From Proteus vulgaris (GTDB taxonomy: Bacteria; Pseudomonadota; Gammaproteobacteria; Enterobacterales; Enterobacteriaceae): a stretch of DNA of 64,000 nt. The notes beneath the pieces were generated by a model that did not search any database, was not told where the DNA came from, and saw only the letters and a list, made by a program, of their open reading frames with translations. Positions 1 to 64,000 of this stretch are shown here, one piece after another. The stretch lies in assembly GCF_023100685.1 (NCBI RefSeq), contig NZ_CP090064.1, forward strand, positions 682,001 through 746,000. Direction: 5' to 3'. A program made the translations under genes and the position numbers. Position 1 is the stretch's first letter; each line of letters starts with the position of its first letter.

Positions 1-108
1 TGCCGTAATAATGATCCTGAATATGAGGAAACTTGTATTCGGGATTTTTTATTTTTCTATCACTATTTAAAAAAAGAAAAGTTTGCAGAAAAAGAAAGCC
101 CCAAATAA
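1..108 (+). CDS. C-terminal end of a truncated upstream gene (unknown product)
   Basis: Frame 1 is open from the first base of the window to a TAA at 106-108, giving 35 codons that end in a charged tail (KKEKFAEKESPK). The stop lies inside a perfect 24-bp palindrome that looks like the terminator of this gene, which supports a real 3' end. The gene starts outside the window and the residues visible are too few to name a family. Confidence 0.5.
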   Translation, partial: CRNNDPEYEETCIRDFLFFYHYLKKEKFAEKESPK

Positions 109-121
109 ATTTATTTGGGGC
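98..121 (+). terminator. Palindromic terminator-like hairpin
   Basis: A perfect 24-bp palindrome: the 12-nt arm GCCCCAAATAAA is followed directly by its reverse complement. It overlaps the stop codon of the truncated gene. There is no long T-tract after it, so termination is inferred from its position and symmetry. Confidence 0.5.
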
Positions 122-179
122 GATTGCAAAACAAAGAGGTGGGTGCGGATCTTTTTTTTCAAGTAAGGAGTCAATAAAA

Positions 180-257
180 TTGACTAAAATAACCTTATTT
201 GGAATTAATGTTATTTGTGCGACCGTTCTTTCATTCACTATGATTGTTGGTGAATAA
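180..257 (+). CDS. Possible 25-residue hydrophobic peptide (TTG start)
   Basis: A short frame begins with TTG at 180, nine bases after a good ribosome binding site (AAGGAG, 165-170), and ends with TAA at 255-257. The peptide starts LTKITLFGINV and is almost entirely hydrophobic, as expected of a one-span small membrane protein. A G-rich/C-rich imperfect hairpin followed by CAATTTTTC lies near 331-360. I do not recognise it. The start codon and short length make it uncertain. Confidence 0.3.
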   Translation: MTKITLFGINVICATVLSFTMIVGE

Positions 258-416
258 TTAGGTTCTCTTAACATTGGTGATAGGGACACAGTAGTTCAAG
301 CTATTTTGATGTTCAATAAATAGTTTGGTGGGGGGCGGTTTTCTCCCCTCAATTTTTCTTCAAGTTGTTAGATTTGTGGTACAAGCACCCTGTCTTTAAA
401 ATAGATTATTCGGCAT

Positions 417-436
417 AAATGATAATGATTGCTATT
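417..436 (+). promoter_or_regulatory. Fur-box-like site upstream of the AraC regulator
   Basis: AATGATAATGATTGCTATTT matches the left nine bases of the classical Fur consensus (GATAATGAT) exactly and the right half partly. It lies about 55 bp before the regulator's start codon, where iron repression of an iron-uptake regulator would be expected. A 14-bp palindrome (GTCAAA-TG-TTTGAC, 439-452) follows directly and could be a second operator. Confidence 0.55.
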
Positions 437-491
437 TCGTCAAATGTTTGACAACATAGGTGATTATTTACTCTGCTGATATCTTTCTATT

Positions 492-1385
492 ATGTCTCAA
501 CACTCTTCATTCTATTCATACATTGGTTATCAACCTAAGCATCAGCAGGTTGAAGAATATCGCTTTCAAGACCAAATTCTATTGCGCCAAGGTGTATTGG
601 AAACCACGGAAGATCTGCAGATTGAAGAGACTTATCAAGCCGGCTTTAATTTAGTGGCTGTTCATAGTGGAAGTGTGATTAGTGAAAGTGTCAATGGGCA
701 GAAAATAGAGATAGCGACACCGAGTATTTTTATTGCTAATAGTGTTGAACGCTATTCTTTATTGAATCAGTTTAAATCGGGCGATCCCCTAAGATATACA
801 TTATTGCAATTATCATCTCAGTGGCTTGAGCAACAACATATTTTATTGCCCCCCATACTGCAACAAAACCAATCACTCATGTTGCATCATCTGACTATGG
901 ATAACACTTTTTTAGCGTTAACCATGCAGTTATTTCAAAATCCAGTTCACGACTCTTTAAAACCACTTTATTATTCTGGCAAAGCGTGTGAGTTTGCTTC
1001 ATTAAGTTTGCAATATTTATGTCATGCGCAAGAGCCTGCGAATCGACCACTAAGTCAGCGTGAAAAAAACAGCTTAAAACAGGCGAAAGAGATTTTAATT
1101 GCTGAAATGGAAACACCACCGAAACTTGAAATATTAGCGGCACGCGTGGGATTAAATACACGAAAACTCACTCAAGGTTTTCGTCAATTATTTGGTAATT
1201 CTGTTTATGGTTGGCTACAAGAGTATCGCTTACAAACCGCATATAACATGTTGCTAAATGAAGGAGAATCCATCTCAAGTGTTGCCTATTATGTTGGGTA
1301 TACACCGGCTCATTTTTCTGTCGCATTTCGCAAACGTTTTGGTATATTGCCGGGAGATGTACGCAAAGGGCATTTCACGCCTTAA
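492..1385 (+). CDS. AraC-family (PchR/YbtA-type) transcriptional regulator of iron uptake
   Basis: A 297-residue regulator. The C-terminal third (about 200-295) is an AraC/XylS double helix-turn-helix, with a first helix pair around LEILAARVGLNTRKLTQGF and a second around ISSVAYYVGYTPAHFSVAF. The N-terminal 190 residues are the presumed effector domain, without recognisable catalytic residues. Siderophore loci commonly carry such a regulator (PchR for pyochelin, YbtA for yersiniabactin), which activates transport genes when the ferric siderophore is present. It stands just upstream of the transport operon, with its own Fur-like site. Two pairs of 9-bp direct repeats in front of the ABC and receptor genes are its likely targets. 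The ATG at 492 has no strong ribosome binding site, so the exact start is uncertain. Confidence 0.85.
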   Translation: MSQHSSFYSYIGYQPKHQQVEEYRFQDQILLRQGVLETTEDLQIEETYQAGFNLVAVHSGSVISESVNGQKIEIATPSIFIANSVERYSLLNQFKSGDPLRYTLLQLSSQWLEQQHILLPPILQQNQSLMLHHLTMDNTFLALTMQLFQNPVHDSLKPLYYSGKACEFASLSLQYLCHAQEPANRPLSQREKNSLKQAKEILIAEMETPPKLEILAARVGLNTRKLTQGFRQLFGNSVYGWLQEYRLQTAYNMLLNEGESISSVAYYVGYTPAHFSVAFRKRFGILPGDVRKGHFTP

Positions 1386-1504
1386 TTGATTTTATTAGGT
1401 TTATCGGTATATTTATTATCTTCTTCGCTTGATTTACCATCTATTAAACACTTAATTAATTCTATCTTTCCCACCTTGCTTAATAAATAAGCAAAATGCT
1501 TCTA

Positions 1505-1534
1505 AATCGAAAGTAATAGTCACGCAATCTAAAG
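1505..1534 (+). promoter_or_regulatory. Direct-repeat operator (probable AraC-regulator site) before the ABC genes
   Basis: AATCGAAAG (1505-1513) and AATCTAAAG (1526-1534) are in the same orientation exactly 21 bp apart, two helical turns. A possible -10 (TAAATA, 1551-1556) follows 16-17 nt later. The same motif pair with the same 21-bp period occurs before the receptor gene at 4964-4993. Binding by the adjacent AraC-type regulator is inferred. Confidence 0.55.
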
Positions 1535-1597
1535 TCTTGTTGCTAGAGGGTAAATACCCTTTTCGCTATAGTGCCACAAGATGTTGTGGAGATTATT

Positions 1598-3292
1598 ATG
1601 CATAATGAATTATGGGCGTTGTTGCGTCCTTATCGCACTTTATTAATAAGTGCGCTGTTACTACAAACTGTTGCTGGTTTTAGCTCTTTAGTACCTTGGC
1701 TGGCACTCTATCAACTTATTATTTCTTTCCCTTCAGCTAATACGTTTTGGTTAACCATTGCGGTTATTGGTGGCGTTGTATGGCTTATTTCACAGACAAT
1801 TGCCTTTCATTTAACGCATTTAATGGATGCTAAATTAACTTATCAATTACGGTTAGCATTATCAGAAAAAATGCAAAAATTACCGTTGAATTGGTTTATT
1901 AGCCAAGGGAAAAATGGTGTTAACCAATATGTTCAGCGCGATATTAAAGCTCTACATCAATTAATTGCTCATGCACCCGCTGATATCGTGCAATTAATGG
2001 TTGTTCCTATTATTGCCATTATCGTGTTATCAACCGTAAATCTTTTTTTATTGGTTTTCTCTCTCATTCCTTTAATCATTGCTTACTTTTGTTTTAAACA
2101 AACTCAATCTTCACGTTATCAAACTTATTGTGAACAACGTGATAAGGCAATGAAAACGCTCTTTGAAGATTATCAACTTCTTGCTGAAAACCCACTTGTA
2201 GCACGTCAATTTCCGCATAAAGGTATTGTTGATAGAACAGAGAAAGCATTATTTAATTTTGTTTATCATTTTCAAAATTGGGTTAAAAGAGTCGGATTAT
2301 TAGGATCACTTACCCAGTTATTATTGAGTGCAACATTATTAACGGGATGGCTATTACTGGGTGCTACTATTTTTGAACAAGCGTTACCATTGGCCGATTT
2401 ACTCCTGTTTATTTTATTATTAAGACGTATTGCAGAGCCTGTCATGGCTATGGGGCATGGTGGTGACGCCTTACGTGGAGCGAAAAAATCAGCGCAGCGG
2501 ATCCAACAATTATTAAATCAACCTGAAATGCAATATGGTGATTTATCGACAAACACGATATCTCATGCTGTTGCGTTAACGGCAGATTCTGTTTGCCTTT
2601 CGTATGGTGATAAAGAGATCCTTGATAATATTAATTTTGAAATTAAAAAAGGAGAGTTTATTGCCATTGTAGGGCCTTCCGGCGCAGGTAAAAGCTCTTT
2701 ATTACAACTTATTGCTCGATTTATGGATGCAACATCAGGTGAGATCATGATTGAGAATAAGCGCTTACAAGCATATTCACGTCATGCATTAAACCAAATT
2801 ACCACAGTGGTGATGCAAAACAGCCAACCACTACCTTACTCCATTAAAGATAACTTGTTGTTATTTAATCCACATTGTAGCGAAGAGCAATTGCAATCGG
2901 CAATTAATGAAACGCATTTTGCTCAAGTCATTGAACTTCTACCTCAAGGTTTATCAACGATCATCAATGATGAAACACCACTTTCTGGTGGTGAAGCTCA
3001 ACGTTTGGCGATAGCCCGTGCATTCATTGCCAATAGTCCTTTGTTATTGGCTGATGAACCTTCTTCAGCGCTTGATCCTGATAATACGCAACATATTTTT
3101 AATGCGCTAAAAAATAAAACCATGACACGGATAGTCGTCACACATTCACTGGTTTTGGCACAACAAGCTAACAGAGTGATATTTATGGTTGATGGAAGGT
3201 TAGTCGCAATGGGAAATCATGATGATTTACTACTCAATTGTGAGCGCTATAGTGATTTTGTTCAGAAACAAGGAGAGCAAAATGAAGACTAA
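1598..3292 (+). CDS. ABC transporter, fused membrane/ATPase half-transporter (YbtP/PchH-like)
   Basis: A 564-residue half-transporter. The first 310 residues hold about six membrane spans; the ATPase domain follows with Walker A GPSGAGKSS, signature LSGGEAQRLAIARAF and Walker B LLLADEPSSALDP. ATG 1598 is preferred over the GTG at 1571 because TGGAG (1587-1591) sits six bases before it. It overlaps the next gene by 11 nt, and the pair would make a heterodimer. Paired proteins of this kind in yersiniabactin and pyochelin loci (YbtP/YbtQ, PchH/PchI) move ferric siderophore across the inner membrane or help release its iron. The substrate here is inferred from neighbours only. Confidence 0.85.
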   Translation: MHNELWALLRPYRTLLISALLLQTVAGFSSLVPWLALYQLIISFPSANTFWLTIAVIGGVVWLISQTIAFHLTHLMDAKLTYQLRLALSEKMQKLPLNWFISQGKNGVNQYVQRDIKALHQLIAHAPADIVQLMVVPIIAIIVLSTVNLFLLVFSLIPLIIAYFCFKQTQSSRYQTYCEQRDKAMKTLFEDYQLLAENPLVARQFPHKGIVDRTEKALFNFVYHFQNWVKRVGLLGSLTQLLLSATLLTGWLLLGATIFEQALPLADLLLFILLLRRIAEPVMAMGHGGDALRGAKKSAQRIQQLLNQPEMQYGDLSTNTISHAVALTADSVCLSYGDKEILDNINFEIKKGEFIAIVGPSGAGKSSLLQLIARFMDATSGEIMIENKRLQAYSRHALNQITTVVMQNSQPLPYSIKDNLLLFNPHCSEEQLQSAINETHFAQVIELLPQGLSTIINDETPLSGGEAQRLAIARAFIANSPLLLADEPSSALDPDNTQHIFNALKNKTMTRIVVTHSLVLAQQANRVIFMVDGRLVAMGNHDDLLLNCERYSDFVQKQGEQNED

Positions 3293-4922
3293 TCCCTTTG
3301 TTTCATTACTCTTATCTTTAAAATTTCCCCTTAGTTTTATGGTTTTTAGTGCCATTTTAGAAGGGTTATGTGGTTTATTATTATTGCCTATTATTATCTA
3401 TTGGGATCAGGATGCTAGCCTATATTTATGGATATTGGCAGGATTAACATTCGTTACTCTGGTTTTTCAGTATATTGCAACATTAAAAGGTTTTCTGGCA
3501 GGTACAACGGTGATGAGGATCTTAGTTCAAGCGTTGATCCGCCATTTACCGCGTAGTTTAACACCACCGCCTCAAGCACAAACGTTATGCTCAGGTGCTG
3601 CAATGAGTGCAATGAGCATTCCTGCTCATTTACTGGCTCCTGTTATCAGTGTTGTAGTGACACCATTAACTGTAATTATTGGCCTTTTATTTTATAACGC
3701 CACTTTTGCTTTTATTTTTATCGTGGCTGCATTATTACTTGTTGTAGTGATGCGGATCAGTGCCAAAGGGCTGTATAGACAAGAAGTGGCACTGCAAACA
3801 GCAGAGGCTGTGGCGGCTAAAACATTGGCTGATTTTGCACAACATCAGGCATTATTGCGAAAAAGTGGACAAAATACGCTGTTCTCGCAGCAGTTACAGC
3901 AAGATTTATTGGCACAACATCACCAACAAGTGCAGTTATTACAAAGAAGTTTACCCTATCATCTGATTTTCTCTTTCTGTATTCAGGTTATTTTTATTGC
4001 CGTTTTAGTTATTGGTGCAATGAATGTTGATGCTAATACTCTTACTTTAACGCAGTGGTTGGCGGTCGTAGTATTAATTGCTCGTTTTATTGAACCGTTA
4101 TTTCAGCTTTCTCATATTGATCAGGCATTAAGACAGAGTAAACAATCACTTACTTTAATAAAAAATGCGTTGGATGCTCCCACATTACAAAGTCCAAAAC
4201 AAAGTGATATTCCTAAAAGCAATGACATTCGTTGTGAAAAACTGGATGTGAATAATAGTTTAGGTACGCCGATCCTTTCTAACATAACAGCGCTATGTCC
4301 CGATAAAAAAATGACGGCAATTGTCGGCAGTTCTGGTGCAGGTAAAACAACATTACTACGTGTTTTAGCGCGTCTTATTGATGCAGATAAAGGACAAGTT
4401 TTTTATGGAGATAAAAAAGTTAATGATTTATCTGAGAGTGTATTAGCGCGAACAAGACAAATCGTATTTCAGCATAACCAATTAATTAGAGGCTCATTGC
4501 GTTGGTCATTATTACAAGATGAGAACTCAACTGTCAGCGATAATGATATTTTACATCTACTTAATGGATTGAATTTATCGGTGACTCAAACTGATTTAGA
4601 TGAAGATGTGGGCGATCAGGGAGATCGTTATTCTGGTGGACAAAAACAGCGACTATGTTTAGCGCGTTCATTATTAGCCGATCCTAAGATCTTATTTTTA
4701 GATGAACCTACGGCAAGCCTTGATACAGTCAGTCGTGAAAAAGTGGCTCTTTATCTTGAAAACCTAACATCCACTCGAGTCGTGATCACCCATGATCCGG
4801 ATATTGCTAAACGAGCGGATCATGTCATTGTGCTTGATGATGGAAAAGTCATTGAAGAAGGTTCTCCTGATGCATTGTTGTTATCTTCAACATGGTTCTC
4901 ACGTTTTTGTGGATCATATTGA
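3282..4922 (+). CDS. ABC transporter, fused membrane/ATPase half-transporter (YbtQ/PchI-like)
   Basis: A 546-residue second half-transporter: an N-terminal membrane domain of about six spans and a C-terminal ATPase with Walker A GSSGAGKTT, signature YSGGQKQRLCLARS and Walker B ILFLDEPTASLDT. The start at 3282 follows AAGGAGAGCAAA and lies inside the last codons of the preceding gene, so translation is probably coupled. An upstream in-frame start at 3219 lies deep within the previous gene and is rejected. With its partner it likely forms the inner-membrane step of this siderophore locus. The direction of transport cannot be read from the sequence. Confidence 0.85.
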   Translation: MKTNPFVSLLLSLKFPLSFMVFSAILEGLCGLLLLPIIIYWDQDASLYLWILAGLTFVTLVFQYIATLKGFLAGTTVMRILVQALIRHLPRSLTPPPQAQTLCSGAAMSAMSIPAHLLAPVISVVVTPLTVIIGLLFYNATFAFIFIVAALLLVVVMRISAKGLYRQEVALQTAEAVAAKTLADFAQHQALLRKSGQNTLFSQQLQQDLLAQHHQQVQLLQRSLPYHLIFSFCIQVIFIAVLVIGAMNVDANTLTLTQWLAVVVLIARFIEPLFQLSHIDQALRQSKQSLTLIKNALDAPTLQSPKQSDIPKSNDIRCEKLDVNNSLGTPILSNITALCPDKKMTAIVGSSGAGKTTLLRVLARLIDADKGQVFYGDKKVNDLSESVLARTRQIVFQHNQLIRGSLRWSLLQDENSTVSDNDILHLLNGLNLSVTQTDLDEDVGDQGDRYSGGQKQRLCLARSLLADPKILFLDEPTASLDTVSREKVALYLENLTSTRVVITHDPDIAKRADHVIVLDDGKVIEEGSPDALLLSSTWFSRFCGSY

Positions 4923-4963
4923 GTTTTTCGATCTTCATTAGTTGTTGAGTAATATCGATTGGC

Positions 4964-4993
4964 AATCGAAAGAGATAATTTGGCAATCGAAAA
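4964..4993 (+). promoter_or_regulatory. Direct-repeat operator (probable AraC-regulator site) before the receptor gene
   Basis: AATCGAAAG (4964-4972) and AATCGAAAA (4985-4993) repeat with a 21-bp period inside the longer repeat TTGGCAATCGAAA (4959-4971, 4980/4981-4992). A possible -10 element lies about 17 nt downstream, the same geometry as at 1505-1534. This suggests that one activator controls both transcription units. Confidence 0.6.
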
Positions 4994-5018
4994 TACCCTA
5001 ATCCCAAAATTGATAGAG

Positions 5019-5036
5019 TGATAACCATTATCATTT
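5019..5036 (+). promoter_or_regulatory. Fur box before the TonB-dependent receptor
   Basis: TGATAACCATTATCATTT is close to the Fur consensus and lies just downstream of the putative activator repeats, about 20 bp before the receptor start. The position would let Fur block RNA polymerase at the start site while the AraC-type activator binds upstream. Confidence 0.7.
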
Positions 5037-5054
5037 GAATATTTTGGGATAGGT

Positions 5055-7247
5055 ATGGTTTACATTTCTTCTTTAGCTGACTTAGATAAAACACAGAAAT
5101 TATCACCAGTATTAAATCAACGTACACAAAATAAATTGGCATTAACACAATGCGCTATTTTGTGTTCTACCGCTTTATTTTCACTTTCTGCTATCGCAAA
5201 TACAGCAACAGAAAATAATAAAGCAGTCGATGTTTTGGTGGTAACGGAAAGCACGGCACAACATCGCGATAGCCTTGCTCCCGGCGTTAGTACATTAAGT
5301 AAAATGGCGCTTAAGCCCAGAGAGATCCCACAAACTGTCTCTGTGATAGACAGAGAGCAAATAGAAACTCAAAACCTAAATACCCTTGATGAAGTAATGA
5401 CTCGTGCTAATGGGGTTACTAGCGCACCTTTTGTTTTATTAACAACGGCTTATTACGCTCGTGGCTTTCAAATTAACTCTTTTGAGCTTGATGGTGTTCC
5501 TGCTTTAATGGGAAATATGGCAAGTTCGCCACAAGATATGGCTGTTTATGAACGTGTTGAGATCTTAAAAGGCTCTAACGGATTAATGCATGGAATGGGA
5601 AATCCTGCGGCAACCATCAATATGGTACGTAAACACGCACCTTTAGACGATCAACTAAAAGCAACATTTACGGCTGGAAGTTGGAACCGTTATCGCGGTG
5701 AAGTCGATGTGGGCGGGCGTTTAAATCAAGAAGGCAGTGTGCGCGGTCGAGTCGTAATGGCGTGGGAAGATAAAGATTTTTTCTATGATATCTCAGATCA
5801 AAAGACTCGCTTGATTTATGCCACAGTGGATGCGGACTTAACGGCTAACACACTATTACGTACAGGTATTCAATATCAAACAATAGACTCCATCACCAAT
5901 ATGGCAGGTGTGCCAATGGGAAAAGATGGTAGCGATTTGCACCTTTCTCGTAAAACCTATTTAGATGCTGACTGGGATAAATTCAAATGGGATACCACTC
6001 GTTTATTTACCGGAATTGAACATCAAATTAATGATGATTGGCTGTTTAAAATCAACGGCGATTATCAATATGCTAAAGCACGTTTATTGTATGCAGGGGC
6101 ATGGGGAAATATTGATCCTGAAACTGGTGATGGAGCCATGCTAATGGGAGGGGCATACAAGTTCCATAACTATCAAACCAGTCTTGATACCAATGTCACA
6201 GGAAAAATTAATGGTTGGGGCTTACAACATGACGTGATAGTGGGAATGAGTTACTCAAAGGCCAGTGAAGAACAGCACACTGGTCAATTTAAAGATCCTC
6301 TCAATGTACCTGTGAATATTTATCGCTGGGATCCTCACAGTGTACCGAAACCACAAATAACGGGCTATTCCTCTCAAGGTGCGACAAAAACGGAACAAAC
6401 TGGCATCTATGGAATGGGGCGGATCAAACTTATTGAGCCAGTAACATTGATTGCAGGGGCGAGAGCGAGCTGGTGGGAAGTGACAAAACCCCAAGCTAAG
6501 TTTACTGAAAATGGAAAAATCACCCCTTATGGTGGTTTGATTTGGGACTTTGCACCTCAATGGTCATGGTACAGCAGTTATTCTACGGTTTATCAACCAC
6601 AAACAGGGAAAACTTGGAGTGGTGAAATGTTGAAACCAGTGGAAGGACAAACCGTTGAAACCGGGATCAAAGGCGCTTTGATGAATGGTGGACTTAACGT
6701 CTCCGCCGCTGTTTTCCGTATTGATATGAAAAATAATCCACAAGAAGATCCGGCCCATCCTGGAGGGGGATTTAATACCTATCTTATTAGTGGCGGCAAA
6801 GTTGTTAGTCAAGGTTTTGATATTGAAGGAATGGGGTACTTATCGCCATTTTGGGATCTCTCTGTCGGTTATACCTATACCGATACGGAATATAAAGAAG
6901 ACACACTGAATAAAGGTAATAGCTTTAACTCATTAGTTCCTCGCCACATGGTAAGAGTGTGGACAAATTATCAGTTACCTTGGGATGCGCGTAAGTGGAG
7001 TGTGGGCGGTGGTATTCAAGCGCAAAGTGAATATAGCAAAACAAACGGTGAAGTTACGTTACGTCAAGGTGGCTATGCGGTATTTAATTCGCGTTTAGGT
7101 TACCAAATTAATGAACATTGGTCTGCGGCATTAAATATTAATAACGTCTTTGATAAACGTTATTACTCAAGCCTTTTCTCACCTCAATGGAATAACCGTT
7201 ATGGCGAACCTCGTAACGTTATGTTGAATATCAAGGCTGATTTCTAA
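5055..7247 (+). CDS. TonB-dependent ferric-siderophore receptor
   Basis: A 730-residue outer-membrane receptor. A long signal region (hydrophobic stretch near residues 28-46, ending in AIA-NTAT) is followed by a TonB-box-like segment (AVDVLVVTE, about 55-63). A plug domain comes next, with PQTVSVIDREQIE and the plug/barrel motif VEILKGSNGLMHGMGNPAATIN, broken here at RVEILKGSNG. The 22-strand barrel ends in the typical aromatic KADF. Such receptors import ferric siderophores using energy from TonB-ExbB-ExbD; exbBD are at 18777-20231. Overall it resembles FpvA/FoxA/FptA-type receptors. The ligand is unknown, but neighbours resembling pyochelin and yersiniabactin genes suggest a phenolate-thiazoline type. 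It overlaps the next gene by one base. Confidence 0.88.
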   Translation: MVYISSLADLDKTQKLSPVLNQRTQNKLALTQCAILCSTALFSLSAIANTATENNKAVDVLVVTESTAQHRDSLAPGVSTLSKMALKPREIPQTVSVIDREQIETQNLNTLDEVMTRANGVTSAPFVLLTTAYYARGFQINSFELDGVPALMGNMASSPQDMAVYERVEILKGSNGLMHGMGNPAATINMVRKHAPLDDQLKATFTAGSWNRYRGEVDVGGRLNQEGSVRGRVVMAWEDKDFFYDISDQKTRLIYATVDADLTANTLLRTGIQYQTIDSITNMAGVPMGKDGSDLHLSRKTYLDADWDKFKWDTTRLFTGIEHQINDDWLFKINGDYQYAKARLLYAGAWGNIDPETGDGAMLMGGAYKFHNYQTSLDTNVTGKINGWGLQHDVIVGMSYSKASEEQHTGQFKDPLNVPVNIYRWDPHSVPKPQITGYSSQGATKTEQTGIYGMGRIKLIEPVTLIAGARASWWEVTKPQAKFTENGKITPYGGLIWDFAPQWSWYSSYSTVYQPQTGKTWSGEMLKPVEGQTVETGIKGALMNGGLNVSAAVFRIDMKNNPQEDPAHPGGGFNTYLISGGKVVSQGFDIEGMGYLSPFWDLSVGYTYTDTEYKEDTLNKGNSFNSLVPRHMVRVWTNYQLPWDARKWSVGGGIQAQSEYSKTNGEVTLRQGGYAVFNSRLGYQINEHWSAALNINNVFDKRYYSSLFSPQWNNRYGEPRNVMLNIKADF

Positions 7248-7501
7248 TGCAAAAGGCATTGCTGATCAGTTGTGCAGTTTTAGGCAGCGTAATAGGAAGT
7301 ATTACGCTGTCACTACTGATAGCAACATTTTATCCCAGCACTGATCCTCTTAATTGCCTGTATGCAGCCGTCTTTTTACCTGTTATCTGTTTATGTGGAT
7401 TGCTCTGTTTTAGCTTATTCTCACTGAATGGAAAACAGGTATTTTGGCGAGCATGGAGCTGGTGGCCATTACCTTTAATATTGTTGGAATTTATTCTATG
7501 A
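7247..7501 (+). CDS. Small three-span membrane protein of the siderophore locus (DUF3649-like)
   Basis: An 84-residue protein made almost entirely of three hydrophobic segments (about 3-28, 36-60, 68-84). It begins on the last base of the receptor stop codon and ends with an ATGA overlap with the next gene, so it is tightly coupled in the operon. Small membrane proteins in this position, between a siderophore receptor and a PepSY protein, are known as DUF3649/DUF3325 families. I infer kinship from size, topology and position, not from a specific motif. Its role is unknown. Confidence 0.65.
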   Translation: MQKALLISCAVLGSVIGSITLSLLIATFYPSTDPLNCLYAAVFLPVICLCGLLCFSLFSLNGKQVFWRAWSWWPLPLILLEFIL

Positions 7502-8904
7502 AAGCAATATTAAAGCGCCAATTTTTACAACTTCATCGCCAAGTAGGTTCTTTATTTGGCATTCTATTATTTATTATTCTATTGACGGGAACATGGTCAC
7601 TAGCGCATGAAAATTTAAATATATGGGTTCAATTTAAGCCTTTAAATAAAGAATTATTACCATTAGATCAGTTATTAGCCAAAGGTGAATACTTCTTAGG
7701 TGAAAATGGCTTTAATAGTGTGAAATTACCCTCTATAGATTATCCAATTATCACTTTTTGCCAAGGAATGGGCGATTGTTCACTGCAATTAAATGCACAA
7801 ACGGGTGAAGGAATTACAGTAAGAGACGTTATCTCTCCTATTGTTAATTTACATAAAAATCTATTTATGGGGTTTTCTGGACGATTATTTATTAGCTTAT
7901 TTGGTTTTGTTTTTGCGCTATTACTAATAACTGGCATTGTTATTCATCACCGTAAAGCCTATCAATTATTTCGACTCCGTTTTAATCAAGGGCGTAGGCT
8001 GTTTTTCTTTGATTTACATAATGTCATTGGATTATGGAGTTATCCGTGGCTCGTAATGTTTGCATTAACGGGGGCATTATCAGGATTAGGGGCATTCGGT
8101 ACATTAATGCTCGCAAAATATGTGGAGCCAGAAGCACCAGCACAAGTCATGATGAAATTAATGGGACAATCAACACCCGTTTCATCTGAGTTTATTGCAT
8201 CTTCTCCTAGCTCATTGTTAATTCAACTTTCACAAGAAAAAGCAGACTTTATTCCTGAAACTATTAATTGGAAAAATAGAGGTAATGCTGAACAGCAAAT
8301 TACGGTGAGTGGTATTAATTTATATTTACCCAGCACCGCTAATTTTGAGCAGTTATTTTTTTCTGGCTTAGATAATCATTGGATTGCGGAAAAGAGTGCT
8401 GTGTCTCAGCAATTTTGGACGCGTGCTTTTATTGCCATTCAACCTTTGCATTATGGCCAATATTTATGGACAGGTTCAGCAAACTTTAGTTTATCGGTAC
8501 TTCATTGCCTAATGGGAATGATGGCCTGTGTATTAACCTTTAGTGGATTAATAATTTGGGTATTAAAAAAGCCCATTAATATCAGTTCCCGTTTAGTGTT
8601 AGGAAGTTGTTCTGGTTTAATTTTTGCCAGTATATGTTTACTTCCTATCGCTATTTTCTCCGCGTTATCACCGATACTGCCTTTTTTTAGTGTTTGGTTG
8701 ATAACGCTTCTTTTTTATTTGTTTTATCCGCAAGTGATCAAACTTACTTTTCTTATTTTAACCATAAGTAGTGTGGTTTTATTTATCAGTGTCTTTAGTC
8801 ACTTATTTATAACTCATGCTGCTTTGTGGTGGGTAAGTTGTGCCTTGTTGATCAGTGCCGTTTTCTATTTTTTGATGGGTCTTTTTCTACTTAAAAGACA
8901 GTAA
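7498..8904 (+). CDS. PepSY-domain membrane protein (PiuB/FoxB-like, putative siderophore-iron reductase)
   Basis: A 468-residue integral membrane protein. The first span (about 17-37, LFGILLFIILLTGTWSLAHE) is followed by a periplasmic loop. Further spans are near 120-150, 185-210 and 330-360, and four hydrophobic stretches lie in the last 100 residues. The pattern of an N-terminal PepSY_TM helix, HKNLFMG and a central DLHNVIGLW span matches PepSY-TM proteins in iron-uptake operons (FoxB, PiuB). Members are proposed to reduce iron from siderophores in the inner membrane or periplasm. ATG 7498 shares ATGA with the preceding stop and is chosen over an in-frame start at 7444. Confidence 0.75.
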   Translation: MKAILKRQFLQLHRQVGSLFGILLFIILLTGTWSLAHENLNIWVQFKPLNKELLPLDQLLAKGEYFLGENGFNSVKLPSIDYPIITFCQGMGDCSLQLNAQTGEGITVRDVISPIVNLHKNLFMGFSGRLFISLFGFVFALLLITGIVIHHRKAYQLFRLRFNQGRRLFFFDLHNVIGLWSYPWLVMFALTGALSGLGAFGTLMLAKYVEPEAPAQVMMKLMGQSTPVSSEFIASSPSSLLIQLSQEKADFIPETINWKNRGNAEQQITVSGINLYLPSTANFEQLFFSGLDNHWIAEKSAVSQQFWTRAFIAIQPLHYGQYLWTGSANFSLSVLHCLMGMMACVLTFSGLIIWVLKKPINISSRLVLGSCSGLIFASICLLPIAIFSALSPILPFFSVWLITLLFYLFYPQVIKLTFLILTISSVVLFISVFSHLFITHAALWWVSCALLISAVFYFLMGLFLLKRQ

Positions 8905-8916
8905 TTGGAGTCTGTT

Positions 8917-10140
8917 ATGCAAGAATTATTAAAACATCGGCAATTAGTGGTAACGCTAGGTTTACTTTATTTAGCACAAGGTATTCCGATGGGAATTGCG
9001 ATGGATGCATTGCCTACATTATTACGCCAAGAAGGTTCAGCTTTAAGTGCAATCGCATTTATTCCATTAGTCGGATTGCCATGGGTATTAAAATTTTTAT
9101 GGGCGCCAGTGGTTGATAATTATTGGTTTAAATCTTTAGGTCGTCGCCGTAGCTGGATTATTCCCATGCAAGTCATAGTGACGTTCTGTTTATTATTATT
9201 AGCAATCATTGGTATTTCTATCGAAACGGCAAAATGGGGCGTCACTTTATTAGCTATCGCTTCATTAGCCAGTGCTACACAGGATATTGCAACAGATGGT
9301 ATGGCCGCTGAGCATGCGAGTGGCACGTTATTATCGAAAATAAATGCTGTTCAAATTGCAGGTGTGATGGGGGGCTTTTTCTTAGGAGGAGCAGGTATGA
9401 TGATCCTCACTGATAAATTAGGTCAACATACCGCATTACTGTTATTTGCCTCAGTGCCCGCTATCAGTTTATTTTTTATTACGTTATTTCGTCAAAAAGC
9501 AAAATATGATGAGGGTGAAAATGGTGATTCACCTAATGCAAGCCTATTAAAAACGGTACGTAGAAAAGGTGCGGTAAGACTATTAACACTGACATTGCTT
9601 TCAGCAGTAACCGCAGTTTCGGGCTTTGGTTTAGCAAAACTCTTTTTAAGTGACAGTGGTTGGTCTTTAGCAGAGATCGGGAAAATGGGCATGATGGGTG
9701 GCATGGTAACCCTTTTCTTTGGCTGTGGAGGTGGTGCTTGGTTGATTAATAAAATTGGTGTGTGGCGTGCTTTTTCTGCAGGATTGCTGTGTGCTTTAGG
9801 TTCCTCATTATTATGGCTTTCACAATCAACAGGCTCTATCAGTCTTTCAATAGTTGCTGTATGTATTGTATTAGGCTCTTTATCATCAGGGATCACTTCT
9901 GTAGCTATTATGACCGCAGGTATGCATTTTGCGTCAACGGATAATCAAGCTGGTACAGATATGACGGCTGTACAAAGTATGCGCGATATAGGGGAAATGG
10001 CGTGTGCCATGATGTTAGTGAGTTTAACGAGCGTTATTGGATACAGTGGTGGCTTTGGGGTAGCCGCTGTCATTGCATTAGGTGCATTGTTAGTGACTAT
10101 TGCTAATGTCCGTTATCAGGAAAAATGTAAGGTATTTTAA
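8917..10140 (+). CDS. RhtX/FptX-type MFS siderophore importer (YbtX-like)
   Basis: A 407-residue major facilitator protein with about twelve hydrophobic spans. The N-terminus LLYLAQGIPMGIAMDALPTL and the loop with GRRRSW are typical of the RhtX/FptX group, single-protein inner-membrane importers of rhizobactin 1021 and pyochelin; YbtX of the yersiniabactin island is related. ATG 8917 has GGAG (8907-8910) six bases upstream, so the TTG at 8905 is rejected. It is the last gene of the operon and is followed by a hairpin. With both an ABC pair and an MFS importer, the locus has two candidate inner-membrane routes. Confidence 0.85.
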   Translation: MQELLKHRQLVVTLGLLYLAQGIPMGIAMDALPTLLRQEGSALSAIAFIPLVGLPWVLKFLWAPVVDNYWFKSLGRRRSWIIPMQVIVTFCLLLLAIIGISIETAKWGVTLLAIASLASATQDIATDGMAAEHASGTLLSKINAVQIAGVMGGFFLGGAGMMILTDKLGQHTALLLFASVPAISLFFITLFRQKAKYDEGENGDSPNASLLKTVRRKGAVRLLTLTLLSAVTAVSGFGLAKLFLSDSGWSLAEIGKMGMMGGMVTLFFGCGGGAWLINKIGVWRAFSAGLLCALGSSLLWLSQSTGSISLSIVAVCIVLGSLSSGITSVAIMTAGMHFASTDNQAGTDMTAVQSMRDIGEMACAMMLVSLTSVIGYSGGFGVAAVIALGALLVTIANVRYQEKCKVF

Positions 10141-10144
10141 GTGA

Positions 10145-10176
10145 TAGCCCAAAGATACAAGGGTATTTTTGGGCTA
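10145..10176. terminator. Hairpin between convergent genes
   Basis: TAGCCCAAA (10145-10153) pairs with TTTGGGCTA (10168-10176). It follows the MFS stop directly and lies before the 3' end of the convergent autotransporter gene, so it could serve both. The T-run lies within the right arm side and is short. Confidence 0.6.
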
Positions 10177-10202
10177 TAGGTTTTATTAAAACTAAATAGA
10201 GC

Positions 10203-13109
10203 TTAATCTACTTCGGGTTGGATAACTGAATTATTACTAATATGTAATGCTTTTTGAATTTTAAAATTCTTACCATTAACGCTAAGAGATAAATTTACCC
10301 TACCTGAAGTGGTACTTGTTACTTCAATAACATAATGGCCTGGAGCAACTTGTTTTGTTTCACTAAATTTAACGATCGCTTTATCAGAAACGGCTATGAC
10401 TTTTTGGTTAGGCAATGGATTTCCCCATTGATCTTTAAGTTCTAATGATAAAAAAGCTTTATCTATACCATCTGAATCGATATCTGTTGGAGATAAAGTA
10501 ATTTGAGAGAGTGCTTCACTGGCTACTTTTGATTCAAATGTAATAGGTTGAGCTGACAAAGAATCATTATCTATAGTTGCAGTGACAATAACATCAAGAG
10601 GTTCTGTGCTTGAGATAGAGGTAACTGCAATACCTTTATCATTAGTTATTGATATTTCATTATCAATATTGACGATGTTTTTGTCTTGATTGGTAAACCA
10701 ATTTACCTCTACATTTGGAAGTGGATTATGGTTTTGATCTTCAACAACAGCGGTAAAAAGAACACGAGTTTGTCCATCTGCAATGTAAAGTGATTGAGCT
10801 GGAATAATTGAAGTAATATTCCCATCTATCTTGGTCTTTGCAAAGAATGTTGATCCTTCCGTGACGTTATGTGTGGAAGTCACCTCTGCTTTTACAACGA
10901 CTTTACCCGCAACATTGCTGATCATTGTTGTACTGGCTTTACCATCTTTATCTGTAGTCAGAATTGCGTTTTTAAAGGTGGCCTGATCTAAAGTCCTTAA
11001 AATAACTTCTACGTTAGGAATAGGGAGTAGGCTCTTGTCAACCACAGTCAAATTGATGGTTTTTTCTGTGACATTATCTGCCGGTGAAATTTCAGGGGTA
11101 ATGGTTAAATAGGAACGTGGAATATGGGCGCTATCTTTATCAATAACAGGTGTGAAATTAACAGAAATAGGATATTCCATCTCTTTTACTTTTACCTTAA
11201 TGGTAGTATTTCCTGGATGTGTATTGGTAATAGGGACAATGATTTCACCCGTTAATGAAGTATAACCCGTAGGTTGAATGAAAGCGCCATTGTCAGCCGT
11301 AAAATTAACAATAAAATTATTAATAGGATGATTTTCTTTATCAGTTACAATCAGTTTTAATTGGTTTTTATCTTTACCATCAGCTAATGCATTATTTTTT
11401 ATTACTGACAAATTATCCTTTAAAATAGTGGCATTATCAGTAGTAGCAATAAATTGAATATCAATAGGATTAAATTTATTATTTTGGTAACTAGGAGTAA
11501 TATTCACAATTTCAGGGGATATTCCTGCGGTTATTATTGCTTTATATTTTCCTTTTTCTAGTCGAGAAAATGAGGTTAATTGACTTGAGCTTACTTTATT
11601 ATTTGATTTTTTTTCTAATAATATTTTTTCAGGTTCAACATCAAAAGGTAAATTATCATTATCTCGTATTGTTAAAATTAGCGCTTGAGTAGAGTGACCA
11701 TTCGCTATCAATATTTGTCTATCAGATCCAAATTGACTATTGTTTATGTTAATTCCACTTTGATTAACAATAATTTCTCCTTGGACAGACTCAGAGCGAT
11801 TGCCTTTTTCATCAATCGCAATAGCATTAATAACATATGTGTTTTGTTTTGGTGTACCTGATATATATGTTGGCAATGTGAGCGAATAATTTAAACCTTG
11901 TTTATGATTTATTTTACCGCCATTTGATAAAAATGTACTTGCAGACCATTCTATATTTTTAATGGGATAAGTTGAGTTAATTTTAATATCAAGTGCTTTT
12001 TCTTCTTTTGAAGAGCCAGTGATATTGGGCGAAAAGGAAAATGAAATAGTTGCTTTTTTCTTATATTCTAAAACAATATCGTTATTTCTATCGACAAAAT
12101 CATAACGATTTCCTGACAATAAACGCATAGCACGTACGTTATCAGGATCAAATTGTGAAGCGAGTGATTCACCTAAACGGTATTGAAAATTAACACCGAA
12201 TGTATTATCACTATTATCATGTAAACCCATTCGACGATCTGCACTTAACGTTATTAAAGGAATTGGGGTATAGGTTAATCCTGCAGTATAGGCATGGGGG
12301 TTTTCTTGTCGACTATCTGTATTAAATAGCCCAACCTCTTTACCATAATATTGTTCAAAAATAAGTTTTGCACCGAGTTGAGGATAAGCTGGAAGATATC
12401 CTTCAGCTCTTAAATCCCAGCCATTTGCAGGGCGCTCATCATAATTTTCTAAACTCTTTGAAGTACGCCAATTTGATATCCGATAATAATGATTTGCACT
12501 GAATTTCAAATAATCACGCCATAGTTCAGCACCAATACCAATGCGGCGATGATGACGAGTTAAATCATGATCATAAAAAGCATTAATACCGAGCATAAAT
12601 CTATCCGTAAAGTAACGATATCCTAAGCCTTGATTTATCTGGCTACGTGAATCTTTACGGTGATAACTGGTTTGAGAAAAAATAATATTCTGATTGTATT
12701 CGTATAAAGGGATTAAAAAATCAGCAGCACTATTTTCTAATGTGAATTTATTATCCGTTGCAAGAGAGATACGTGCATTTCCGAATTGATTTAACCATTG
12801 CTCTATTTTAGTGCTGGCTTTATTGGTAACTTGATTGACAGCATATTGTGTTGCATTGGTTTCTTTATTTAATAAATCTTTGTTATTTACAATAAGTTGC
12901 GCTAATTTTGAATGTTTTTCTGTTATAGGGAGAAAGTGCCCATTATTAGAACTGTTAATTTGATTTTTGGTTTGATTATCTTGTGCAAAAGCAGAATAAG
13001 GAAGTGTAGCTGATACAGGGAAAGCTATTTGAATAAAAATATTTATCCAAGTTACTTTTTTTGTAATAGAAGATATGGGGAGGGTGAAATCCCGTTTTTG
13101 TGTTTTCAT
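10203..13109 (-). CDS. Intimin/invasin-type inverse autotransporter adhesin
   Basis: A 968-residue surface protein. A long signal region (about 1-42, ending in YSAFA-QD) is followed by a periplasmic linker. The inverse-autotransporter beta-barrel runs from about 100 to 345 (IEQWLNQFGNARISL, GLGYRYFTDRFMLGINAFYDHD, quoted here only as FMLGINAFYDHD; GWDLRAEGYLPAYP). A linker then leads to about five bacterial Ig-like (Big_1-type) repeats with motifs such as LKLIVTDKENHPI and TDKDGKASTTMISN. There is no C-terminal lectin-like domain with the usual disulfide. The N-terminal barrel anchors the protein and passes the Ig stalk to the cell surface. Receptor and role are unknown. Ribosome binding is weak (GATGAG). 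Confidence 0.88.
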   Translation of the reverse strand: MKTQKRDFTLPISSITKKVTWINIFIQIAFPVSATLPYSAFAQDNQTKNQINSSNNGHFLPITEKHSKLAQLIVNNKDLLNKETNATQYAVNQVTNKASTKIEQWLNQFGNARISLATDNKFTLENSAADFLIPLYEYNQNIIFSQTSYHRKDSRSQINQGLGYRYFTDRFMLGINAFYDHDLTRHHRRIGIGAELWRDYLKFSANHYYRISNWRTSKSLENYDERPANGWDLRAEGYLPAYPQLGAKLIFEQYYGKEVGLFNTDSRQENPHAYTAGLTYTPIPLITLSADRRMGLHDNSDNTFGVNFQYRLGESLASQFDPDNVRAMRLLSGNRYDFVDRNNDIVLEYKKKATISFSFSPNITGSSKEEKALDIKINSTYPIKNIEWSASTFLSNGGKINHKQGLNYSLTLPTYISGTPKQNTYVINAIAIDEKGNRSESVQGEIIVNQSGININNSQFGSDRQILIANGHSTQALILTIRDNDNLPFDVEPEKILLEKKSNNKVSSSQLTSFSRLEKGKYKAIITAGISPEIVNITPSYQNNKFNPIDIQFIATTDNATILKDNLSVIKNNALADGKDKNQLKLIVTDKENHPINNFIVNFTADNGAFIQPTGYTSLTGEIIVPITNTHPGNTTIKVKVKEMEYPISVNFTPVIDKDSAHIPRSYLTITPEISPADNVTEKTINLTVVDKSLLPIPNVEVILRTLDQATFKNAILTTDKDGKASTTMISNVAGKVVVKAEVTSTHNVTEGSTFFAKTKIDGNITSIIPAQSLYIADGQTRVLFTAVVEDQNHNPLPNVEVNWFTNQDKNIVNIDNEISITNDKGIAVTSISSTEPLDVIVTATIDNDSLSAQPITFESKVASEALSQITLSPTDIDSDGIDKAFLSLELKDQWGNPLPNQKVIAVSDKAIVKFSETKQVAPGHYVIEVTSTTSGRVNLSLSVNGKNFKIQKALHISNNSVIQPEVD

Positions 13110-13275
13110 TTTTAAAACTCATCGCAATAAATAAATAGTGATGAGATTTTCTGATTTATATAAACTTTCGATATCAAAAAGGAAACATAAATATATAAAA
13201 ATAAGGTAATTGAAAAAATGACAGGTTGTTTTATAAAAAAAGAGGGGGATTTTAAGGGTTTTAATTGATAAATAA

Positions 13276-13305
13276 AAAGCCAATATGTTCATTTATATTG
13301 GCTTT
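13276..13305 (-). terminator. Rho-independent terminator of the yqhD-dkgA unit
   Basis: AAAGCCAATAT and ATATTGGCTTT form an 11-bp perfect stem with an 8-nt loop. Read on the minus strand the stem is followed by TTTTTATTT. It sits just after the dkgA stop. Confidence 0.85.
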
Positions 13306-13323
13306 AGGATAAATATGAAGAAA

Positions 13324-14154
13324 TTAGATATCAACAAAAATATCAGGATCAGGCCCTAAACGTTTTTTCTTGTCGAGTGTTATTATCTCCACAACTTCCT
13401 CTTTTTCTAATTTAAAATCAAAAATGTGAAAGTTTTCTTCGATACGAGAAGGAGTGACAGATTTTGGAATAACCACCAGTCCACTATCTAAATGCCAACG
13501 TAATACAATTTGAGCGGGTGTTTTATGGTATTTTTCAGCCAGTTTTTGAATAATTGGTTGATCAAATACGCCTTCTCCACCTTGGGCTAATGGGCTCCAA
13601 GATTCAGTCACAATATTGTGAGTCGTGTTCCATGCTCTTAATGGTGCTTGTTGCATTAATGGATGAATTTCAATCTGATTAATAACAGGGGTAACACCGG
13701 TTTCAGTAATGATACGTTCAAGATGCTCTTCTTTGAAATTACAGACACCAATGCTTTTTACTAACCCTTCTTTTTGCAGAATAATCATTTGCTTCCACGC
13801 TTCAACATAAAGTTCGCGTGAAGGTACAGGCCAATGCATTAAATAGAGATCAATATAATCAAGTTGCAAACGCTGGAGGCTTTCTAATACGGCACCACGG
13901 GCATGGGTCTGATCGTTATTCCATAATTTTGTAGTGATAAAGAGTTCATCACGAGGAACCGTGGTCTGTTTTAGCGCTTTACCGACACCTTCTTCATTGT
14001 GGTAAATCGCTGCGGTATCGAAAAGGCGATAGCCTGTATCAAGAGCGTGATGAATTGCGTTAACAACTTGATGATTATCTGCTTGCCAAACACCAAGCCC
14101 AAGTTGTGGGATAGCATTTCCATCAGATAACTTGATCAGTTTAGGTTTATCCAT
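13324..14154 (-). CDS. dkgA: Aldo/keto reductase DkgA (2,5-diketo-D-gluconate reductase A type)
   Basis: A 276-residue AKR barrel protein close to E. coli DkgA. The N-terminus IKLSDGNAIPQLGLGVWQ, the catalytic region DTAAIYHNEEGVGKAL (Asp and Tyr), the strand FITTKLWN with the catalytic Lys, and LYLMHWPVP with the His are all present. So is the NADPH-binding segment VIPKSVTPSRI. It reduces 2,5-diketo-gluconate, methylglyoxal and other small aldehydes in the cytoplasm. The start at 14154 has GGAG six bases upstream; a TTG four codons earlier is rejected. It lies 28 nt after yqhD, the same pairing as in E. coli, so the two probably form one aldehyde-detoxification transcript ending at the terminator at 13276-13305. 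Confidence 0.92.
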   Translation of the reverse strand: MDKPKLIKLSDGNAIPQLGLGVWQADNHQVVNAIHHALDTGYRLFDTAAIYHNEEGVGKALKQTTVPRDELFITTKLWNNDQTHARGAVLESLQRLQLDYIDLYLMHWPVPSRELYVEAWKQMIILQKEGLVKSIGVCNFKEEHLERIITETGVTPVINQIEIHPLMQQAPLRAWNTTHNIVTESWSPLAQGGEGVFDQPIIQKLAEKYHKTPAQIVLRWHLDSGLVVIPKSVTPSRIEENFHIFDFKLEKEEVVEIITLDKKKRLGPDPDIFVDI

Positions 14155-14182
14155 TTCTGTCTCCAAAGTCGCATTAAAGAAC

Positions 14183-15340
14183 TTAGAGTGCCGCTGTATA
14201 AATACGTTGGCTGATTTCTAATGTGATATCTTGATGCTCGCCTAGTGCGGTTTGTCCATGTTCTTCCAATTTACGCACTAAAGCAGGTATATCTTCTTCA
14301 GTAATTTTGAAATCAGCCAGTCGAGTTCTAAGTCCCATTAATTCAAAGAATTTTCGAGTTTCATTAATCGCAGTTTCAATTTTAAAAGCGTCAGAACCTT
14401 GGTTTATACCCCAGACTTTTTGTGCATATTGGATTAACTTCTCGTATTTAGCCTGTCGTTTTTCATTTAATAAGGCAGGTAAAACGATGGCGAGAGTTTG
14501 TGCATGATCAAGCCCGTGTAAAGCCGTGAGTTCGTGACCTAATGCATGTGTAGCCCAATCTTGAGGAACACCAACACCAAGGATGCCATTAAGGGCTTGT
14601 GATGCTGTCCACATTATATTAGCACGGATATCATAGTCTGTAGGTGATGTCAGCGCTTTTGGCCCTTGATCAATCAAAATACGTAAAAGGCCTTCTGCAT
14701 ATTCATCTTGTACACGAGCATTCACAGGATAAGTGAGATATTGCTCTAATATATGAATAAAAGCATCTACAACCCCATTAGCCGTTTGTCTTGGGGGTAA
14801 AGAATAGGTAGTTGTTGGATCTAAAATGGCGCAATGAGGATAGACATGAGGGCTGGCAAAACTTTGTTTATCCTTTGTCTGTTTTTTACTGATAACTGAA
14901 AAACTATTTGTTTCTGTGCCAGTTGCTGGAAGCGTTAATACGCAACTTAAAGGTAGTGCTTTTTCAATGACTTTACCGCGACTAGTGACAATTTCCCATG
15001 GCTCACCTTGATAGGGTACAGCAGCTGCAATAAATTTTGTCCCATCAATAACCGACCCGCCCCCTACGGCTAATAAATGCGTGATACCGTGATATCTTGC
15101 ATAAGAGACAGCTTTCATCAATGTTTCATAAGAAGGATTGGGTTCAATACCACCAAATTCATGAATTTGATGGCCGGGAAGTGCAGTATAAATTTCGTCT
15201 AATACGCCATTGCGTTTAATACTACCGCCGCCATAAGTTAATAAGATACGTTCATTTTTGCCTATTTCAGAACGTAATTTTTCTATTTGGCCTTGACCAA
15301 AATGAAGACGAGTCGGTGAGTAATAAGTAAAGTTTTGCAT
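14183..15340 (-). CDS. yqhD: NADPH-dependent aldehyde/alcohol dehydrogenase YqhD
   Basis: A 385-residue iron-type alcohol dehydrogenase, nearly the length of E. coli YqhD (387). It carries the nucleotide-binding GGGSVIDGTKFIAAA, the conserved LTLPATGTETN, and the metal-site region with VVDAFIHILEQY, LGHELTALHGLDHAQ. YqhD reduces short-chain aldehydes, including lipid-peroxidation products and methylglyoxal, using NADPH. ATG 15340 is preceded by GGTGGA at the right distance; an upstream in-frame start at 15379 is rejected. In E. coli the AraC-type activator YqhC is encoded divergently here. In this window that slot holds a methyltransferase, so regulation must differ. Confidence 0.92.
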   Translation of the reverse strand: MQNFTYYSPTRLHFGQGQIEKLRSEIGKNERILLTYGGGSIKRNGVLDEIYTALPGHQIHEFGGIEPNPSYETLMKAVSYARYHGITHLLAVGGGSVIDGTKFIAAAVPYQGEPWEIVTSRGKVIEKALPLSCVLTLPATGTETNSFSVISKKQTKDKQSFASPHVYPHCAILDPTTTYSLPPRQTANGVVDAFIHILEQYLTYPVNARVQDEYAEGLLRILIDQGPKALTSPTDYDIRANIMWTASQALNGILGVGVPQDWATHALGHELTALHGLDHAQTLAIVLPALLNEKRQAKYEKLIQYAQKVWGINQGSDAFKIETAINETRKFFELMGLRTRLADFKITEEDIPALVRKLEEHGQTALGEHQDITLEISQRIYTAAL

Positions 15341-15520
15341 TTTGTTTCCACCATAATTTAATGTTCTGCAGTATGACAATTAATCAGGAAAGTTTTTTTC
15401 ACTGTATCTAGACGAAATTGCATGACATAACTATAACTGTAAGGTTGTAAAAATGAGCGTTGAATTAAATTTCTTAATAACAACAACAGTTCATATTGTA
15501 GTTAATTTATAAGGAGTAAT

Positions 15521-16303
15521 ATGAAAAGTCATTATTTAACATTAAACCAAGAACATTGGGATAAACAAGCTGCGATGGAAAATCAGTGGTCTAAGCCTGT
15601 AAGCGATGAAGAAATTATTGCTGCAAAGCAAGGCGACTGGAAAGTCCATTTAACGCCTAACCCAGTTAAGAGTGAGTGGCTAACAGATATTAAAGGTAAA
15701 AAAATACTCTGTTTAGCGTCTGCAGGTGGGCAACAAGCGCCTATTTTAGCGGCTGCTGGTGGCATTGTGACAGTATTTGATTTATCAGAAGGGCAATTAA
15801 GTAAAGATAGCCAATTGGCGCAAAAGCATCAGTTAGATTTGGTCGCAGTTCAAGGTGATATGGCAGATCTAACCGCATTTGCTGATGAAAGTTTTGATAT
15901 TATTTTTCATCCTATTTCCAATTTATATGTACCAGATGTAAATCTTGTTTGGCAAGAATGCTACCGTGTTTTGAAGAAAGGCGGTGTATTGATGGCGAGT
16001 TTTTATAACCCAGTTGTATTTGTTGATGATAGAGATCCGCAATTACGCTCTCAGGGATTAATGAGACCCACTTACCGCTTACCGTATAGTGATCAAGGTT
16101 CATTACCTTCAGATATTCTGCAAGAAAAAGTGGCAAAAGGTGATGGGCTTGTATTTGGTCATTCTTTAACTGATCTTATTGGTGGACAATTAGCGGCAGG
16201 TTTTCTATTACAAGATTTTGTTGAAGATTTTGCTCCTCATGCTCGTTTTCTCGTTGATAGCTATATTCCTACATTCCTTGCTTCAAAAGCGATTAAGCTT
16301 TAA
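15521..16303 (+). CDS. Class I SAM-dependent methyltransferase
   Basis: A 260-residue cytoplasmic methyltransferase of the Methyltransf_11 type. The SAM-binding motif I is KILCLASAGGQQAPILA (about 62-78), with the acidic strand end VTVFDLSEGQL, and motif IV is FDIIFHPISNLYVPD followed by VLKKGGVLMASF. The unusual motif I (CLASAGGQQ rather than GxGxG) is typical of a small group of bacterial methyltransferases. The substrate is unknown. It is transcribed away from yqhD, from the position of E. coli yqhC, with AAGGAG upstream of the ATG, and ends at a bidirectional terminator. A link to aldehyde stress is only a guess from position. Confidence 0.8.
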   Translation: MKSHYLTLNQEHWDKQAAMENQWSKPVSDEEIIAAKQGDWKVHLTPNPVKSEWLTDIKGKKILCLASAGGQQAPILAAAGGIVTVFDLSEGQLSKDSQLAQKHQLDLVAVQGDMADLTAFADESFDIIFHPISNLYVPDVNLVWQECYRVLKKGGVLMASFYNPVVFVDDRDPQLRSQGLMRPTYRLPYSDQGSLPSDILQEKVAKGDGLVFGHSLTDLIGGQLAAGFLLQDFVEDFAPHARFLVDSYIPTFLASKAIKL

Positions 16304-16420
16304 AGATAAATAGAGTAAAAAGACCATGATTGTAATTAATGTAAATGGATTTTTAGTTAGATATTAATAGGTTAGGAGATAAAACAATGAACAACTGAAC
16401 TTTTGAAGTCTTAGATGATT

Positions 16421-16458
16421 AAAAACGCCATTATGATGTTTAAAATAATGGCGTTTTT
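16421..16458. terminator. Bidirectional rho-independent terminator
   Basis: AAAAACGCCATTA (16421-16433) pairs with TAATGGCGTTTTT (16446-16458), a 13-bp stem with T-runs on both strands. It lies between the convergent methyltransferase and yghB genes and serves both. Confidence 0.9.
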
Positions 16459-16464
16459 TTTGAA

Positions 16465-17133
16465 TTATTTATTACTGGTGCTATTTTTACGATGGCGAAT
16501 ATACATTACGATAGAGCCAATTAAACCTGCACTTAAGAGCAATACAGGCAATGTCATCAAAATATTCATCACTAGTGTTTCATGCTTTTGAATAAAGGGA
16601 ATTAAATTCAATACATAACCTAGCGACACAATAATACCTACCCACAAAAAGCCACTTAACCAGTTAAATATTTGAAAGCGACGTTGTTGTAATTCAGATA
16701 AGCCTGCTAACGTTGGTAATAATGTTCGTACAAAACCGATAAAGCGACCAATTAATAGTGCATACAAACCTTGGCGATGGAAAAGATCATTTGCCTTATG
16801 GTGATATTGCTCAGGTAATTGAGCCATCCAACGTTTAACGATTTTTGTGTCACTTAACCAGCGGCCTTGTAAAAATCCAAGCCAACTCCCAATACTGGCG
16901 GCAGTACCTAAGATAATGATTGTCGGAAAGAAGTGTAAAACGTCTTTTGCAATTAAGGCACCACAAAGAATAAGCAGTGTATCTCCTGGTAAAAATGCTG
17001 CGGGTAATACCCCATTTTCCAGCATAATAATAACAAAAAGAACAATATAGATAACCCATAACACATTAGGATTAGCCAACACCATATAATCGTGTTGCAT
17101 TAATGCGTGAATTATCTCTTTTAATGTACCCAT
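16465..17133 (-). CDS. yghB: DedA-family inner-membrane protein YghB
   Basis: A 222-residue DedA protein. The conserved features are PGDTLLILCGAL, the GSWLGFLQGRWL segment after a short re-entrant hairpin, and the motif FIGFVRTLLPTLAG with its essential arginine. Two C-terminal spans follow. DedA proteins flip undecaprenyl phosphate or phospholipids and support proton-motive-force homeostasis; E. coli YghB and YqjA are redundant. YghB rather than YqjA is chosen because it sits directly after metC in the exbBD-metC-yghB order known from E. coli. It is transcribed with or just after metC. Confidence 0.88.
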   Translation of the reverse strand: MGTLKEIIHALMQHDYMVLANPNVLWVIYIVLFVIIMLENGVLPAAFLPGDTLLILCGALIAKDVLHFFPTIIILGTAASIGSWLGFLQGRWLSDTKIVKRWMAQLPEQYHHKANDLFHRQGLYALLIGRFIGFVRTLLPTLAGLSELQQRRFQIFNWLSGFLWVGIIVSLGYVLNLIPFIQKHETLVMNILMTLPVLLLSAGLIGSIVMYIRHRKNSTSNK

Positions 17134-17205
17134 TAGCGAACTCGCATTAAAAAGAACTTTATGTTCGTTATTCTAACGCAAAATAAAGACAACAGTTTGA
17201 TTTAA

Positions 17206-17225
17206 TCCCTGTGGAACCACAGGGA
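17206..17225 (+). terminator. Hairpin with T-tract on the plus strand (between metC and yghB)
   Basis: TCCCTGTGG-AA-CCACAGGGA is a 9-bp perfect stem, followed on the plus strand by ATTTTTTTTTA. Both flanking genes lie on the minus strand, where the same hairpin has only a weak T-run. It would therefore stop antisense transcription better than metC transcription, or act weakly in both directions. Confidence 0.5.
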
Positions 17226-17257
17226 TAGATTTTTTTTTATAAAAATTTAATGATTAA

Positions 17258-18448
17258 TTAAGAAATACGTAAAAATGCGTGTTCAAGATCTTCAATTAAA
17301 TCATCTACATTTTCTAATCCAATATGAACACGGAATAATGTGCCAGTAAATGTAGGTTGTGTTTCATATTGGCGCATCGCTTTAATGTCATTAGGTTGAT
17401 AGCCTAAAATTAAAGATTCAAATCCTCCCCATGAGAAAGCCATTTTAAATAATGAAAAATTATCTAAAAAAATCGCAAATTCTTCAGGTGAGAGAGCTTT
17501 CTTCAAACTAAAAGAGAATAATCCGTTACTACCTGTGAAATCACGCTGGAAATATTCATGTCCTGGACAAGAGGCTAGCGCAGGGTGATAAACGTTATCA
17601 ACTAATGGATGTTGTTTTAGCCAACGAGCAACTTCCAATGCGCTTTGCTCATGTTGCTTCATTCTCACTGGTAATGTTCTTAATCCTCTTGCTGCCATAT
17701 AAGCAGTATCAGGATCAACACATTGACCTAATAGATAGGCATTTTCTCGTAATTGTTCCCAACAACGTTCATTCGCTACAGCAAAGCCTAACATGCCATC
17801 AGAGTGGCCATTAATATATTTTGTGGCAGATTGGATTGAAATATCGACACCAAAAGTAAGTGGTTTAAGCAGCAATCCTGCCGCCCAAGTGTTATCAATC
17901 ATAATAATGATTTCAGGATTATATTGGCGAACGGAGCTGACTATTCCTTGTAGATCTTGAATTTCCATCGTAATTGAACCGGGGGATTCAAGAAAAACAA
18001 TTTTTGTTTCAGGTCGCAGTAGTTGACTGATGTTTTTACCTATTAATGGATCAAAATAGGTTGTTGTGACTGAAAACTTACGTAAGAGGTGATCACAAAA
18101 GTTTTGCGTTGGATCGTAAGCTGATCCAGTCACAAGAATATGAGAGTCTTGCTCAACAAACGCGAGTATAGACTGCGTAATAGCTGCTGCACCTGAAGGA
18201 AAAAGTGCACAACCTGCACCTTGTTCTAATTCAGTTAGGGCTTCTTGTAAGGCAAAATGAGTGGTAGTACCTCGACGCCCATAAAAAAGTGTACCCTCAG
18301 CACGTTTTTTAGTTGCTTCACGTTTTTGTGCAACTGAATCAAAAATAACAGATGAAGTACGTTGTATAATTGGATTTACTGCGCCGAGGGAATATTTTTT
18401 AGCTCGTCCAGAAAGGAGGAGTGAGGTTTCTTGTTTTTTTAGCGTCAT
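17258..18448 (-). CDS. metC: Cystathionine beta-lyase MetC
   Basis: A 396-residue PLP enzyme of the Cys/Met metabolism fold. It shows [16 protein letters not shown], the PLP-phosphate-binding region [14 protein letters not shown], the active-site lysine in [18 protein letters not shown], and the C-terminal [17 protein letters not shown]. It cleaves cystathionine to homocysteine, pyruvate and ammonia in methionine synthesis. It is divergent from exbB, as in E. coli. The 328-bp shared spacer holds a Fur box near exbB and a separate palindrome (18541-18557). No clear MetJ box array was seen by eye. Confidence 0.93.
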
Positions 18449-18540
18449 CCTTAATACCTTCTTTTAATTGATGGTGTGTTTACTTCACGTTAATTCATTT
18501 TTTGGATAAGTACAAAAGGCGATCGATGTAGTTGATAAAA

Positions 18541-18557
18541 TTTCACGTTACGTGAAA
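18541..18557. promoter_or_regulatory. Palindrome in the metC-exbB divergent region
   Basis: TTTCACG-TTA-CGTGAAA is a perfect 7-3-7 inverted repeat. A further half-site, TTCACGTTA, lies 58 bp closer to metC (18484-18492). The arrangement suggests an operator, but the binding protein is unknown. Confidence 0.4.
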
Positions 18558-18607
18558 TAACGATAATTTGTCTTAAAAATCGACAAATGAAAAAAAAATA
18601 GCCAAAT

Positions 18608-18626
18608 AGTAATGATAATTACTATC
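18608..18626 (+). promoter_or_regulatory. Fur box upstream of exbB
   Basis: AGTAATGATAATTACTATC matches 15 of 19 positions of the classical Fur consensus. It lies about 150 bp before exbB, whose iron repression by Fur is established in E. coli. Confidence 0.75.
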
Positions 18627-18776
18627 AAAATGCTTCATGTTTGATATCATTTGAGCGTTTTCTCTTTCCTGATGGCAAACAGGATGATTGTAAGCGAACG
18701 ATTTTGGGTAAGTAGTGACGGAAAACGTCATTGCTGAATAAATAAATAGATAAAAAAGAGAGTAAAAGGCCAACTG

Positions 18777-19796
18777 ATGCGTAATTTGACAGCTTCTATT
18801 CTATTGGCAATCGGTCTGACAGGCTCTGCTTTTGCGGATACGACTCCTGCCACACCAACTGAACAGCCAACTACTGCTGCCGTTTCTTCAACAGCTTCTA
18901 CACAGGGAACTGCTACAACCGCAACACCAACAACAGGCTCATCTGCGAATACCAGCAATGAGGCTAAAGTACCAGGTTCTGAACCTGCTAAGCCTGAGGG
19001 TGAAAATACTTTACCTGCAACGGTTGAAAACGCAGAAAACACGGAAAATACCCCGTCTGCGACAGAAAATACATCACCAGCAGTAGAGCCAGAAATGGTT
19101 GCTGGTGGTGGATTTGCAGAAGATTTATCTGTAATGGGCATGTATCGTAATGCCGACTTAGTCGTTAAAAGTGTCATGATTGGCTTACTGTTAGCTTCTA
19201 TTGTGACGTGGGCGTTATTTTTCGCCAAAGGAAGCTATTTACTCTCATTACGTCGTCGATTAAGAAATGAAACAGCGCAATTAGTTGATGCTAAATCACT
19301 TAATGATGCTTTAACCATTAGCAAAAAATTTGGTAATAAGAGCGCGACTGCTGATTTCTTTAATGATGCTGAATTAGAGCGTACTTACTCTCAAGAAAGT
19401 AAAGTGGCATCAGGCATTAAAGAACGTGTTGAAATGCGTATGGAACGTCGAGTTGCTGCCATTGTTCGTGAATTAGGCCGTGGTAATGGCTACTTAGCCA
19501 CTATCGGTGCAATTTCTCCATTTATCGGTCTTTTTGGTACGGTTTGGGGAATTATGAACAGCTTTATTGGTATTGCACATTCTCAAACGACTAACTTAGC
19601 GGTTGTTGCTCCGGGGATTGCAGAAGCCTTATTAGCGACTGCGATTGGTCTGATTGCCGCTATCCCAGCAGTTATCATTTATAATATTTTTGCTCGTATG
19701 ATCGCAGGTTATCGTGGTGAAATTGGTGATATTGCAACAGGTGTGGTGACATTAGTTAGCCGTGACTTAGATATCGAAAACAGCAAAGCAAGGTAA
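18777..19796 (+). CDS. exbB: TonB-system motor protein ExbB with a long periplasmic extension
   Basis: A 339-residue ExbB, about 95 longer than E. coli ExbB (244). Residues 1-20 form a signal peptide (LLAIGLTGSAFA). Residues 21-105 are a low-complexity tail rich in Thr, Ala, Pro, Glu and Asn. The three-span motor follows: first span near VKSVMIGLLLASIVTWALFF, the cytoplasmic loop, then TIGAISPFIGLFGTVWGIM and ALLATAIGLIAAIPAVIIYN. With ExbD and TonB it couples the proton gradient to outer-membrane receptors such as the one at 5055-7247. Extended N-termini occur in some ExbB families. AAGG lies seven bases before the ATG. exbD follows after 6 nt. Confidence 0.93.
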   Translation: MRNLTASILLAIGLTGSAFADTTPATPTEQPTTAAVSSTASTQGTATTATPTTGSSANTSNEAKVPGSEPAKPEGENTLPATVENAENTENTPSATENTSPAVEPEMVAGGGFAEDLSVMGMYRNADLVVKSVMIGLLLASIVTWALFFAKGSYLLSLRRRLRNETAQLVDAKSLNDALTISKKFGNKSATADFFNDAELERTYSQESKVASGIKERVEMRMERRVAAIVRELGRGNGYLATIGAISPFIGLFGTVWGIMNSFIGIAHSQTTNLAVVAPGIAEALLATAIGLIAAIPAVIIYNIFARMIAGYRGEIGDIATGVVTLVSRDLDIENSKAR

Positions 19797-19802
19797 TGAA
19801 TT

Positions 19803-20231
19803 ATGGCAATGCGTCTTGGTGATGATTCAGGTGATGATAATGAATTACATGATATCAATGTGACGCCTTTTATTGATGTCATGTTGGTTCTGCTCATTAT
19901 CTTTATGGTAGCCGCGCCTTTAGCTACCGTTGATATAAAAGTAAATTTACCCGCTTCAAGTGCAAAACCACAGCCACGCCCTGAAAAGCCTGTTTATTTG
20001 ACCATTAAGTCTGATAAGCAAATTTTCATTGGTGAAGAAATGGTCACGCATGAAACGATGGCTAATGTGTTAGATACGATGACACAAGCAAATAAAGAGA
20101 CCACCATCTTTTTCCAAGCAGATAAAAGCGTTGATTATGAAACGTTAATGGCTGCAATGGATTCGTTAAGAAAGGCAGGGTATCTCAAAGTTGGATTAGT
20201 AGGGATGGAAACAGTCTCTACAGGCGGTTAA
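19803..20231 (+). CDS. exbD: TonB-system motor protein ExbD
   Basis: A 142-residue protein of the normal length. A short cytoplasmic N-terminus with DINVTPFIDVMLVLLIIFMV forms the single membrane span, including the essential proton-carrying aspartate (Asp in FIDVMLV). The periplasmic domain follows, with IKVNLPASS and a C-terminal VGLVGMETVS. It works with ExbB in the inner membrane to energise TonB. Transcription ends at the hairpin at 20276-20324. Confidence 0.95.
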   Translation: MAMRLGDDSGDDNELHDINVTPFIDVMLVLLIIFMVAAPLATVDIKVNLPASSAKPQPRPEKPVYLTIKSDKQIFIGEEMVTHETMANVLDTMTQANKETTIFFQADKSVDYETLMAAMDSLRKAGYLKVGLVGMETVSTGG

Positions 20232-20275
20232 AGTTTAGAAATACGCTATTCAACTAAGTATTATTACGCTATTTT

Positions 20276-20324
20276 AAAAGCACTTTATTTGTCGTTGTAA
20301 AATGATGAATAAGGTGCTTTTTTA
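20276..20324 (+). terminator. Terminator of exbBD
   Basis: AAAAGCACTTTATT pairs with AATAAGGTGCTTTT (one G-T pair) and is followed by TTTATT. The loop is about 20 nt. Confidence 0.7.
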
Positions 20325-20670
20325 TTGTGCAAAAAATCATACTTATATTTTTTTATTGTTTTTTGTTATTAATGAGATAATTAATAAAATTGAGTTAGAA
20401 TAAAATTTAGCTTTAGTCTTAAATAATATTAATAATAGGTAGGTTAACTTTAAGAATAAATAATTAATTAAGTTTACTTGGTAATACCGTGCTGAATCAA
20501 TTAATGCTAAGTAGATATTATTATTTCAACTTACCTTACATTAATATTCATTAACTCTTCATTTTTTTTCACTTTTTGATTTGTTGATATTTTGTTTTTT
20601 AAGTTAAATTTTTCTATAACCATATGATTGGTAATGTTTTTATGTGAATTTGATTTAAGTGTAAAAATGC

Positions 20671-20698
20671 TTGCGCAAAAAATCTTATTGGATATAAT
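20671..20698 (+). promoter_or_regulatory. Sigma-70-type promoter of the candidate small RNA
   Basis: -35 TTGCGC (20671-20676), 16-bp spacer, perfect -10 TATAAT (20693-20698). The predicted start near 20705 coincides with the first base of a 10-bp hairpin. Confidence 0.6.
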
Positions 20699-20704
20699 GC
20701 ACCC

Positions 20705-20984
20705 ACGTTACAAATTGAAACATTTTGTAACGTGCAAGAACGCCTAATTTGTTTATTATCTAAGTTATCCGTATTTGGATACTTATTTTTTTATTGCACC
20801 AGGTAGACCGTTGTTTTCAGTCATTCCAATTTCTGGTAAGTAGATTTTATTTACTTATTCAAACCACTTCTTATTTTTGATAAGCGGTGAGTAAAATAAA
20901 ACGTGAAAGGCAGAGAACTACACATAGCATTTTATTATTTTAATAAATTTAAAGGCCATAACATTTCGGTGTTATGGCTTTTTA
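20705..20984 (+). ncRNA. Candidate 280-nt noncoding RNA
   Basis: A strong promoter precedes, and a strong terminator ends, a stretch with no convincing reading frame. The RNA would begin with a perfect 10-bp hairpin (ACGTTACAAA / TTTGTAACGT, 20705-20733), a structure that often stabilises 5' ends. It has a further stem around 20868-20890 (CTTAT / ATAAG with flanking pairs) and ends in the stem GCCATAACA / TGTTATGGC with a TTTCGG loop and TTTTTATTTTATT. I could not match it to an RNA family known to me. A long leader for a weak downstream ORF is possible but less likely, because the terminator interrupts it. Confidence 0.5.
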
Positions 20985-20986
20985 TT
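20953..20986 (+). terminator. Rho-independent terminator of the candidate small RNA
   Basis: GCCATAACA (20955-20963) and TGTTATGGC (20970-20978) form a 9-bp stem with loop TTTCGG, followed by TTTTTATTTTATT. Confidence 0.85.
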
Positions 20987-21016
20987 TTATTGACTGATTC
21001 GGTTGTTATCATTATT

Positions 21017-21083
21017 CCTATCCGTTCCTATCCGTTCCTATCGTTCCTATCGTTCTTATCGTTCCTATCGTTCTTATCGTTCC
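21017..21083 (+). repeat. Short tandem repeat (9-10 nt units)
   Basis: Two 10-nt units CCTATCCGTT are followed by five 9-nt units of CCTATCGTT or CTTATCGTT and a partial unit. Unit length and regularity suggest slippage. A frame through the region would encode repeated Ser-Phe-Leu, but it starts inside the candidate RNA and is not considered a gene. Confidence 0.8.
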
Positions 21084-22065
21084 TAAATAGGGGATGTGCT
21101 TTGCTTTTATCTTTTTCTTTATCTCCTATTCTTTATAAGATCTTTGTCTGATTGAAAACTACAAACAGTTAACAAAGAGCTTTTCTATTTTTTAGATTTA
21201 TGACCACTTTTTTTATCTATTCTCACAAAAAAACGAAATATGCTTTATTTGGGGATTTTTTATCGATAATTTGTGCTTTTTTTATCCACAATAACAACAT
21301 GGATTTAACATGAAAATTTATTTAGGTTAATTTCATTATAAACTCGATATGTTATAAAATAACTCAATGTAATTATCCCGAATGATTACTAATTAGTAAT
21401 TATTAATGATCTTATCTTTTGAATGTAACTGTATATCGATATGTATTTAATTTTATAGCGATTTTACGCTAGGGTATTAGCTTATTCCAAAAACGAATAT
21501 ACATATAACTATATGAAAAATGATAAGAAAAATAGGTTAATTTTTGATTGAAAAGTAAACAGAGTAATAATGATTAAAAAATAATAACAAATGAAGATTG
21601 GATAAATTAGTAATTAAAATAGGCTGAAATTAAATATATTAATGTAATGATTTCTTGTTTATGAAATGCAATTTTTAACATTATTTATGATGTAATATAA
21701 AGGTTGATAATATGAAAACAAGAGTCATCATTATAATTAAAAAATATATTAAAACTTATTTTTAATAAAATTTTCCAGAAAATTGAAAATATTAATTATT
21801 AATTTTGTATTATTTTAAATATATTGTCTTATAAATTGGGTGTTTTTTAATGGATTTATATCTTACTGATTTATAATGATTAATAATTTTACACCCCCAT
21901 GATTATTGAGGTAATGAGAATTATTTCTACTTAAATTATCATTATTAAATAGCATTTTAATAATTTTAAAATGACGAAATATATAAAAAATAGACATTAA
22001 ACCTTATATTGCTGAAACGTTTTTACTCACATAAAAGAATAATTTATTTTTTAATGAATTATCGC
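21084..22065. other. AT-rich intergenic region upstream of hyb
   Basis: Nearly 1 kb of very AT-rich DNA without a convincing gene. Two adjacent Fur-like sequences are visible (GTAATGAGAATTATTTC, 21911-21927, and AATTATCATTATTA, 21934-21947). A 17-codon frame beginning MKTRVIIIIKK starts at 21712 after AAGG, but nothing else supports it. The region may be a regulatory or silenced (H-NS-type) stretch; that is inference from composition. Confidence 0.4.
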
Positions 22066-22079
22066 TTGATAATGATCAA
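22066..22079. promoter_or_regulatory. Perfect FNR site of the hyb operon
   Basis: TTGAT-AATG-ATCAA matches the FNR consensus at every fixed position. It is centred 86 bp before hybO and would be at about -41.5 for a start near 22114. This fits anaerobic activation of a hydrogenase operon. Confidence 0.8.
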
Positions 22080-22158
22080 GTCATTATTGTGTCGGAGTGT
22101 TAAAAAGGCGGTGTTTTAAAATTATTCCAATTAAAAATCATCATATCAGGAGAGATAT

Positions 22159-23283
22159 ATGGCCTTGGGGAATAATGTTTTTTCCCATCATGGTATTAAC
22201 CGACGCGATTTTATGAAATTGTGTGCTGCGTTGTCAGCTACCATGGGATTAAGCGGCAAAGCAGCCGCAGAAATGTCAGAAGCAATGGCGTCATCTGAAC
22301 GCCCACCCGTTATCTGGATTGGTGCTCAGGAGTGTACAGGGTGTACGGAGTCTTTATTACGTGCAACTCACCCGACTCTGGAAAACCTAGTGCTTGATGT
22401 TATCGCACTTGAATATCATGAAGTGCTTTCTTCAGCTTTTGGTGATCAAGCTGAAGAAAATAAACACAATGCGATGGAGAAATATAAAGGTAAGTACGTT
22501 CTCGTTGTCGATGGTTCAATCCCAGACAAAGATGGCGGTGTTTACTGTATGGTTGCAGGAAAACCTATTCTTGAGCATATCAAAGAAGCCGCTGAAGGGG
22601 CTGCTGCGATTATTGCAATTGGTTCATGTTCTGCATGGGGGGGTGTGCCAGCAACTGGGGGTAACCCAACAGGTGCTAAATCATTGGAAGCAATTTTACC
22701 GGGTAAAACTGTTATTAATATTCCAGGATGTCCACCAAATCCACATAACTTCTTAGCAACTGTTGCACATATTATTACTTTCAACAAATTGCCTAAGTTA
22801 GATAGCAAAAACAGACCGCTTTTTGCTTATGAGCGTTTAATTCACGAAAACTGTGAACGTCGCCCTCATTTTGATGCGGGTCGTTTTGCTAAAGAATTTG
22901 GTGATGAAGGTCATCGTCAAGGTTGGTGTTTATACCATTTAGGCTGTAAAGGCCCTGAAACCTATGGTAACTGCCCAACATTGGAATTCTGTGATGTCGG
23001 TGGTGGAATTTGGCCTGTGGGTATCGGTCATCCTTGTTACGGATGTAACGAAGAAGGGATTGGCTTTACTAAAGGTATTTTCCAATTAGCGAATGTTTAT
23101 CAGCCAACACCAAAAGCGCAAGTACCTGATGTTAATGCGAAAGAAGGTGGTGGTGTGTCTTATGGTGCTGCGGGCTTGCTCGGTGCTGTCGTAGGTGCTG
23201 TCGCCGGTGTCAGTGTGATGGCTGTGCGTCAATTAGGCCGTGACAAGAATGCCACAGGAGCCTCACAGGAGGATAAACGGTGA
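22159..23283 (+). CDS. hybO: Hydrogenase-2 small subunit HybO
   Basis: A 374-residue [NiFe]-hydrogenase small subunit (E. coli HybO 372). A twin-arginine signal (NRRDFMKLC, then [14 protein letters not shown]) directs export by the Tat pathway with the large subunit HybC. Cluster ligands are visible in [25 protein letters not shown], and the distal and medial regions [14 protein letters not shown] and [16 protein letters not shown]-terminal hydrophobic helix ([20 protein letters not shown]) anchors it to the periplasmic face. It relays electrons from HybC to HybA/HybB. AGGAGAGATAT precedes the ATG and the stop overlaps hybA by 4 nt. Confidence 0.96.
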
Positions 23284-24293
23284 ATAGGCGTCATTTCTTT
23301 AAGCTGGCATCAGGTGGGGTTCTCCTTGCGGGAATGGCTCCCACTGCGAGTCATGCTGCGGCGCAGAACCGTCCCCCAATTCCTGGGTCTCTCGGTATGC
23401 TCTATGACTCTACATTATGTGTAGGCTGTCAAGCATGTGTCACAAAATGTCAGGAAATCAATCACCCGGAGCCAATGGAGCGTGGTGATACTTACGCCAA
23501 TGGTGATCCGATTTGGTCAAACAATGACAAATTAAGTCCTTACACAAATAACATTATTCAAATTTGGCGTGATGGTACTGGTGAAAATAAAGACCAACTG
23601 GAAAACGGTTATGCCTTTATTAAGAAACAATGTATGCATTGTGTTGATGCAAACTGCGTTTCTGTTTGTCCTGTTTCTGCATTAACCAAAGATCCAAAAA
23701 CCGGTATTGTCCATTATCACGCAGATATCTGTACAGGTTGTCGTTACTGTATGGTGGGATGCCCTTATAACATTCCAAAATACGATTATGACGATCCATT
23801 TGGTAAGCTCTATAAATGTGAGCTTTGTAACCAAAAAGGTGTTGAGCGTTTAGACAAAGGCTTATTACCAGGTTGTGTTGAAGTATGCCCAACAGGTGCG
23901 GTTATTTTCGGTACACGAGAAGAATTGCTTGAAGAAGCAAAACGTCGTTTAGCGAAAAAAGCGGGTGAGGAATACCATTACCCACGTCAAACCATTAGTG
24001 GTGGCGATACTTATCTGCATAAAATTCCTGAATATCAAGATCATATCTATGGCGAGTTTGAAGGTGGCGGTACGCAAGTTATGGTACTTTCAGCGGTACC
24101 TTTTGACAATTTAGGTATGCCAGAAGTAGCACCATTATCTACAGGTGCGCGTTCTGAACATATTCAACACACGCTTTATAAAGGCATGGTATTACCAATA
24201 GCGGCCCTAGCAGGGATCACCTATTTGGTTAACCGTAATAGTAAAAAACAAGAGCAAGAACACCACAAGGAGGATAACGATGTCGAGTCATGA
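23280..24293 (+). CDS. hybA: Hydrogenase-2 ferredoxin-like subunit HybA
   Basis: A 337-residue Tat-exported iron-sulfur protein starting with GTG inside a GTGA overlap with hyb[13 protein letters not shown] is the Tat motif. Four [4Fe-4S] motifs follow: [37 protein letters not shown], and CELC with [12 protein letters not shown]-terminal hydrophobic helix ([15 protein letters not shown]) anchors it. HybA passes electrons between HybO and the membrane quinone protein HybB. The rare start codon inside an overlap suggests translational coupling. Confidence 0.95.
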
Positions 24294-25461
24294 TCCTCGT
24301 CCACTTGGCGGTAAGTTATTTACTCTCGCTGTAAGAGTGTTTTTACCGCTTGCTGTGCTCGGTTTTATTCTTATTGGTAAGCGTTTGGTATTAGGTCTGG
24401 GTGATGTCTCTGACCTGAATGGGGGATATCCTTGGGGTATTTGGATTGCTTTTGACTTATTGATAGGAACTGGCTTTGCATGTGGCGGTTGGGCACTTGC
24501 ATGGGCTGTTTATGTCTTTAATAAAGGCGAGTTTCACCCATTAGTGCGTCCTGCATTATTAGCGAGCTTGTTCGGCTATTCATTAGGTGGTTTATCCATT
24601 GCTATTGATATTGGTCGTTATTGGAACATGCCTCACTTTTTTATGCCGCAATACTTTAACGTTAACTCAGTGTTGTTTGAAACAGCGACCTGTATGACCA
24701 TCTATATTATGGTGATGGCATTAGAATTCTTACCTGCGTTATTAGAGCGTTTAGGCTGGAAAGTGTCGTTGAAACGTCTTAACAAAGCGATGTTCTTTAT
24801 TATTGGTCTTGGTGCTTTACTGCCAACCATGCACCAATCTTCAATGGGATCATTAATGATTTCAGCGGGTTGGAAAGTACATCCACTGTGGCAATCTTAT
24901 GAGATGTTACCGCTGTTTTCTCTGTTAACGGCTTTCCTCCTTGGTTTCACTATCGTTATTTTTGAAGGCTCTTTGCTAAAAGCAAGCCGTACCATGAATG
25001 ATGATGAAACACCGTTATTTACCAAGTTAACACGCGTAATCGAAGTGTTACTGATTGCGTTCTTGGTCTGTCGCTGGGGCGAAGTTATTTGGAACGGTAA
25101 ACTGAGTTATATCGGAAATGGGGATATGTTCTCATGGTTATTTATTGCTGAAAGTGCATTGTTATTACTTCCTCTTATTTTGATGCATTTAAATAATAAC
25201 CGCCGTAGTCCAAGAATGCTGTTTGTCTGTGCTGTCTTTATCTTAATCGGCGCAGCGATGTGGCGTATGAACTACTCTTTAGTTGCTTACAATCCAGGCA
25301 ATGGTTACCACTATTTCCCAACAGCAAGTGAATTGCTGATTTCTATTGGTTTCGTTGCATTTGAAGTAACAGCTTACATTCTTATTATCCGTTTACTGCC
25401 GGTTTTACCTGCACAAACAGACTCAAATATACAATTAAAAAAGGCTGAGGTTAAATCATGA
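24280..25461 (+). CDS. hybB: Hydrogenase-2 membrane subunit HybB (NrfD/PsrC family)
   Basis: A 393-residue integral membrane protein with about ten spans, matching E. coli HybB (392). The N-terminal half contains [20 protein letters not shown] and the conserved region around [20 protein letters not shown], typical of NrfD-type quinone-reactive proteins. It links the periplasmic hydrogenase to menaquinone and can work in reverse, driving hydrogen evolution with the proton gradient. It overlaps hybA by 14 nt and hybC by 4 nt. Confidence 0.95.
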
Positions 25462-27161
25462 GCCAACGCATTACTATTGATCCTATTACCCGTATTGAAG
25501 GGCATTTACGCGTCGATTGTGAAATTGATAACGGAAAAGTTGTTAAGGCTTGGTCTTCCGGTACCATGTGGCGCGGAATGGAGGAGATCCTAAAAGGAAG
25601 CGATCCTCGTGATGCATGGATTATCGTGCAACGTATTTGTGGTGTTTGTACGACAGTTCACGCAATTGCCTCAGTACGTGCTGTAGAAGACGCTTTAGGT
25701 ATGGATATTCCTGTGAATGCGCAGTATATCCGTAACTTGATTTTAGGTTCACATATCATCCATGACCATATCGTTCACTTCTATCAGCTTTCTGCGATGG
25801 ACTGGGTTGATATCACATCTGCATTACAAGCTGATCCTGAAAAAGCATCAGCGATGTTAAAAGGGGTTTCTGAATGGCATCTGAACTCTGCTGAAGAATT
25901 CAGAAAAGTACAGAAAAAAATCCAAGGTTTAGTGGACAGCGGCCAGTTAGGTATTTTTGCTAATGGCTACTGGGGTCACTCAGCCATGAAATTGCCACCA
26001 GAAGTTAACCTAATTGCGGTTGCCCACTACCTACAAGCACTTGAGTGCCAACGTGATGCAAACCGTATTGTGGCTATTTTGGGCGGTAAAACACCTCATA
26101 TCCAAAACTTGGCCGTGGGTGGTGTGGCTAACCCGATTAACCTTGATGCACCAAATGTTCTCAACCTAGAACGTTTAATGTACGTGAAAAGCTTTATCGA
26201 TAAGCTGGGTGATTTCGTTAACCAAGTTTATAAAGTGGATACTGCTATTTTCGCCGCTTATTACCCTGAATGGTTAAAAATCGGTAAAGGTGCAAACTAC
26301 TATCTGTCTGTACCTGAATTACCAATTAATGGTAATAACACGGAATTCTTACTGTCTGGTGGTTATATGGAAGGGGTTGATTTCTCGACCTACCGTCCAA
26401 TTAAAGACTGGAAAGATCAGAACCTGAAAGACGGTATCGAAGAAAGTGGTAAACACGCATGGTATGAAGATGATGAACCTTTAAAACCATGGGAAGGGTT
26501 AACTCGTCCTAAATACACCGGTTGGGATGAGAACAATAAATACTCATGGGTTAAATCCCCTACATTCTACGGCAAGCCTGTAGAAGTCGGTACGTTAGCA
26601 TGGTTAGTGTGTGGTTTAGCAGGTAAGCACGAAGGAACGGTTAGAAACTACAACGACATCAACAAGATCTATACTCAATTAACCAATGAAACACTGGTAA
26701 CAGAGCAACTAGAATCGACTTGGGGACGCATTATTGGGCGTACCGTCCATGCGTGTGTGTTACAAGAATCACTGGCTTCTTTATGGCAATCACTGGTTGA
26801 TAATATCGGCCGTGGTGATACAGCTGCCTTTATTAAACCAGAGTTTGAACCAGGTAAAGAGTATCGTGGTGTCGGTTTCGAAGAAGCCTCTCGTGGTATG
26901 TTATCTCACTGGATTGTGTTTAAAGACGGAAAAATCACTAACTATCAGGCAGTAGTTCCATCAACATGGAATGCGGGTCCTCGTAACTTTAATGATGAAC
27001 CAGGCCCTTATGAGTTATCACTAGTGGGTACACCTGTTGCTGATCCGAAAAAACCGTTAGAAGTGGTAAGAACGATCCACTCCTTTGACCCATGTATGGC
27101 ATGTGCTGTGCATATGGTTGATTTAACAGGTAAAGAGCTAAGTAAGGTGAAGGTATTATAA
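25458..27161 (+). CDS. hybC: Hydrogenase-2 large subunit HybC
   Basis: A 567-residue [NiFe] catalytic subunit, the same length as E. coli HybC. The N-terminal metal ligands are in RICGVCTTVHA (about 58-68) and the C-terminal ones in FDPCMACAVH. The 15 residues after that histidine (MVDLTGKELSKVKVL) are the extension removed by the HybD protease once nickel is in place. It oxidises H2 in the periplasm and is exported with HybO. Its stop shares one base with hybD. Confidence 0.97.
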   Translation: MSQRITIDPITRIEGHLRVDCEIDNGKVVKAWSSGTMWRGMEEILKGSDPRDAWIIVQRICGVCTTVHAIASVRAVEDALGMDIPVNAQYIRNLILGSHIIHDHIVHFYQLSAMDWVDITSALQADPEKASAMLKGVSEWHLNSAEEFRKVQKKIQGLVDSGQLGIFANGYWGHSAMKLPPEVNLIAVAHYLQALECQRDANRIVAILGGKTPHIQNLAVGGVANPINLDAPNVLNLERLMYVKSFIDKLGDFVNQVYKVDTAIFAAYYPEWLKIGKGANYYLSVPELPINGNNTEFLLSGGYMEGVDFSTYRPIKDWKDQNLKDGIEESGKHAWYEDDEPLKPWEGLTRPKYTGWDENNKYSWVKSPTFYGKPVEVGTLAWLVCGLAGKHEGTVRNYNDINKIYTQLTNETLVTEQLESTWGRIIGRTVHACVLQESLASLWQSLVDNIGRGDTAAFIKPEFEPGKEYRGVGFEEASRGMLSHWIVFKDGKITNYQAVVPSTWNAGPRNFNDEPGPYELSLVGTPVADPKKPLEVVRTIHSFDPCMACAVHMVDLTGKELSKVKVL

Positions 27162-27649
27162 TGCGAACTCTCGTCTTAGGTATTGGTAATTTATTACTAA
27201 GCGATGAAGGCATTGGTGTTCGTATAGTAGAGGCGCTCGAAGAGCGCTTCTCTTTACCAGAGAACGTCGATGTTATTGATGGTGGCACATCAGGTATGGA
27301 AATTTTGCAAGATATTGCAGCAAGAGACCTCCTGATTGTTGCCGATGCGGTAAGAAGTAATCATGAACCGGGTAGTATTTTTATCTTACATGATGATGAT
27401 GTTCCGGCACTTTTTACGCAGAAAATTTCTCCTCATCAATTAGGTTTATCTGATGTATTAATGGCTTTACGTATGACGGATGAATTTCCTCGTAAGCTTA
27501 TTTTAGTGGGTATTGAACCTGCATCATTAGAGCCAAGCATGTCATTGTCTGACATTGGTGAAAAATCAATGGAAATTGCATTAGAGCATGTGGTTAATAT
27601 TTTGCGTGAATACGGTATTCCTGTCACACCTAAAGAGGTAACAGCATGA
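27161..27649 (+). CDS. hybD: HybD maturation endopeptidase
   Basis: A 162-residue member of peptidase family M52. The start shows LVLGIGNLLLSDEGIGVRIV, with Glu and Asp positions that bind nickel in the precursor, followed by VIDGGTSGMEIL and DVLMALRMT. It removes the C-terminal extension of HybC after Ni-Fe centre insertion. Length matches E. coli HybD (164). It overlaps hybC by one base and hybE by 4 nt. Confidence 0.94.
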   Translation: MRTLVLGIGNLLLSDEGIGVRIVEALEERFSLPENVDVIDGGTSGMEILQDIAARDLLIVADAVRSNHEPGSIFILHDDDVPALFTQKISPHQLGLSDVLMALRMTDEFPRKLILVGIEPASLEPSMSLSDIGEKSMEIALEHVVNILREYGIPVTPKEVTA

Positions 27650-28140
27650 GTGAATTAAGCTGGGATATTCTAGGATATGACGAGCCGCCTGTTGAGCAAC
27701 TTGAAACACGTTTTAGTGAAATTGCTGAAAAAGAGATGAGAGGGCTTCCTTTTTATCGCGAAGGTATTCCCGTAAAAGCAGGGGGCTTTACTTTATTTGA
27801 AAATCAGTGGATTGGAGCTGTTCTTACTCCTTGGATGTTAGAGATTGTCGTCTTTCCGGGACCTTCACAAGAATGGCCACATCGAAAAGTGGGTGATCGT
27901 ATCGGGTTAGAATTACCTTGTGGACAGATTAAGTTTGTTGTGGGTGAGCTTGCGGGTGGTATGCAATATCTTGCTTGTTCATTAATGTCACCACTTGATA
28001 GACACCTAACAGGTGAACATGCTGTTGAGTTGGTTGAAAATAGTGTAAAAATGGCACTTTCTCTTCCTGTTCAGACACAATCCGTAGCAGAAGTTGATTT
28101 AAGTCGTCGTTCTCTCTTCCGTGGTCAGTTAAGATCATAG
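27646..28140 (+). CDS. hybE: HybE hydrogenase-2 chaperone
   Basis: A 164-residue cytoplasmic protein of the HupJ/HybE family (E. coli HybE 162). Recognisable stretches are MRGLPFYREGIPVKAGGF, IGAVLTPWMLEIVVFPG and the C-terminal DLSRRSLFRGQLRS. HybE binds the Tat signal of HybO and delays export until the large subunit is mature. The last hyb-specific gene is followed by a 62-nt gap before hypB, the longest gap in the operon. Confidence 0.92.
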   Translation: MSELSWDILGYDEPPVEQLETRFSEIAEKEMRGLPFYREGIPVKAGGFTLFENQWIGAVLTPWMLEIVVFPGPSQEWPHRKVGDRIGLELPCGQIKFVVGELAGGMQYLACSLMSPLDRHLTGEHAVELVENSVKMALSLPVQTQSVAEVDLSRRSLFRGQLRS

Positions 28141-28202
28141 TGTAGAAATTTTACGCGACACAGAGTCACATTCTTCTTATTGAATAGTACAGGAGTCAGA
28201 AT

Positions 28203-29438
28203 ATGTGTAGCACTTGCGGTTGTGGCGAAGGCAATGTCAGAATTGAAGGCGTAGAGCCTCATTCACATGAGCACCACCATCATCACTCTCACGACCATGA
28301 TCATCACGACCACGGTCATCATCATGATCACGACCATCATGGGCATGATCACCATCATGAACACAAGGCTACTCCAGCGAATACTGTTCATAAATATATT
28401 GATAAGTCTGAACAAAAGCATAAGCATAACTACGAAACCAATGGTCAGCCTATCATCGTTCATCACCACTATTATCATAACAGTGGTGATGTTCATCTTC
28501 ATTTTCATAACGATACACAGCTAAATGAAACTCCTGTTTTCCATGAGCATCATCATGGACATGACGCTCATCATGAACACGATCATTCTCACAGTCATGA
28601 TCACGACCATGCTCATGATCATAGCCATGAACATTCTCATCACCATTCTCACAGCCACGATCACGATCATGCACATGACCACGATCATGAACACGAGCAC
28701 GAAGAGCAATTTAGCCCAGTGATTGAAAATCAGAATATGCATTATGGCCAAGGTGAAGCAGGAACACATGCTCCCGGTATTAGCCAAAAGCGTATGCTGA
28801 AAATTGAAATGGATGTGTTAGATAAAAATAACCGAATTGCTGTTCATAACCGTGAACATTTTGAACAACAAAATGTGTTGGCATTGAATTTAGTTTCAAG
28901 TCCTGGTTCAGGTAAAACCACACTGTTAACACAAACGTTAAAACAGTTAGCGCAACGTGTCCCTTGTGCCGTGATCGAAGGCGATCAACAAACCACCAAT
29001 GATGCTGATCGTATCCGTGAAACAGGTGTACCTGCGATCCAAGTGAATACAGGCAAAGGTTGTCATCTTGATGCACAAATGGTGCATGATGCGACACACC
29101 AATTAGGCTTACAAGATAACAGCGTTCTCTTTATTGAAAACGTGGGTAACTTAGTGTGCCCAGCCAGTTTTGATCTGGGTGAAAAGCATAAAGTGGCTAT
29201 TCTCTCTGTCACTGAAGGTGAAGATAAGCCTCTGAAATATCCGCATATGTTTGCTGCGGCTGATTTAATGATTATCAACAAAATTGATTTAGTGCCACAT
29301 CTGAATATCGACGTTCAAGCTTGCATTGAATCAGCTCGCCGTGTTAATCCAAATATTGAAATTATCGCGTTATCAGCAACAACAGGCGAAGGCATGGAAG
29401 AGTGGTTAGCTTGGTTGGAGAGTCGTTTATGTGCTTAG
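28203..29438 (+). CDS. hypB: HypB nickel GTPase with an exceptionally long histidine-rich region
   Basis: A 411-residue HypB; E. coli HypB has 290. It opens with the high-affinity nickel motif [10 protein letters not shown]. Residues about 20-170 then contain roughly 60 histidines, in two blocks of HD/HS/HE repeats around a middle part ([18 protein letters not shown]). The GTPase domain has the P-loop [11 protein letters not shown], the metal-site region [12 protein letters not shown] and the switch/guanine motifs [11 protein letters not shown] and INKIDLV. HypB delivers nickel to the hydrogenase precursor, and His-rich forms can also store nickel, as in rhizobia. AGGAG precedes the ATG. Its partner HypA/HybF is not in the window. 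Confidence 0.95.
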
Positions 29439-29695
29439 GTGTTCCAGCTAAGATTGTTGAGGTGGGCGAAGACGTCCACCAACTCGCTTATGCCGAAGTC
29501 AGTGGCGTCAAACGTGCTGTTAATATTTCAATGGTATGTGAAGGCGAACCAAATGAATTATTAGGCAAATGGGTACTTATTCATGTGGGATTTGCCATGA
29601 GTATTCTTGATGAGCAAGAAGCACAAGATACTCTTGATGCATTACAGCATGTCTATGGTGTGACCCTCGAAGAGGCTGATGATGCAGTACGTTGA
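29429..29695 (+). CDS. hybG: HypC/HybG hydrogenase maturation chaperone
   Basis: An 88-residue protein starting [12 protein letters not shown], with the essential Cys2 that binds the Fe(CN)2CO unit with HypD. Conserved segments are [12 protein letters not shown] and [20 protein letters not shown] 29429 lies 10 nt inside hypB with GGAG just upstream; the longer frame from 29402 lacks the mature N-terminus and is rejected. In E. coli hybG is the last gene of the hyb operon and serves hydrogenases 1 and 2. Whether this one is best called hybG or hypC depends on orthology I cannot test. Confidence 0.93.
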
Positions 29696-30818
29696 TGAAT
29701 TTCGTGATCCCGAACTTGCGAAAGCCTTACTAGCCCAAATTCGTGAAACTATTTCACAATGGCCTCACCCTATTAAACGTCCATTACAAATAATGGAAGT
29801 GTGCGGTGGGCATACTCATGCCATTTTTAAATTTGGTTTAGATCGCTTATTACCAGAAGAAATTGAATTTGTTCACGGGCCGGGTTGTCCCGTTTGTGTA
29901 TTACCGATGGGACGAATTGATGCATGTTTAGAAATTGCAGCACGTCCTGACGTGATTTTTTGCACATTTGGTGATGCAATGCGTGTGCCGGGTCGTAATG
30001 GTTCAATGCTGGATGCGCGTCGTCGAGGCAGCGATATTCGTATTGTTTACTCACCGCTTGATTCACTGAAAATTGCACAAGATAACCCAGATAAGCAAGT
30101 TGTTTTCTTCGGTTTAGGTTTTGAAACAACTATGCCAAGTACTGCAATGACGCTACAACAAGCAAAATTGCGTGGACTTAAAAACTTTTCTCTATTTTGT
30201 CAGCACATTACTATCGTACCTACTTTGCGTTGTTTACTAGAGCAAGACGATGTTCGCATTGATGGCTTTATTGCACCGGGACATGTGAGTATGGTGATTG
30301 GATGTACACCATATCAACCGCTATGTGATGAATTTGAAAAGCCTTTTGTGGTGACAGGATTTGAACCATTAGACTTATTGCAAGCTATACTGATGGTCAT
30401 TAAACAACTTAAAGCAAAAGCAGAAAATACAGATTATGTTTTAAGTATTGAAAACCAATATAGTCGCATTGTACCGAATGAAGGTAATAAGTTGGCTCAA
30501 AAAGCACTTAGCGAAGTGTTTATGTTAAAAGAAACCAGTGAATGGCGTGGGTTGGGTGAGATCCCAATGTCAGGTATTCAATTAACACCAGCTTATTCTG
30601 AGTTTGATGCTGAATTACGTTTTACACCTGCACCGCAGAAAGTGGCAGATAATCCACAATCTCGCTGTGGCGATGTATTAACAGGACGATGCAAACCTTC
30701 GGATTGCCCTCTATTTGGCAAAAGCTGTACACCAGAAACCGCATTAGGTGCTTTAATGGTGTCATCAGAAGGGGCATGTGCGGCTTATTATCAGTATCGC
30801 CGTGAAGGTAATATATGA
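29679..30818 (+). CDS. hypD: HypD hydrogenase maturation iron-sulfur protein
   Basis: A 379-residue HypD. It shows [17 protein letters not shown], the redox cysteine motif [35 protein letters not shown], the GHVSMVIG segment, and the C-terminal [4Fe-4S] cysteines in [20 protein letters not shown] and [18 protein letters not shown]. HypD and HypC carry the iron with CO and cyanide ligands. Two adjacent ATG codons (29679 and 29682) are possible starts. It overlaps hypC by 17 nt and hypE by 4 nt. Confidence 0.95.
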
Positions 30819-31834
30819 AACAACCTGATGAAATCACCTTAGCCCAAGGTAATGGTGGGCAAGGTATGCAACAACTGATCGAAGGCCTGTTTTTAAAAGC
30901 GTTCGATAATCCGTTATTAAATGAAAAAGAAGATCAAGCGCGGATCGCGTTAAATGAGTTAACGGCTCTTGGCGATCGTCTTGCTTTTAGTACCGACAGC
31001 TATGTTATCGATCCCATTATTTTCCCCGGTGGAAATATTGGTAAATTATCTGTTTGCGGTACAGCTAACGATCTCTCCGTCGGTGGTGCTGTACCTCGTT
31101 ATCTATCATGTGGTTTTATTCTTGAAGAAGGGTTGCCATTTGAAACCCTTGAAGTGCTTGTATTAGCGATGGCAAAAGCCGCTTCACAAGCAGGAATACA
31201 AATTGTCACAGGGGATACCAAAGTGGTTCCTCGTGGTGCCGCAGATAAGATCTTTATCAATACTGCGGGCATTGGCGTTATTCCAACTCAAATTAATTGG
31301 GCCGCAAGTAATATCAAAGCCGGCGATAAGATCTTAGTGAGTGGTACAATTGGTGATCATGGTGCAACAATCCTTAATCTTCGTGAAAATTTAGGATTAG
31401 AAGCGGATCTACAAAGTGACTGCGCTGTGCTTGAACCAATGATTGCACCTTTACGCCAAATTGAAGGTATTCAGGCATTACGTGATGCAACTCGAGGTGG
31501 AGTAACGGCCATTTTGCATGAATTTGCCCAAGCCAGCGGTTGTGGCATGAATGTACATGAAAGCAAATTGCCAATGAAACAAGCCGTTCGTGGTGTGTGC
31601 GAATTATTAGGCCTAGAAGCACTTAATTTTGCTAACGAAGGTAAAATTGTTTTAGTGGTATCACCTGACGCTGAAGCACAAGTTATTGACGCTTTACATC
31701 AACACCCTTTAGGTAAAGATGCTTGTACTATCGGTGAAGTGACAACGGATAACTATATTCGTTTAACTGGGATTTTCGGTACAAGTCGCATTCTTGATTT
31801 ACCTTATAACGAGCCTTTACCTCGTATTTGCTAA
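30815..31834 (+). CDS. hypE: HypE carbamoyl dehydratase
   Basis: A 339-residue PurM/ThiL-type ATPase. The nucleotide-binding segments are TDSYVIDPIIFPGGNIG, CGTANDLSVGGA and TGDTKVVPRG, and the chain ends in the invariant PRIC. The terminal cysteine receives a carbamoyl group from HypF and HypE dehydrates it to a thiocyanate, the source of the cyanide ligands. ATGA overlap with hypD. It is the last gene of the operon; hypF must lie elsewhere. Confidence 0.96.
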   Translation: MKQPDEITLAQGNGGQGMQQLIEGLFLKAFDNPLLNEKEDQARIALNELTALGDRLAFSTDSYVIDPIIFPGGNIGKLSVCGTANDLSVGGAVPRYLSCGFILEEGLPFETLEVLVLAMAKAASQAGIQIVTGDTKVVPRGAADKIFINTAGIGVIPTQINWAASNIKAGDKILVSGTIGDHGATILNLRENLGLEADLQSDCAVLEPMIAPLRQIEGIQALRDATRGGVTAILHEFAQASGCGMNVHESKLPMKQAVRGVCELLGLEALNFANEGKIVLVVSPDAEAQVIDALHQHPLGKDACTIGEVTTDNYIRLTGIFGTSRILDLPYNEPLPRIC

Positions 31835-31845
31835 GCACTTCTTCC

Positions 31846-31885
31846 CCCACTTATAAATAAAAATTATGCTGAATTTATAAGTGGG
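31846..31885 (+). terminator. Long hairpin after the hyb-hyp operon
   Basis: CCCACTTATAAAT and ATTTATAAGTGGG form a perfect 13-bp stem with a 14-nt loop, beginning 12 nt after hypE. There is no T-run afterwards, so it may protect the 3' end or assist Rho-dependent termination. Confidence 0.6.
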
Positions 31886-31981
31886 ATAAGTTATCTATCT
31901 GTTACAAAAACTTTGTTATAACGCAAATTTCCTTCATTTATCTGAATACTGACTCTTTGATAAAAAAATTATTGGAGTAAC

Positions 31982-32035
31982 ATGTTCGGCCAGTCCTACT
32001 GCGTGGAGAGGGTCTCTCGTAGAGGTAAGCTCTAG
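31982..32035 (+). CDS. 17-residue leader peptide upstream of yedE
   Basis: ATG 31982 follows a good ribosome binding site (TTGGAG, four bases before it) and runs 17 codons, MFGQSYCVERVSRRGKL, to TAG 32033-32035. The stop lies 8 nt before the yedE start and overlaps the AGGA that serves yedE, so the two are probably coupled. The DNA is much more GC-rich than its surroundings and contains two small hairpins (GAGAG-GGT-CTCTC and AGAG-GTAAG-CTCT). The peptide has one cysteine and a basic C-terminus. A regulatory leader sensing a sulfur or selenium metabolite is inferred, not shown. Confidence 0.6.
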   Translation: MFGQSYCVERVSRRGKL

Positions 32036-32043
32036 GAAAAAAC

Positions 32044-33270
32044 ATGTCTTGGTCAGAATTTAAATCTCAATACCTGATCCGTTTTTGGAAGCCTCTTCCA
32101 GCTGTTATTGCGGCAGGTATCTTATCAACTTACTACTTTGGTTTAACCGGCACTTTTTGGGCTGTCACGGGGGAATTTACTCGTTGGGGCGGCCACGTAA
32201 TGCAATGGTTTGGTGCTCATCCTGAAGAATGGGGTTATTTTAAAATTATCGGCCTTGAAGGTACGCCATTAACGCGTATTGATGGTGTGATGATTATCGG
32301 GATGTTTGGAGGTTGTATTATGGCTGCTCTTTGGGCCAACAACGTCAAACTTCGCCATCCTCAACATAAAATTCGTATTTTTCAAGCTGTGCTTGGCGGG
32401 ATCATCGCTGGTTTTGGTGCTCGTCTAGCAATGGGATGTAACCTTGCGGCTTTCTTTACGGGTATTCCTCAGTTCTCTTTACATGCTTGGTTTTTTGCGG
32501 TTGCAACGGCAATCGGTTCTTATTTTGGTGCCAAGCTTTCATTGATGCCACTGTTTCGTATTCCCGTAAAACTACAAAAAGTCAGTCAAGCTTCACCGAT
32601 TACTCAAGATAAACAACGTGCAAAACGTCGCTTTAGATTGGGAATGGTTATCTTTTTTGCCATGATTGCGTGGTCTTTAATTATTCTTTTTGATTCACCA
32701 AAACTAGGCTTTGCTATGTTAGGCGGTATTGGTTTTGGTATTTTAATCGAACGAGCGCAAATCTGTTTTACTTCTGCTTTCCGTGATTTATGGATAACGG
32801 GCAGAACCCATATGGCAAAAGCGATTATTATTGGTATGGCAGTGAGCGCGATTGGGATCTTCAGCTATGTCCAATTAGGTGCTGCACCTAAAATTATGTG
32901 GGCAGGGCCGAATGCTGTCATTGGTGGTTTACTCTTTGGTTTCGGTATTGTACTTGCTGGTGGATGTGAAACTGGCTGGATGTATCGTGCAGTGGAAGGT
33001 CAAATTCACTTTTGGTGGGTTGGATTGGGTAACGTTATCGGTTCTACATTATTAGCTTACTACTGGGATGATTTTGCCTCAGTGATCGCAACGGATTATG
33101 ACAAGATTAATTTACTTGATACCTTTGGCCCTGTGGGGGGATTAGGTGTGACGTATCTAATGCTTGGTGTGTCATTTGTGTTATTACTTTGGTGGGAAAA
33201 ACACTTTTTCCGTAAAAAAGCCCAACAAGCACAATCTATTTCAACGCAGATTAATAAGGAAATCGCATGA
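32044..33270 (+). CDS. yedE: YedE selenium/sulfur metabolism membrane transporter
   Basis: A 408-residue YeeE/YedE-family inner-membrane protein, extremely similar along its length to E. coli YedE as I remember it (FWKPLPAVIAAGILSTYYFG, AVTGEFTRWGG, RLAMGCNLAAFFTGIPQFS, RAQICFTSAFRDLW, AGGCETGWMYRAVEGQ). The conserved cysteines in GCNLAAF, AQICFTSA and GGCETGW are the features through which relatives pass thiosulfate. YedE is linked to selenium metabolism and may import a selenium or sulfur compound. It overlaps yedF by 4 nt and is preceded by a short leader ORF. Confidence 0.92.
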   Translation: MSWSEFKSQYLIRFWKPLPAVIAAGILSTYYFGLTGTFWAVTGEFTRWGGHVMQWFGAHPEEWGYFKIIGLEGTPLTRIDGVMIIGMFGGCIMAALWANNVKLRHPQHKIRIFQAVLGGIIAGFGARLAMGCNLAAFFTGIPQFSLHAWFFAVATAIGSYFGAKLSLMPLFRIPVKLQKVSQASPITQDKQRAKRRFRLGMVIFFAMIAWSLIILFDSPKLGFAMLGGIGFGILIERAQICFTSAFRDLWITGRTHMAKAIIIGMAVSAIGIFSYVQLGAAPKIMWAGPNAVIGGLLFGFGIVLAGGCETGWMYRAVEGQIHFWWVGLGNVIGSTLLAYYWDDFASVIATDYDKINLLDTFGPVGGLGVTYLMLGVSFVLLLWWEKHFFRKKAQQAQSISTQINKEIA

Positions 33271-33509
33271 GCCAGAAAGACACTATTATTCCTGATTATC
33301 GTCTAGATATGGTCGGTGAACCTTGTCCTTATCCTGCGGTGGCAACACTTGAAGCCATGCCATCACTGAAAAAAGGCGAAATATTAGAAGTGGTGAGTGA
33401 TTGCCCTCAATCAATCAACAATATTCCGCTTGATGCTAAAAATTACGGATATACCGTATTAGATATTCAACAAGATGGTCCGACGATCCGTTATTTAATT
33501 CAAAAATAA
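33267..33509 (+). CDS. yedF: YedF TusA-family sulfur/selenium carrier
   Basis: An 80-residue TusA/SirA-like protein, practically identical in its core to E. coli YedF: RLDMVGEPCPYPAVATLEAM holds the carrier cysteine in the CPxP motif, followed by KKGEILEVVSDCPQSINNIP, which has a second cysteine. Such proteins carry persulfide or selenide sulfur. The ATGA overlap with yedE suggests that it accepts what YedE imports. It is followed by a terminator. Confidence 0.92.
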   Translation: MSQKDTIIPDYRLDMVGEPCPYPAVATLEAMPSLKKGEILEVVSDCPQSINNIPLDAKNYGYTVLDIQQDGPTIRYLIQK

Positions 33510-33545
33510 TTTCAGATTATTTTGTTGAAAGACTAGCAATAGAAG

Positions 33546-33585
33546 CAGCAAGTGCATCAATAAAAGGTGGCTTGCTGTTTTTATT
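33546..33585 (+). terminator. Terminator of yedEF
   Basis: CAGCAAG (33546-33552) pairs with CTTGCTG (33571-33577), followed by TTTTTATTT. It lies between the convergent yedF and tetR genes. Confidence 0.75.
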
Positions 33586-33586
33586 T

Positions 33587-34225
33587 CTAAGGTTTTAACA
33601 CTGGTGTAATGAGTTGTATCGCTTGCTGAATTCGTAGATCAAAATTTGATTTTGGTGTCGGTGGAACGATCCCTAATGCAATTTGTCGTAAAGGCTCTGC
33701 GATCACCATGGCTAATAAAAGATCACTTAATGTAGCATAGTCGTAAGATCTAATTATTCCGTTTTTTTCTTGTTGCTGTAACCACTGCGTGAGTAAACTG
33801 CGTCCTCTTAATATCCCACTGCGTTGATATTTTTCCATAAGCACTTCACGGCTAGGAAAATCCTCTTGTAATAACTTATATAAACCGACGGCTTTATGAT
33901 TAAGTACCGTTTGAACCATGCTGTTTAAATGTTGTGATAACAACAGGATAAACTCATCAAAATCAGTGGCCTTATCATGAAAAATAGCGACGAAACTGTC
34001 TGTCCATGACAACACAATTTGTTCCACTAAATCTTCTTTATCTTTGGTAAAACGATAAATCGTTTTTTTGGCAATGCTTGCTTGTTTTGCAATTGCATCA
34101 ATGGTTGTTGCGCTGTAACCCTGCTCCAAAAGCAAACTTATGGTCGCTTCATATATTTCTTGGCGGATCTCTTCTTGAGGGCGGGCAGGGCGTCCTCGTT
34201 TTTGATTAATTTTGCTATCTGTCAT
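33587..34225 (-). CDS. TetR-family repressor
   Basis: A 212-residue regulator with an N-terminal TetR helix-turn-helix (EIYEATISLLLEQGYSATTI, then AKQASIAKKTIYRFTKDKE) and an all-helical ligand domain. A basic start (KINQKRGRPARPQEE) extends into the DNA. It is divergent from the PhlG-like hydrolase at 34318, and the 92-bp spacer has a perfect 31-bp palindrome that is the obvious operator. It probably represses both genes until an aromatic or polyketide ligand binds; the ligand is inferred only from the neighbour. GAGG lies upstream of its start. Confidence 0.85.
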   Translation of the reverse strand: MTDSKINQKRGRPARPQEEIRQEIYEATISLLLEQGYSATTIDAIAKQASIAKKTIYRFTKDKEDLVEQIVLSWTDSFVAIFHDKATDFDEFILLLSQHLNSMVQTVLNHKAVGLYKLLQEDFPSREVLMEKYQRSGILRGRSLLTQWLQQQEKNGIIRSYDYATLSDLLLAMVIAEPLRQIALGIVPPTPKSNFDLRIQQAIQLITPVLKP

Positions 34226-34272
34226 TTTTTAGCCTCTTTTTTAGTTGATTTTATCACTCTATAGGGATAAAA

Positions 34273-34303
34273 CAATTAGGAAACTAATTGAGTTTCCTAA
34301 TTG
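34273..34303. promoter_or_regulatory. 31-bp palindromic operator between tetR and the PhlG-like gene
   Basis: CAATTAGGAAACT and AGTTTCCTAATTG are perfect 13-bp inverted arms around the 5-bp centre AATTG. It ends 14 bp before the hydrolase start and overlaps its likely ribosome-binding/promoter region. Confidence 0.85.
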
Positions 34304-34317
34304 TCGGAGTTGAAAAA

Positions 34318-35019
34318 ATGAAAAAACAAACATTACATTTACCTTGGGCTTTAAATGACATTAACGAGCTTTTATCACCCGCGCCATTACGCTTAGAAAT
34401 GGGAATTGAAAGGGATGACGCTGGGCATTTAACAGTTGCAGTACGTACCGATTTGCATGGTTGTAAAGGTAAAATGCTAGAGTGGTGGTTTACCTTTTTT
34501 GAAACATCACAACATATTCGCTGGTGGCATCCTCATGATCATGTTGCTCACAATGGTTGGGATGATAAATGGATAAAAGGAAAGAGTTATATCGGTGCAT
34601 CAATTAAGGCAGTTGAGTCCTTAGGTGATATTCCACCTGTTGGAGCACAACTTAAATTCCATGATGCGAAAGATTTTTTTGATAACGCATTGTTAGAAGA
34701 AGCCTATAAAACAGGCGCACTTTCTGGTGCAGTATGTGCCACTATCGGTTTTGGCTCTGATGTGCAAACCGATGAAAATGGTGATCCTACCGATGGTAAA
34801 ATGGTGCATTTAACGCGAGATACGGATTGGGGATGTGTATTAAGAAGCCGTTTTTATTTAGGTCACTCATTAGAAAATCCAGCAGTGGAATTATCGGATG
34901 AGATAGCTTTTGGGTTATTGCAGCACTGTTATAACGAGTTTACTTATCTTTCTCGTTTCTTGCCGTCATTGTATTACGGTGAGCATGCGAATGGGGAGAA
35001 GGGCGCATTGCCTTGGTAA
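34318..35019 (+). CDS. PhlG-like (DAPG hydrolase family) protein
   Basis: A 233-residue protein with the signature of the 2,4-diacetylphloroglucinol hydrolase family: GCKGKMLEWWFTFFET, WWHPHDHVAHNGWDDKW and, near the end, FLPSLYYGEHA. The His and Glu residues in HPHDHVAHNGW and GEH match the zinc-binding pattern of PhlG, which cuts a C-C bond in the Pseudomonas antibiotic 2,4-DAPG. The natural substrate here is unknown. CGGAG precedes ATG 34318, so the upstream in-frame start at 34288, inside the operator, is rejected. Regulation by the divergent TetR protein is very likely. An ERIC element follows immediately. Confidence 0.8.
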   Translation: MKKQTLHLPWALNDINELLSPAPLRLEMGIERDDAGHLTVAVRTDLHGCKGKMLEWWFTFFETSQHIRWWHPHDHVAHNGWDDKWIKGKSYIGASIKAVESLGDIPPVGAQLKFHDAKDFFDNALLEEAYKTGALSGAVCATIGFGSDVQTDENGDPTDGKMVHLTRDTDWGCVLRSRFYLGHSLENPAVELSDEIAFGLLQHCYNEFTYLSRFLPSLYYGEHANGEKGALPW

Positions 35020-35025
35020 TAACAA

Positions 35026-35148
35026 TACTCGTCATACTTCAAGTTGTAGCGTTGTTGACGGCATTCACTCGCACTAGTCACATACTATTGTATGCTCCTA
35101 GCGACTCGTTCATTTGTCGCCTAGCTACATCTTGAATTATTTAGAGTA
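35026..35148. repeat. ERIC element, copy A
   Basis: A 123-bp imperfect palindrome bounded by TACTC and GAGTA. The core CTAGTCACATACTATTGTAT and GCTCCTAGCGACTC corresponds to the classical ERIC core (AGTCACTTACTTATGTAAGC, CTCCTGGGG). Two further copies lie at 62745-62867 and 62892-63014. Confidence 0.85.
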
Positions 35149-35164
35149 TTCAATAGGATATAAA

Positions 35165-35280
35165 GAGTAAAAGAGTAAAAGAGTAAAAGAGTAAAAGAGT
35201 AAAAGAGTAAAAGAGTAAAAGAGTCAATGAATGAGTAAAAGAGTCAATGAATGAGTAGAAGAGTCAATGAATGAGTAGAA
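35165..35280 (+). repeat. Composite tandem repeat: 8-nt and 20-nt units
   Basis: Seven copies of GAGTAAAA (35165-35220) pass directly into three copies of a 20-nt unit, GAGTCAATGAATGAGTARAA (35221-35280). The larger unit contains the smaller, so it probably arose from it. The array sits between an ERIC element and the 3' end of rdgC and is likely to vary in copy number. Confidence 0.95.
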
Positions 35281-35291
35281 GAGTATTGCGG

Positions 35292-35317
35292 GCAGATCAG
35301 CGGGATGGCTGATCTGC
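35292..35317. terminator. Hairpin at the 3' end of rdgC
   Basis: GCAGATCAGC and GCTGATCTGC form a perfect 10-bp stem with loop GGGATG, 20 nt after the rdgC stop. No clear T-run follows on the minus strand. Confidence 0.55.
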
Positions 35318-35336
35318 TTGTTGCATTCTATACGGG

Positions 35337-36245
35337 TTACTCTGCTTCGCCGCCTAAAACTTCAGTGACTCGTTCAATTAAAGCGCTTAATTCACCGGTC
35401 ATTAAAACAAAGTCGGCATCAAAACGTTGGGCAAAATCGGCTTTATCGATATCATCATTTTGCTCACGTAAAGTTTCACTGAATTTAATGCGTTTGATAG
35501 AGCCATCATCACATAGCATAAATTGAAGGCGATCTTCCCAATCTACAGAAAGTTTGGTGACAAATTTGCCTGCTTCAATATGTGTCGCAATTTCATCAGA
35601 GACTAATTCTTGTTTCTTACAACGAATAACACCGCCTTCTTCTAGTACGGCTTTTAGCTCTGCTTCATCCATTAAGGTAAAACCGGCTGGAAGTTCTCCA
35701 GAGCGTACCCACTCAGTCATTTTTAATTCAACAGATTCATTAAAGTTCAGAGGAACAACAGGTAATGAACCTAAGGTTTTGCGTAACAAAGCTAAGTTAT
35801 CTTCAGCACGTTTTGCACTGCCTGAATCAACAATGACTAATTGTTTTTCTAAATCTAACCAAATAAAAGTTTGTGAGAATTTGCTAAAAGCACGAGGAAG
35901 TAATGTGTGAACTACTTCATCTTTTAGGGTCGCTTTTTCTGTTTTTTTCAGTTTGCGCCCTTGTTCACCTTCAAGTTTTTCAACTTTGTCTTGTAAGGCG
36001 TTTTTAATCACTGTTGCAGGTAAGATTTTGTCTTCTTTTCGTGCACATATCATCACTTGCTTACCAGCAACATGAATAAGTGCTTCACCACGATCGCCCA
36101 TAGGCGAAACCCAACCTGTTCTGGTCATATCTTGGCTACTGCAAGGTGTGAATGCCAATGAAGCAAGCTGTTGTTCTAACTCATCCATTGACAGTGCTAT
36201 CTCTTTATTTAAGCGATAGACCAAAATATTTTTAAACCACAGCAT
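35337..36245 (-). CDS. rdgC: Recombination-associated protein RdgC
   Basis: A 302-residue RdgC (E. coli 303). It begins [15 protein letters not shown], contains GWVSPMGD and [15 protein letters not shown], and ends in the [13 protein letters not shown] segment. RdgC is a ring-shaped DNA-binding protein that restrains RecA activity and affects recombination and, in Neisseria, pilin variation. It stands alone with its own promoter in the large upstream region shared with the porin cluster. Confidence 0.93.
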
Positions 36246-36479
36246 CTGACATTCCCCTTAATCATTATTTACCGCATTATGATACTGAATGTTTAGGGTA
36301 TCTAAAAGGTAATATCCCTTAAAAGAAAATATCCATAATGTTATTTAATAAAAAAGAAAAAAAAGCTGAAACGAATAATTAGTAAATCTACTCTATGATA
36401 ATGAGTTTTATTCTTATTTATATTGAATTAACGAAGAATATTAATACTGAAATAACGAGATTTTTAGTACAAGCTCTTA

Positions 36480-36495
36480 TGTGACAATAATCACA
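36480..36495. promoter_or_regulatory. CRP-type site 1
   Basis: TGTGA-CAATAA-TCACA matches the CRP consensus arms perfectly. It lies 235 bp from rdgC and 1.1 kb from the porin start. Confidence 0.75.
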
Positions 36496-36594
36496 TAATT
36501 TCATTTTTTAGCCATTTTTTGTTTACAATATGAAATCATTTTCAGATTTATCCCTGCATTAATTTACAAAACAAAAATCTTCTTGACGGACTCA

Positions 36595-36610
36595 TGTGAT
36601 AATTGTCACA
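36595..36610. promoter_or_regulatory. CRP-type site 2
   Basis: TGTGA-TAATTG-TCACA, perfect arms with the correct 6-bp spacer. Confidence 0.75.
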
Positions 36611-36651
36611 AAAACAGGAAAATATAAAGAGTGATTTTTCACAAACATCTA

Positions 36652-36667
36652 GGTGATCTGTATCACA
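36652..36667. promoter_or_regulatory. CRP-type site 3
   Basis: GGTGA-TCTGTA-TCACA, one mismatch to the arms. Its centre is 57 bp from that of site 2. Confidence 0.65.
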
Positions 36668-37163
36668 AAATTGAATATTTGTTTTTTAAATATTGTCAAA
36701 ATAGCACAATTGGGCTTTTTATATTAACCATGGTTATAGTTTAGAATTTGTAATGTTTTCTTGTGTTTCTTTGTTACTTGTACGTATTGATTAGATATTG
36801 TGATTGAATGGTATTCTTGTGCTTCTCTTTTTAATATTTGTAGTTAATTATTCTTTTTTTGAGTGAGTGTTACTCGTTACCACCAGTTAAATTGTATTTA
36901 AATGTGATTTTGCTTTTATTTAAATAAGAAATAAATATAAAGATAAAAAATTATTAATTAGGGATAACAATATTTAAATCTTTAGTGTTATTTATTTAGT
37001 GGTTAAAATTAATACTTCCTTTTAAATATATTAAATAGGGGGATAAATTTTTTATTAGCAAAAAAAATAGTCTTGTAACAAAATGAAATCTAAAAGAAAA
37101 ATCAAAAAATGTTATTTTTAAAAAGTTGATTTAGTTCAAAAAACACGTATCTTTACCTTTAAT

Positions 37164-37179
37164 TGTGATACCTATCACT
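37164..37179. promoter_or_regulatory. CRP-type site 4
   Basis: TGTGA-TACCTA-TCACT, one mismatch. Its centre lies 52 bp upstream of site 5, five helical turns. Confidence 0.7.
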
Positions 37180-37215
37180 TAGGTATGTAACCGTGAAATT
37201 GCATGTTGGTGTAAT

Positions 37216-37231
37216 TGTGGGCTACATCACG
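37216..37231. promoter_or_regulatory. CRP-type site 5
   Basis: TGTGG-GCTACA-TCACG, two mismatches. A possible -10 (TAACAT, 37253-37258) places the site at -41.5 of a start near 37265, and site 4 at -93.5: a classical tandem CRP-activated layout. That start would leave a leader of about 310 nt. Another sigma-70-like promoter (TTGTCC 37481-37486, 17-bp spacer, TATACG 37504-37509) is nearer the porin gene. Confidence 0.55.
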
Positions 37232-37573
37232 AAAGAAGGGCTTTTTTTTGAGTAACATGCCAACGAAAACTCAACGACCTATTTCTTTTCCTAACAGAAA
37301 TAAAAGCAATGCCCTTATTTAAATATAATGAGGATATTATTTTTGTGTCTTATTGGTGATTACGTCTGTGTCAAGGAAATTAAAACCTTTAAGAAAATTT
37401 TGTAGAGTCATAATTAGTAGCTATAAAAATTATCAATTGTGAGAGCGATTTTCTTTTTCGAAATTCGTGGCAGAGATCTTTTGTCCGAATCTCAGGTCAA
37501 CTATATACGGCGGTATTATTTTTGACCTTAAAGGAAATCATAAAACTATAGAAAATAGATGGGTATTTTAATC

Positions 37574-38752
37574 ATGAAAAGCTTGAAGCCTCTAGCAGCA
37601 CTGGTTGGTTTGTTGGTTCTTTCTGGATCTGCAAACGCAGTAAACGTGTATAACGATAAAGGTACACGTTTTGATGTAAACGGTCAGTTCCGTTTAAAAA
37701 CACAAGTGACTAGCCAAAATCATGAAATGAAAATGAATGATGACGGTAGCCGTATCGGTTTCTTTGGTTCACACGAACTGACTAACGATATCAAAGTATT
37801 TGGTAAATTAGAGTGGGGTTCAGACACTCAAAAAACTAACAGTGACAACCCTAAATCAAACTTTGAAATGTACAACCGTGTAGGTTATGTCGGTTTCTCT
37901 CATCGTGATTATGGTCAAATTCAGTTTGGTCGTACTTATATTCCGATCGACTGGGTGAAAAAATCAAGCTACGGCTATGGTAACACCGGTGTATTCTACT
38001 TCAGCGATGTATTAGGTCGTTCAGTAGGTTATCACAATGGCTATGCTGATGGAAAAGGTGTTGGTAAAAACAACTTTATGACCCGTTTACCACAAACTAT
38101 TTTCTTAGAAACTAACCGTTATGAAGGCTTTAAATTAGCGGGTACAGTGACAGGTAAAACAGGTGAAGATGGTCGCCGTGTAGCGGGTGATATTACTCGT
38201 GCATATTCTATCGTTGGTTTTTATAAATCAACCTTTGGCTTAGAATTTGATGCTGGCTACTCTTCAGCTACTGGTGAAGCAACTACCTCTAAAAATAGTC
38301 CAAATAAAGGTAAAAACCCAGAGAATAGTATTTTAGCTTTTGGTGCGGAATACTTCTTCCCTGGCCGTGAATTTTCTATCGGTTTAGACTATGGTCAATC
38401 TCGTGGTAAAAATAACGGTTTTGCTTTAGAAGCAAATCAAGCTCCGACTAGTTGGAGTTCTGTTAAAGGCGACTGGAAAGCTGACTTATACGGTGTTGGT
38501 GTGAAATGGCACTGGGATCGTATCGAAAGTGGTATGTATGCGGGTTACTACCTGCGTGATGGTGATGCAAACACGTTCAACTACAAAAAAGAAACCTATA
38601 CTGTGGGTGTAGATAAACGTTTTGCAGTATCTAAATATAACAACTTACGTTTATTCGCTGAAATGGCATACGATGATGCTCGTAGCGATAACGTGAAGTA
38701 TGAAGATAAAAAACAATATATCTTCGAAACAGGTATGCGTCTGTACTTCTAG
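37574..38752 (+). CDS. General outer-membrane porin
   Basis: A 392-residue trimeric-porin-type protein of the OmpC/OmpF superfamily. The signal peptide is MKSLKPLAALVGLLVLSGSANA. The mature chain starts VNVYNDKGTRFDVNGQFRLK, with the barrel motifs DDGSRIGFFGSHEL and YGQIQFGRTYIPIDW (constriction-loop region), and ends in the outer-membrane signature FETGMRLYF. Sixteen strands are expected. ATG 37574 is chosen because it starts a normal signal peptide; an ATG five codons earlier is possible. It stands at the head of a nucleotide-salvage cluster behind five CRP-type sites, so it probably admits nucleotides or RNA fragments. That role is inferred. Confidence 0.85.
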   Translation: MKSLKPLAALVGLLVLSGSANAVNVYNDKGTRFDVNGQFRLKTQVTSQNHEMKMNDDGSRIGFFGSHELTNDIKVFGKLEWGSDTQKTNSDNPKSNFEMYNRVGYVGFSHRDYGQIQFGRTYIPIDWVKKSSYGYGNTGVFYFSDVLGRSVGYHNGYADGKGVGKNNFMTRLPQTIFLETNRYEGFKLAGTVTGKTGEDGRRVAGDITRAYSIVGFYKSTFGLEFDAGYSSATGEATTSKNSPNKGKNPENSILAFGAEYFFPGREFSIGLDYGQSRGKNNGFALEANQAPTSWSSVKGDWKADLYGVGVKWHWDRIESGMYAGYYLRDGDANTFNYKKETYTVGVDKRFAVSKYNNLRLFAEMAYDDARSDNVKYEDKKQYIFETGMRLYF

Positions 38753-38788
38753 TCCTTTCAAAGAGACTGTTTGACAGAAGTAACGAAA

Positions 38789-38808
38789 GGAGAGCCATTT
38801 TGCTCTCC
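38789..38808 (+). other. Hairpin between porin and cpdB
   Basis: GGAGAGC-CATTTT-GCTCTCC, a 7-bp stem without a T-run, in the 83-nt gap. It could reduce read-through or stabilise the porin mRNA, giving a high porin to low cpdB ratio. Confidence 0.5.
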
Positions 38809-38835
38809 TGTTAACCAATATATAAGGGGTGTGTA

Positions 38836-40791
38836 ATGGTTAAGAATGTGTTGAAAATTTCAACATTAGCAATGTTTGTCGCATTCAACGTGAATGCTGC
38901 GACAGTCGATCTTCGTATTATGGAGACGTCTGATGTTCACAGTAACTTAATCGACTTTGACTACTTCAAAGACAAACCAACAGAACAGTTTGGTTATGTC
39001 CGTACTGCTAATTTAATTAAAGCAGCAAAAGCTGAAGCAACCAATGCGATTTTAGTTGATAACGGCGACTTGATCCAAGGTAGCCCACTGGCTGACTACC
39101 AAGCAGCTAAAGGCTTAGAAAAAGGCGAATCTCATCCAGCTCACCAGCTGATGAACACCATGGGCTACACAGTCGGTAACTTTGGTAACCATGAATTTAA
39201 CTATGGTTTAGATTACCTGAAAAAAGCCATTGCTGGTGCTAAATTCCCTTACATCAACGCCAACGTGATGGATGCGAAAACAGGCAAAAACTATTTCACA
39301 CCTTATATCATTGTTGATACACCAGTAAAAGATCGTGATGGTAAAGAACACACTATCAAGATTGGTTATATCGGCTTCGTACCACCACAGATCTTAATCT
39401 GGGATAAAGCCAATCTGGATGGTAAGGTCGTTGTAAATGATATTACAGAAACAGCGAAAAAATTCGTCCCTCAAATGAAAAAAGAGGGTGCTGACCTGAT
39501 TGTGGCTATTCCTCACTCTGGTTTTGCGTCAGAGCCGTACAAAGCAATGGCTGAAAACTCTGTTTATTATTTAAGTGAAGTTGAAGGCATCAATGCAATC
39601 ATGTTTGGTCACGCTCACGGCGTATTCCCAAGCAAAGAATTTGAAGGTATTAAAGGCGTAGATACAGCGAAAGGTACTGTAAACGGTGTTCCTGCTGTTA
39701 TGCCTGGCCAATGGGGTGATCACTTAGGTGTTGTTGATATGGTTATCAATAACGACAGCGGTAAATGGGTGATGACTGAAGCAACAGGTGAAGCGCGTCC
39801 TATCTTTGATAAAGCAAACAAAAAAGCATTAGTTGAACGTGATGCTGAATTAGCTCAAATCATCGAAAAAGCACACCAAGGTACCCGTGATTTCGTGGGT
39901 AAACACATTGGTAAAGCTTCTGCCAACATGTACAGCTTCTTAGCATTAGTACAAAGTGATCCAACTGTACAAATTGTTAATGATGCACAAGTTGATTACA
40001 CCAAACACTTTATTCAAGGTGATCCGAACTTAGACGGTTTACCAGTATTAGGTGCAGCTGCGCCATTTAAAGCGGGTGGTCGTAAAAATGCACCAGCAGA
40101 CTTCGTAGAAGTTGAAAAAGGTGACTTAACATTCCGTAACGCTGCAGACTTATATCTGTATCCAAACACATTAGTGGTTGTTAAAGCGACCGGTGCGGAT
40201 GTTGTTGAATGGTTAGAATGTTCAGCGGGTATGTGGAACCAAGTTGATCCTAACTCAACTAAACCACAAGAACTGATCAACTGGGATGGTTTCCGTACTT
40301 ATAACTTCGACACCATTAGTGGTGTGAACTATAAAGTTGACTTAACTCAACCAGCTAAATATGACGTTGATTGCCAAGTCGTTAATAAAGATGCGAATCG
40401 TATCAAAGAAGTGACTTACGAAGGCAAACCAATCGATCCTAAAGCAACATTCCTGATCGCAACAAATAACTACCGTGGATACGGCGGTAAGTTTGCTGGT
40501 ACAGGTGAAGCGAATATTGCGTTTGCATCTCCAGATGAAAACCGTGCAATCTTAGCTTCTTACATTGCTAAACAAACTAAAGAAAAAGGTGAAGTTGCGA
40601 CTAAAGCCGCTAACAACTGGTCATTCTTACCTATTAAGACTGATAAAGCGTTAGATGTCCGTTTTGAAACTTCACCAAGTGAAAAAGCGGCTACATTTAT
40701 TAAAGATTTCGCTCAATATCCAATGACCTTCGTGGAAAATGATGAAATTGGTTTTGCAATTTACAAAATCGATTTAACTGAGAAGAAATAA
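38836..40791 (+). CDS. cpdB: 2',3'-cyclic-nucleotide 2'-phosphodiesterase / 3'-nucleotidase CpdB
   Basis: A 651-residue periplasmic enzyme (E. coli CpdB 647). A signal peptide ([10 protein letters not shown] end) is followed by the metallophosphatase domain: [41 protein letters not shown] and FGHAHGVFP provide the two-metal ligands. A 5'-nucleotidase C-terminal domain follows, with [12 protein letters not shown]. It opens 2',3'-cyclic nucleotides, the products of RNase I, and then removes the 3'-phosphate to give nucleosides. Adjacent porin, RNase I and 5'-nucleotidase genes make it the middle step of RNA use. A terminator follows. Confidence 0.93.
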
Positions 40792-40798
40792 GCAATTA

Positions 40799-40826
40799 AA
40801 CCTGCCCGTTCAGGGCAGGTTTTTTC
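40799..40826 (+). terminator. Terminator after cpdB
   Basis: CCTGCCC-GTTCA-GGGCAGG with flanking A and T runs (TTTTTTC). A second hairpin (AAAGAGT / ACTCTTT, about 40843-40865) follows just before the RNase gene, so the latter may be transcribed partly by read-through or from its own promoter. Confidence 0.88.
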
Positions 40827-40876
40827 TTACCTTTTTGAACCAAAAGAGTGGTGTTATGACTCTTTAAGGGGATTTT

Positions 40877-41653
40877 ATGCGCTTTATGAAGCTATTGCCT
40901 GCTGCTTTTGCGTTAGTGTTAGCAGGATGTGCAACGCAAGCACCTGAAATTACAGAACCATTAAAACCTCAAGCTAAATTAGTTGAAGGCGTATCTTGTA
41001 TTTTACCTGATGCTCCAACAGCACCTTACGACTACATTGCTTCTAATGATCGCTATGGTCAAAACAGCACAGCATCAACAGATTACTTTAAGTTAGCGAT
41101 TAACTACTCACCGGCTTTTTGTGATTATAAAAGTAATAATATTAAACGTTTAAATAACGATAATGAAAAAGATCGTGCAAAACGTGAGTACGATAAATTT
41201 GAAATCCAATGCTTCTCAGATAATAAATTTGGTTGGATTGTTCATGGGCTGTGGGCTGAAACCTGTGATGGCAAATCATGGGAAGACTGCCGTGATTGGA
41301 AAGACATACGCAAGCATCCTCGTTTATGTAAAGGCGATTTACCACCTTTAGAATACTCTGCTATCAAACCTTATCTGTGTGATTCTCCGGGTATCGATCT
41401 GTTACAAGGCGAATGGGAAAAACATGGTGTTTGTGCGTTTGATACACCAGATGCATTCTTTGGTAAACAAAAAGAGTTGTATGAAGCGTTAGTATTACCA
41501 GAAGGCCGTCCTTCAAATAGTGCATTGATTAAGTTCTTAAAAGAACACAATCCATCACTGAAGGATAAAGAAATTCAAATTAATCGAGATGAATTCTATA
41601 TCTGTTATAGCAAAGATTTCGAAGTAATTGATTGTCCGAAACGTGAATTTTGA
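40877..41653 (+). CDS. rna: RNase I (T2 family) with a lipoprotein signal
   Basis: A 258-residue RNase T2 protein. The two catalytic boxes are visible: VHGLWAETCDGK (about 121-132) with the first histidine, and EWEKHGVCAF with Glu, Lys and the second histidine. Cysteines around CDGKSWEDCRDW and CKGDLPP fit the family's disulfides. The N-terminus ends in a lipobox (ALVLAGC-ATQ), so the enzyme should be membrane-anchored, whereas E. coli RNase I is a soluble periplasmic protein. It cuts RNA to 2',3'-cyclic nucleotides, which the neighbouring CpdB converts. It lies 19 nt before the nucleotidase gene. Confidence 0.9.
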   Translation: MRFMKLLPAAFALVLAGCATQAPEITEPLKPQAKLVEGVSCILPDAPTAPYDYIASNDRYGQNSTASTDYFKLAINYSPAFCDYKSNNIKRLNNDNEKDRAKREYDKFEIQCFSDNKFGWIVHGLWAETCDGKSWEDCRDWKDIRKHPRLCKGDLPPLEYSAIKPYLCDSPGIDLLQGEWEKHGVCAFDTPDAFFGKQKELYEALVLPEGRPSNSALIKFLKEHNPSLKDKEIQINRDEFYICYSKDFEVIDCPKREF

Positions 41654-41672
41654 TCTTAGGGATAAATTTTAA

Positions 41673-43295
41673 ATGAACCATAAATATAAACTCGTTGCAC
41701 TTGCTGTAAGCTCAGTCTTATTAGCAGGTTGTGCAAAGAACTACGACGAAGCTAATGTTGTTGATGTGCGCGTTATCGCAATGAACGACTTCCACGGTGC
41801 GCTAAAAGCGCCAGGTCCAAACAAACCTGGTGGCATTGAGCATATGGCTACGTTAATTAAAGAAATGAAGAAAGATAACCCGAACAACATCGTTGTTGCG
41901 GCGGGTGATATGGTTGGTGCAAGCCCACTGTTATCTTCAATGTTCCATGATGAGCCTTCAATTGAAGCATTATCATTAGCAGGCTTAGAAGCAACTTCTG
42001 TGGGTAACCATGAATTTGATAAAGGCATGGGCGAATTACTGCGTAAACAAAACGGTGGTTGCCACCCAGTAACGGGGTGCCAAGGCCCAACTGAGTTTAA
42101 AGGCGCAGATTTCCAATACTTAGCAGCTAACGTTATTGTTAACGAAACTGGCAAAACATTATTCCCAGAATACGTTATTAAAGAATTCAACGGTATTCCT
42201 GTTGCATTCATCGGTTTAACTTTAGAAGGTACTGCGGCTATCGTAACACCTAAAGGAACCGAAGGTTTAAGCTTCCACAATGAAGCAAAAACAATTAACG
42301 CATTAGTGCCTCAGTTAAAAGCAAAAGGCGTTCAAGCAATTGGTGTTCTGATCCACGAAGGTGCTGCACAGCGTCGTGATGGTGGTCCAGTTAATATCAA
42401 CGCATGTAATGGTATTACAGGTAAAGTTCTGGGTGTTGTTGAGCAATTAGATCCAGCTATCGACTTCGTTGTTACTGGTCATACTCACCAAGCTTACAAC
42501 TGTACTATCAACGGTAAATCAGTGACATCGGCACAGTCTAATGGTGCAATGTTAACGCGTATCGACCTGAAATTGGATAAAACAACGAAAGATGTTGTTG
42601 ATATCGAAGCTCGTAACATTTGGGTTGATAACCGTAAATACGAAAAAGATCCAGCAATCACTAAACTGTTAGAAGCTTACGAAAAAATTGCTACCCCATT
42701 AGCTAACCGCATTATCGGTAAGTTAGAAGGCAATTTAACTAAGCAAACTAACGATGCGGGTGAATCTGCACTGGGTCAAGTGATTGCTGATGCACATTTA
42801 TATACGGCTAAACCAAAAGATATGGGTGGCGCACAAATCGCGTTTATGAACAGCGGTGGTATTCGTGCTGATATGACCGGTGGTGATGTTTCTTATAACG
42901 CAATCTACACTGTACAGCCATTCTCTAACGTACTGTTAACTCAAACATTAACGGGTGAGCAAATCAAGCGCCTGTTAGAACAACAGTGGGATCGTTCACG
43001 TCCACAAGTGTTAGCGATTTCAGGTAACTTCCAGTACACATGGGATAGCAAAGCATCTAATGGTAACCGTGTTATCGTTGAATCAATGAAAATTGACGGC
43101 AAACCAGTGGATATGAAAGCATCTTACCGTGTTGTGGCTAACGAATACTTAGCAACAGGTGGTAGTAACTTCTCTGTACTGAAAGAAGGTAAAGATCCAG
43201 TTTACAGCGTGCCAGATGTTGATGCAGTCGTGAAATACTTTGCTGAGCAGTCTCCAATTGCTCAACCAAAAGCGAATAACATCACACGTAAATAA
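41673..43295 (+). CDS. Lipoprotein 5'-nucleotidase / bifunctional metallophosphatase (UshA/NutA-like)
   Basis: A 540-residue lipoprotein (lipobox SSVLLAGC-AKN). The metallophosphatase domain shows VIAMNDFHGALK, VAAGDMVGASPLLSS, SVGNHEFDKGMGELL, LIHEGA and VTGHTHQAYNC. The C-terminal nucleotidase domain has FMNSGGIRADM and the substrate-stacking region YLATGGSNFSVL. Such enzymes dephosphorylate 5'-nucleotides, and often NAD or UDP-sugars, to nucleosides for uptake. It follows the RNase gene by 19 nt and completes an envelope pathway from RNA to nucleosides. Close relatives are UshA and NutA; I cannot decide between them. Confidence 0.87.
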   Translation: MNHKYKLVALAVSSVLLAGCAKNYDEANVVDVRVIAMNDFHGALKAPGPNKPGGIEHMATLIKEMKKDNPNNIVVAAGDMVGASPLLSSMFHDEPSIEALSLAGLEATSVGNHEFDKGMGELLRKQNGGCHPVTGCQGPTEFKGADFQYLAANVIVNETGKTLFPEYVIKEFNGIPVAFIGLTLEGTAAIVTPKGTEGLSFHNEAKTINALVPQLKAKGVQAIGVLIHEGAAQRRDGGPVNINACNGITGKVLGVVEQLDPAIDFVVTGHTHQAYNCTINGKSVTSAQSNGAMLTRIDLKLDKTTKDVVDIEARNIWVDNRKYEKDPAITKLLEAYEKIATPLANRIIGKLEGNLTKQTNDAGESALGQVIADAHLYTAKPKDMGGAQIAFMNSGGIRADMTGGDVSYNAIYTVQPFSNVLLTQTLTGEQIKRLLEQQWDRSRPQVLAISGNFQYTWDSKASNGNRVIVESMKIDGKPVDMKASYRVVANEYLATGGSNFSVLKEGKDPVYSVPDVDAVVKYFAEQSPIAQPKANNITRK

Positions 43296-43321
43296 CGTAT
43301 TTTCATACGCCTTGTGAAAAT

Positions 43322-43431
43322 CGCACCTTTTACTTTGGTAAGGGGTGCGTAAATAAATAAAGAGAGCAAAGTGTTGAACACAAAGGGTCCATCCCTACCT
43401 TTGTATTCATTGCGCACTTTGCTCTTTTTTT
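43322..43431 (+). terminator. Double hairpin and branched terminator after the nucleotidase gene
   Basis: A first hairpin (CGCACCTTT...AGGGGTGCG, 43322-43349) is followed by a long stem AGAGCAAAGTG / CACTTTGCTCT (43363-43373, 43415-43425) ending in TTTTTTT. Its loop contains a further stem ACAAAGG / CCTTTGT. The 3' structure is unusually elaborate. Confidence 0.85.
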
Positions 43432-43486
43432 ATGGAATTTTTAGAGTGGTGGTATAAGGCTGCCATTCTTGCTTTGTGGGCATATA

Positions 43487-43515
43487 ATAAAAAAAAGCCC
43501 ACAGTGGCTGTGGGC
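43487..43515 (-). terminator. Terminator of the nitroreductase-like gene
   Basis: GCCCACAG-TGG-CTGTGGGC, an 8-bp stem followed on the minus strand by TTTTTTTT. It lies 65 nt after the stop. Confidence 0.88.
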
Positions 43516-43579
43516 AAGGAATGAAAGTAAAAAAAGAGGGTATTATTTAGGGTCTTTTGTCAGATGTCTGTTCTAACAC

Positions 43580-44179
43580 TTATTTGAAGATTTTAAAGCG
43601 TGAATCATCTTCCATATAATTCTTCTCACCAGCCTCTTGTTCAATTGAACCAAAGACCATTTGAGCTCTTAATTTCCATGTTTTTGGCAGATCCCAAGTT
43701 GCATGAACTTCGTCATCAATAATTGGGTTGTAGTGTTGTAATGAAGCACCTACGTTCTCTGCTGCTAATGCAGTCCAAACAGAAAGTTGTGCCATACCAC
43801 TTGCTTGCTCTGACCATACAGGGAAGTTCTCAGCATACAGTGGGAATTGCTCTTGCAGACCTTTTACGATATCAGTATCTTCGAAATACAAAATTGAACC
43901 AGCACCTGCGGCGAAGCTATTAATTTTTGCTTCAGTTGCACTGAATGCTTCTGCGGGTACTAATTTTTTCAGGGTATTTTTAACGATATCCCACAGTTTT
44001 TGATGTTGTTCACCAAACAGAACAACCACACGAGATGTTTGTGAGTTAAATGCAGTTGGACTCTCTTTAACCGCTTCTTTGATAATCGCCGTGACTCTGT
44101 CTTCGCTAATTGGAAGTTGATTACCTAAATGATAAATTGTTCTACGTTTTTTCATTAAATCAGTAAATGCGTTAGACAT
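43580..44179 (-). CDS. Nitroreductase-family oxidoreductase (HBN1/Frm2-like)
   Basis: A 199-residue FMN-dependent nitroreductase-fold protein. The FMN-phosphate region is the early KKRRTIYHLGNQLPI, and the central helices show PTAFNSQTSRVVVLFGEQH and the C-terminal ENVGASLQHYNP. The short length and lack of the usual RRSVR opening place it with the fatty-acid-repression/HBN1 subgroup rather than NfsA/NfsB. It probably reduces nitro or quinone compounds in the cytoplasm. AAGGAG precedes the ATG. A 14-bp palindrome lies in its leader (44197-44210). Confidence 0.8.
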   Translation of the reverse strand: MSNAFTDLMKKRRTIYHLGNQLPISEDRVTAIIKEAVKESPTAFNSQTSRVVVLFGEQHQKLWDIVKNTLKKLVPAEAFSATEAKINSFAAGAGSILYFEDTDIVKGLQEQFPLYAENFPVWSEQASGMAQLSVWTALAAENVGASLQHYNPIIDDEVHATWDLPKTWKLRAQMVFGSIEQEAGEKNYMEDDSRFKIFK

Positions 44180-44196
44180 GATGTCTCCTTGATAAA

Positions 44197-44210
44197 TTTA
44201 AGCGCTTAAA
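44197..44210. promoter_or_regulatory. 14-bp palindrome in the nitroreductase leader
   Basis: TTTAAGCGCTTAAA is perfectly symmetrical and lies 18 bp upstream of the start codon. It may be an operator; the regulator is unknown. Confidence 0.35.
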
Positions 44211-44309
44211 GCGTGTCTTAGCTTGGGCTAATCTATGGACATACTATAGGGGCTATTGGTGATTTATTGATATATAAAAAATTTAATCAGTTACGTCAAA
44301 ATATTCGAC

Positions 44310-47300
44310 TTAGTTTTTAACTGCTTGATTTAGATTCTGTTTATCTTCATATCTAAACTCAGGAGCAAGCTGGCTAATACCTAATCCACCGGCTTTCTTC
44401 ACTTTGATCTGTACCGGAATGCGTTCTTTCATGGCTTCTACGTGACTAATCACACCAATAATTTTGCCAGAAGCATTAAGGCTATCGAGTGCATCTAATG
44501 CGATATCTAGCGTATCAGGATCGAGTGTGCCAAAACCTTCATCTAGAAATAGTGACTCAATCTGTGTCTTATTACTGACCAAATCAGAAAGTGCGAGAGC
44601 GAGCGATAAACTGACTAAGAAACTTTCTCCTCCCGAGAGAGTACGTGTATCTCGCAATGCATCTGCTTGCCATGTGTCTGCAATTTGTAGTTCAAGGCTT
44701 GCAGGTGTTTTACGTTGTAAGAAATAACGTCCATGTAGTTTTTCTAAACGGTGGTTAGCTAAATAAATCAAATGATCGAGCGTTAATCCTTGAGCAAAAC
44801 GGCTAAATTTATCCCCTGAAGCAGAGCCCACCAATTCGTTTAAATAACTCCAATCATCAAATTGAGCTTGCTGTTTAGCAATATGGGTCAATAGACTTTG
44901 TTGCTCTTTGCGTTTTTCTTCATCAGTGCGTAGTTGCTCTTGGATGCGAAATTTTGTCTCTTGTAAGTGGGTTATTTGTGTTTCTAACAGCAATAATTGA
45001 GCATTAATTTGTTCGATGTTTTGCTGTGTTGCCAATAATGGCTGTTGTGACAAATGTTGTTGATATGTCTTTTCTTGTGTATCTAAACGTGTTTTTTCTT
45101 GTAGTAGTTTATCAAGCCGTTGTTTTTGTTGTTCTTGTAAACGGTTTCTTTCTTCGACTGATAACAAGGATGCTAAAAATGCATTTTCGTCAGCAAAGGG
45201 GCTGTTTTTTAACGTATTGTGATATTGCTCAATAATGCTTTGTGAAAGTGTATGAAGCCGTTGTAACGATTTTTCATTTTCCTGATATTGACCAATAAGT
45301 TGATTTAGACGAACTTCAAGTTGGTTTTTTTCTTCGCTATATTGCTCAATTTGTTTTTGTAATAACTGACTTTTTTGTTCTAACTCATTACGCGCATCTT
45401 CTGTGGTTTGTGTCCCGAATAACGCTTGGCGTTGTGCTTTCAACTGTTCTTGTTGTTGATGTAGTTGTTTAAAGTGGATTAAAACACGCTCAAGTTCTTT
45501 TTGAGTTTTAGCTAAATAGCGTTTTCTCTCTTCTTGCGTTAATGACAATTCACGAATTATTTGCAGTAATTCCTGATGTGCTTTTAATGTCGATTGATAT
45601 TGTTGACTCTCTGTTTTACGCGCATTAAGCCATTGGTTTTTTTCTTCAAATTGGCATAACTGATAACCTTGTTGTTCAACTCGAGATTGTATCTCTTGTG
45701 CTAATTGTGTCTGTTGTTGCAAATATTGTGCTGTTTGTTGCTGTTTATTGATGACTTCTTTTTGTTGTTGAGTAAATTGATTTTGTTGATGAAGAATCGC
45801 TTGCTGTTGTTGATTAAACAGCTCTTTGGTATCAGATAACAGTTTGTATTCTTGCTGAAGTTTTGCTTCTAATGCTTGGTAATTTACTCGTTTTTGCGTC
45901 AGCAAATTATCTTCTTTTTCAAGCTTGGCATCTAATTGAGTTAAAGTATCTTCTTTGCAGTCAACATCAGGCAATGCGTGTGTTTGGGCTAAGGTTTGCC
46001 ATTGTTGTTTTAATGTCGTTATATCTTGGGTGAGTTGTTCACTATCTTCATTGAGTTTTTTGTTTTGGGCTTGATAGTTAGCGCATTGTGTTTTTTGTTC
46101 CACTAACTCTATTGTTAATGTATGAACTTGTTGCGTTAAAAGATCTAATCGTGTTTTTGTTTCGTCTGGTTTAATTTCCTTATATTTTTCAACATAAGGA
46201 TGTTCCGTTGAACCACAAACAGGACATGGGGTGTCTTTAACTAAACGTTGTCTCTCTTCTTCATATTCTGCTAACTTTCGTATTAAAAGATAATTATCAT
46301 TTAAATCTTTAAGATGCTGTTCTTTCTCTTTTAAAACAATATCATTTTTGTGAATACTCTCAGTCAACATAACTATTTTTTGCTGATTATCTGACAGAGT
46401 TCTTTGGTACTGATGTTCTGCTTTTATCGCTCGTTGTAATTGAGCTTGTAATCCCATCAGTTTAGCAAGGGCATTTCTTTGTTGTGATATTTGCTGTAAA
46501 CGAGAAGGGATAGCTGTAATGGCATCAGCTTTATTTTGTTGCTCAAGTTGTGTTTCCAACTCCTTTAATTGCTGTTGCTGTAAATTAAGACTGTGCTGTT
46601 GTTGCTCTAGCGCTTTAGTTGCTTTTTCTAAGCCGAGTTTGAGAGTGTGTTCTTTTTCTTGCTCTGTTTTTTCACTCTTTTTGCTCACAAAATATTTTTC
46701 TGTGATTTCATCATATTGCTCAAAATAGCGTTGCCATAAAGGTAGATTTTCAGCAAGTTGAGCATAAGCCGTATGTTGGTTTAAATAATCATTTAATTCA
46801 CTGGCTTGTTTTTGTGATGTTGTTAGTTGGTGTGCTGTTGATTGAATTTTTTCCAGATATTCTGATTGTGTTTTTTCGAATGCATTTTTTTGTTGTGTTT
46901 TTGCTGAAATATCTTGTTGTAGCAAGGCTAATTGATTATCTAATGGCGCCACTTTTTCACGAATAAGTTGTAATATTTGCTGTTTCTTCTCATCGTGTTG
47001 TTTAAATGTGTTACGTGCTTCGGTTAAATGCTGATTAATTGGTTGGCTTTGTTGCTCAATAAGCTGTTTTTCGGCCTTTAATGCTAAGAGTTGCGACTCA
47101 ATATAGGCTTGTTCTTTTAATAGGCGATTTTTTTCATCATAAATCGGGCGAATTTTTTCTGCAGGTTCACTATTTTCAAGACGTTGAATATCAGGTTTTG
47201 CTGCCACTAATGCTTCTTGTGCTAAATTAACCTCAGTTTGCGCAAAAGTTTTGTTTTTATTGAGTTCAATCTCTTTTTCTTGCCACTGTTTTGCTACTTG

Positions 47301-48038
47301 ATATTCCTGTTGTTCTTTTTGTAAGAGGCTCTCTTTAGCAAAAAGATCTGTTTGTTCCGTTAATAAAGCTTGGCGGGCATTTTCATCTAATAATGCCATC
47401 ATTTCAGCCTGTTGCTTGAGTGTTTTTAACGTTTGTTCTTCTTCTCGCCAATGTTTAAAGATTGATTGGGAAATATGACGATAAATATCTGTACCAGTGA
47501 GTTCTTCGAGTAACTCCGCGCGAGATTTGTCATCTGCATTAAGAAATGCTGCAAATTGTCCTTGTGAAAGCAACATTGATTTAGTAAATCGGTCAAAATC
47601 CAGCCCTGTAATATTAATGATCATCTCTTTTACTTGGCTTATCTTGCTCGCTAATATTTTGTCTTCCCCCCCAGTGATATTTATTTTGACGAGTTCAGCT
47701 TGTGGTGCCTGAAGATTGCCATCTTCTTTATAATTAGCACGGCGTTGTTCCCAAAATGCACGATAAGCGACACCTTTGACTTCAAATTCAACTTCGGCTA
47801 AACACTCTGCGGTATGGCGCGTCATTAATTCATTTTGAGATTGTGTTACTTTATCTAATCGAGGGGTTCTATGATAAAGCGCTAAACTAATGGCATCTAA
47901 AAGGGTGGTTTTTCCCGCACCGGTAGGGCCTGTAATCGCAAACAATCCGTTGCTAACAAAAGGCTCTTGGTTAAAGTTGATTTTCCATTCACCTTTTAAG
48001 GAGTTAATATTTTTAAAGCGCAGACTTAAGATTTTCAT
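44310..48038 (-). CDS. sbcC: SbcC exonuclease subunit (SMC-like ATPase)
   Basis: A 1242-residue protein of the Rad50 type. Walker [15 protein letters not shown] (about 35-48) is at the N-terminus. Two very long Gln-rich coiled coils flank the zinc hook CPVCG (about 620). The signature [17 protein letters not shown] and Walker [13 protein letters not shown] are at the C-terminus. With SbcD it cleaves DNA hairpins and protein-blocked ends, which matters for the many palindromes in AT-rich chromosomes. The length exceeds E. coli SbcC (1048) mainly in the coiled coil. It overlaps sbcD by 4 nt, as part of the same operon. Confidence 0.95.
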
Positions 48039-49267
48039 TTTACTTCGTTATCCTCTTGTTCTGCCATTTCAACTGCTTGTTTAAATAATGTGGTTAATCG
48101 CGTTTTAGTTTCTTCTGAATCAAACTCATGTTGTTCTAAACGTCTTTCAAAAACATCATAGACCGTTAATTCTGTCAGTGTTTCTTTTTCATTTTGAGTG
48201 AGCACTTGGCGTTGTTTTCTAGATCTTCTTAATAAAACCACATCAAAAAGTGGGTTGTTAGTTAACTCTTGAATACGAGTTTGTATATCACTGAGATAAT
48301 CTTGTGTAGAAACTTCAATATCCAACCAGATAGTCGTCTCTGTTTCAGCATATTGGTTTTTAAAATTTTCAAGCTGTGTGGCTATTTCTTTTAATGATCC
48401 TGCAATTGTACGCAATAGCTGGAATTCGGGGATAGGGAGTAGCGTAAGCTCAGCTAATTTATCTTGCTCAAAATCGATAAGGCAGACACTTTTTTGTTGT
48501 CCACTCTCATCAAAACTTAAAGGAATTGGTGAACCACTGTAACGAATATGTCCTGATTTATTCACCACTTGAGGGCGATGAATATGGCCAAGAGCAATAT
48601 AATCAAATTCAGGAAATAGGGTTGCAGAGAAGGCTTCTAAAGTACCGATATATATTTCACGTACAGAATCGCTCACACTTGCACCAATCGTTGTCAGATG
48701 GCCTGTCGCAATAATAGGGATCTTGGCGTTCAATTGTTCACGTAAATCGAGAGCTGCTTGATATTGAACTTGATAATAATCAGCAATCGCTTCTTTTAGC
48801 GCGTTTTGTTTTTCAGCACCGGATTGCCCACTTCGGCTAGTTATCATATCTCTAGGGCGTAGATAGGGGATCGCACACAGTAATGCTCCTGGCGCGTTAT
48901 CTTTTTGACGAAGAATTAACGGTGCTTGCGGCGTTTCGGTATGAACACTGGCAATAACAGTGGTATTTAAACATGCCAATAGTGATTTAGATTCATTGAG
49001 TGTTGCGACGGAATCGTGATTGCCACCTAAAATAACTAATTGGCATTGTGTGTCTCTCATTGCAACAACAAAGCGATTATACAGCTCTCTGGCATAGCTT
49101 GGGGGTGAGCCAGTATCAAATATATCACCAGCAACAATTAGGGCATCAACTTGATGAACCTTAATTTGTACTAATAACCAATCAAGAAATTGTTGATGTT
49201 CTTGTGCGCGGGTTTTAGTAAAAAAATATTGCCCTAAATGCCAGTCTGATGTGTGAATAATCCGCAT
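48035..49267 (-). CDS. sbcD: SbcD exonuclease subunit (Mre11-type nuclease)
   Basis: A 410-residue metallophosphatase-fold nuclease. The metal-binding motifs are [37 protein letters not shown] and LGHIHRP. It is the nuclease partner of SbcC. It is transcribed divergently from phoB, as in E. coli; the shared 219-bp region contains the Pho box. Confidence 0.95.
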
Positions 49268-49415
49268 TGCTATCCCTCTTTTTTATTTGCTCAGAGTATA
49301 GCGCACCTTGCTTTTTTAGTGAAAACTCAACAGTAAGCCTTTTTTTGAGCGATTTTTCACCAAAAAATGATTTATTTACCTTAACAACACCATGGTATTT
49401 CAGTAATGTTAAGGT

Positions 49416-49448
49416 TAGTCATAAATCTGTCATAAAACTGCATCATAA
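49416..49448 (+). promoter_or_regulatory. Pho box with three 11-bp direct repeats
   Basis: TAGTCATAAAT, CTGTCATAAAA and CTGCATCATAA follow each other exactly. The middle one is a near-perfect PhoB half-site. The box ends 38 bp before phoB and indicates autoregulation by phosphate limitation. Confidence 0.88.
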
Positions 49449-49486
49449 TCATTTTGACCCTCTATATACATTACACAGGATAGAGT

Positions 49487-50176
49487 ATGGCAAGGCGTAT
49501 TCTTGTTGTTGAAGATGAAACCGCAATTCGAGAGATGATCTGTTTTGTTTTAGAACAAAATGGTTTTCAACCAATTGAAGCAGAAGATTATGATTCTGCA
49601 TTGAGTTTTCTTATCGATCCTTACCCTGATCTGGTTTTATTAGATTGGATGATCCCCGGAGGCTCCGGTTTACAGGTAATAAAACAGATGAAGCGAGAGA
49701 GTAATACTCGTGACATCCCTATTATTATGTTAACGGCAAAAGGGGAAGAAGAAGATAAAGTCCAAGGCTTAGAAACGGGAGCTGATGATTATGTTATCAA
49801 GCCCTTTTCACCTAAAGAGCTTGTCGCCCGTGTGAAGGCAATTTTACGACGTTTATCACCGATGTCAGCGGAAGATATCATTGAATTCAATGGATTATCG
49901 CTTGATCCTGTTTCTCATCGAGTAACGAGTCAAGATAAACCGATTGATATGGGGCCTACCGAATTTAAACTCCTGCACTTTTTTATGACTCATCCTGAAC
50001 GCGTATATAGCAGAGAACAACTGCTAAACTATGTTTGGGGAACGAATGTTTATGTCGAAGACCGTACTGTGGATGTGCATATTCGTCGTTTACGTAAAGC
50101 CATTGAAGAAGATGGTCATGACCGAATGATACAAACAGTACGTGGAACGGGATATCGCTTCTCTGCCCGTTTCTAA
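49487..50176 (+). CDS. phoB: Phosphate response regulator PhoB
   Basis: A 229-residue OmpR-type response regulator (E. coli 229). The receiver domain has [10 protein letters not shown], the phospho-acceptor in [12 protein letters not shown], and the LTAKGEE and [10 protein letters not shown] signature. The winged-helix DNA-binding domain ends in [12 protein letters not shown]. When phosphorylated by PhoR it activates the phosphate-starvation regulon, including its own promoter through the Pho box upstream. AGGA precedes the ATG. phoR follows after 23 nt. Confidence 0.97.
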
Positions 50177-50199
50177 GTCAATATGGGAGTAATCGTCAG

Positions 50200-51498
50200 G
50201 TGTTAGAACGACTATCATGGAAAGCCCTCGTCTGGGGGCTATGTCTATTTTGCTTACCTGCCTTTGTATTATCGCTTTTTATTGGCCATCTTCCTTGGCT
50301 ACTGGTGGTATCACTTCTTAGTGCTTTGGTTTGGCATGCTTATAATTTGATGAAATTGTCTAAATGGTTATGGCTCGATCGCTCAGTCTTACCCCCCGAA
50401 GGCAGAGGAGGATGGGAGCCTATTTTTTATGGTATTCGACAAACACAGCAACGTAATCGTAAGCGACGTCGAGAATTAGGTGATTTAATTAAGCGTTTTA
50501 GAAGCGGGGCTGAAAGCCTACCTGATGCGGTTGTAATGATGACCAATGAAGGTAATATTTTTTGGTGTAACAGCTTAGCTCAACATTTATTAGGTTTTCG
50601 CTGGCCAGAAGACAACGGGCAAAATATTTTTAATTTATTACGTTACCCAGATTTCTTGCACTATTTTACCGCAGGCGATTTTAGTCACCCTTTAACGATT
50701 TCTCTTAATAATGGCTCTATTGTGGAATTTCGTGTGATGCCATATAGCGAAGATCAGCGCCTAATGGTAGCGCGAGATGTGACAGAAAAAAATAAACTAG
50801 AAAATGCACGACGTGATTTTTTTGCCAACGTGAGCCACGAATTAAGAACGCCTTTAACCGTTATTCAAGGCTATCTTGAAATGATGGAAGAAAATAGTGC
50901 AGAAAAACCCGCAGAACATAAAGCGATAATGACAATGCAGGAACAAGCTAAACGGATGGATACGTTGGTAAAGCAGCTCTTACAACTTTCCCGTATTGAA
51001 TCAGCTCCTCATATTGATTTAAATAAGATTGTCGATATACCCGCCATTTTAACTTTATTGCAACAAGAGGCAAACTCACTAAGCCAAGGCCAACATCATA
51101 TTACCTTTGATATTGATGAACAGTGGGCTGTACGTGGTAATGAAGAGCAATTGCGTAGTGCCGTTTCTAATTTAGTCTATAACGCGATTAATCACACAGA
51201 AGAAGGCACAACAATAAAAGTCAGCTGGAAGAAAATTCCTCAAGGTATGTTATTTAGTGTCTCCGACAATGGCTCAGGGATCAGTGCTGAACACTTAACA
51301 CGTTTAACAGAACGTTTTTACCGTGTTGATAAGGCACGCTCTCGTCATTCTGGTGGTACAGGATTAGGGTTGGCAATTGTGAAAAAATCACTGCTTCATC
51401 ATCATTCACAATTGAATATTGAAAGTAAAGTTGGGAGTGGAAGTACGTTTTCTTTTATTCTGCCTCAAACCTTACTATCTGCTAAAAAAGTACACTAA
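50200..51498 (+). CDS. phoR: Phosphate sensor histidine kinase PhoR
   Basis: A 432-residue sensor kinase (E. coli 431) beginning with GTG: residues [14 protein letters not shown] correspond to the E. coli N-terminus. Two short membrane spans lie in the first 60 residues. A PAS domain ([18 protein letters not shown]) follows, then the H-box [19 protein letters not shown] with the phosphorylated His, and the ATP-binding N, G1 and G2 boxes ([35 protein letters not shown]). It receives the signal from the Pst transporter and PhoU. A GGGAG lies ten bases before the start. Confidence 0.96.
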
Positions 51499-51513
51499 TC
51501 AGCTTTTCTATTT

Positions 51514-51558
51514 AAAGCCTTTATCATCTAATGTTTAATTAGTGATAAAGGCTTTTTG
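51514..51558 (+). terminator. Terminator of phoBR
   Basis: AAAGCCTTTATCA and TGATAAAGGCTTT form a perfect 13-bp stem followed by TTGTCTTTTT. Confidence 0.9.
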
Positions 51559-51977
51559 TCTTTTTATCACTCTTTTCGATGTCAATAAAAACTAATATCG
51601 TAGCGTTAAATTTTAATATTATTAATTAATAAGAACTTTAAATATGGCTAATGACCAATATTATTGGTGATAAAATGCACAAATCATATCATGTATATTC
51701 GGTGATATATGATAGTTATAACTACCTCTGAAAAATAGTTTAGATGATTATTCTGGTTTTTGGATTGGCTATTGCCTTTTTTCATTATAAAAGTTTTACT
51801 TGTGCCCAGTTATCGGCAATTTTTTCTATTTGATACCTAATTGCTCTGCATGAAATGATTATATGTGGATATTATCCTGAATAATAATGATATGAGCTCA
51901 AATAGATATTGTTGATTTTATGTTGCGCCATCTTGGCGCTATTTAACCATTATTGTAACTACATATTAACAAAACTT
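51559..51977. other. Intergenic region between phoR and brnQ
   Basis: About 420 bp of AT-rich DNA that must hold the brnQ promoter. The stretch just before the start codon (about 51925-51960) is comparatively structured (TTGCGCC...GGCGC). No clear ribosome binding site for brnQ and no RNA gene were seen. Confidence 0.4.
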
Positions 51978-53318
51978 ATGGCACATAGATTAACTTCCAG
52001 AGATATTCTGGCATTAGGGTTTATGACCTTTGCCCTTTTTGTCGGTGCTGGCAACATTATTTTTCCTCCTATGGTGGGTTTACAATCCGGTGAATTTGTT
52101 TGGACAGCTGCAATCGGCTTTCTTATTACTGGTGTTGGTTTACCTGTATTAACCATCGTTGCATTAGCTAAAGTTGGTGGAGGCATTGAAGCATTAAGTA
52201 CACCTATTGGTAAATCAATGGGGCTGTTATTAGCAATTGTTGCTTATCTTGCTGTTGGTCCTCTTTTCGCAACACCACGTACTGCAACCGTCTCTTTTAA
52301 AGTGGGTATTGCTCCTTTAGTGGGTGATACTGAAATGTCATTGCTGATTTATAGTATTGTCTATTTTTTAATTGTTATTGGTATTTCGCTTTATCCGGGG
52401 AAATTACTAGATAGTGTTGGTCATATATTGGCACCGATTAAAATTTTGGCATTGGCGGTATTAGGTGTTGCCGCGATATTTTGGCCTGCTGGTGGTGCTA
52501 TTCCTGCTACAGAAGCTTATCGAGATATGGCATTAACTCAGGGCTTTATTAACGGTTACCTCACCATGGATACATTGGGGGCTATGGTTTTTGGTATCGT
52601 GATTGTTAATGCGGCTCGCTCTCGAGGTATTGATAATTCATCGCTGTTGACGCGTTATACTATGTGGGCGGGAATTATTGCAGGTATATTATTAACTGCA
52701 ATTTATTTGAGTTTATTTAAATTAGGCTCTAGCAGTGGCAGCATTATTCCGGGCGCTCAAGATGGTGCAGATATTCTACATGCTTATGTTCAATATACGT
52801 TCGGTAACTTTGGTAGCTTCTTCTTAGCTGTCTTGATCTTCTTAGCCTGTATGGTGACAGCGGTTGGTTTAACCTGTGCATGTGCAGAGTTCTTTAGCCG
52901 TTATTTGCCTATCTCTTATCGTGTATTAGTGTTGATTTTAGCGATATTCTCAGCTGTTGTTTCAAACTTAGGCTTGAGCAAACTGATCGCGTTTTCTATC
53001 CCTGTGCTGATTATGATTTATCCACCTTGTATTGTGATTATTTTAATGAGTTTCACATTACGCCTGTGGAATAATCCAAGCCGTATTATCGCACCAGCAA
53101 TGGCGGTTAGTTTGTTTTTCGGCATTTTTGATGCCATTAAAGCATCTGATTATTTGAAACACTTATTACCAGAATGGGCGACAAAACTACCGTTGAGTGA
53201 GCAAGGTTTAGCGTGGTTGATCCCAGTATTAGTGACGATTGTTGTCTGTGGTATTTACGATAAAGTGGCAGGCTCACAGAGTAAAAAAGTGATCCATACT
53301 GAAGCCATTAATAAGTAA
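51978..53318 (+). CDS. brnQ: Branched-chain amino acid:cation symporter BrnQ
   Basis: A 446-residue LIVCS-family carrier with about twelve spans. The N-terminus [20 protein letters not shown], then [55 protein letters not shown] and [13 protein letters not shown] are diagnostic. It imports leucine, isoleucine and valine with Na+ or H+. ATG 51978 starts the conserved region; the upstream in-frame extension from 51909 is not conserved. It lies after phoR, as in E. coli. Confidence 0.94.
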
Positions 53319-53345
53319 TAAAGTATATTGATTGTAAAAATAAAC

Positions 53346-53370
53346 AGGGAAACGAAAGTTTCCCTTTTTT
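53346..53370 (+). terminator. Terminator of brnQ
   Basis: AGGGAAAC-GAAA-GTTTCCCT with a stable GAAA tetraloop, followed by TTTTT. It lies between brnQ and the convergent ydhT. Confidence 0.9.
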
Positions 53371-53394
53371 AATGATATATATTTGAGGTATTAA

Positions 53395-54360
53395 TTAACA
53401 GAAGTCGAGTTCTGTTTTCTGTGCAACAGGATGCTGGTCTTCATCTAAATAGTAATGAATACCAGCGACGATCCCATCTTCACCTTCATAGAAGATCTTA
53501 AAACGAGTACGATTGCCGTCATGATAAGCAATAACTGCACTACCGCCTTTTCCTAAGCAGAACTGATGGAGATCACCTGTTGAGATACAAATACTGTCGT
53601 CGCCAGATACCGTGACTTTACAGTTATCACCTGTATTAATGGCTACAGAGTTATTTCCTGTAACATTGATTTGCGCTAAATCACCTGTATTGGTGACTTT
53701 TGCTCGATCTTGAGAGGCTGTAATAAAATTACGCATACCGCTATTGGCGATATGAACGCCATTACCTGAGGCATAAATTTTGACATCATTGCCACTATTA
53801 CAAATACGAGAGCGTCCACCTAAACTACCAATACGACACTGATTTCCTGTATTACACACTTTCCCTGCAAAACCAGTATTCATCAATTGATTGCTATAAC
53901 CTGTGTTGGAAATGCTATTTTCATCACCAGAAAAAGCCACGATGTTATTATTGCCACACAAAGCGAGATCAGTGCTTAGTTGCTGACTTTTTAAGATCAA
54001 TTGATGCCATTCGGTAGAAAATTGAATATTTTCAGAAGCTGGCAAAGTGTTGTGATAGGGCAGACGTTGTAATGTCACGCCTTGCTGTTGTTCATTGCCG
54101 AGCAGGAACAAGATGTTTTCCATCACTTCTTGTTCCTGTTTGGCAAAGGAGGCTTCACTAAAATGACGTAAATAAATATATTGAATAAAGCTTTCTATCC
54201 ACTGTGTACGGCGCTGTTTTATTAACTCACTATGAATAGCACCGTAAGTGCCTCCATCAGGAAAATAACGTAAAAACCAACGATAAAGCGAAGTTGAAAC
54301 ATGCAGTTGTCGTAAGTCTTCTTTTGTTAATCTAATATTTTCCTTTGAAGGGACTGACAT
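53395..54360 (-). CDS. ydhT: YdhT, protein with nonapeptide repeats (function unknown)
   Basis: A 321-residue protein with no signal peptide. Residues 1-130 are a helical, charged domain. Residues about 135-278 consist of some sixteen tandem repeats of nine residues with the pattern [ST]-G-[DN]-x-x-x-[IV]-x-x, for example SGNDVKIYA, SGNGVHIAN, TGDNCKVTV. The regular hydrophobic position suggests a beta-solenoid. It differs from the RTX nonapeptide (GGxGxDxLx). A short C-terminal domain follows. The name comes from its place as last gene of a ydhYVWXUT-type cluster; E. coli YdhT has about 270 residues and no known function. It may be a scaffold or chaperone for the YdhV enzyme, which is inference. 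Confidence 0.75.
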   Translation of the reverse strand: MSVPSKENIRLTKEDLRQLHVSTSLYRWFLRYFPDGGTYGAIHSELIKQRRTQWIESFIQYIYLRHFSEASFAKQEQEVMENILFLLGNEQQQGVTLQRLPYHNTLPASENIQFSTEWHQLILKSQQLSTDLALCGNNNIVAFSGDENSISNTGYSNQLMNTGFAGKVCNTGNQCRIGSLGGRSRICNSGNDVKIYASGNGVHIANSGMRNFITASQDRAKVTNTGDLAQINVTGNNSVAINTGDNCKVTVSGDDSICISTGDLHQFCLGKGGSAVIAYHDGNRTRFKIFYEGEDGIVAGIHYYLDEDQHPVAQKTELDFC

Positions 54361-54385
54361 ATAAGCTCCTTAATCCATGTATTAA

Positions 54386-55183
54386 TTAGTGTCTATGGTA
54401 ACCGTCAACCATACTGCGAAATGTTTGGAATGGTGTTTTTCCTGTTGTACACAGATAAAGGTGACCAATAATAAAAAAGACACTACATACTGCTAATATT
54501 TGGTGCGCGATTAATAACCAAGCTTTAAACATTACGGCATCAGCAGGAATAAATGCTGGATTTTGAAGTAAAACACCGGTTATCAAAAGGAGTGGAACTA
54601 ATGCATACATCACACCTAAATAAGCCATTTGTTGCAGTGGGTTAAATTTCACATTTGGCGTTGCTGGGAAAGGGTGATCTTCTCCTTTAATAATTCCATA
54701 GAGATAAAAACGGGTTTGCATAAAAGCACGTTGAAACCAGTTTTTACCATCAATGCGATAAAATTTACCATTACCGCCGACAAGATTAATGAATACAAAA
54801 GATAACCAGCACACCAAGAGAAGATAACCACAGATTTCATGCACACTGACTAATAACGCTGTATCGTGAGCAGAAAGTAGGGCGAAATGGTTAATGCCAC
54901 CGCTAAGAAGCAATAAAATAAATAAAGAGGCGTTACTCCAATGCCATAAACGTACGGCTTTAGAGTAAAGGTAGAGCTTCTCTTCTTTATGTGATTGACC
55001 ATGTGGTGTAGCAAAGCGATAGCGTAAAAAACCATGAAGTGCGAGCACGAGTAGCATGCCAACGAATAATACACCCGCAACAATAAGCCAAAGCGGTAAA
55101 TAATCTGGTGTATAAATTAAAACATACTCTTTTAGTGCAGCTTGGAACTGGGCACTGTCTGGCATGGTATTGACGATACTCAT
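54386..55183 (-). CDS. ydhU: YdhU cytochrome b-type membrane subunit
   Basis: A 265-residue protein with five hydrophobic spans (about 20-45, 83-105, 120-150, 185-210, 225-250). Histidines in RLWHWSNASLFILLLLSGGI, HEICGYLLL and HQILAVCSVFFIIGHLYL are candidate haem ligands, as in cytochrome b561/PhsC-type quinone-reactive subunits. It probably connects the ferredoxin-like YdhX and YdhY proteins to the quinone pool. It overlaps ydhX by 4 nt. Confidence 0.85.
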   Translation of the reverse strand: MSIVNTMPDSAQFQAALKEYVLIYTPDYLPLWLIVAGVLFVGMLLVLALHGFLRYRFATPHGQSHKEEKLYLYSKAVRLWHWSNASLFILLLLSGGINHFALLSAHDTALLVSVHEICGYLLLVCWLSFVFINLVGGNGKFYRIDGKNWFQRAFMQTRFYLYGIIKGEDHPFPATPNVKFNPLQQMAYLGVMYALVPLLLITGVLLQNPAFIPADAVMFKAWLLIAHQILAVCSVFFIIGHLYLCTTGKTPFQTFRSMVDGYHRH

Positions 55184-55851
55184 ACTTTACCCTCCTCTTG
55201 AACGTGAGGCCCTACACGGCGATAGAGATGGGGTTTTCCTACACCATCAAGTTGATAAATATAATAATCGTGTGTTTTAAGCCATTCTTGAATTTGAGGG
55301 CTGTCTTCTCTACCAAATAACAAGGCATTTTGTGGACAAGCACTCACACAAATTGGTGGGAAACCTTTTTGTAATCGAGACTCAAGACAAAAATCACATT
55401 TATCAGCAACATGTGTCACTGGGTTAAGATAACGTACTTGGTATGGACATGCTGATATACAGTAGCTACAGCCAATACATTTCTCTTTATCTACACGCAC
55501 AATACCATTGGTTTCATCACGCCAAGATGCACCTGTAGGGCATACAGGAATACAAGGAGCGTCTTCACATTGCTGGCAAGAGTGTCTAAAGAAATGGTAC
55601 TTATCGTTGTCTTCTTTTAGGCTTAATGGAATATGAGCAATATCCATTCTTGCCATTCCTGTTGGAACTTTATTTAATCGACGGCATGCAGTGGCACAAA
55701 TATTACAACCATTACAAAGCGTCTCATCATGGATCATGGCATAACGGATTGGTTTCTTTTCAGCGGTTGCCGCAAGTGCGCTTCCTAGTGGCGCACTGAA
55801 AAAAATGACCGATCCCATGCCTGCTACAAATTTACGGCGAGAAACACGCAT
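55180..55851 (-). CDS. ydhX: YdhX periplasmic four-cluster ferredoxin-like protein
   Basis: A 223-residue Tat-exported iron-sulfur protein. The N-terminus VSRRKFVAGMGSVIFF is a Tat signal. Four [4Fe-4S] motifs follow: CNGCNICATACRRL, CQQCEDAPCIPVCPTGA, CIGCSYCISACP, and CDFC with CVSACPQNA. The layout is that of HybA/NrfC/PhsB-type electron-transfer subunits. It is likely the partner of the YdhU cytochrome b on the periplasmic side. Confidence 0.9.
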   Translation of the reverse strand: MRVSRRKFVAGMGSVIFFSAPLGSALAATAEKKPIRYAMIHDETLCNGCNICATACRRLNKVPTGMARMDIAHIPLSLKEDNDKYHFFRHSCQQCEDAPCIPVCPTGASWRDETNGIVRVDKEKCIGCSYCISACPYQVRYLNPVTHVADKCDFCLESRLQKGFPPICVSACPQNALLFGREDSPQIQEWLKTHDYYIYQLDGVGKPHLYRRVGPHVQEEGKV

Positions 55852-55917
55852 TATTTTTGCTCCTCAGTCTGATGATGTTGTAATACCCACATGACATTTC
55901 GTGGATAAGATAGAACG

Positions 55918-56631
55918 TTAAGGATTTTCATGTTGTTCTACCTCTATCCATTCAGTTAAGCCTCGTGCTTTGCCATAACTCATTAACCTATTGCTAAAGA
56001 GATAAGGGGCATCGTTAGACGCTAAAACTTGTTGAATATCTTGAAAGTCAGGGTGGTCTTTCATCAGTGTCAGTGCATCTTCGATCTCTGAAGCCGTATA
56101 ATGAAAGGGTTCAGACATCAACATGCTTTGTTTCAATGGACGAGGATAGGTTTCGCACTCAAATCGAACAACACCAGCAATTGCGGTACAAATATCAGCG
56201 TGACGATTTAATAATTGCAATTGTGCGAAGTTATCTGACATAAATTCATCAGAGTAAAAATAATCCTCACCATTGAGACTTAAATGGGCGATATCAATAA
56301 ACTCGTCGCTTTTTAACGCGGTTTCTAACTGCACAATATCTTCTTGAGTAAGAGAATAGGGCGCATCATACAGCGTTGAAATAGCTAGCAGTTCACCTTC
56401 TTTTGAACATTGACGTATTGCATTCGCTAGATGTTGTTCAGCAGATAATTCTGCGATTTCTTCAACCTGTTCTTCCTCAAGTACCGTTGTGGTGTTAGTA
56501 CTGCGTCCAACACCTGTTTCTGATAGTGGCAGTAGCCAACGGCGGCGAGAGATATCAGGTTGCTCTAACGCAATATCTGCATCATCAGCAATATCGGGTG
56601 GTATAGAAGCTGATGCATTTTGTTCTATCAT
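55918..56631 (-). CDS. ydhW: YdhW, accessory protein of the ydh cluster
   Basis: A 237-residue soluble, acidic protein with no signal peptide, metal-binding cysteine motif or membrane span. The second of two adjacent ATG codons is chosen, because AAGGAG lies six bases before it but only three before the first. It is placed between ydhV and ydhX exactly as in E. coli (YdhW about 215 residues, unknown function). A role in YdhV assembly or cofactor insertion would fit its position but is a guess. Confidence 0.75.
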   Translation of the reverse strand: MIEQNASASIPPDIADDADIALEQPDISRRRWLLPLSETGVGRSTNTTTVLEEEQVEEIAELSAEQHLANAIRQCSKEGELLAISTLYDAPYSLTQEDIVQLETALKSDEFIDIAHLSLNGEDYFYSDEFMSDNFAQLQLLNRHADICTAIAGVVRFECETYPRPLKQSMLMSEPFHYTASEIEDALTLMKDHPDFQDIQQVLASNDAPYLFSNRLMSYGKARGLTEWIEVEQHENP

Positions 56632-56653
56632 CATGATCTCCTTCTTTTACCGA

Positions 56654-58783
<2,130 letters not shown>

Positions 58784-58809
58784 TCAGTGATGTGATTGTA
58801 TGGATTTTA

Positions 58810-59439
58810 TTAAACAGTAATTTCTTTCCATTCAATGATTTGCAACGCACCTGTTGGGCACGCTGATGCACACTCACCACATAAATTACATTTGCCGGAT
58901 TTTTTAGTTTGTGGATTGACAGTTGCCATCATCCACGGGCAAGCCGTTGTACAGGCAGCACAACCAATGCAGCGGCGTGTATCTACGACAATACAACCAA
59001 ACTCTTCTTGATAACGGATAGCTTTTACAGGACACACCTTCATACATTCTGGATCTTTACATTGACGACAAGTATCCGTTGTAAAGTTTAAATCGCCATA
59101 AAGCCCACCACCGGAGCCAATACCTTTATCACCAAAATAGAAATGGCGATGAATTTTTGTTCGAGAAAAGAAGGAACCAACACTTCCATCGTTCCATGTT
59201 GTACATGCTGTTTCACAACGGTGACAGCCAGTGCAACGTGCTCGATTAGTAACTAAAACGCCTTTAGGTGTTGTGGTTAATTGAATGATGCCGCTGTCTA
59301 TTTCTTCTTGCTTACAACCTAAAAGAGAAAGCAATGCGGGTGCTATAGTGATCCCTGCAAGCCCTTTACCGGATATTCGCAGAAACTCTAGTCTTGATAG
59401 CCCAATATCTAATAATGGACGATGATGTGTATCAGACAT
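58810..59439 (-). CDS. ydhY: YdhY four-cluster ferredoxin-like protein
   Basis: A 209-residue iron-sulfur protein (E. coli 208), first gene of the cluster. Four [4Fe-4S] motifs are visible: CTGCHRCETACTTWN, CRQCKDPECMKVCP, CIGCAACTTACPW and CNLCGECASACPTGA. The N-terminus has a hydrophobic stretch (LAGITIAPALLSLLGC) without a twin-arginine pair, so it is probably not exported in the way YdhX is. It is the likely electron acceptor of YdhV. In E. coli the ydhY promoter is activated by FNR and repressed by NarL. CGGAGA precedes the start. Confidence 0.9.
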   Translation of the reverse strand: MSDTHHRPLLDIGLSRLEFLRISGKGLAGITIAPALLSLLGCKQEEIDSGIIQLTTTPKGVLVTNRARCTGCHRCETACTTWNDGSVGSFFSRTKIHRHFYFGDKGIGSGGGLYGDLNFTTDTCRQCKDPECMKVCPVKAIRYQEEFGCIVVDTRRCIGCAACTTACPWMMATVNPQTKKSGKCNLCGECASACPTGALQIIEWKEITV

Positions 59440-59984
59440 TAATATTTATCTCCGCTTAACTAATTTAATAAGAAATAAGTTGTGATGATAAATTATTTAT
59501 TTATCCGCTTGCTTTACCGTTATATAAAAAATATAATAACGCTATCGTTAAGGGATATATTATAAATTTCAACTCTTTTATGATAAAAATACATTGTGAT
59601 GAAATGTTAAATATTTGTGTTTACAATGTGTTATCTCCATTTTTTACGTATTTCTATTATCCTCTTTGATAGTGTGGGTATTAATAAATTAATACTGTGA
59701 CTGCTATCATAGAAATAAAAATAGCGCATACTATTAATTTTATTTAATTAAATGATTATTATTTTTATCTGTAATTAAGAAAGAGAATAAATACCATTTA
59801 TATATATTCTATTATTGAAATTAAATTAAAGGTGATTTGCTCTTATATTCTATCTAATATTATTGTTTTAATAATAAATTGATATTTGATATTAATTGTT
59901 TATTTAGTCAAAAATTGATATTGATTATTATTAATAGAATAATATATGAATAAATTGTAAAACCATGACTAGATCATTTTTATA
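59440..59984. other. AT-rich region upstream of ydhY
   Basis: About 540 bp holding the ydhY promoter. I looked for a full FNR site and found only half-sites. A palindrome TAACG-CTAT-CGTTA (59537-59550) lies about 100 bp before ydhY and may be an operator. No gene was recognised. Confidence 0.4.
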
Positions 59985-60021
59985 AAAAAAGAAACCTTTT
60001 CTAATTGAGAGAAGGTTTCTT
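59985..60021 (-). terminator. Terminator of ggt
   Basis: On the minus strand AAGAAACCTTCTCT pairs with AGAAAAGGTTTCTT (one bulge/mismatch), followed by TTTTTTATAA. It starts about 30 nt after the ggt stop. Confidence 0.85.
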
Positions 60022-60049
60022 ATATTAATATCATTATGTGGTTTAGGGA

Positions 60050-61810
60050 CTAGTAACCTACAGCTTTCCCCGCCGGGCGACGAACATCATTTGATCCATA
60101 AAGATAACCTTCACGTACTGCACCAGAAACAGCAGAATCATTGCCTGATGATGCAGGGATAACACCTTCTTCTCCAGGAAGCCCAACCATAATGAGTTCA
60201 GCGGCTCCCCATGGGGTTTGTTCTACCATTTTATATCCCATGGCAGAGAGTTTTTCTAAAGTGTCTTTTGATAATCCTCGTTGCTCATAATAAACCTCAT
60301 CCGGTAACCATTGATGGTGAATGCGAGGGCTATTAACTGCTTCTTGTGGGGGCATTCCAAACTCAATGATATTAAGTGCCGTTTGTAAGGTGATCGAGAT
60401 AATACGTGAACCTCCTGGCGATCCTAAAATAAGGAAAGGTTTGCCTTCTTTAGTGACAATTGTTGGGCTCATTGATGATAGTGGGCGTTTTAATGGTGCA
60501 ATACTATTGCGTTCACCTTGCACTAAACCATAGAGATTTTTTTCACCAACTTTGGTTGTAAAATCATCCATCTCATTATTGAGGAAAAAGCCAGTGCCAG
60601 GGGCAATAACAACGGCACCAAAGCGACCATTAATGGTGTAAGTGGTCGAAACTGCATTGCCGTCTTTATCCATTACTGAGTAGTGTGTTGTTTCAGGACT
60701 TTCATGAGGAGCTATGCCGGGTTGTACATTTTCTGATGGCGTTGCTTTATTCGGTTTAATTTGTTGGCGAAGTTCGGTGGCGTAAGCTTTACTTAATAAC
60801 TTTTCTGTTGGGTTTTTAATAAATTGGGGGTCACCAAGAAACGTATTTCTGTCCATATAAGCATGGCGCATTGCTTCTGTCAGAGTATGAACATATTCAG
60901 CCGAGTTAAAGCCCATCGATTTAAGATCGTAACCTTCTAAAATATTCAACGTTTGACAGATAGTGACACCCCCTGAACTTGGCGGTGGTGCAGAAATAAA
61001 CTCATAACCTCGATAAGTGCAGGTGATAGGTTTGGTTTCTGTAATCGTGAAGTTAGCAAAATCTTCTTGAGTTAACAGGCCATTATGTTGTTTCGATGCT
61101 TCTTCAACTTTTTTAGGGATTTCACCTTGATAAAATGCATCAGCACCTTGGTTTGCAATTAGTTCAAGTGTATTGGCTAAGTCAGTTTGAATGAGACGAT
61201 CACCCGGTTGCCATGGCGTTCCATCTGGTTTTAAGAAAATTTTTGCCGATTCAGGATCTTGCTTAAAGCGTTCTGTTGTTGTTTCTAATACATCCGTATC
61301 AGCACGCGTTAAAATATAGCCTTCTCTTGCAAGCTTAATGGCTGGCGCCATGACATCTTTGCGTGAAAGTGTACCGTATTTTTCTAACGCAGAATCAAGA
61401 CCTTTGACTGTACCAGGTACACCTGATGCGAGATAACCGTATAAACTGGCATCTTTAATTAAATTACCTTCTTTATCTAAATACATATTTTTAGAAGCCG
61501 CAGTGGGTGCTGTTTCCCTAAAATTAATAAAGGTATTTGTGCCATCAGCAAGGTGTATGGTCATAAAACCACCACCACCAATGTTACCACAGCAGGCATT
61601 TACTACAGCTTGGGCATAACCAACAGCAACAGCCGCATCAATGGCATTCCCTCCTTTTTGTAAAATATCATTCCCTACTTGGGATGCTAAATGTTGAGAA
61701 GAGACAACCATACCATGTTGTGCTTCAACAGCAGGCTCATAGGCTGCATAAAGTGAGTGTGAAAAAAGGGTAGTGAGTAACAGCAGGTGAGTTCTTTTTA
61801 TAATAATCAT
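60050..61810 (-). CDS. ggt: Gamma-glutamyltransferase
   Basis: A 586-residue periplasmic Ntn-hydrolase (E. coli 580). The signal peptide MIIIKRTHLLLLTTLFSHSLYA is followed by the large subunit (GGNAIDAAVAVGYAQAVVNA, GNIGGGGFM, FRETAPTAA). Self-cleavage occurs before the catalytic threonine in ESPETTHYSVMD, giving the small subunit with NNEMDDF, PLSSMSPTIV and GSPGGSRII. It hydrolyses glutathione and transfers gamma-glutamyl groups. The ATG at 61810 has TGGAG six bases upstream; an ATG four codons earlier overlaps that site. A 13-bp palindrome TGTGATGATCACA lies at 61952-61964 upstream. Confidence 0.94.
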   Translation of the reverse strand: MIIIKRTHLLLLTTLFSHSLYAAYEPAVEAQHGMVVSSQHLASQVGNDILQKGGNAIDAAVAVGYAQAVVNACCGNIGGGGFMTIHLADGTNTFINFRETAPTAASKNMYLDKEGNLIKDASLYGYLASGVPGTVKGLDSALEKYGTLSRKDVMAPAIKLAREGYILTRADTDVLETTTERFKQDPESAKIFLKPDGTPWQPGDRLIQTDLANTLELIANQGADAFYQGEIPKKVEEASKQHNGLLTQEDFANFTITETKPITCTYRGYEFISAPPPSSGGVTICQTLNILEGYDLKSMGFNSAEYVHTLTEAMRHAYMDRNTFLGDPQFIKNPTEKLLSKAYATELRQQIKPNKATPSENVQPGIAPHESPETTHYSVMDKDGNAVSTTYTINGRFGAVVIAPGTGFFLNNEMDDFTTKVGEKNLYGLVQGERNSIAPLKRPLSSMSPTIVTKEGKPFLILGSPGGSRIISITLQTALNIIEFGMPPQEAVNSPRIHHQWLPDEVYYEQRGLSKDTLEKLSAMGYKMVEQTPWGAAELIMVGLPGEEGVIPASSGNDSAVSGAVREGYLYGSNDVRRPAGKAVGY

Positions 61811-61951
61811 TATTATCTCCATTAATAACAGTGAGTTATCTTGAATAAAGACAAATAAAATAGGAGTGGTATACGCTGTTATTAATATTAATTAACAATT
61901 GCGTAACAATAAGTATAGAGAGAGGTTATTGCTGAGGAGAATTTTTTTTGA

Positions 61952-61964
61952 TGTGATGATCACA
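61952..61964. promoter_or_regulatory. Palindrome upstream of ggt
   Basis: TGTGAT-G-ATCACA is perfectly symmetrical and is nested inside longer arms GAGAATTTT / AAAATTCTC. The arms resemble CRP half-sites, but the spacing (three bases between TGTGA and TCACA instead of six) is wrong for CRP. Confidence 0.35.
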
Positions 61965-62060
61965 AAATTCTCTTTAAGCTGGAAAATAATAAGATTATGG
62001 ATAATTAATAATGGTAATAAGGGGATGAGCTAAGAATAGCTAAATGTGGCGATAAACAAT

Positions 62061-62087
62061 AAAAAAAGCCTGTTTTCACAGGCTTTT
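62061..62087 (-). terminator. Terminator of the peroxiredoxin gene
   Basis: AAAAGCCTG-TTTTCA-CAGGCTTTT with a run of seven T on the minus strand after the stem. Confidence 0.88.
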
Positions 62088-62112
62088 AGAAATGCTTTAG
62101 CTTACTGTTAAA

Positions 62113-62715
62113 TTACAGTTTGCCAGAGTTTGCTTTTAGATATTTAGCAACGCCGTCTGGAGATGCGCCCATACCTTCTTGACCTTTTTCCCACTGAGCA
62201 GGGCAAACTTCGCCGTGTTCTTCGTGGAATTGCAGAGCGTCAACCATACGGATCATTTCATCAATGTTACGACCTAATGGCAGATCGTTAACGACTTGGT
62301 GACGAACAATACCTTCTTTGTCAATCAGGAATGAACCACGCAGTGCAACGCCAGCTTCTGGGTGTTCAATACCGTAAGCTTTGATGATGTCATGTTTGAT
62401 ATCAGCAACCATTGGATATTTAACTTCACCAATACCACCGTCATCAATAGGAGTTTTACGCCATGCGTTATGAACGAATTCTGAGTCCATAGAAACACCG
62501 ATGATTTCAACACCGCGTTTTTTGAATTCTTCAAAACGGTGATCAAATGCAATCAGTTCTGAAGGGCAAACAAAAGTAAAATCCATTGGCCAGAAGAAAA
62601 TAACGGCAGGTTTGCCTTTGATAAATGAATGCAGGTTGAAATCGTTAACAATTTCGCCATTACCTAAAACGGCAGCAGCTGTGAAATCAGGGGCTTTGCG
62701 AGTAACCAGAACCAT
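62113..62715 (-). CDS. Typical 2-Cys peroxiredoxin (AhpC/TSA family)
   Basis: A 200-residue thiol peroxidase. The peroxidatic cysteine is in PMDFTFVCPSELIAF and the resolving cysteine in HGEVCPAQWEKG. The GGIG segment (IDDGGIGEVKYP) and a C-terminal tail around YLKANSGKL are features of sensitive 2-Cys types. It reduces H2O2 and organic peroxides in the cytoplasm; the reductant (AhpF or thioredoxin) is not encoded nearby. The conserved start MVLVTRKAPDF at 62715 has AGGAG upstream; a longer frame runs towards the ERIC element and is rejected. It is of the type annotated as tsaA or ahpC in Proteus and relatives. Confidence 0.92.
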   Translation of the reverse strand: MVLVTRKAPDFTAAAVLGNGEIVNDFNLHSFIKGKPAVIFFWPMDFTFVCPSELIAFDHRFEEFKKRGVEIIGVSMDSEFVHNAWRKTPIDDGGIGEVKYPMVADIKHDIIKAYGIEHPEAGVALRGSFLIDKEGIVRHQVVNDLPLGRNIDEMIRMVDALQFHEEHGEVCPAQWEKGQEGMGASPDGVAKYLKANSGKL

Positions 62716-62744
62716 AATGTACTCCTGTAAATTGAAAGAGTTTA

Positions 62745-62867
62745 TACTCGTCATATTTCAAGTTGTAGCGTTGTTGACTACGTTCATTCGCACTAGTCAC
62801 ATACTTTTGTATGCTCCTAGCGACTCATTTACTTGTCGCCTAGCTACACCTTGAACTATTTAGAGTA
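62745..62867. repeat. ERIC element, copy B
   Basis: A 123-bp imperfect palindrome bounded by TACTC / GAGTA, with the ERIC core CTAGTCACATACTTTTGTAT and GCTCCTAGCGACTC. It is followed by AATTCAGGGTGTATACCCTG, which recurs after copy C. Confidence 0.85.
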
Positions 62868-62891
62868 AATTCAGGGTGTATACCCTGTTTA

Positions 62892-63014
62892 TGCTCATCA
62901 TATTTCTAGTTGTAGCGTTGTTGAGTGCGTTCATTAGCACTAGTCACATACTTTTGTATGCTCCTAGCGGCTCATTTACTTGTCGCCTAGCCACATCTTG
63001 AACTATTTAGAGCA
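62892..63014. repeat. ERIC element, copy C (tandem with copy B)
   Basis: A 123-bp copy directly following copy B with a 147-bp period, including the trailing AATTCAGGGTGTATACCCTG. Its ends are TGCTC / GAGCA: both differ from copy B, but complementarity is kept. Confidence 0.85.
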
Positions 63015-63038
63015 AATTCAGGGTGTATACCCTGTTTT

Positions 63039-63316
63039 TAAATAATGACTACAGCATAAATAATCAATCGCTATTGATAAAGTAAAACAAAACAATCTAT
63101 TTGATAGATTATAACTATCAACTTAATACAACAAAGTAGGATTATTTATGACTCCTTGTATAACCATTCATTCTAATCAACTTTGAAAATGAATACTATG
63201 CTTGTTAACAAATCGTTACGAATAATATGATAAATTGACTTAGCATCTCTTTGATATCACGAATGTAATCCTACGATATGACAACAAGATGAAACTCAAA
63301 ATAGCGGTTAAATGTA
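63039..63316. other. Region between the ERIC tandem and acpH
   Basis: About 280 bp of AT-rich sequence after the 3' end of acpH. No gene, RNA or clear terminator was recognised. Confidence 0.4.
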
Positions 63317-63904
63317 TCAGTTATCCAGTTGATGATGTTGTGCTCTTTCTAGCAATTGTGGATAAAATTGCCAGAAAATCTCACTTAATTCATCATAATG
63401 GGTTTCAAGTGCAATATAAGAGCCAGCTAGCGCACTTAATCGTGGCCTTCTTCTCGCCATTCCTTTTAATGTTTGAGCTATATACGTTTTATCAGCGTAA
63501 CGAATTAACCAAGATTGTGACCACAAATATTCGTTGAGTTCTTGAAATTTTTCAGGTGTTTGCCATAAATCTGGCTCAATAATATTTCGTGTTTTAGTGA
63601 CGAATTCAGTTAAAGACATGTTTGGTTCGAATTGAGGCCAATTTAAGGAGAGAAAATGGTCCCAAAAGACATCTAAAGTTATAGGGGCGACTCGACGATA
63701 TTCGGCAGGGAACAACAAACGAGCTTGTTTTACTAACGGGTGAGTGTCTGTGAGCACATCGATGCGTCTATGCATGCGAATGCCCTCAATAACAGCTTGG
63801 CTGTAATCAGAGCTAGGCGTGCCTTTGACGTAATCTGCCATCATATTACCTAATAGAGAGCTTTTTGCTCTAAAGGCCAGATGTAGGTGAGCGAGATAAT
63901 TCAT
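63317..63904 (-). CDS. acpH: Acyl carrier protein phosphodiesterase AcpH
   Basis: A 195-residue protein very similar to E. coli AcpH (193): NYLAHLHLAFRAKSSLLGN, MMADYVKG, GIRMHRRIDVLTDTHP, RRVAPITLDVFWDHFLS and MARRRPRLSALAGSY. It removes the 4'-phosphopantetheine group from acyl carrier protein. ATG 63904 begins the conserved N-terminus; sixteen further in-frame codons upstream are not conserved. In E. coli it lies near brnQ and divergent from queA, consistent with the surrounding order. Confidence 0.93.
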   Translation of the reverse strand: MNYLAHLHLAFRAKSSLLGNMMADYVKGTPSSDYSQAVIEGIRMHRRIDVLTDTHPLVKQARLLFPAEYRRVAPITLDVFWDHFLSLNWPQFEPNMSLTEFVTKTRNIIEPDLWQTPEKFQELNEYLWSQSWLIRYADKTYIAQTLKGMARRRPRLSALAGSYIALETHYDELSEIFWQFYPQLLERAQHHQLDN

Positions 63905-63991
63905 TGGATCATCATAGCGCTTTTTGAATAAAAAAGGGCTTCTTTGTTGCACTGATAAGCTGGCAGCACTAGACTAGTCCGCCTGTTTTTT

Positions 63992-64000
63992 ATGAAAGTA
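63992..64000 (+). CDS. Possible start of queA (cut by the window end)
   Basis: The last nine bases are ATG AAA GTA. Divergent queA follows acpH in E. coli, and QueA proteins begin with a similar short sequence. No good ribosome binding site is visible, so this is a positional guess. Confidence 0.25.

Follow-up and report, generated by a model that had tools for sequence, protein, structure and literature searches.

The window analysed here is a 64,000-nucleotide stretch of Proteus vulgaris DNA in which four same-strand (+) open reading frames fill positions 37574-43295. According to the ORF list and Pfam, they encode a porin, CpdB, an RNase T2 enzyme and a 5'-nucleotidase-like protein, which confirms the four adjacent same-strand genes described in an earlier note on this DNA. 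The genes and associated features are:

36480-36667, no strand assigned: three strong CRP-like sites, at 36480, 36595 and 36652, matching TGTGA-N6-TCACA at 10/10, 10/10 and 9/10 positions
37164-37179, + strand: distal CRP-like site, 9/10 consensus, centre 37171.5 (-93.5)
37216-37231, + strand: proximal CRP-like site, 8/10 consensus, centre 37223.5 (-41.5)
37253-37258, + strand: -10 hexamer TAACAT, 37 nt from the first base of the proximal site
37265-37573, + strand: long 5' leader predicted for the porin mRNA, placed from the -10 box
37559-38752, + strand: general-porin family protein (Porin_1 PF00267, 1.6e-10)
38788-38809, + strand: weak hairpin lacking a T run, between porin and cpdB
38836-40791, + strand: CpdB, 2',3'-cyclic phosphodiesterase/3'-nucleotidase (NCBIfam equivalogs NF006938 and TIGR01390)
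40798-40827, + strand: terminator-like hairpin and T run between cpdB and rna (-19 kcal/mol, z -5.58)
40877-41653, + strand: RNase T2-family ribonuclease (PF00445), predicted lipoprotein (LAGC lipobox, Cys18, Ala at +2)
41673-43295, + strand: UshA-superfamily nucleotidase, predicted lipoprotein (LAGC lipobox, Cys20, Ala at +2, read by eye)
43359-43429, + strand: terminator-like hairpin after the nucleotidase gene, followed by a T run (-32.8 kcal/mol, z -7.08)

An Rfam search of the window at gathering score returned no match.

The porin, whose reading frame contains a further in-frame ATG at 37574 (the start used in the earlier note), scores far below the NCBIfam OmpC/OmpF cut-offs, and relatives at E 1e-40 are present in 3/159 genomes of the family sample, one of them merely 35% identical. 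A structure model of this protein was set aside because its mean pLDDT was 30.2 and its alignment held 12 closely related rows. CpdB carries Metallophos and 5_nucleotid_C domains (Pfam), exceeds both equivalog cut-offs (1108.9 versus 486 and 1065.6 versus 883 bits) and begins with a secretion signal, as read by eye.

The ribonuclease matches Ribonuclease_T2 in Pfam (5.3e-08, 33.6 bits against a cut-off of 26), has no NCBIfam match at E 0.001 and is 23% identical to E. coli RNase I. Residues H123, E179, K182 and H183, which we take to be the catalytic His/Glu/Lys/His of the RNase T2 family, are invariant in 37/37 aligned rows, comprising the window, 35 of 79 loci and E. coli RNase I. By family chemistry its products would be 2',3'-cyclic nucleotides. 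All 18 RNase N-termini inspected by eye have a lipobox-like end, less canonical in Xenorhabdus hominickii and Moellerella, which have Ala at -3, and this end would put the enzyme outside the inner membrane.

The nucleotidase has Metallophos and 5_nucleotid_C matches (1.6e-40), both domains of the metallophosphoesterase 5'-nucleotidase superfamily, together with the metal-site motifs of that superfamily. It passed no NCBIfam model cut-off, and its identification as UshA was ruled out by a score of 170.3 against 600 bits on the UshA equivalog; the true UshA sits elsewhere (G000, position 3376228, 938.4 bits).

The order of cpdB, rna and nucleotidase is conserved in 20/20 Proteus genomes, compared over 3.8-kb stretches around the RNase in which both neighbours are therefore visible in part only, and because of this conservation adjacency by chance is very unlikely. 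The porin precedes the other three genes in 11/11 named Proteus loci and in X. hominickii, which has all four. The cpdB-rna pair is kept in 12/12 Photorhabdus genomes and in Moellerella, the latter having this pair only; in Photorhabdus the porin is reduced to fragments (12/12 genomes) and the nucleotidase has a full-length match in 2/12, being missing or in pieces in the other 10/12. Close relatives are rare among the 159 genomes of the family sample: the RNase is found at E <1e-100 in 4 genomes (the other 32 of the 36 reported at E 0.001 being weaker), and 4 genomes, one with a partial match, have the nucleotidase at E 1e-60. Among 80 of the 125 confirmed RNase relatives, which represent 79 distinct loci, those from genera other than these four share 34-46% identity over their best segment, and none of these loci (60/60) has a cpdB, porin or nucleotidase relative in its local DNA stretch. 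At four of the six nearest non-Proteus cpdB loci in the family sample (G031, G147, G150 and G163; cpdB 77-84% identical) the RNase is absent from beside cpdB. The linkage in relatives that the earlier note had asked to be surveyed thus comes out mostly in favour of that note: it holds throughout the Proteus genomes searched and partly in three other genera, but fails at these four related loci. In one of them, G147, from another genus, a 60% identical nucleotidase lies behind an OprD-family porin and a CRP pair of 52-bp spacing.

The two CRP-like sites upstream of the porin have centres 52 bp apart, and transcription is predicted to start at ~37265. With two consensus sites, conserved spacing and a -10 box in register, this region has, on sequence alone, the features of a CRP-activated promoter. 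The pair is a new observation; like the lipoboxes of RNase and nucleotidase and the hairpin after cpdB, it does not figure in the earlier note. It is kept in the P. vulgaris genome itself, in 11/11 named Proteus loci, in X. hominickii and in 5/12 Photorhabdus genomes, of which 11 could be judged (L215 has too little upstream DNA), the other six of these 11 having cpdB-rna without the pair; Moellerella has one good site only. The offset of the -10 box is the same in the window, X. hominickii and one Photorhabdus locus (L211, TATTAT), and shuffling of three intergenic regions gave a pair in 0, 1 and 0 of 1000 cases. The predicted leader is conserved within Proteus and little in X. hominickii and Photorhabdus. 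Farther upstream, the spacings of 115 and 57 between the three additional sites are common to five Proteus regions (that of the window, L064, L070, L071 and L073) and are not found in L078, L074 or L077.

A strict genome-wide search (4.39 Mb) found such pairs in two places, upstream of the porin and of deoC, with none in the backwards control. The relaxed search gave 16 rows from 10 distinct places (control 4 rows), including four places upstream of udp, deoC, nupC and cdd and others without a nucleoside link (gnd, nhaB, a CsgG-like coding sequence and the ATP-synthase subunit I region). The spacing at the porin is the same as at deoC, udp and nupC and less exact at cdd, whose better pair is spaced 50 bp apart; the best -10 offsets differ among these genes (42 in deoC, 36 in udp and nupC, 38 in cdd). 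If a CRP site is taken as 22 bp long, the 30-31 bp published between the udp sites (PMC3454398) correspond to 52-53 bp between centres. Because the spacing recurs at nucleoside genes and in relatives, it suggests a catabolic control common to the cluster and the nucleoside genes. E. coli cpdB is itself among the CRP targets listed in PMC3105977.

Within the cluster, the spacer between porin and cpdB (38755-38836) folds weakly (z -1.25, with 18/200 shuffles as good), and in all four genera a hairpin folds between cpdB and rna (18/18 intergenic regions); a T run follows it in most of the Proteus regions and in the five from Photorhabdus, and is lost in X. hominickii and Moellerella. With this terminator-like hairpin after cpdB, the four genes do not look like a single operon free of internal terminators. 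The proposal of the earlier note that they form one catabolic unit is partly supported, by the linkage in Proteus and in part in three other genera and by the CRP-pair spacing, an indirect sign of co-regulation at the sequence level, but weakened by a hairpin that splits porin-cpdB from rna-nucleotidase and by parts that are separable. The locus could instead comprise two units independent of each other, porin-cpdB under CRP control and rna-nucleotidase transcribed on its own and merely next door, as the hairpin itself, the 19-bp gap between rna and nucleotidase and the association of the G147 nucleotidase with another porin would suggest. This seems rather unlikely, as only ~55 nt separate the hairpin from the start of rna, P. 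mirabilis L071 and L067 have an interrupted T run, and the RNase, where kept in Photorhabdus and Moellerella, always adjoins cpdB. Neither a scan of the + strand nor inspection by eye revealed a convincing promoter for rna, the scan covering one promoter type and having also missed the CRP-type promoter.

The CytR-CRP nucleoside regulon (deo, udp, cdd, nupC, tsx) has tandem CRP sites like those of the Proteus cluster, but half-site scoring of 14 cluster spacers revealed no convincing CytR box between the CRP sites. The fraction of shuffles reaching the observed score was 0.03 in L064, whose spacer is the same as that of the window, and at least 0.16 in the other 13, compared with 0.03 for deoC, 0.04 for cdd, 0.003 for the OprD-like locus, 0.16 for udp and 0.54 for nupC. 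A CytR orthologue is present (68% identical to E. coli CytR, the next two proteins being 35 and 37% identical). The genome set of the CytR-regulon study included P. mirabilis and P. luminescens, and its main text makes no mention of cpdB, ushA or ompC (PMC3454398).

The enzyme families of the cluster are those of E. coli RNase I, CpdB and UshA, but the E. coli genes are unlinked (in K-12, cpdB at 4.43 Mb, rna at 0.644 Mb and ushA at 0.505 Mb, so that the scattering asserted earlier is right for this strain) and the Proteus nucleotidase is not a UshA orthologue. The extracellular-DNA route described for Vibrio cholerae, comprising Xds/Dns, OmpK, UshA/CpdB/PhoX and NupC, is similar in combining nuclease, outer-membrane pore, periplasmic nucleotidases including CpdB and nucleoside carriers, with CRP and CytR acting on nucleoside uptake (PMC4723616). 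That route uses DNA and secreted nucleases, whereas the Proteus RNase T2 is a predicted lipoprotein; the Proteus genes are clustered, and the likeness is one of components.

The cluster brings known enzymes together in a new arrangement and yields a regulatory prediction that can be tested. Its gene content and its promoter suggest an envelope set for feeding on RNA, which we infer to be its natural substrate. We give a probability of about 0.6 to the whole model, in which the four genes, predicted to be run by CRP, serve nucleotide salvage in the envelope and are most fully used on RNA. When carbon runs short, binding of cAMP-CRP at -41.5 and -93.5 would switch on the porin-cpdB promoter, which CytR may repress when nucleosides are lacking. 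The porin would let in RNA fragments and nucleotides, the lipoprotein-tethered RNase T2, given its conserved catalytic residues, would cut RNA to 2',3'-cyclic and 3'-nucleotides, periplasmic CpdB would convert these to nucleosides, and the lipoprotein nucleotidase may act on other mononucleotides. NupC-type carriers would take up the nucleosides, and the Udp, Cdd and Deo enzymes would burn them; the genes for these enzymes, like nupC, have CRP pairs with this spacing or one close to it. The hairpin after cpdB would probably leave rna-nucleotidase expression lower, or separately set.

General salvage of nucleotides or phosphate, mainly from free nucleotides, NAD or cyclic dinucleotides and with RNA as a side line, would fit the broad family of the nucleotidase, the four related loci with cpdB and without RNase, and the activity of E. 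coli CpdB on cyclic dinucleotides (PMC4905662, PMC7922932). We consider this unlikely, as it leaves unexplained why each of the 20 Proteus and 12 Photorhabdus genomes examined keeps an RNase next to cpdB. Still less probable is a role of the RNase in internal RNA turnover or 2',3'-cyclic nucleotide signalling, with CpdB clearing the signal, as proposed for E. coli RNase I, from which all detectable 2',3'-cNMPs in that species derive (PMC8765455); the lipobox-like end of all 18 RNase N-termini predicts a location outside the inner membrane. Returning to RNA feeding, a more specific reading, offered tentatively and at less than even odds, is that Proteus and its relatives have an inducible outer-envelope RNA-eating set with lipoprotein RNase and nucleotidase, a dedicated porin and CRP-CytR logic, the nucleotidase having been re-paired elsewhere with an OprD-type porin under the same promoter type. 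As this logic would be shared with nucleoside catabolism, RNA-derived cytidine would switch on the very genes that supply it.

Feeding on extracellular DNA has been well documented, for example in Vibrio (PMC4723616). A linked and apparently catabolite-controlled RNA route would offer a tractable system in which to ask if enteric bacteria eat the RNA of hosts or neighbours. It would give the RNase T2 enzyme an envelope-side role and would bring porins into the nucleoside regulon, so that two porin genes gain a testable substrate.

The earlier note was right to observe a cluster of a porin gene, cpdB, an RNase T2 gene (rna) and a gene for a UshA-superfamily nucleotidase. These genes are consecutive on the plus strand of the window (bases 682001-746000 of a single 4,387,544-base contig), flanked by rdgC on one side and a nitroreductase gene on the other, and two CRP-like sites (the CRP pair) precede the porin gene.

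Features of the cluster in window positions (genes from ORF call and domain search)
37164, distal CRP-like site upstream of the porin gene, TGTGATACCTATCACT
37216, proximal CRP-like site upstream of the porin gene, TGTGGGCTACATCACG
37559-38752, + strand, porin gene
38836-40791, + strand, cpdB
40877-41653, + strand, RNase T2 gene
41673-43295, + strand, nucleotidase gene

CpdB is a clear equivalog in the NCBIfam models. The RNase matched the Pfam RNase T2 family and none of the NCBIfam models, and is 23% identical to E. coli RNase I in the alignment; the catalytic residues (histidines, glutamate and lysine) do not vary across an alignment of 37 rows made up of the window, 35 of the 79 loci surveyed and E. 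coli RNase I, and it is the one RNase T2 gene found on searching the whole genome. The nucleotidase carries the metal-site motifs. Its identification as UshA was rejected, the true UshA of the same genome being at 3.38 Mb; a third member of the family is at 2.11 Mb. Elsewhere in the window (33587-35019), the domain search revealed a TetR-type regulator gene divergent from a gene for a DAPG-hydrolase (PhlG) domain protein.

The survey of gene order across Proteus, X. hominickii, Photorhabdus, Moellerella and other relatives shows that the cluster predates Proteus. The RNase gene is flanked by cpdB and the nucleotidase gene in all 20 Proteus genomes searched, including this one. Among named genome contigs, 125 RNase relatives were confirmed and 80 of these kept, representing 79 distinct loci. 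All four genes are present in the 11 Proteus loci and in both loci of X. hominickii (on two contigs from a single assembly, with identical gene positions); cpdB and RNase are present in all five Photorhabdus loci, with the nucleotidase too in two, and the Moellerella locus has cpdB-RNase only. The remaining 60 loci, mostly Pasteurellaceae and Janthinobacterium, had the RNase without any partner in the stretch covered, which was sometimes short. In 12 Photorhabdus genomes, cpdB always adjoins the RNase gene and the porin is always reduced to fragments, none of which aligns over more than 92 residues, while the nucleotidase gave a full-length match in two, two pieces in one and no match in the stretch covered in nine. 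Judged by gene order, cpdB-RNase is the part retained longest in Photorhabdus and Moellerella, the porin and nucleotidase being losable. In Proteus G018, the porin alignment is in three pieces, as if frameshifted (locus L059:5554-6752).

The six non-Proteus cpdB genes closest to that of the window, in the family sample of 159 genomes, are 77-85% identical to it. The RNase gene adjoins cpdB only in G195 and G185, and is not beside it in G031, G147, G163 and G150; cpdB still adjoins rdgC in G031 and G147, and its neighbourhood differs in G163 and G150. G147, from another genus, has a transposase-like ORF pair (recognised by eye) between cpdB and the nitroreductase gene, and a nucleotidase relative (60% identical) away from cpdB, directly 3' of an OprD-family porin gene. 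The linkage holds in the Proteus genomes searched and in X. hominickii, but not all relatives retain it, as those four genomes show.

The centres of the two CRP-like sites are 52 bp apart. A strict genome search for two TGTG-N7-TCAC cores (zero mismatches, eight spacings allowed) found pairs in two places, against none in the backwards control; the second, equal in spacing, is upstream of deoC (family match), behind which the genes resemble deoA and deoB by eye. A relaxed search, with the spacing fixed and up to three mismatches, gave 16 rows (4 in the control), which fall in 10 distinct places. These are deoC, udp, nupC, cdd, the cluster itself, gnd, an OprD-like porin, the region upstream of nhaB, the interior of a CsgG-like gene and a site ahead of an ATP-synthase subunit I gene. 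Dinucleotide shuffles of three intergenic regions produced the pair in 0, 1 and 0 of 1000. The pair is present in all 11 named Proteus loci, X. hominickii and two of five named Photorhabdus loci, and in 5 of the 12 Photorhabdus genomes; one of the 12 (L215) has too little upstream DNA to judge. The spacer of the pair diverges widely among genera. Moellerella has a good proximal site (9/10) and a poor match 52 bp upstream (6/10).

A -10 hexamer starts 37 nt past the proximal-site start (TAACAT in the window, TATTAT in X. hominickii and Photorhabdus L211; off by one base in three of the five pair-bearing Photorhabdus genomes), which would place CRP at -41.5 and -93.5; its binding and the induction of the cluster are predicted. 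The geometry for comparison is E. coli deoP2, and E. coli deoC, scored by the same tool, has a 53 bp spacing. At the 37-nt offset, the OprD-like porin genes in Proteus and G147 show TAGCAT, which ties with another candidate. The nucleoside genes are less uniform, with best offsets of 42 (deoC), 36 (udp, nupC) and 38 (cdd, where a pair spaced 50 bp apart scores slightly better). In the five Photorhabdus genomes that have the pair, nothing but porin fragments lies between the pair and cpdB, which is consistent with a candidate promoter still serving cpdB. E. coli cpdB is among the CRP targets listed in PMC3105977.

The predicted 5' leader of the porin mRNA (37265-37573) is about 310 nt, and leaders are similarly long or longer behind the pairs of X. 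hominickii and two OprD-like porins. Farther upstream, about 510-680 bp before the porin's pair, are three more strong CRP-like sites (36480-36667; 10/10, 10/10 and 9/10). They are separated by 115 and 57 bp, with equal spacings in five Proteus regions, and no ORF of at least 100 aa falls between them and the porin. An OprD-family porin gene of the same genome (L191:3110-4986, about 1809609-1811485) also carries a CRP pair with 52-bp spacing, followed by a -10 candidate at equal offset; its G147 relative (L143) is 76% identical, with the nucleotidase relative directly after it. This porin is a candidate nucleotide or nucleoside porin. A NupC/NupG-family carrier gene (L169:3895-5214) lies directly upstream of deoC on the same strand.

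The genome encodes a CytR orthologue (68% identity; next two matches 35 and 37%). P. mirabilis and P. luminescens are among the CytR-bearing genomes of a published survey, which proposes one new regulon member, ycdZ, and has no mention of cpdB, ushA or ompC in its main text (PMC3454398). L064 shares its CRP-pair spacer with the window, and CytR half-sites in it outscore most shuffles; in the 13 remaining cluster spacers they do not. CytR control of the cluster is therefore a prediction.

Between porin and cpdB, the terminator scan returned nothing and the hairpin is weak (z -1.25). A strong hairpin with a T run lies 3' of cpdB (40798-40827, z -5.58); the hairpin is predicted in all 18 loci folded, from four genera. 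X. hominickii and Moellerella have lost its T run, which is interrupted in L067 and P. mirabilis L071. The RNase and nucleotidase genes are 19 bp apart, and a strong hairpin at 43359-43429 ends the set. The cluster is most probably an attenuated polycistron or two adjoining units. The proposal of one RNA catabolic unit with its own porin is reasonable, and the promoter adds support, but the unit is looser than claimed.

Both RNase and nucleotidase have an LAGC lipobox followed by alanine at the N-terminus (by eye, with no predictor). All 18 RNase N-termini compared across Proteus, Photorhabdus, X. hominickii and Moellerella have a lipobox-like end, with Ala at -3 in the last two. Among nucleotidases, LAGC also occurs in those of X. 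hominickii, Photorhabdus australis and G147. The residue after the lipobox cysteine decides lipoprotein sorting (the +2 rule), by which the outer membrane would be the destination of both enzymes.

Among the publications listed by open-literature searches, which mostly do not cover subscription journals, none describes the cluster in its title or abstract start, and the word "operon" is absent from the main text of two papers on cpdB-like and ushA-like distribution. The nearest known analogue is the Vibrio extracellular-DNA route (PMC4723616).

RNA feeding by the cluster is unproven, and its substrate and the role of its porin are putative. In established chemistry, RNase T2 enzymes release 2',3'-cyclic nucleotides, which CpdB converts to nucleosides. 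The RNase and CpdB of the cluster would act in this order, and the nucleosides released would supply NupC, Udp, Cdd and Deo.
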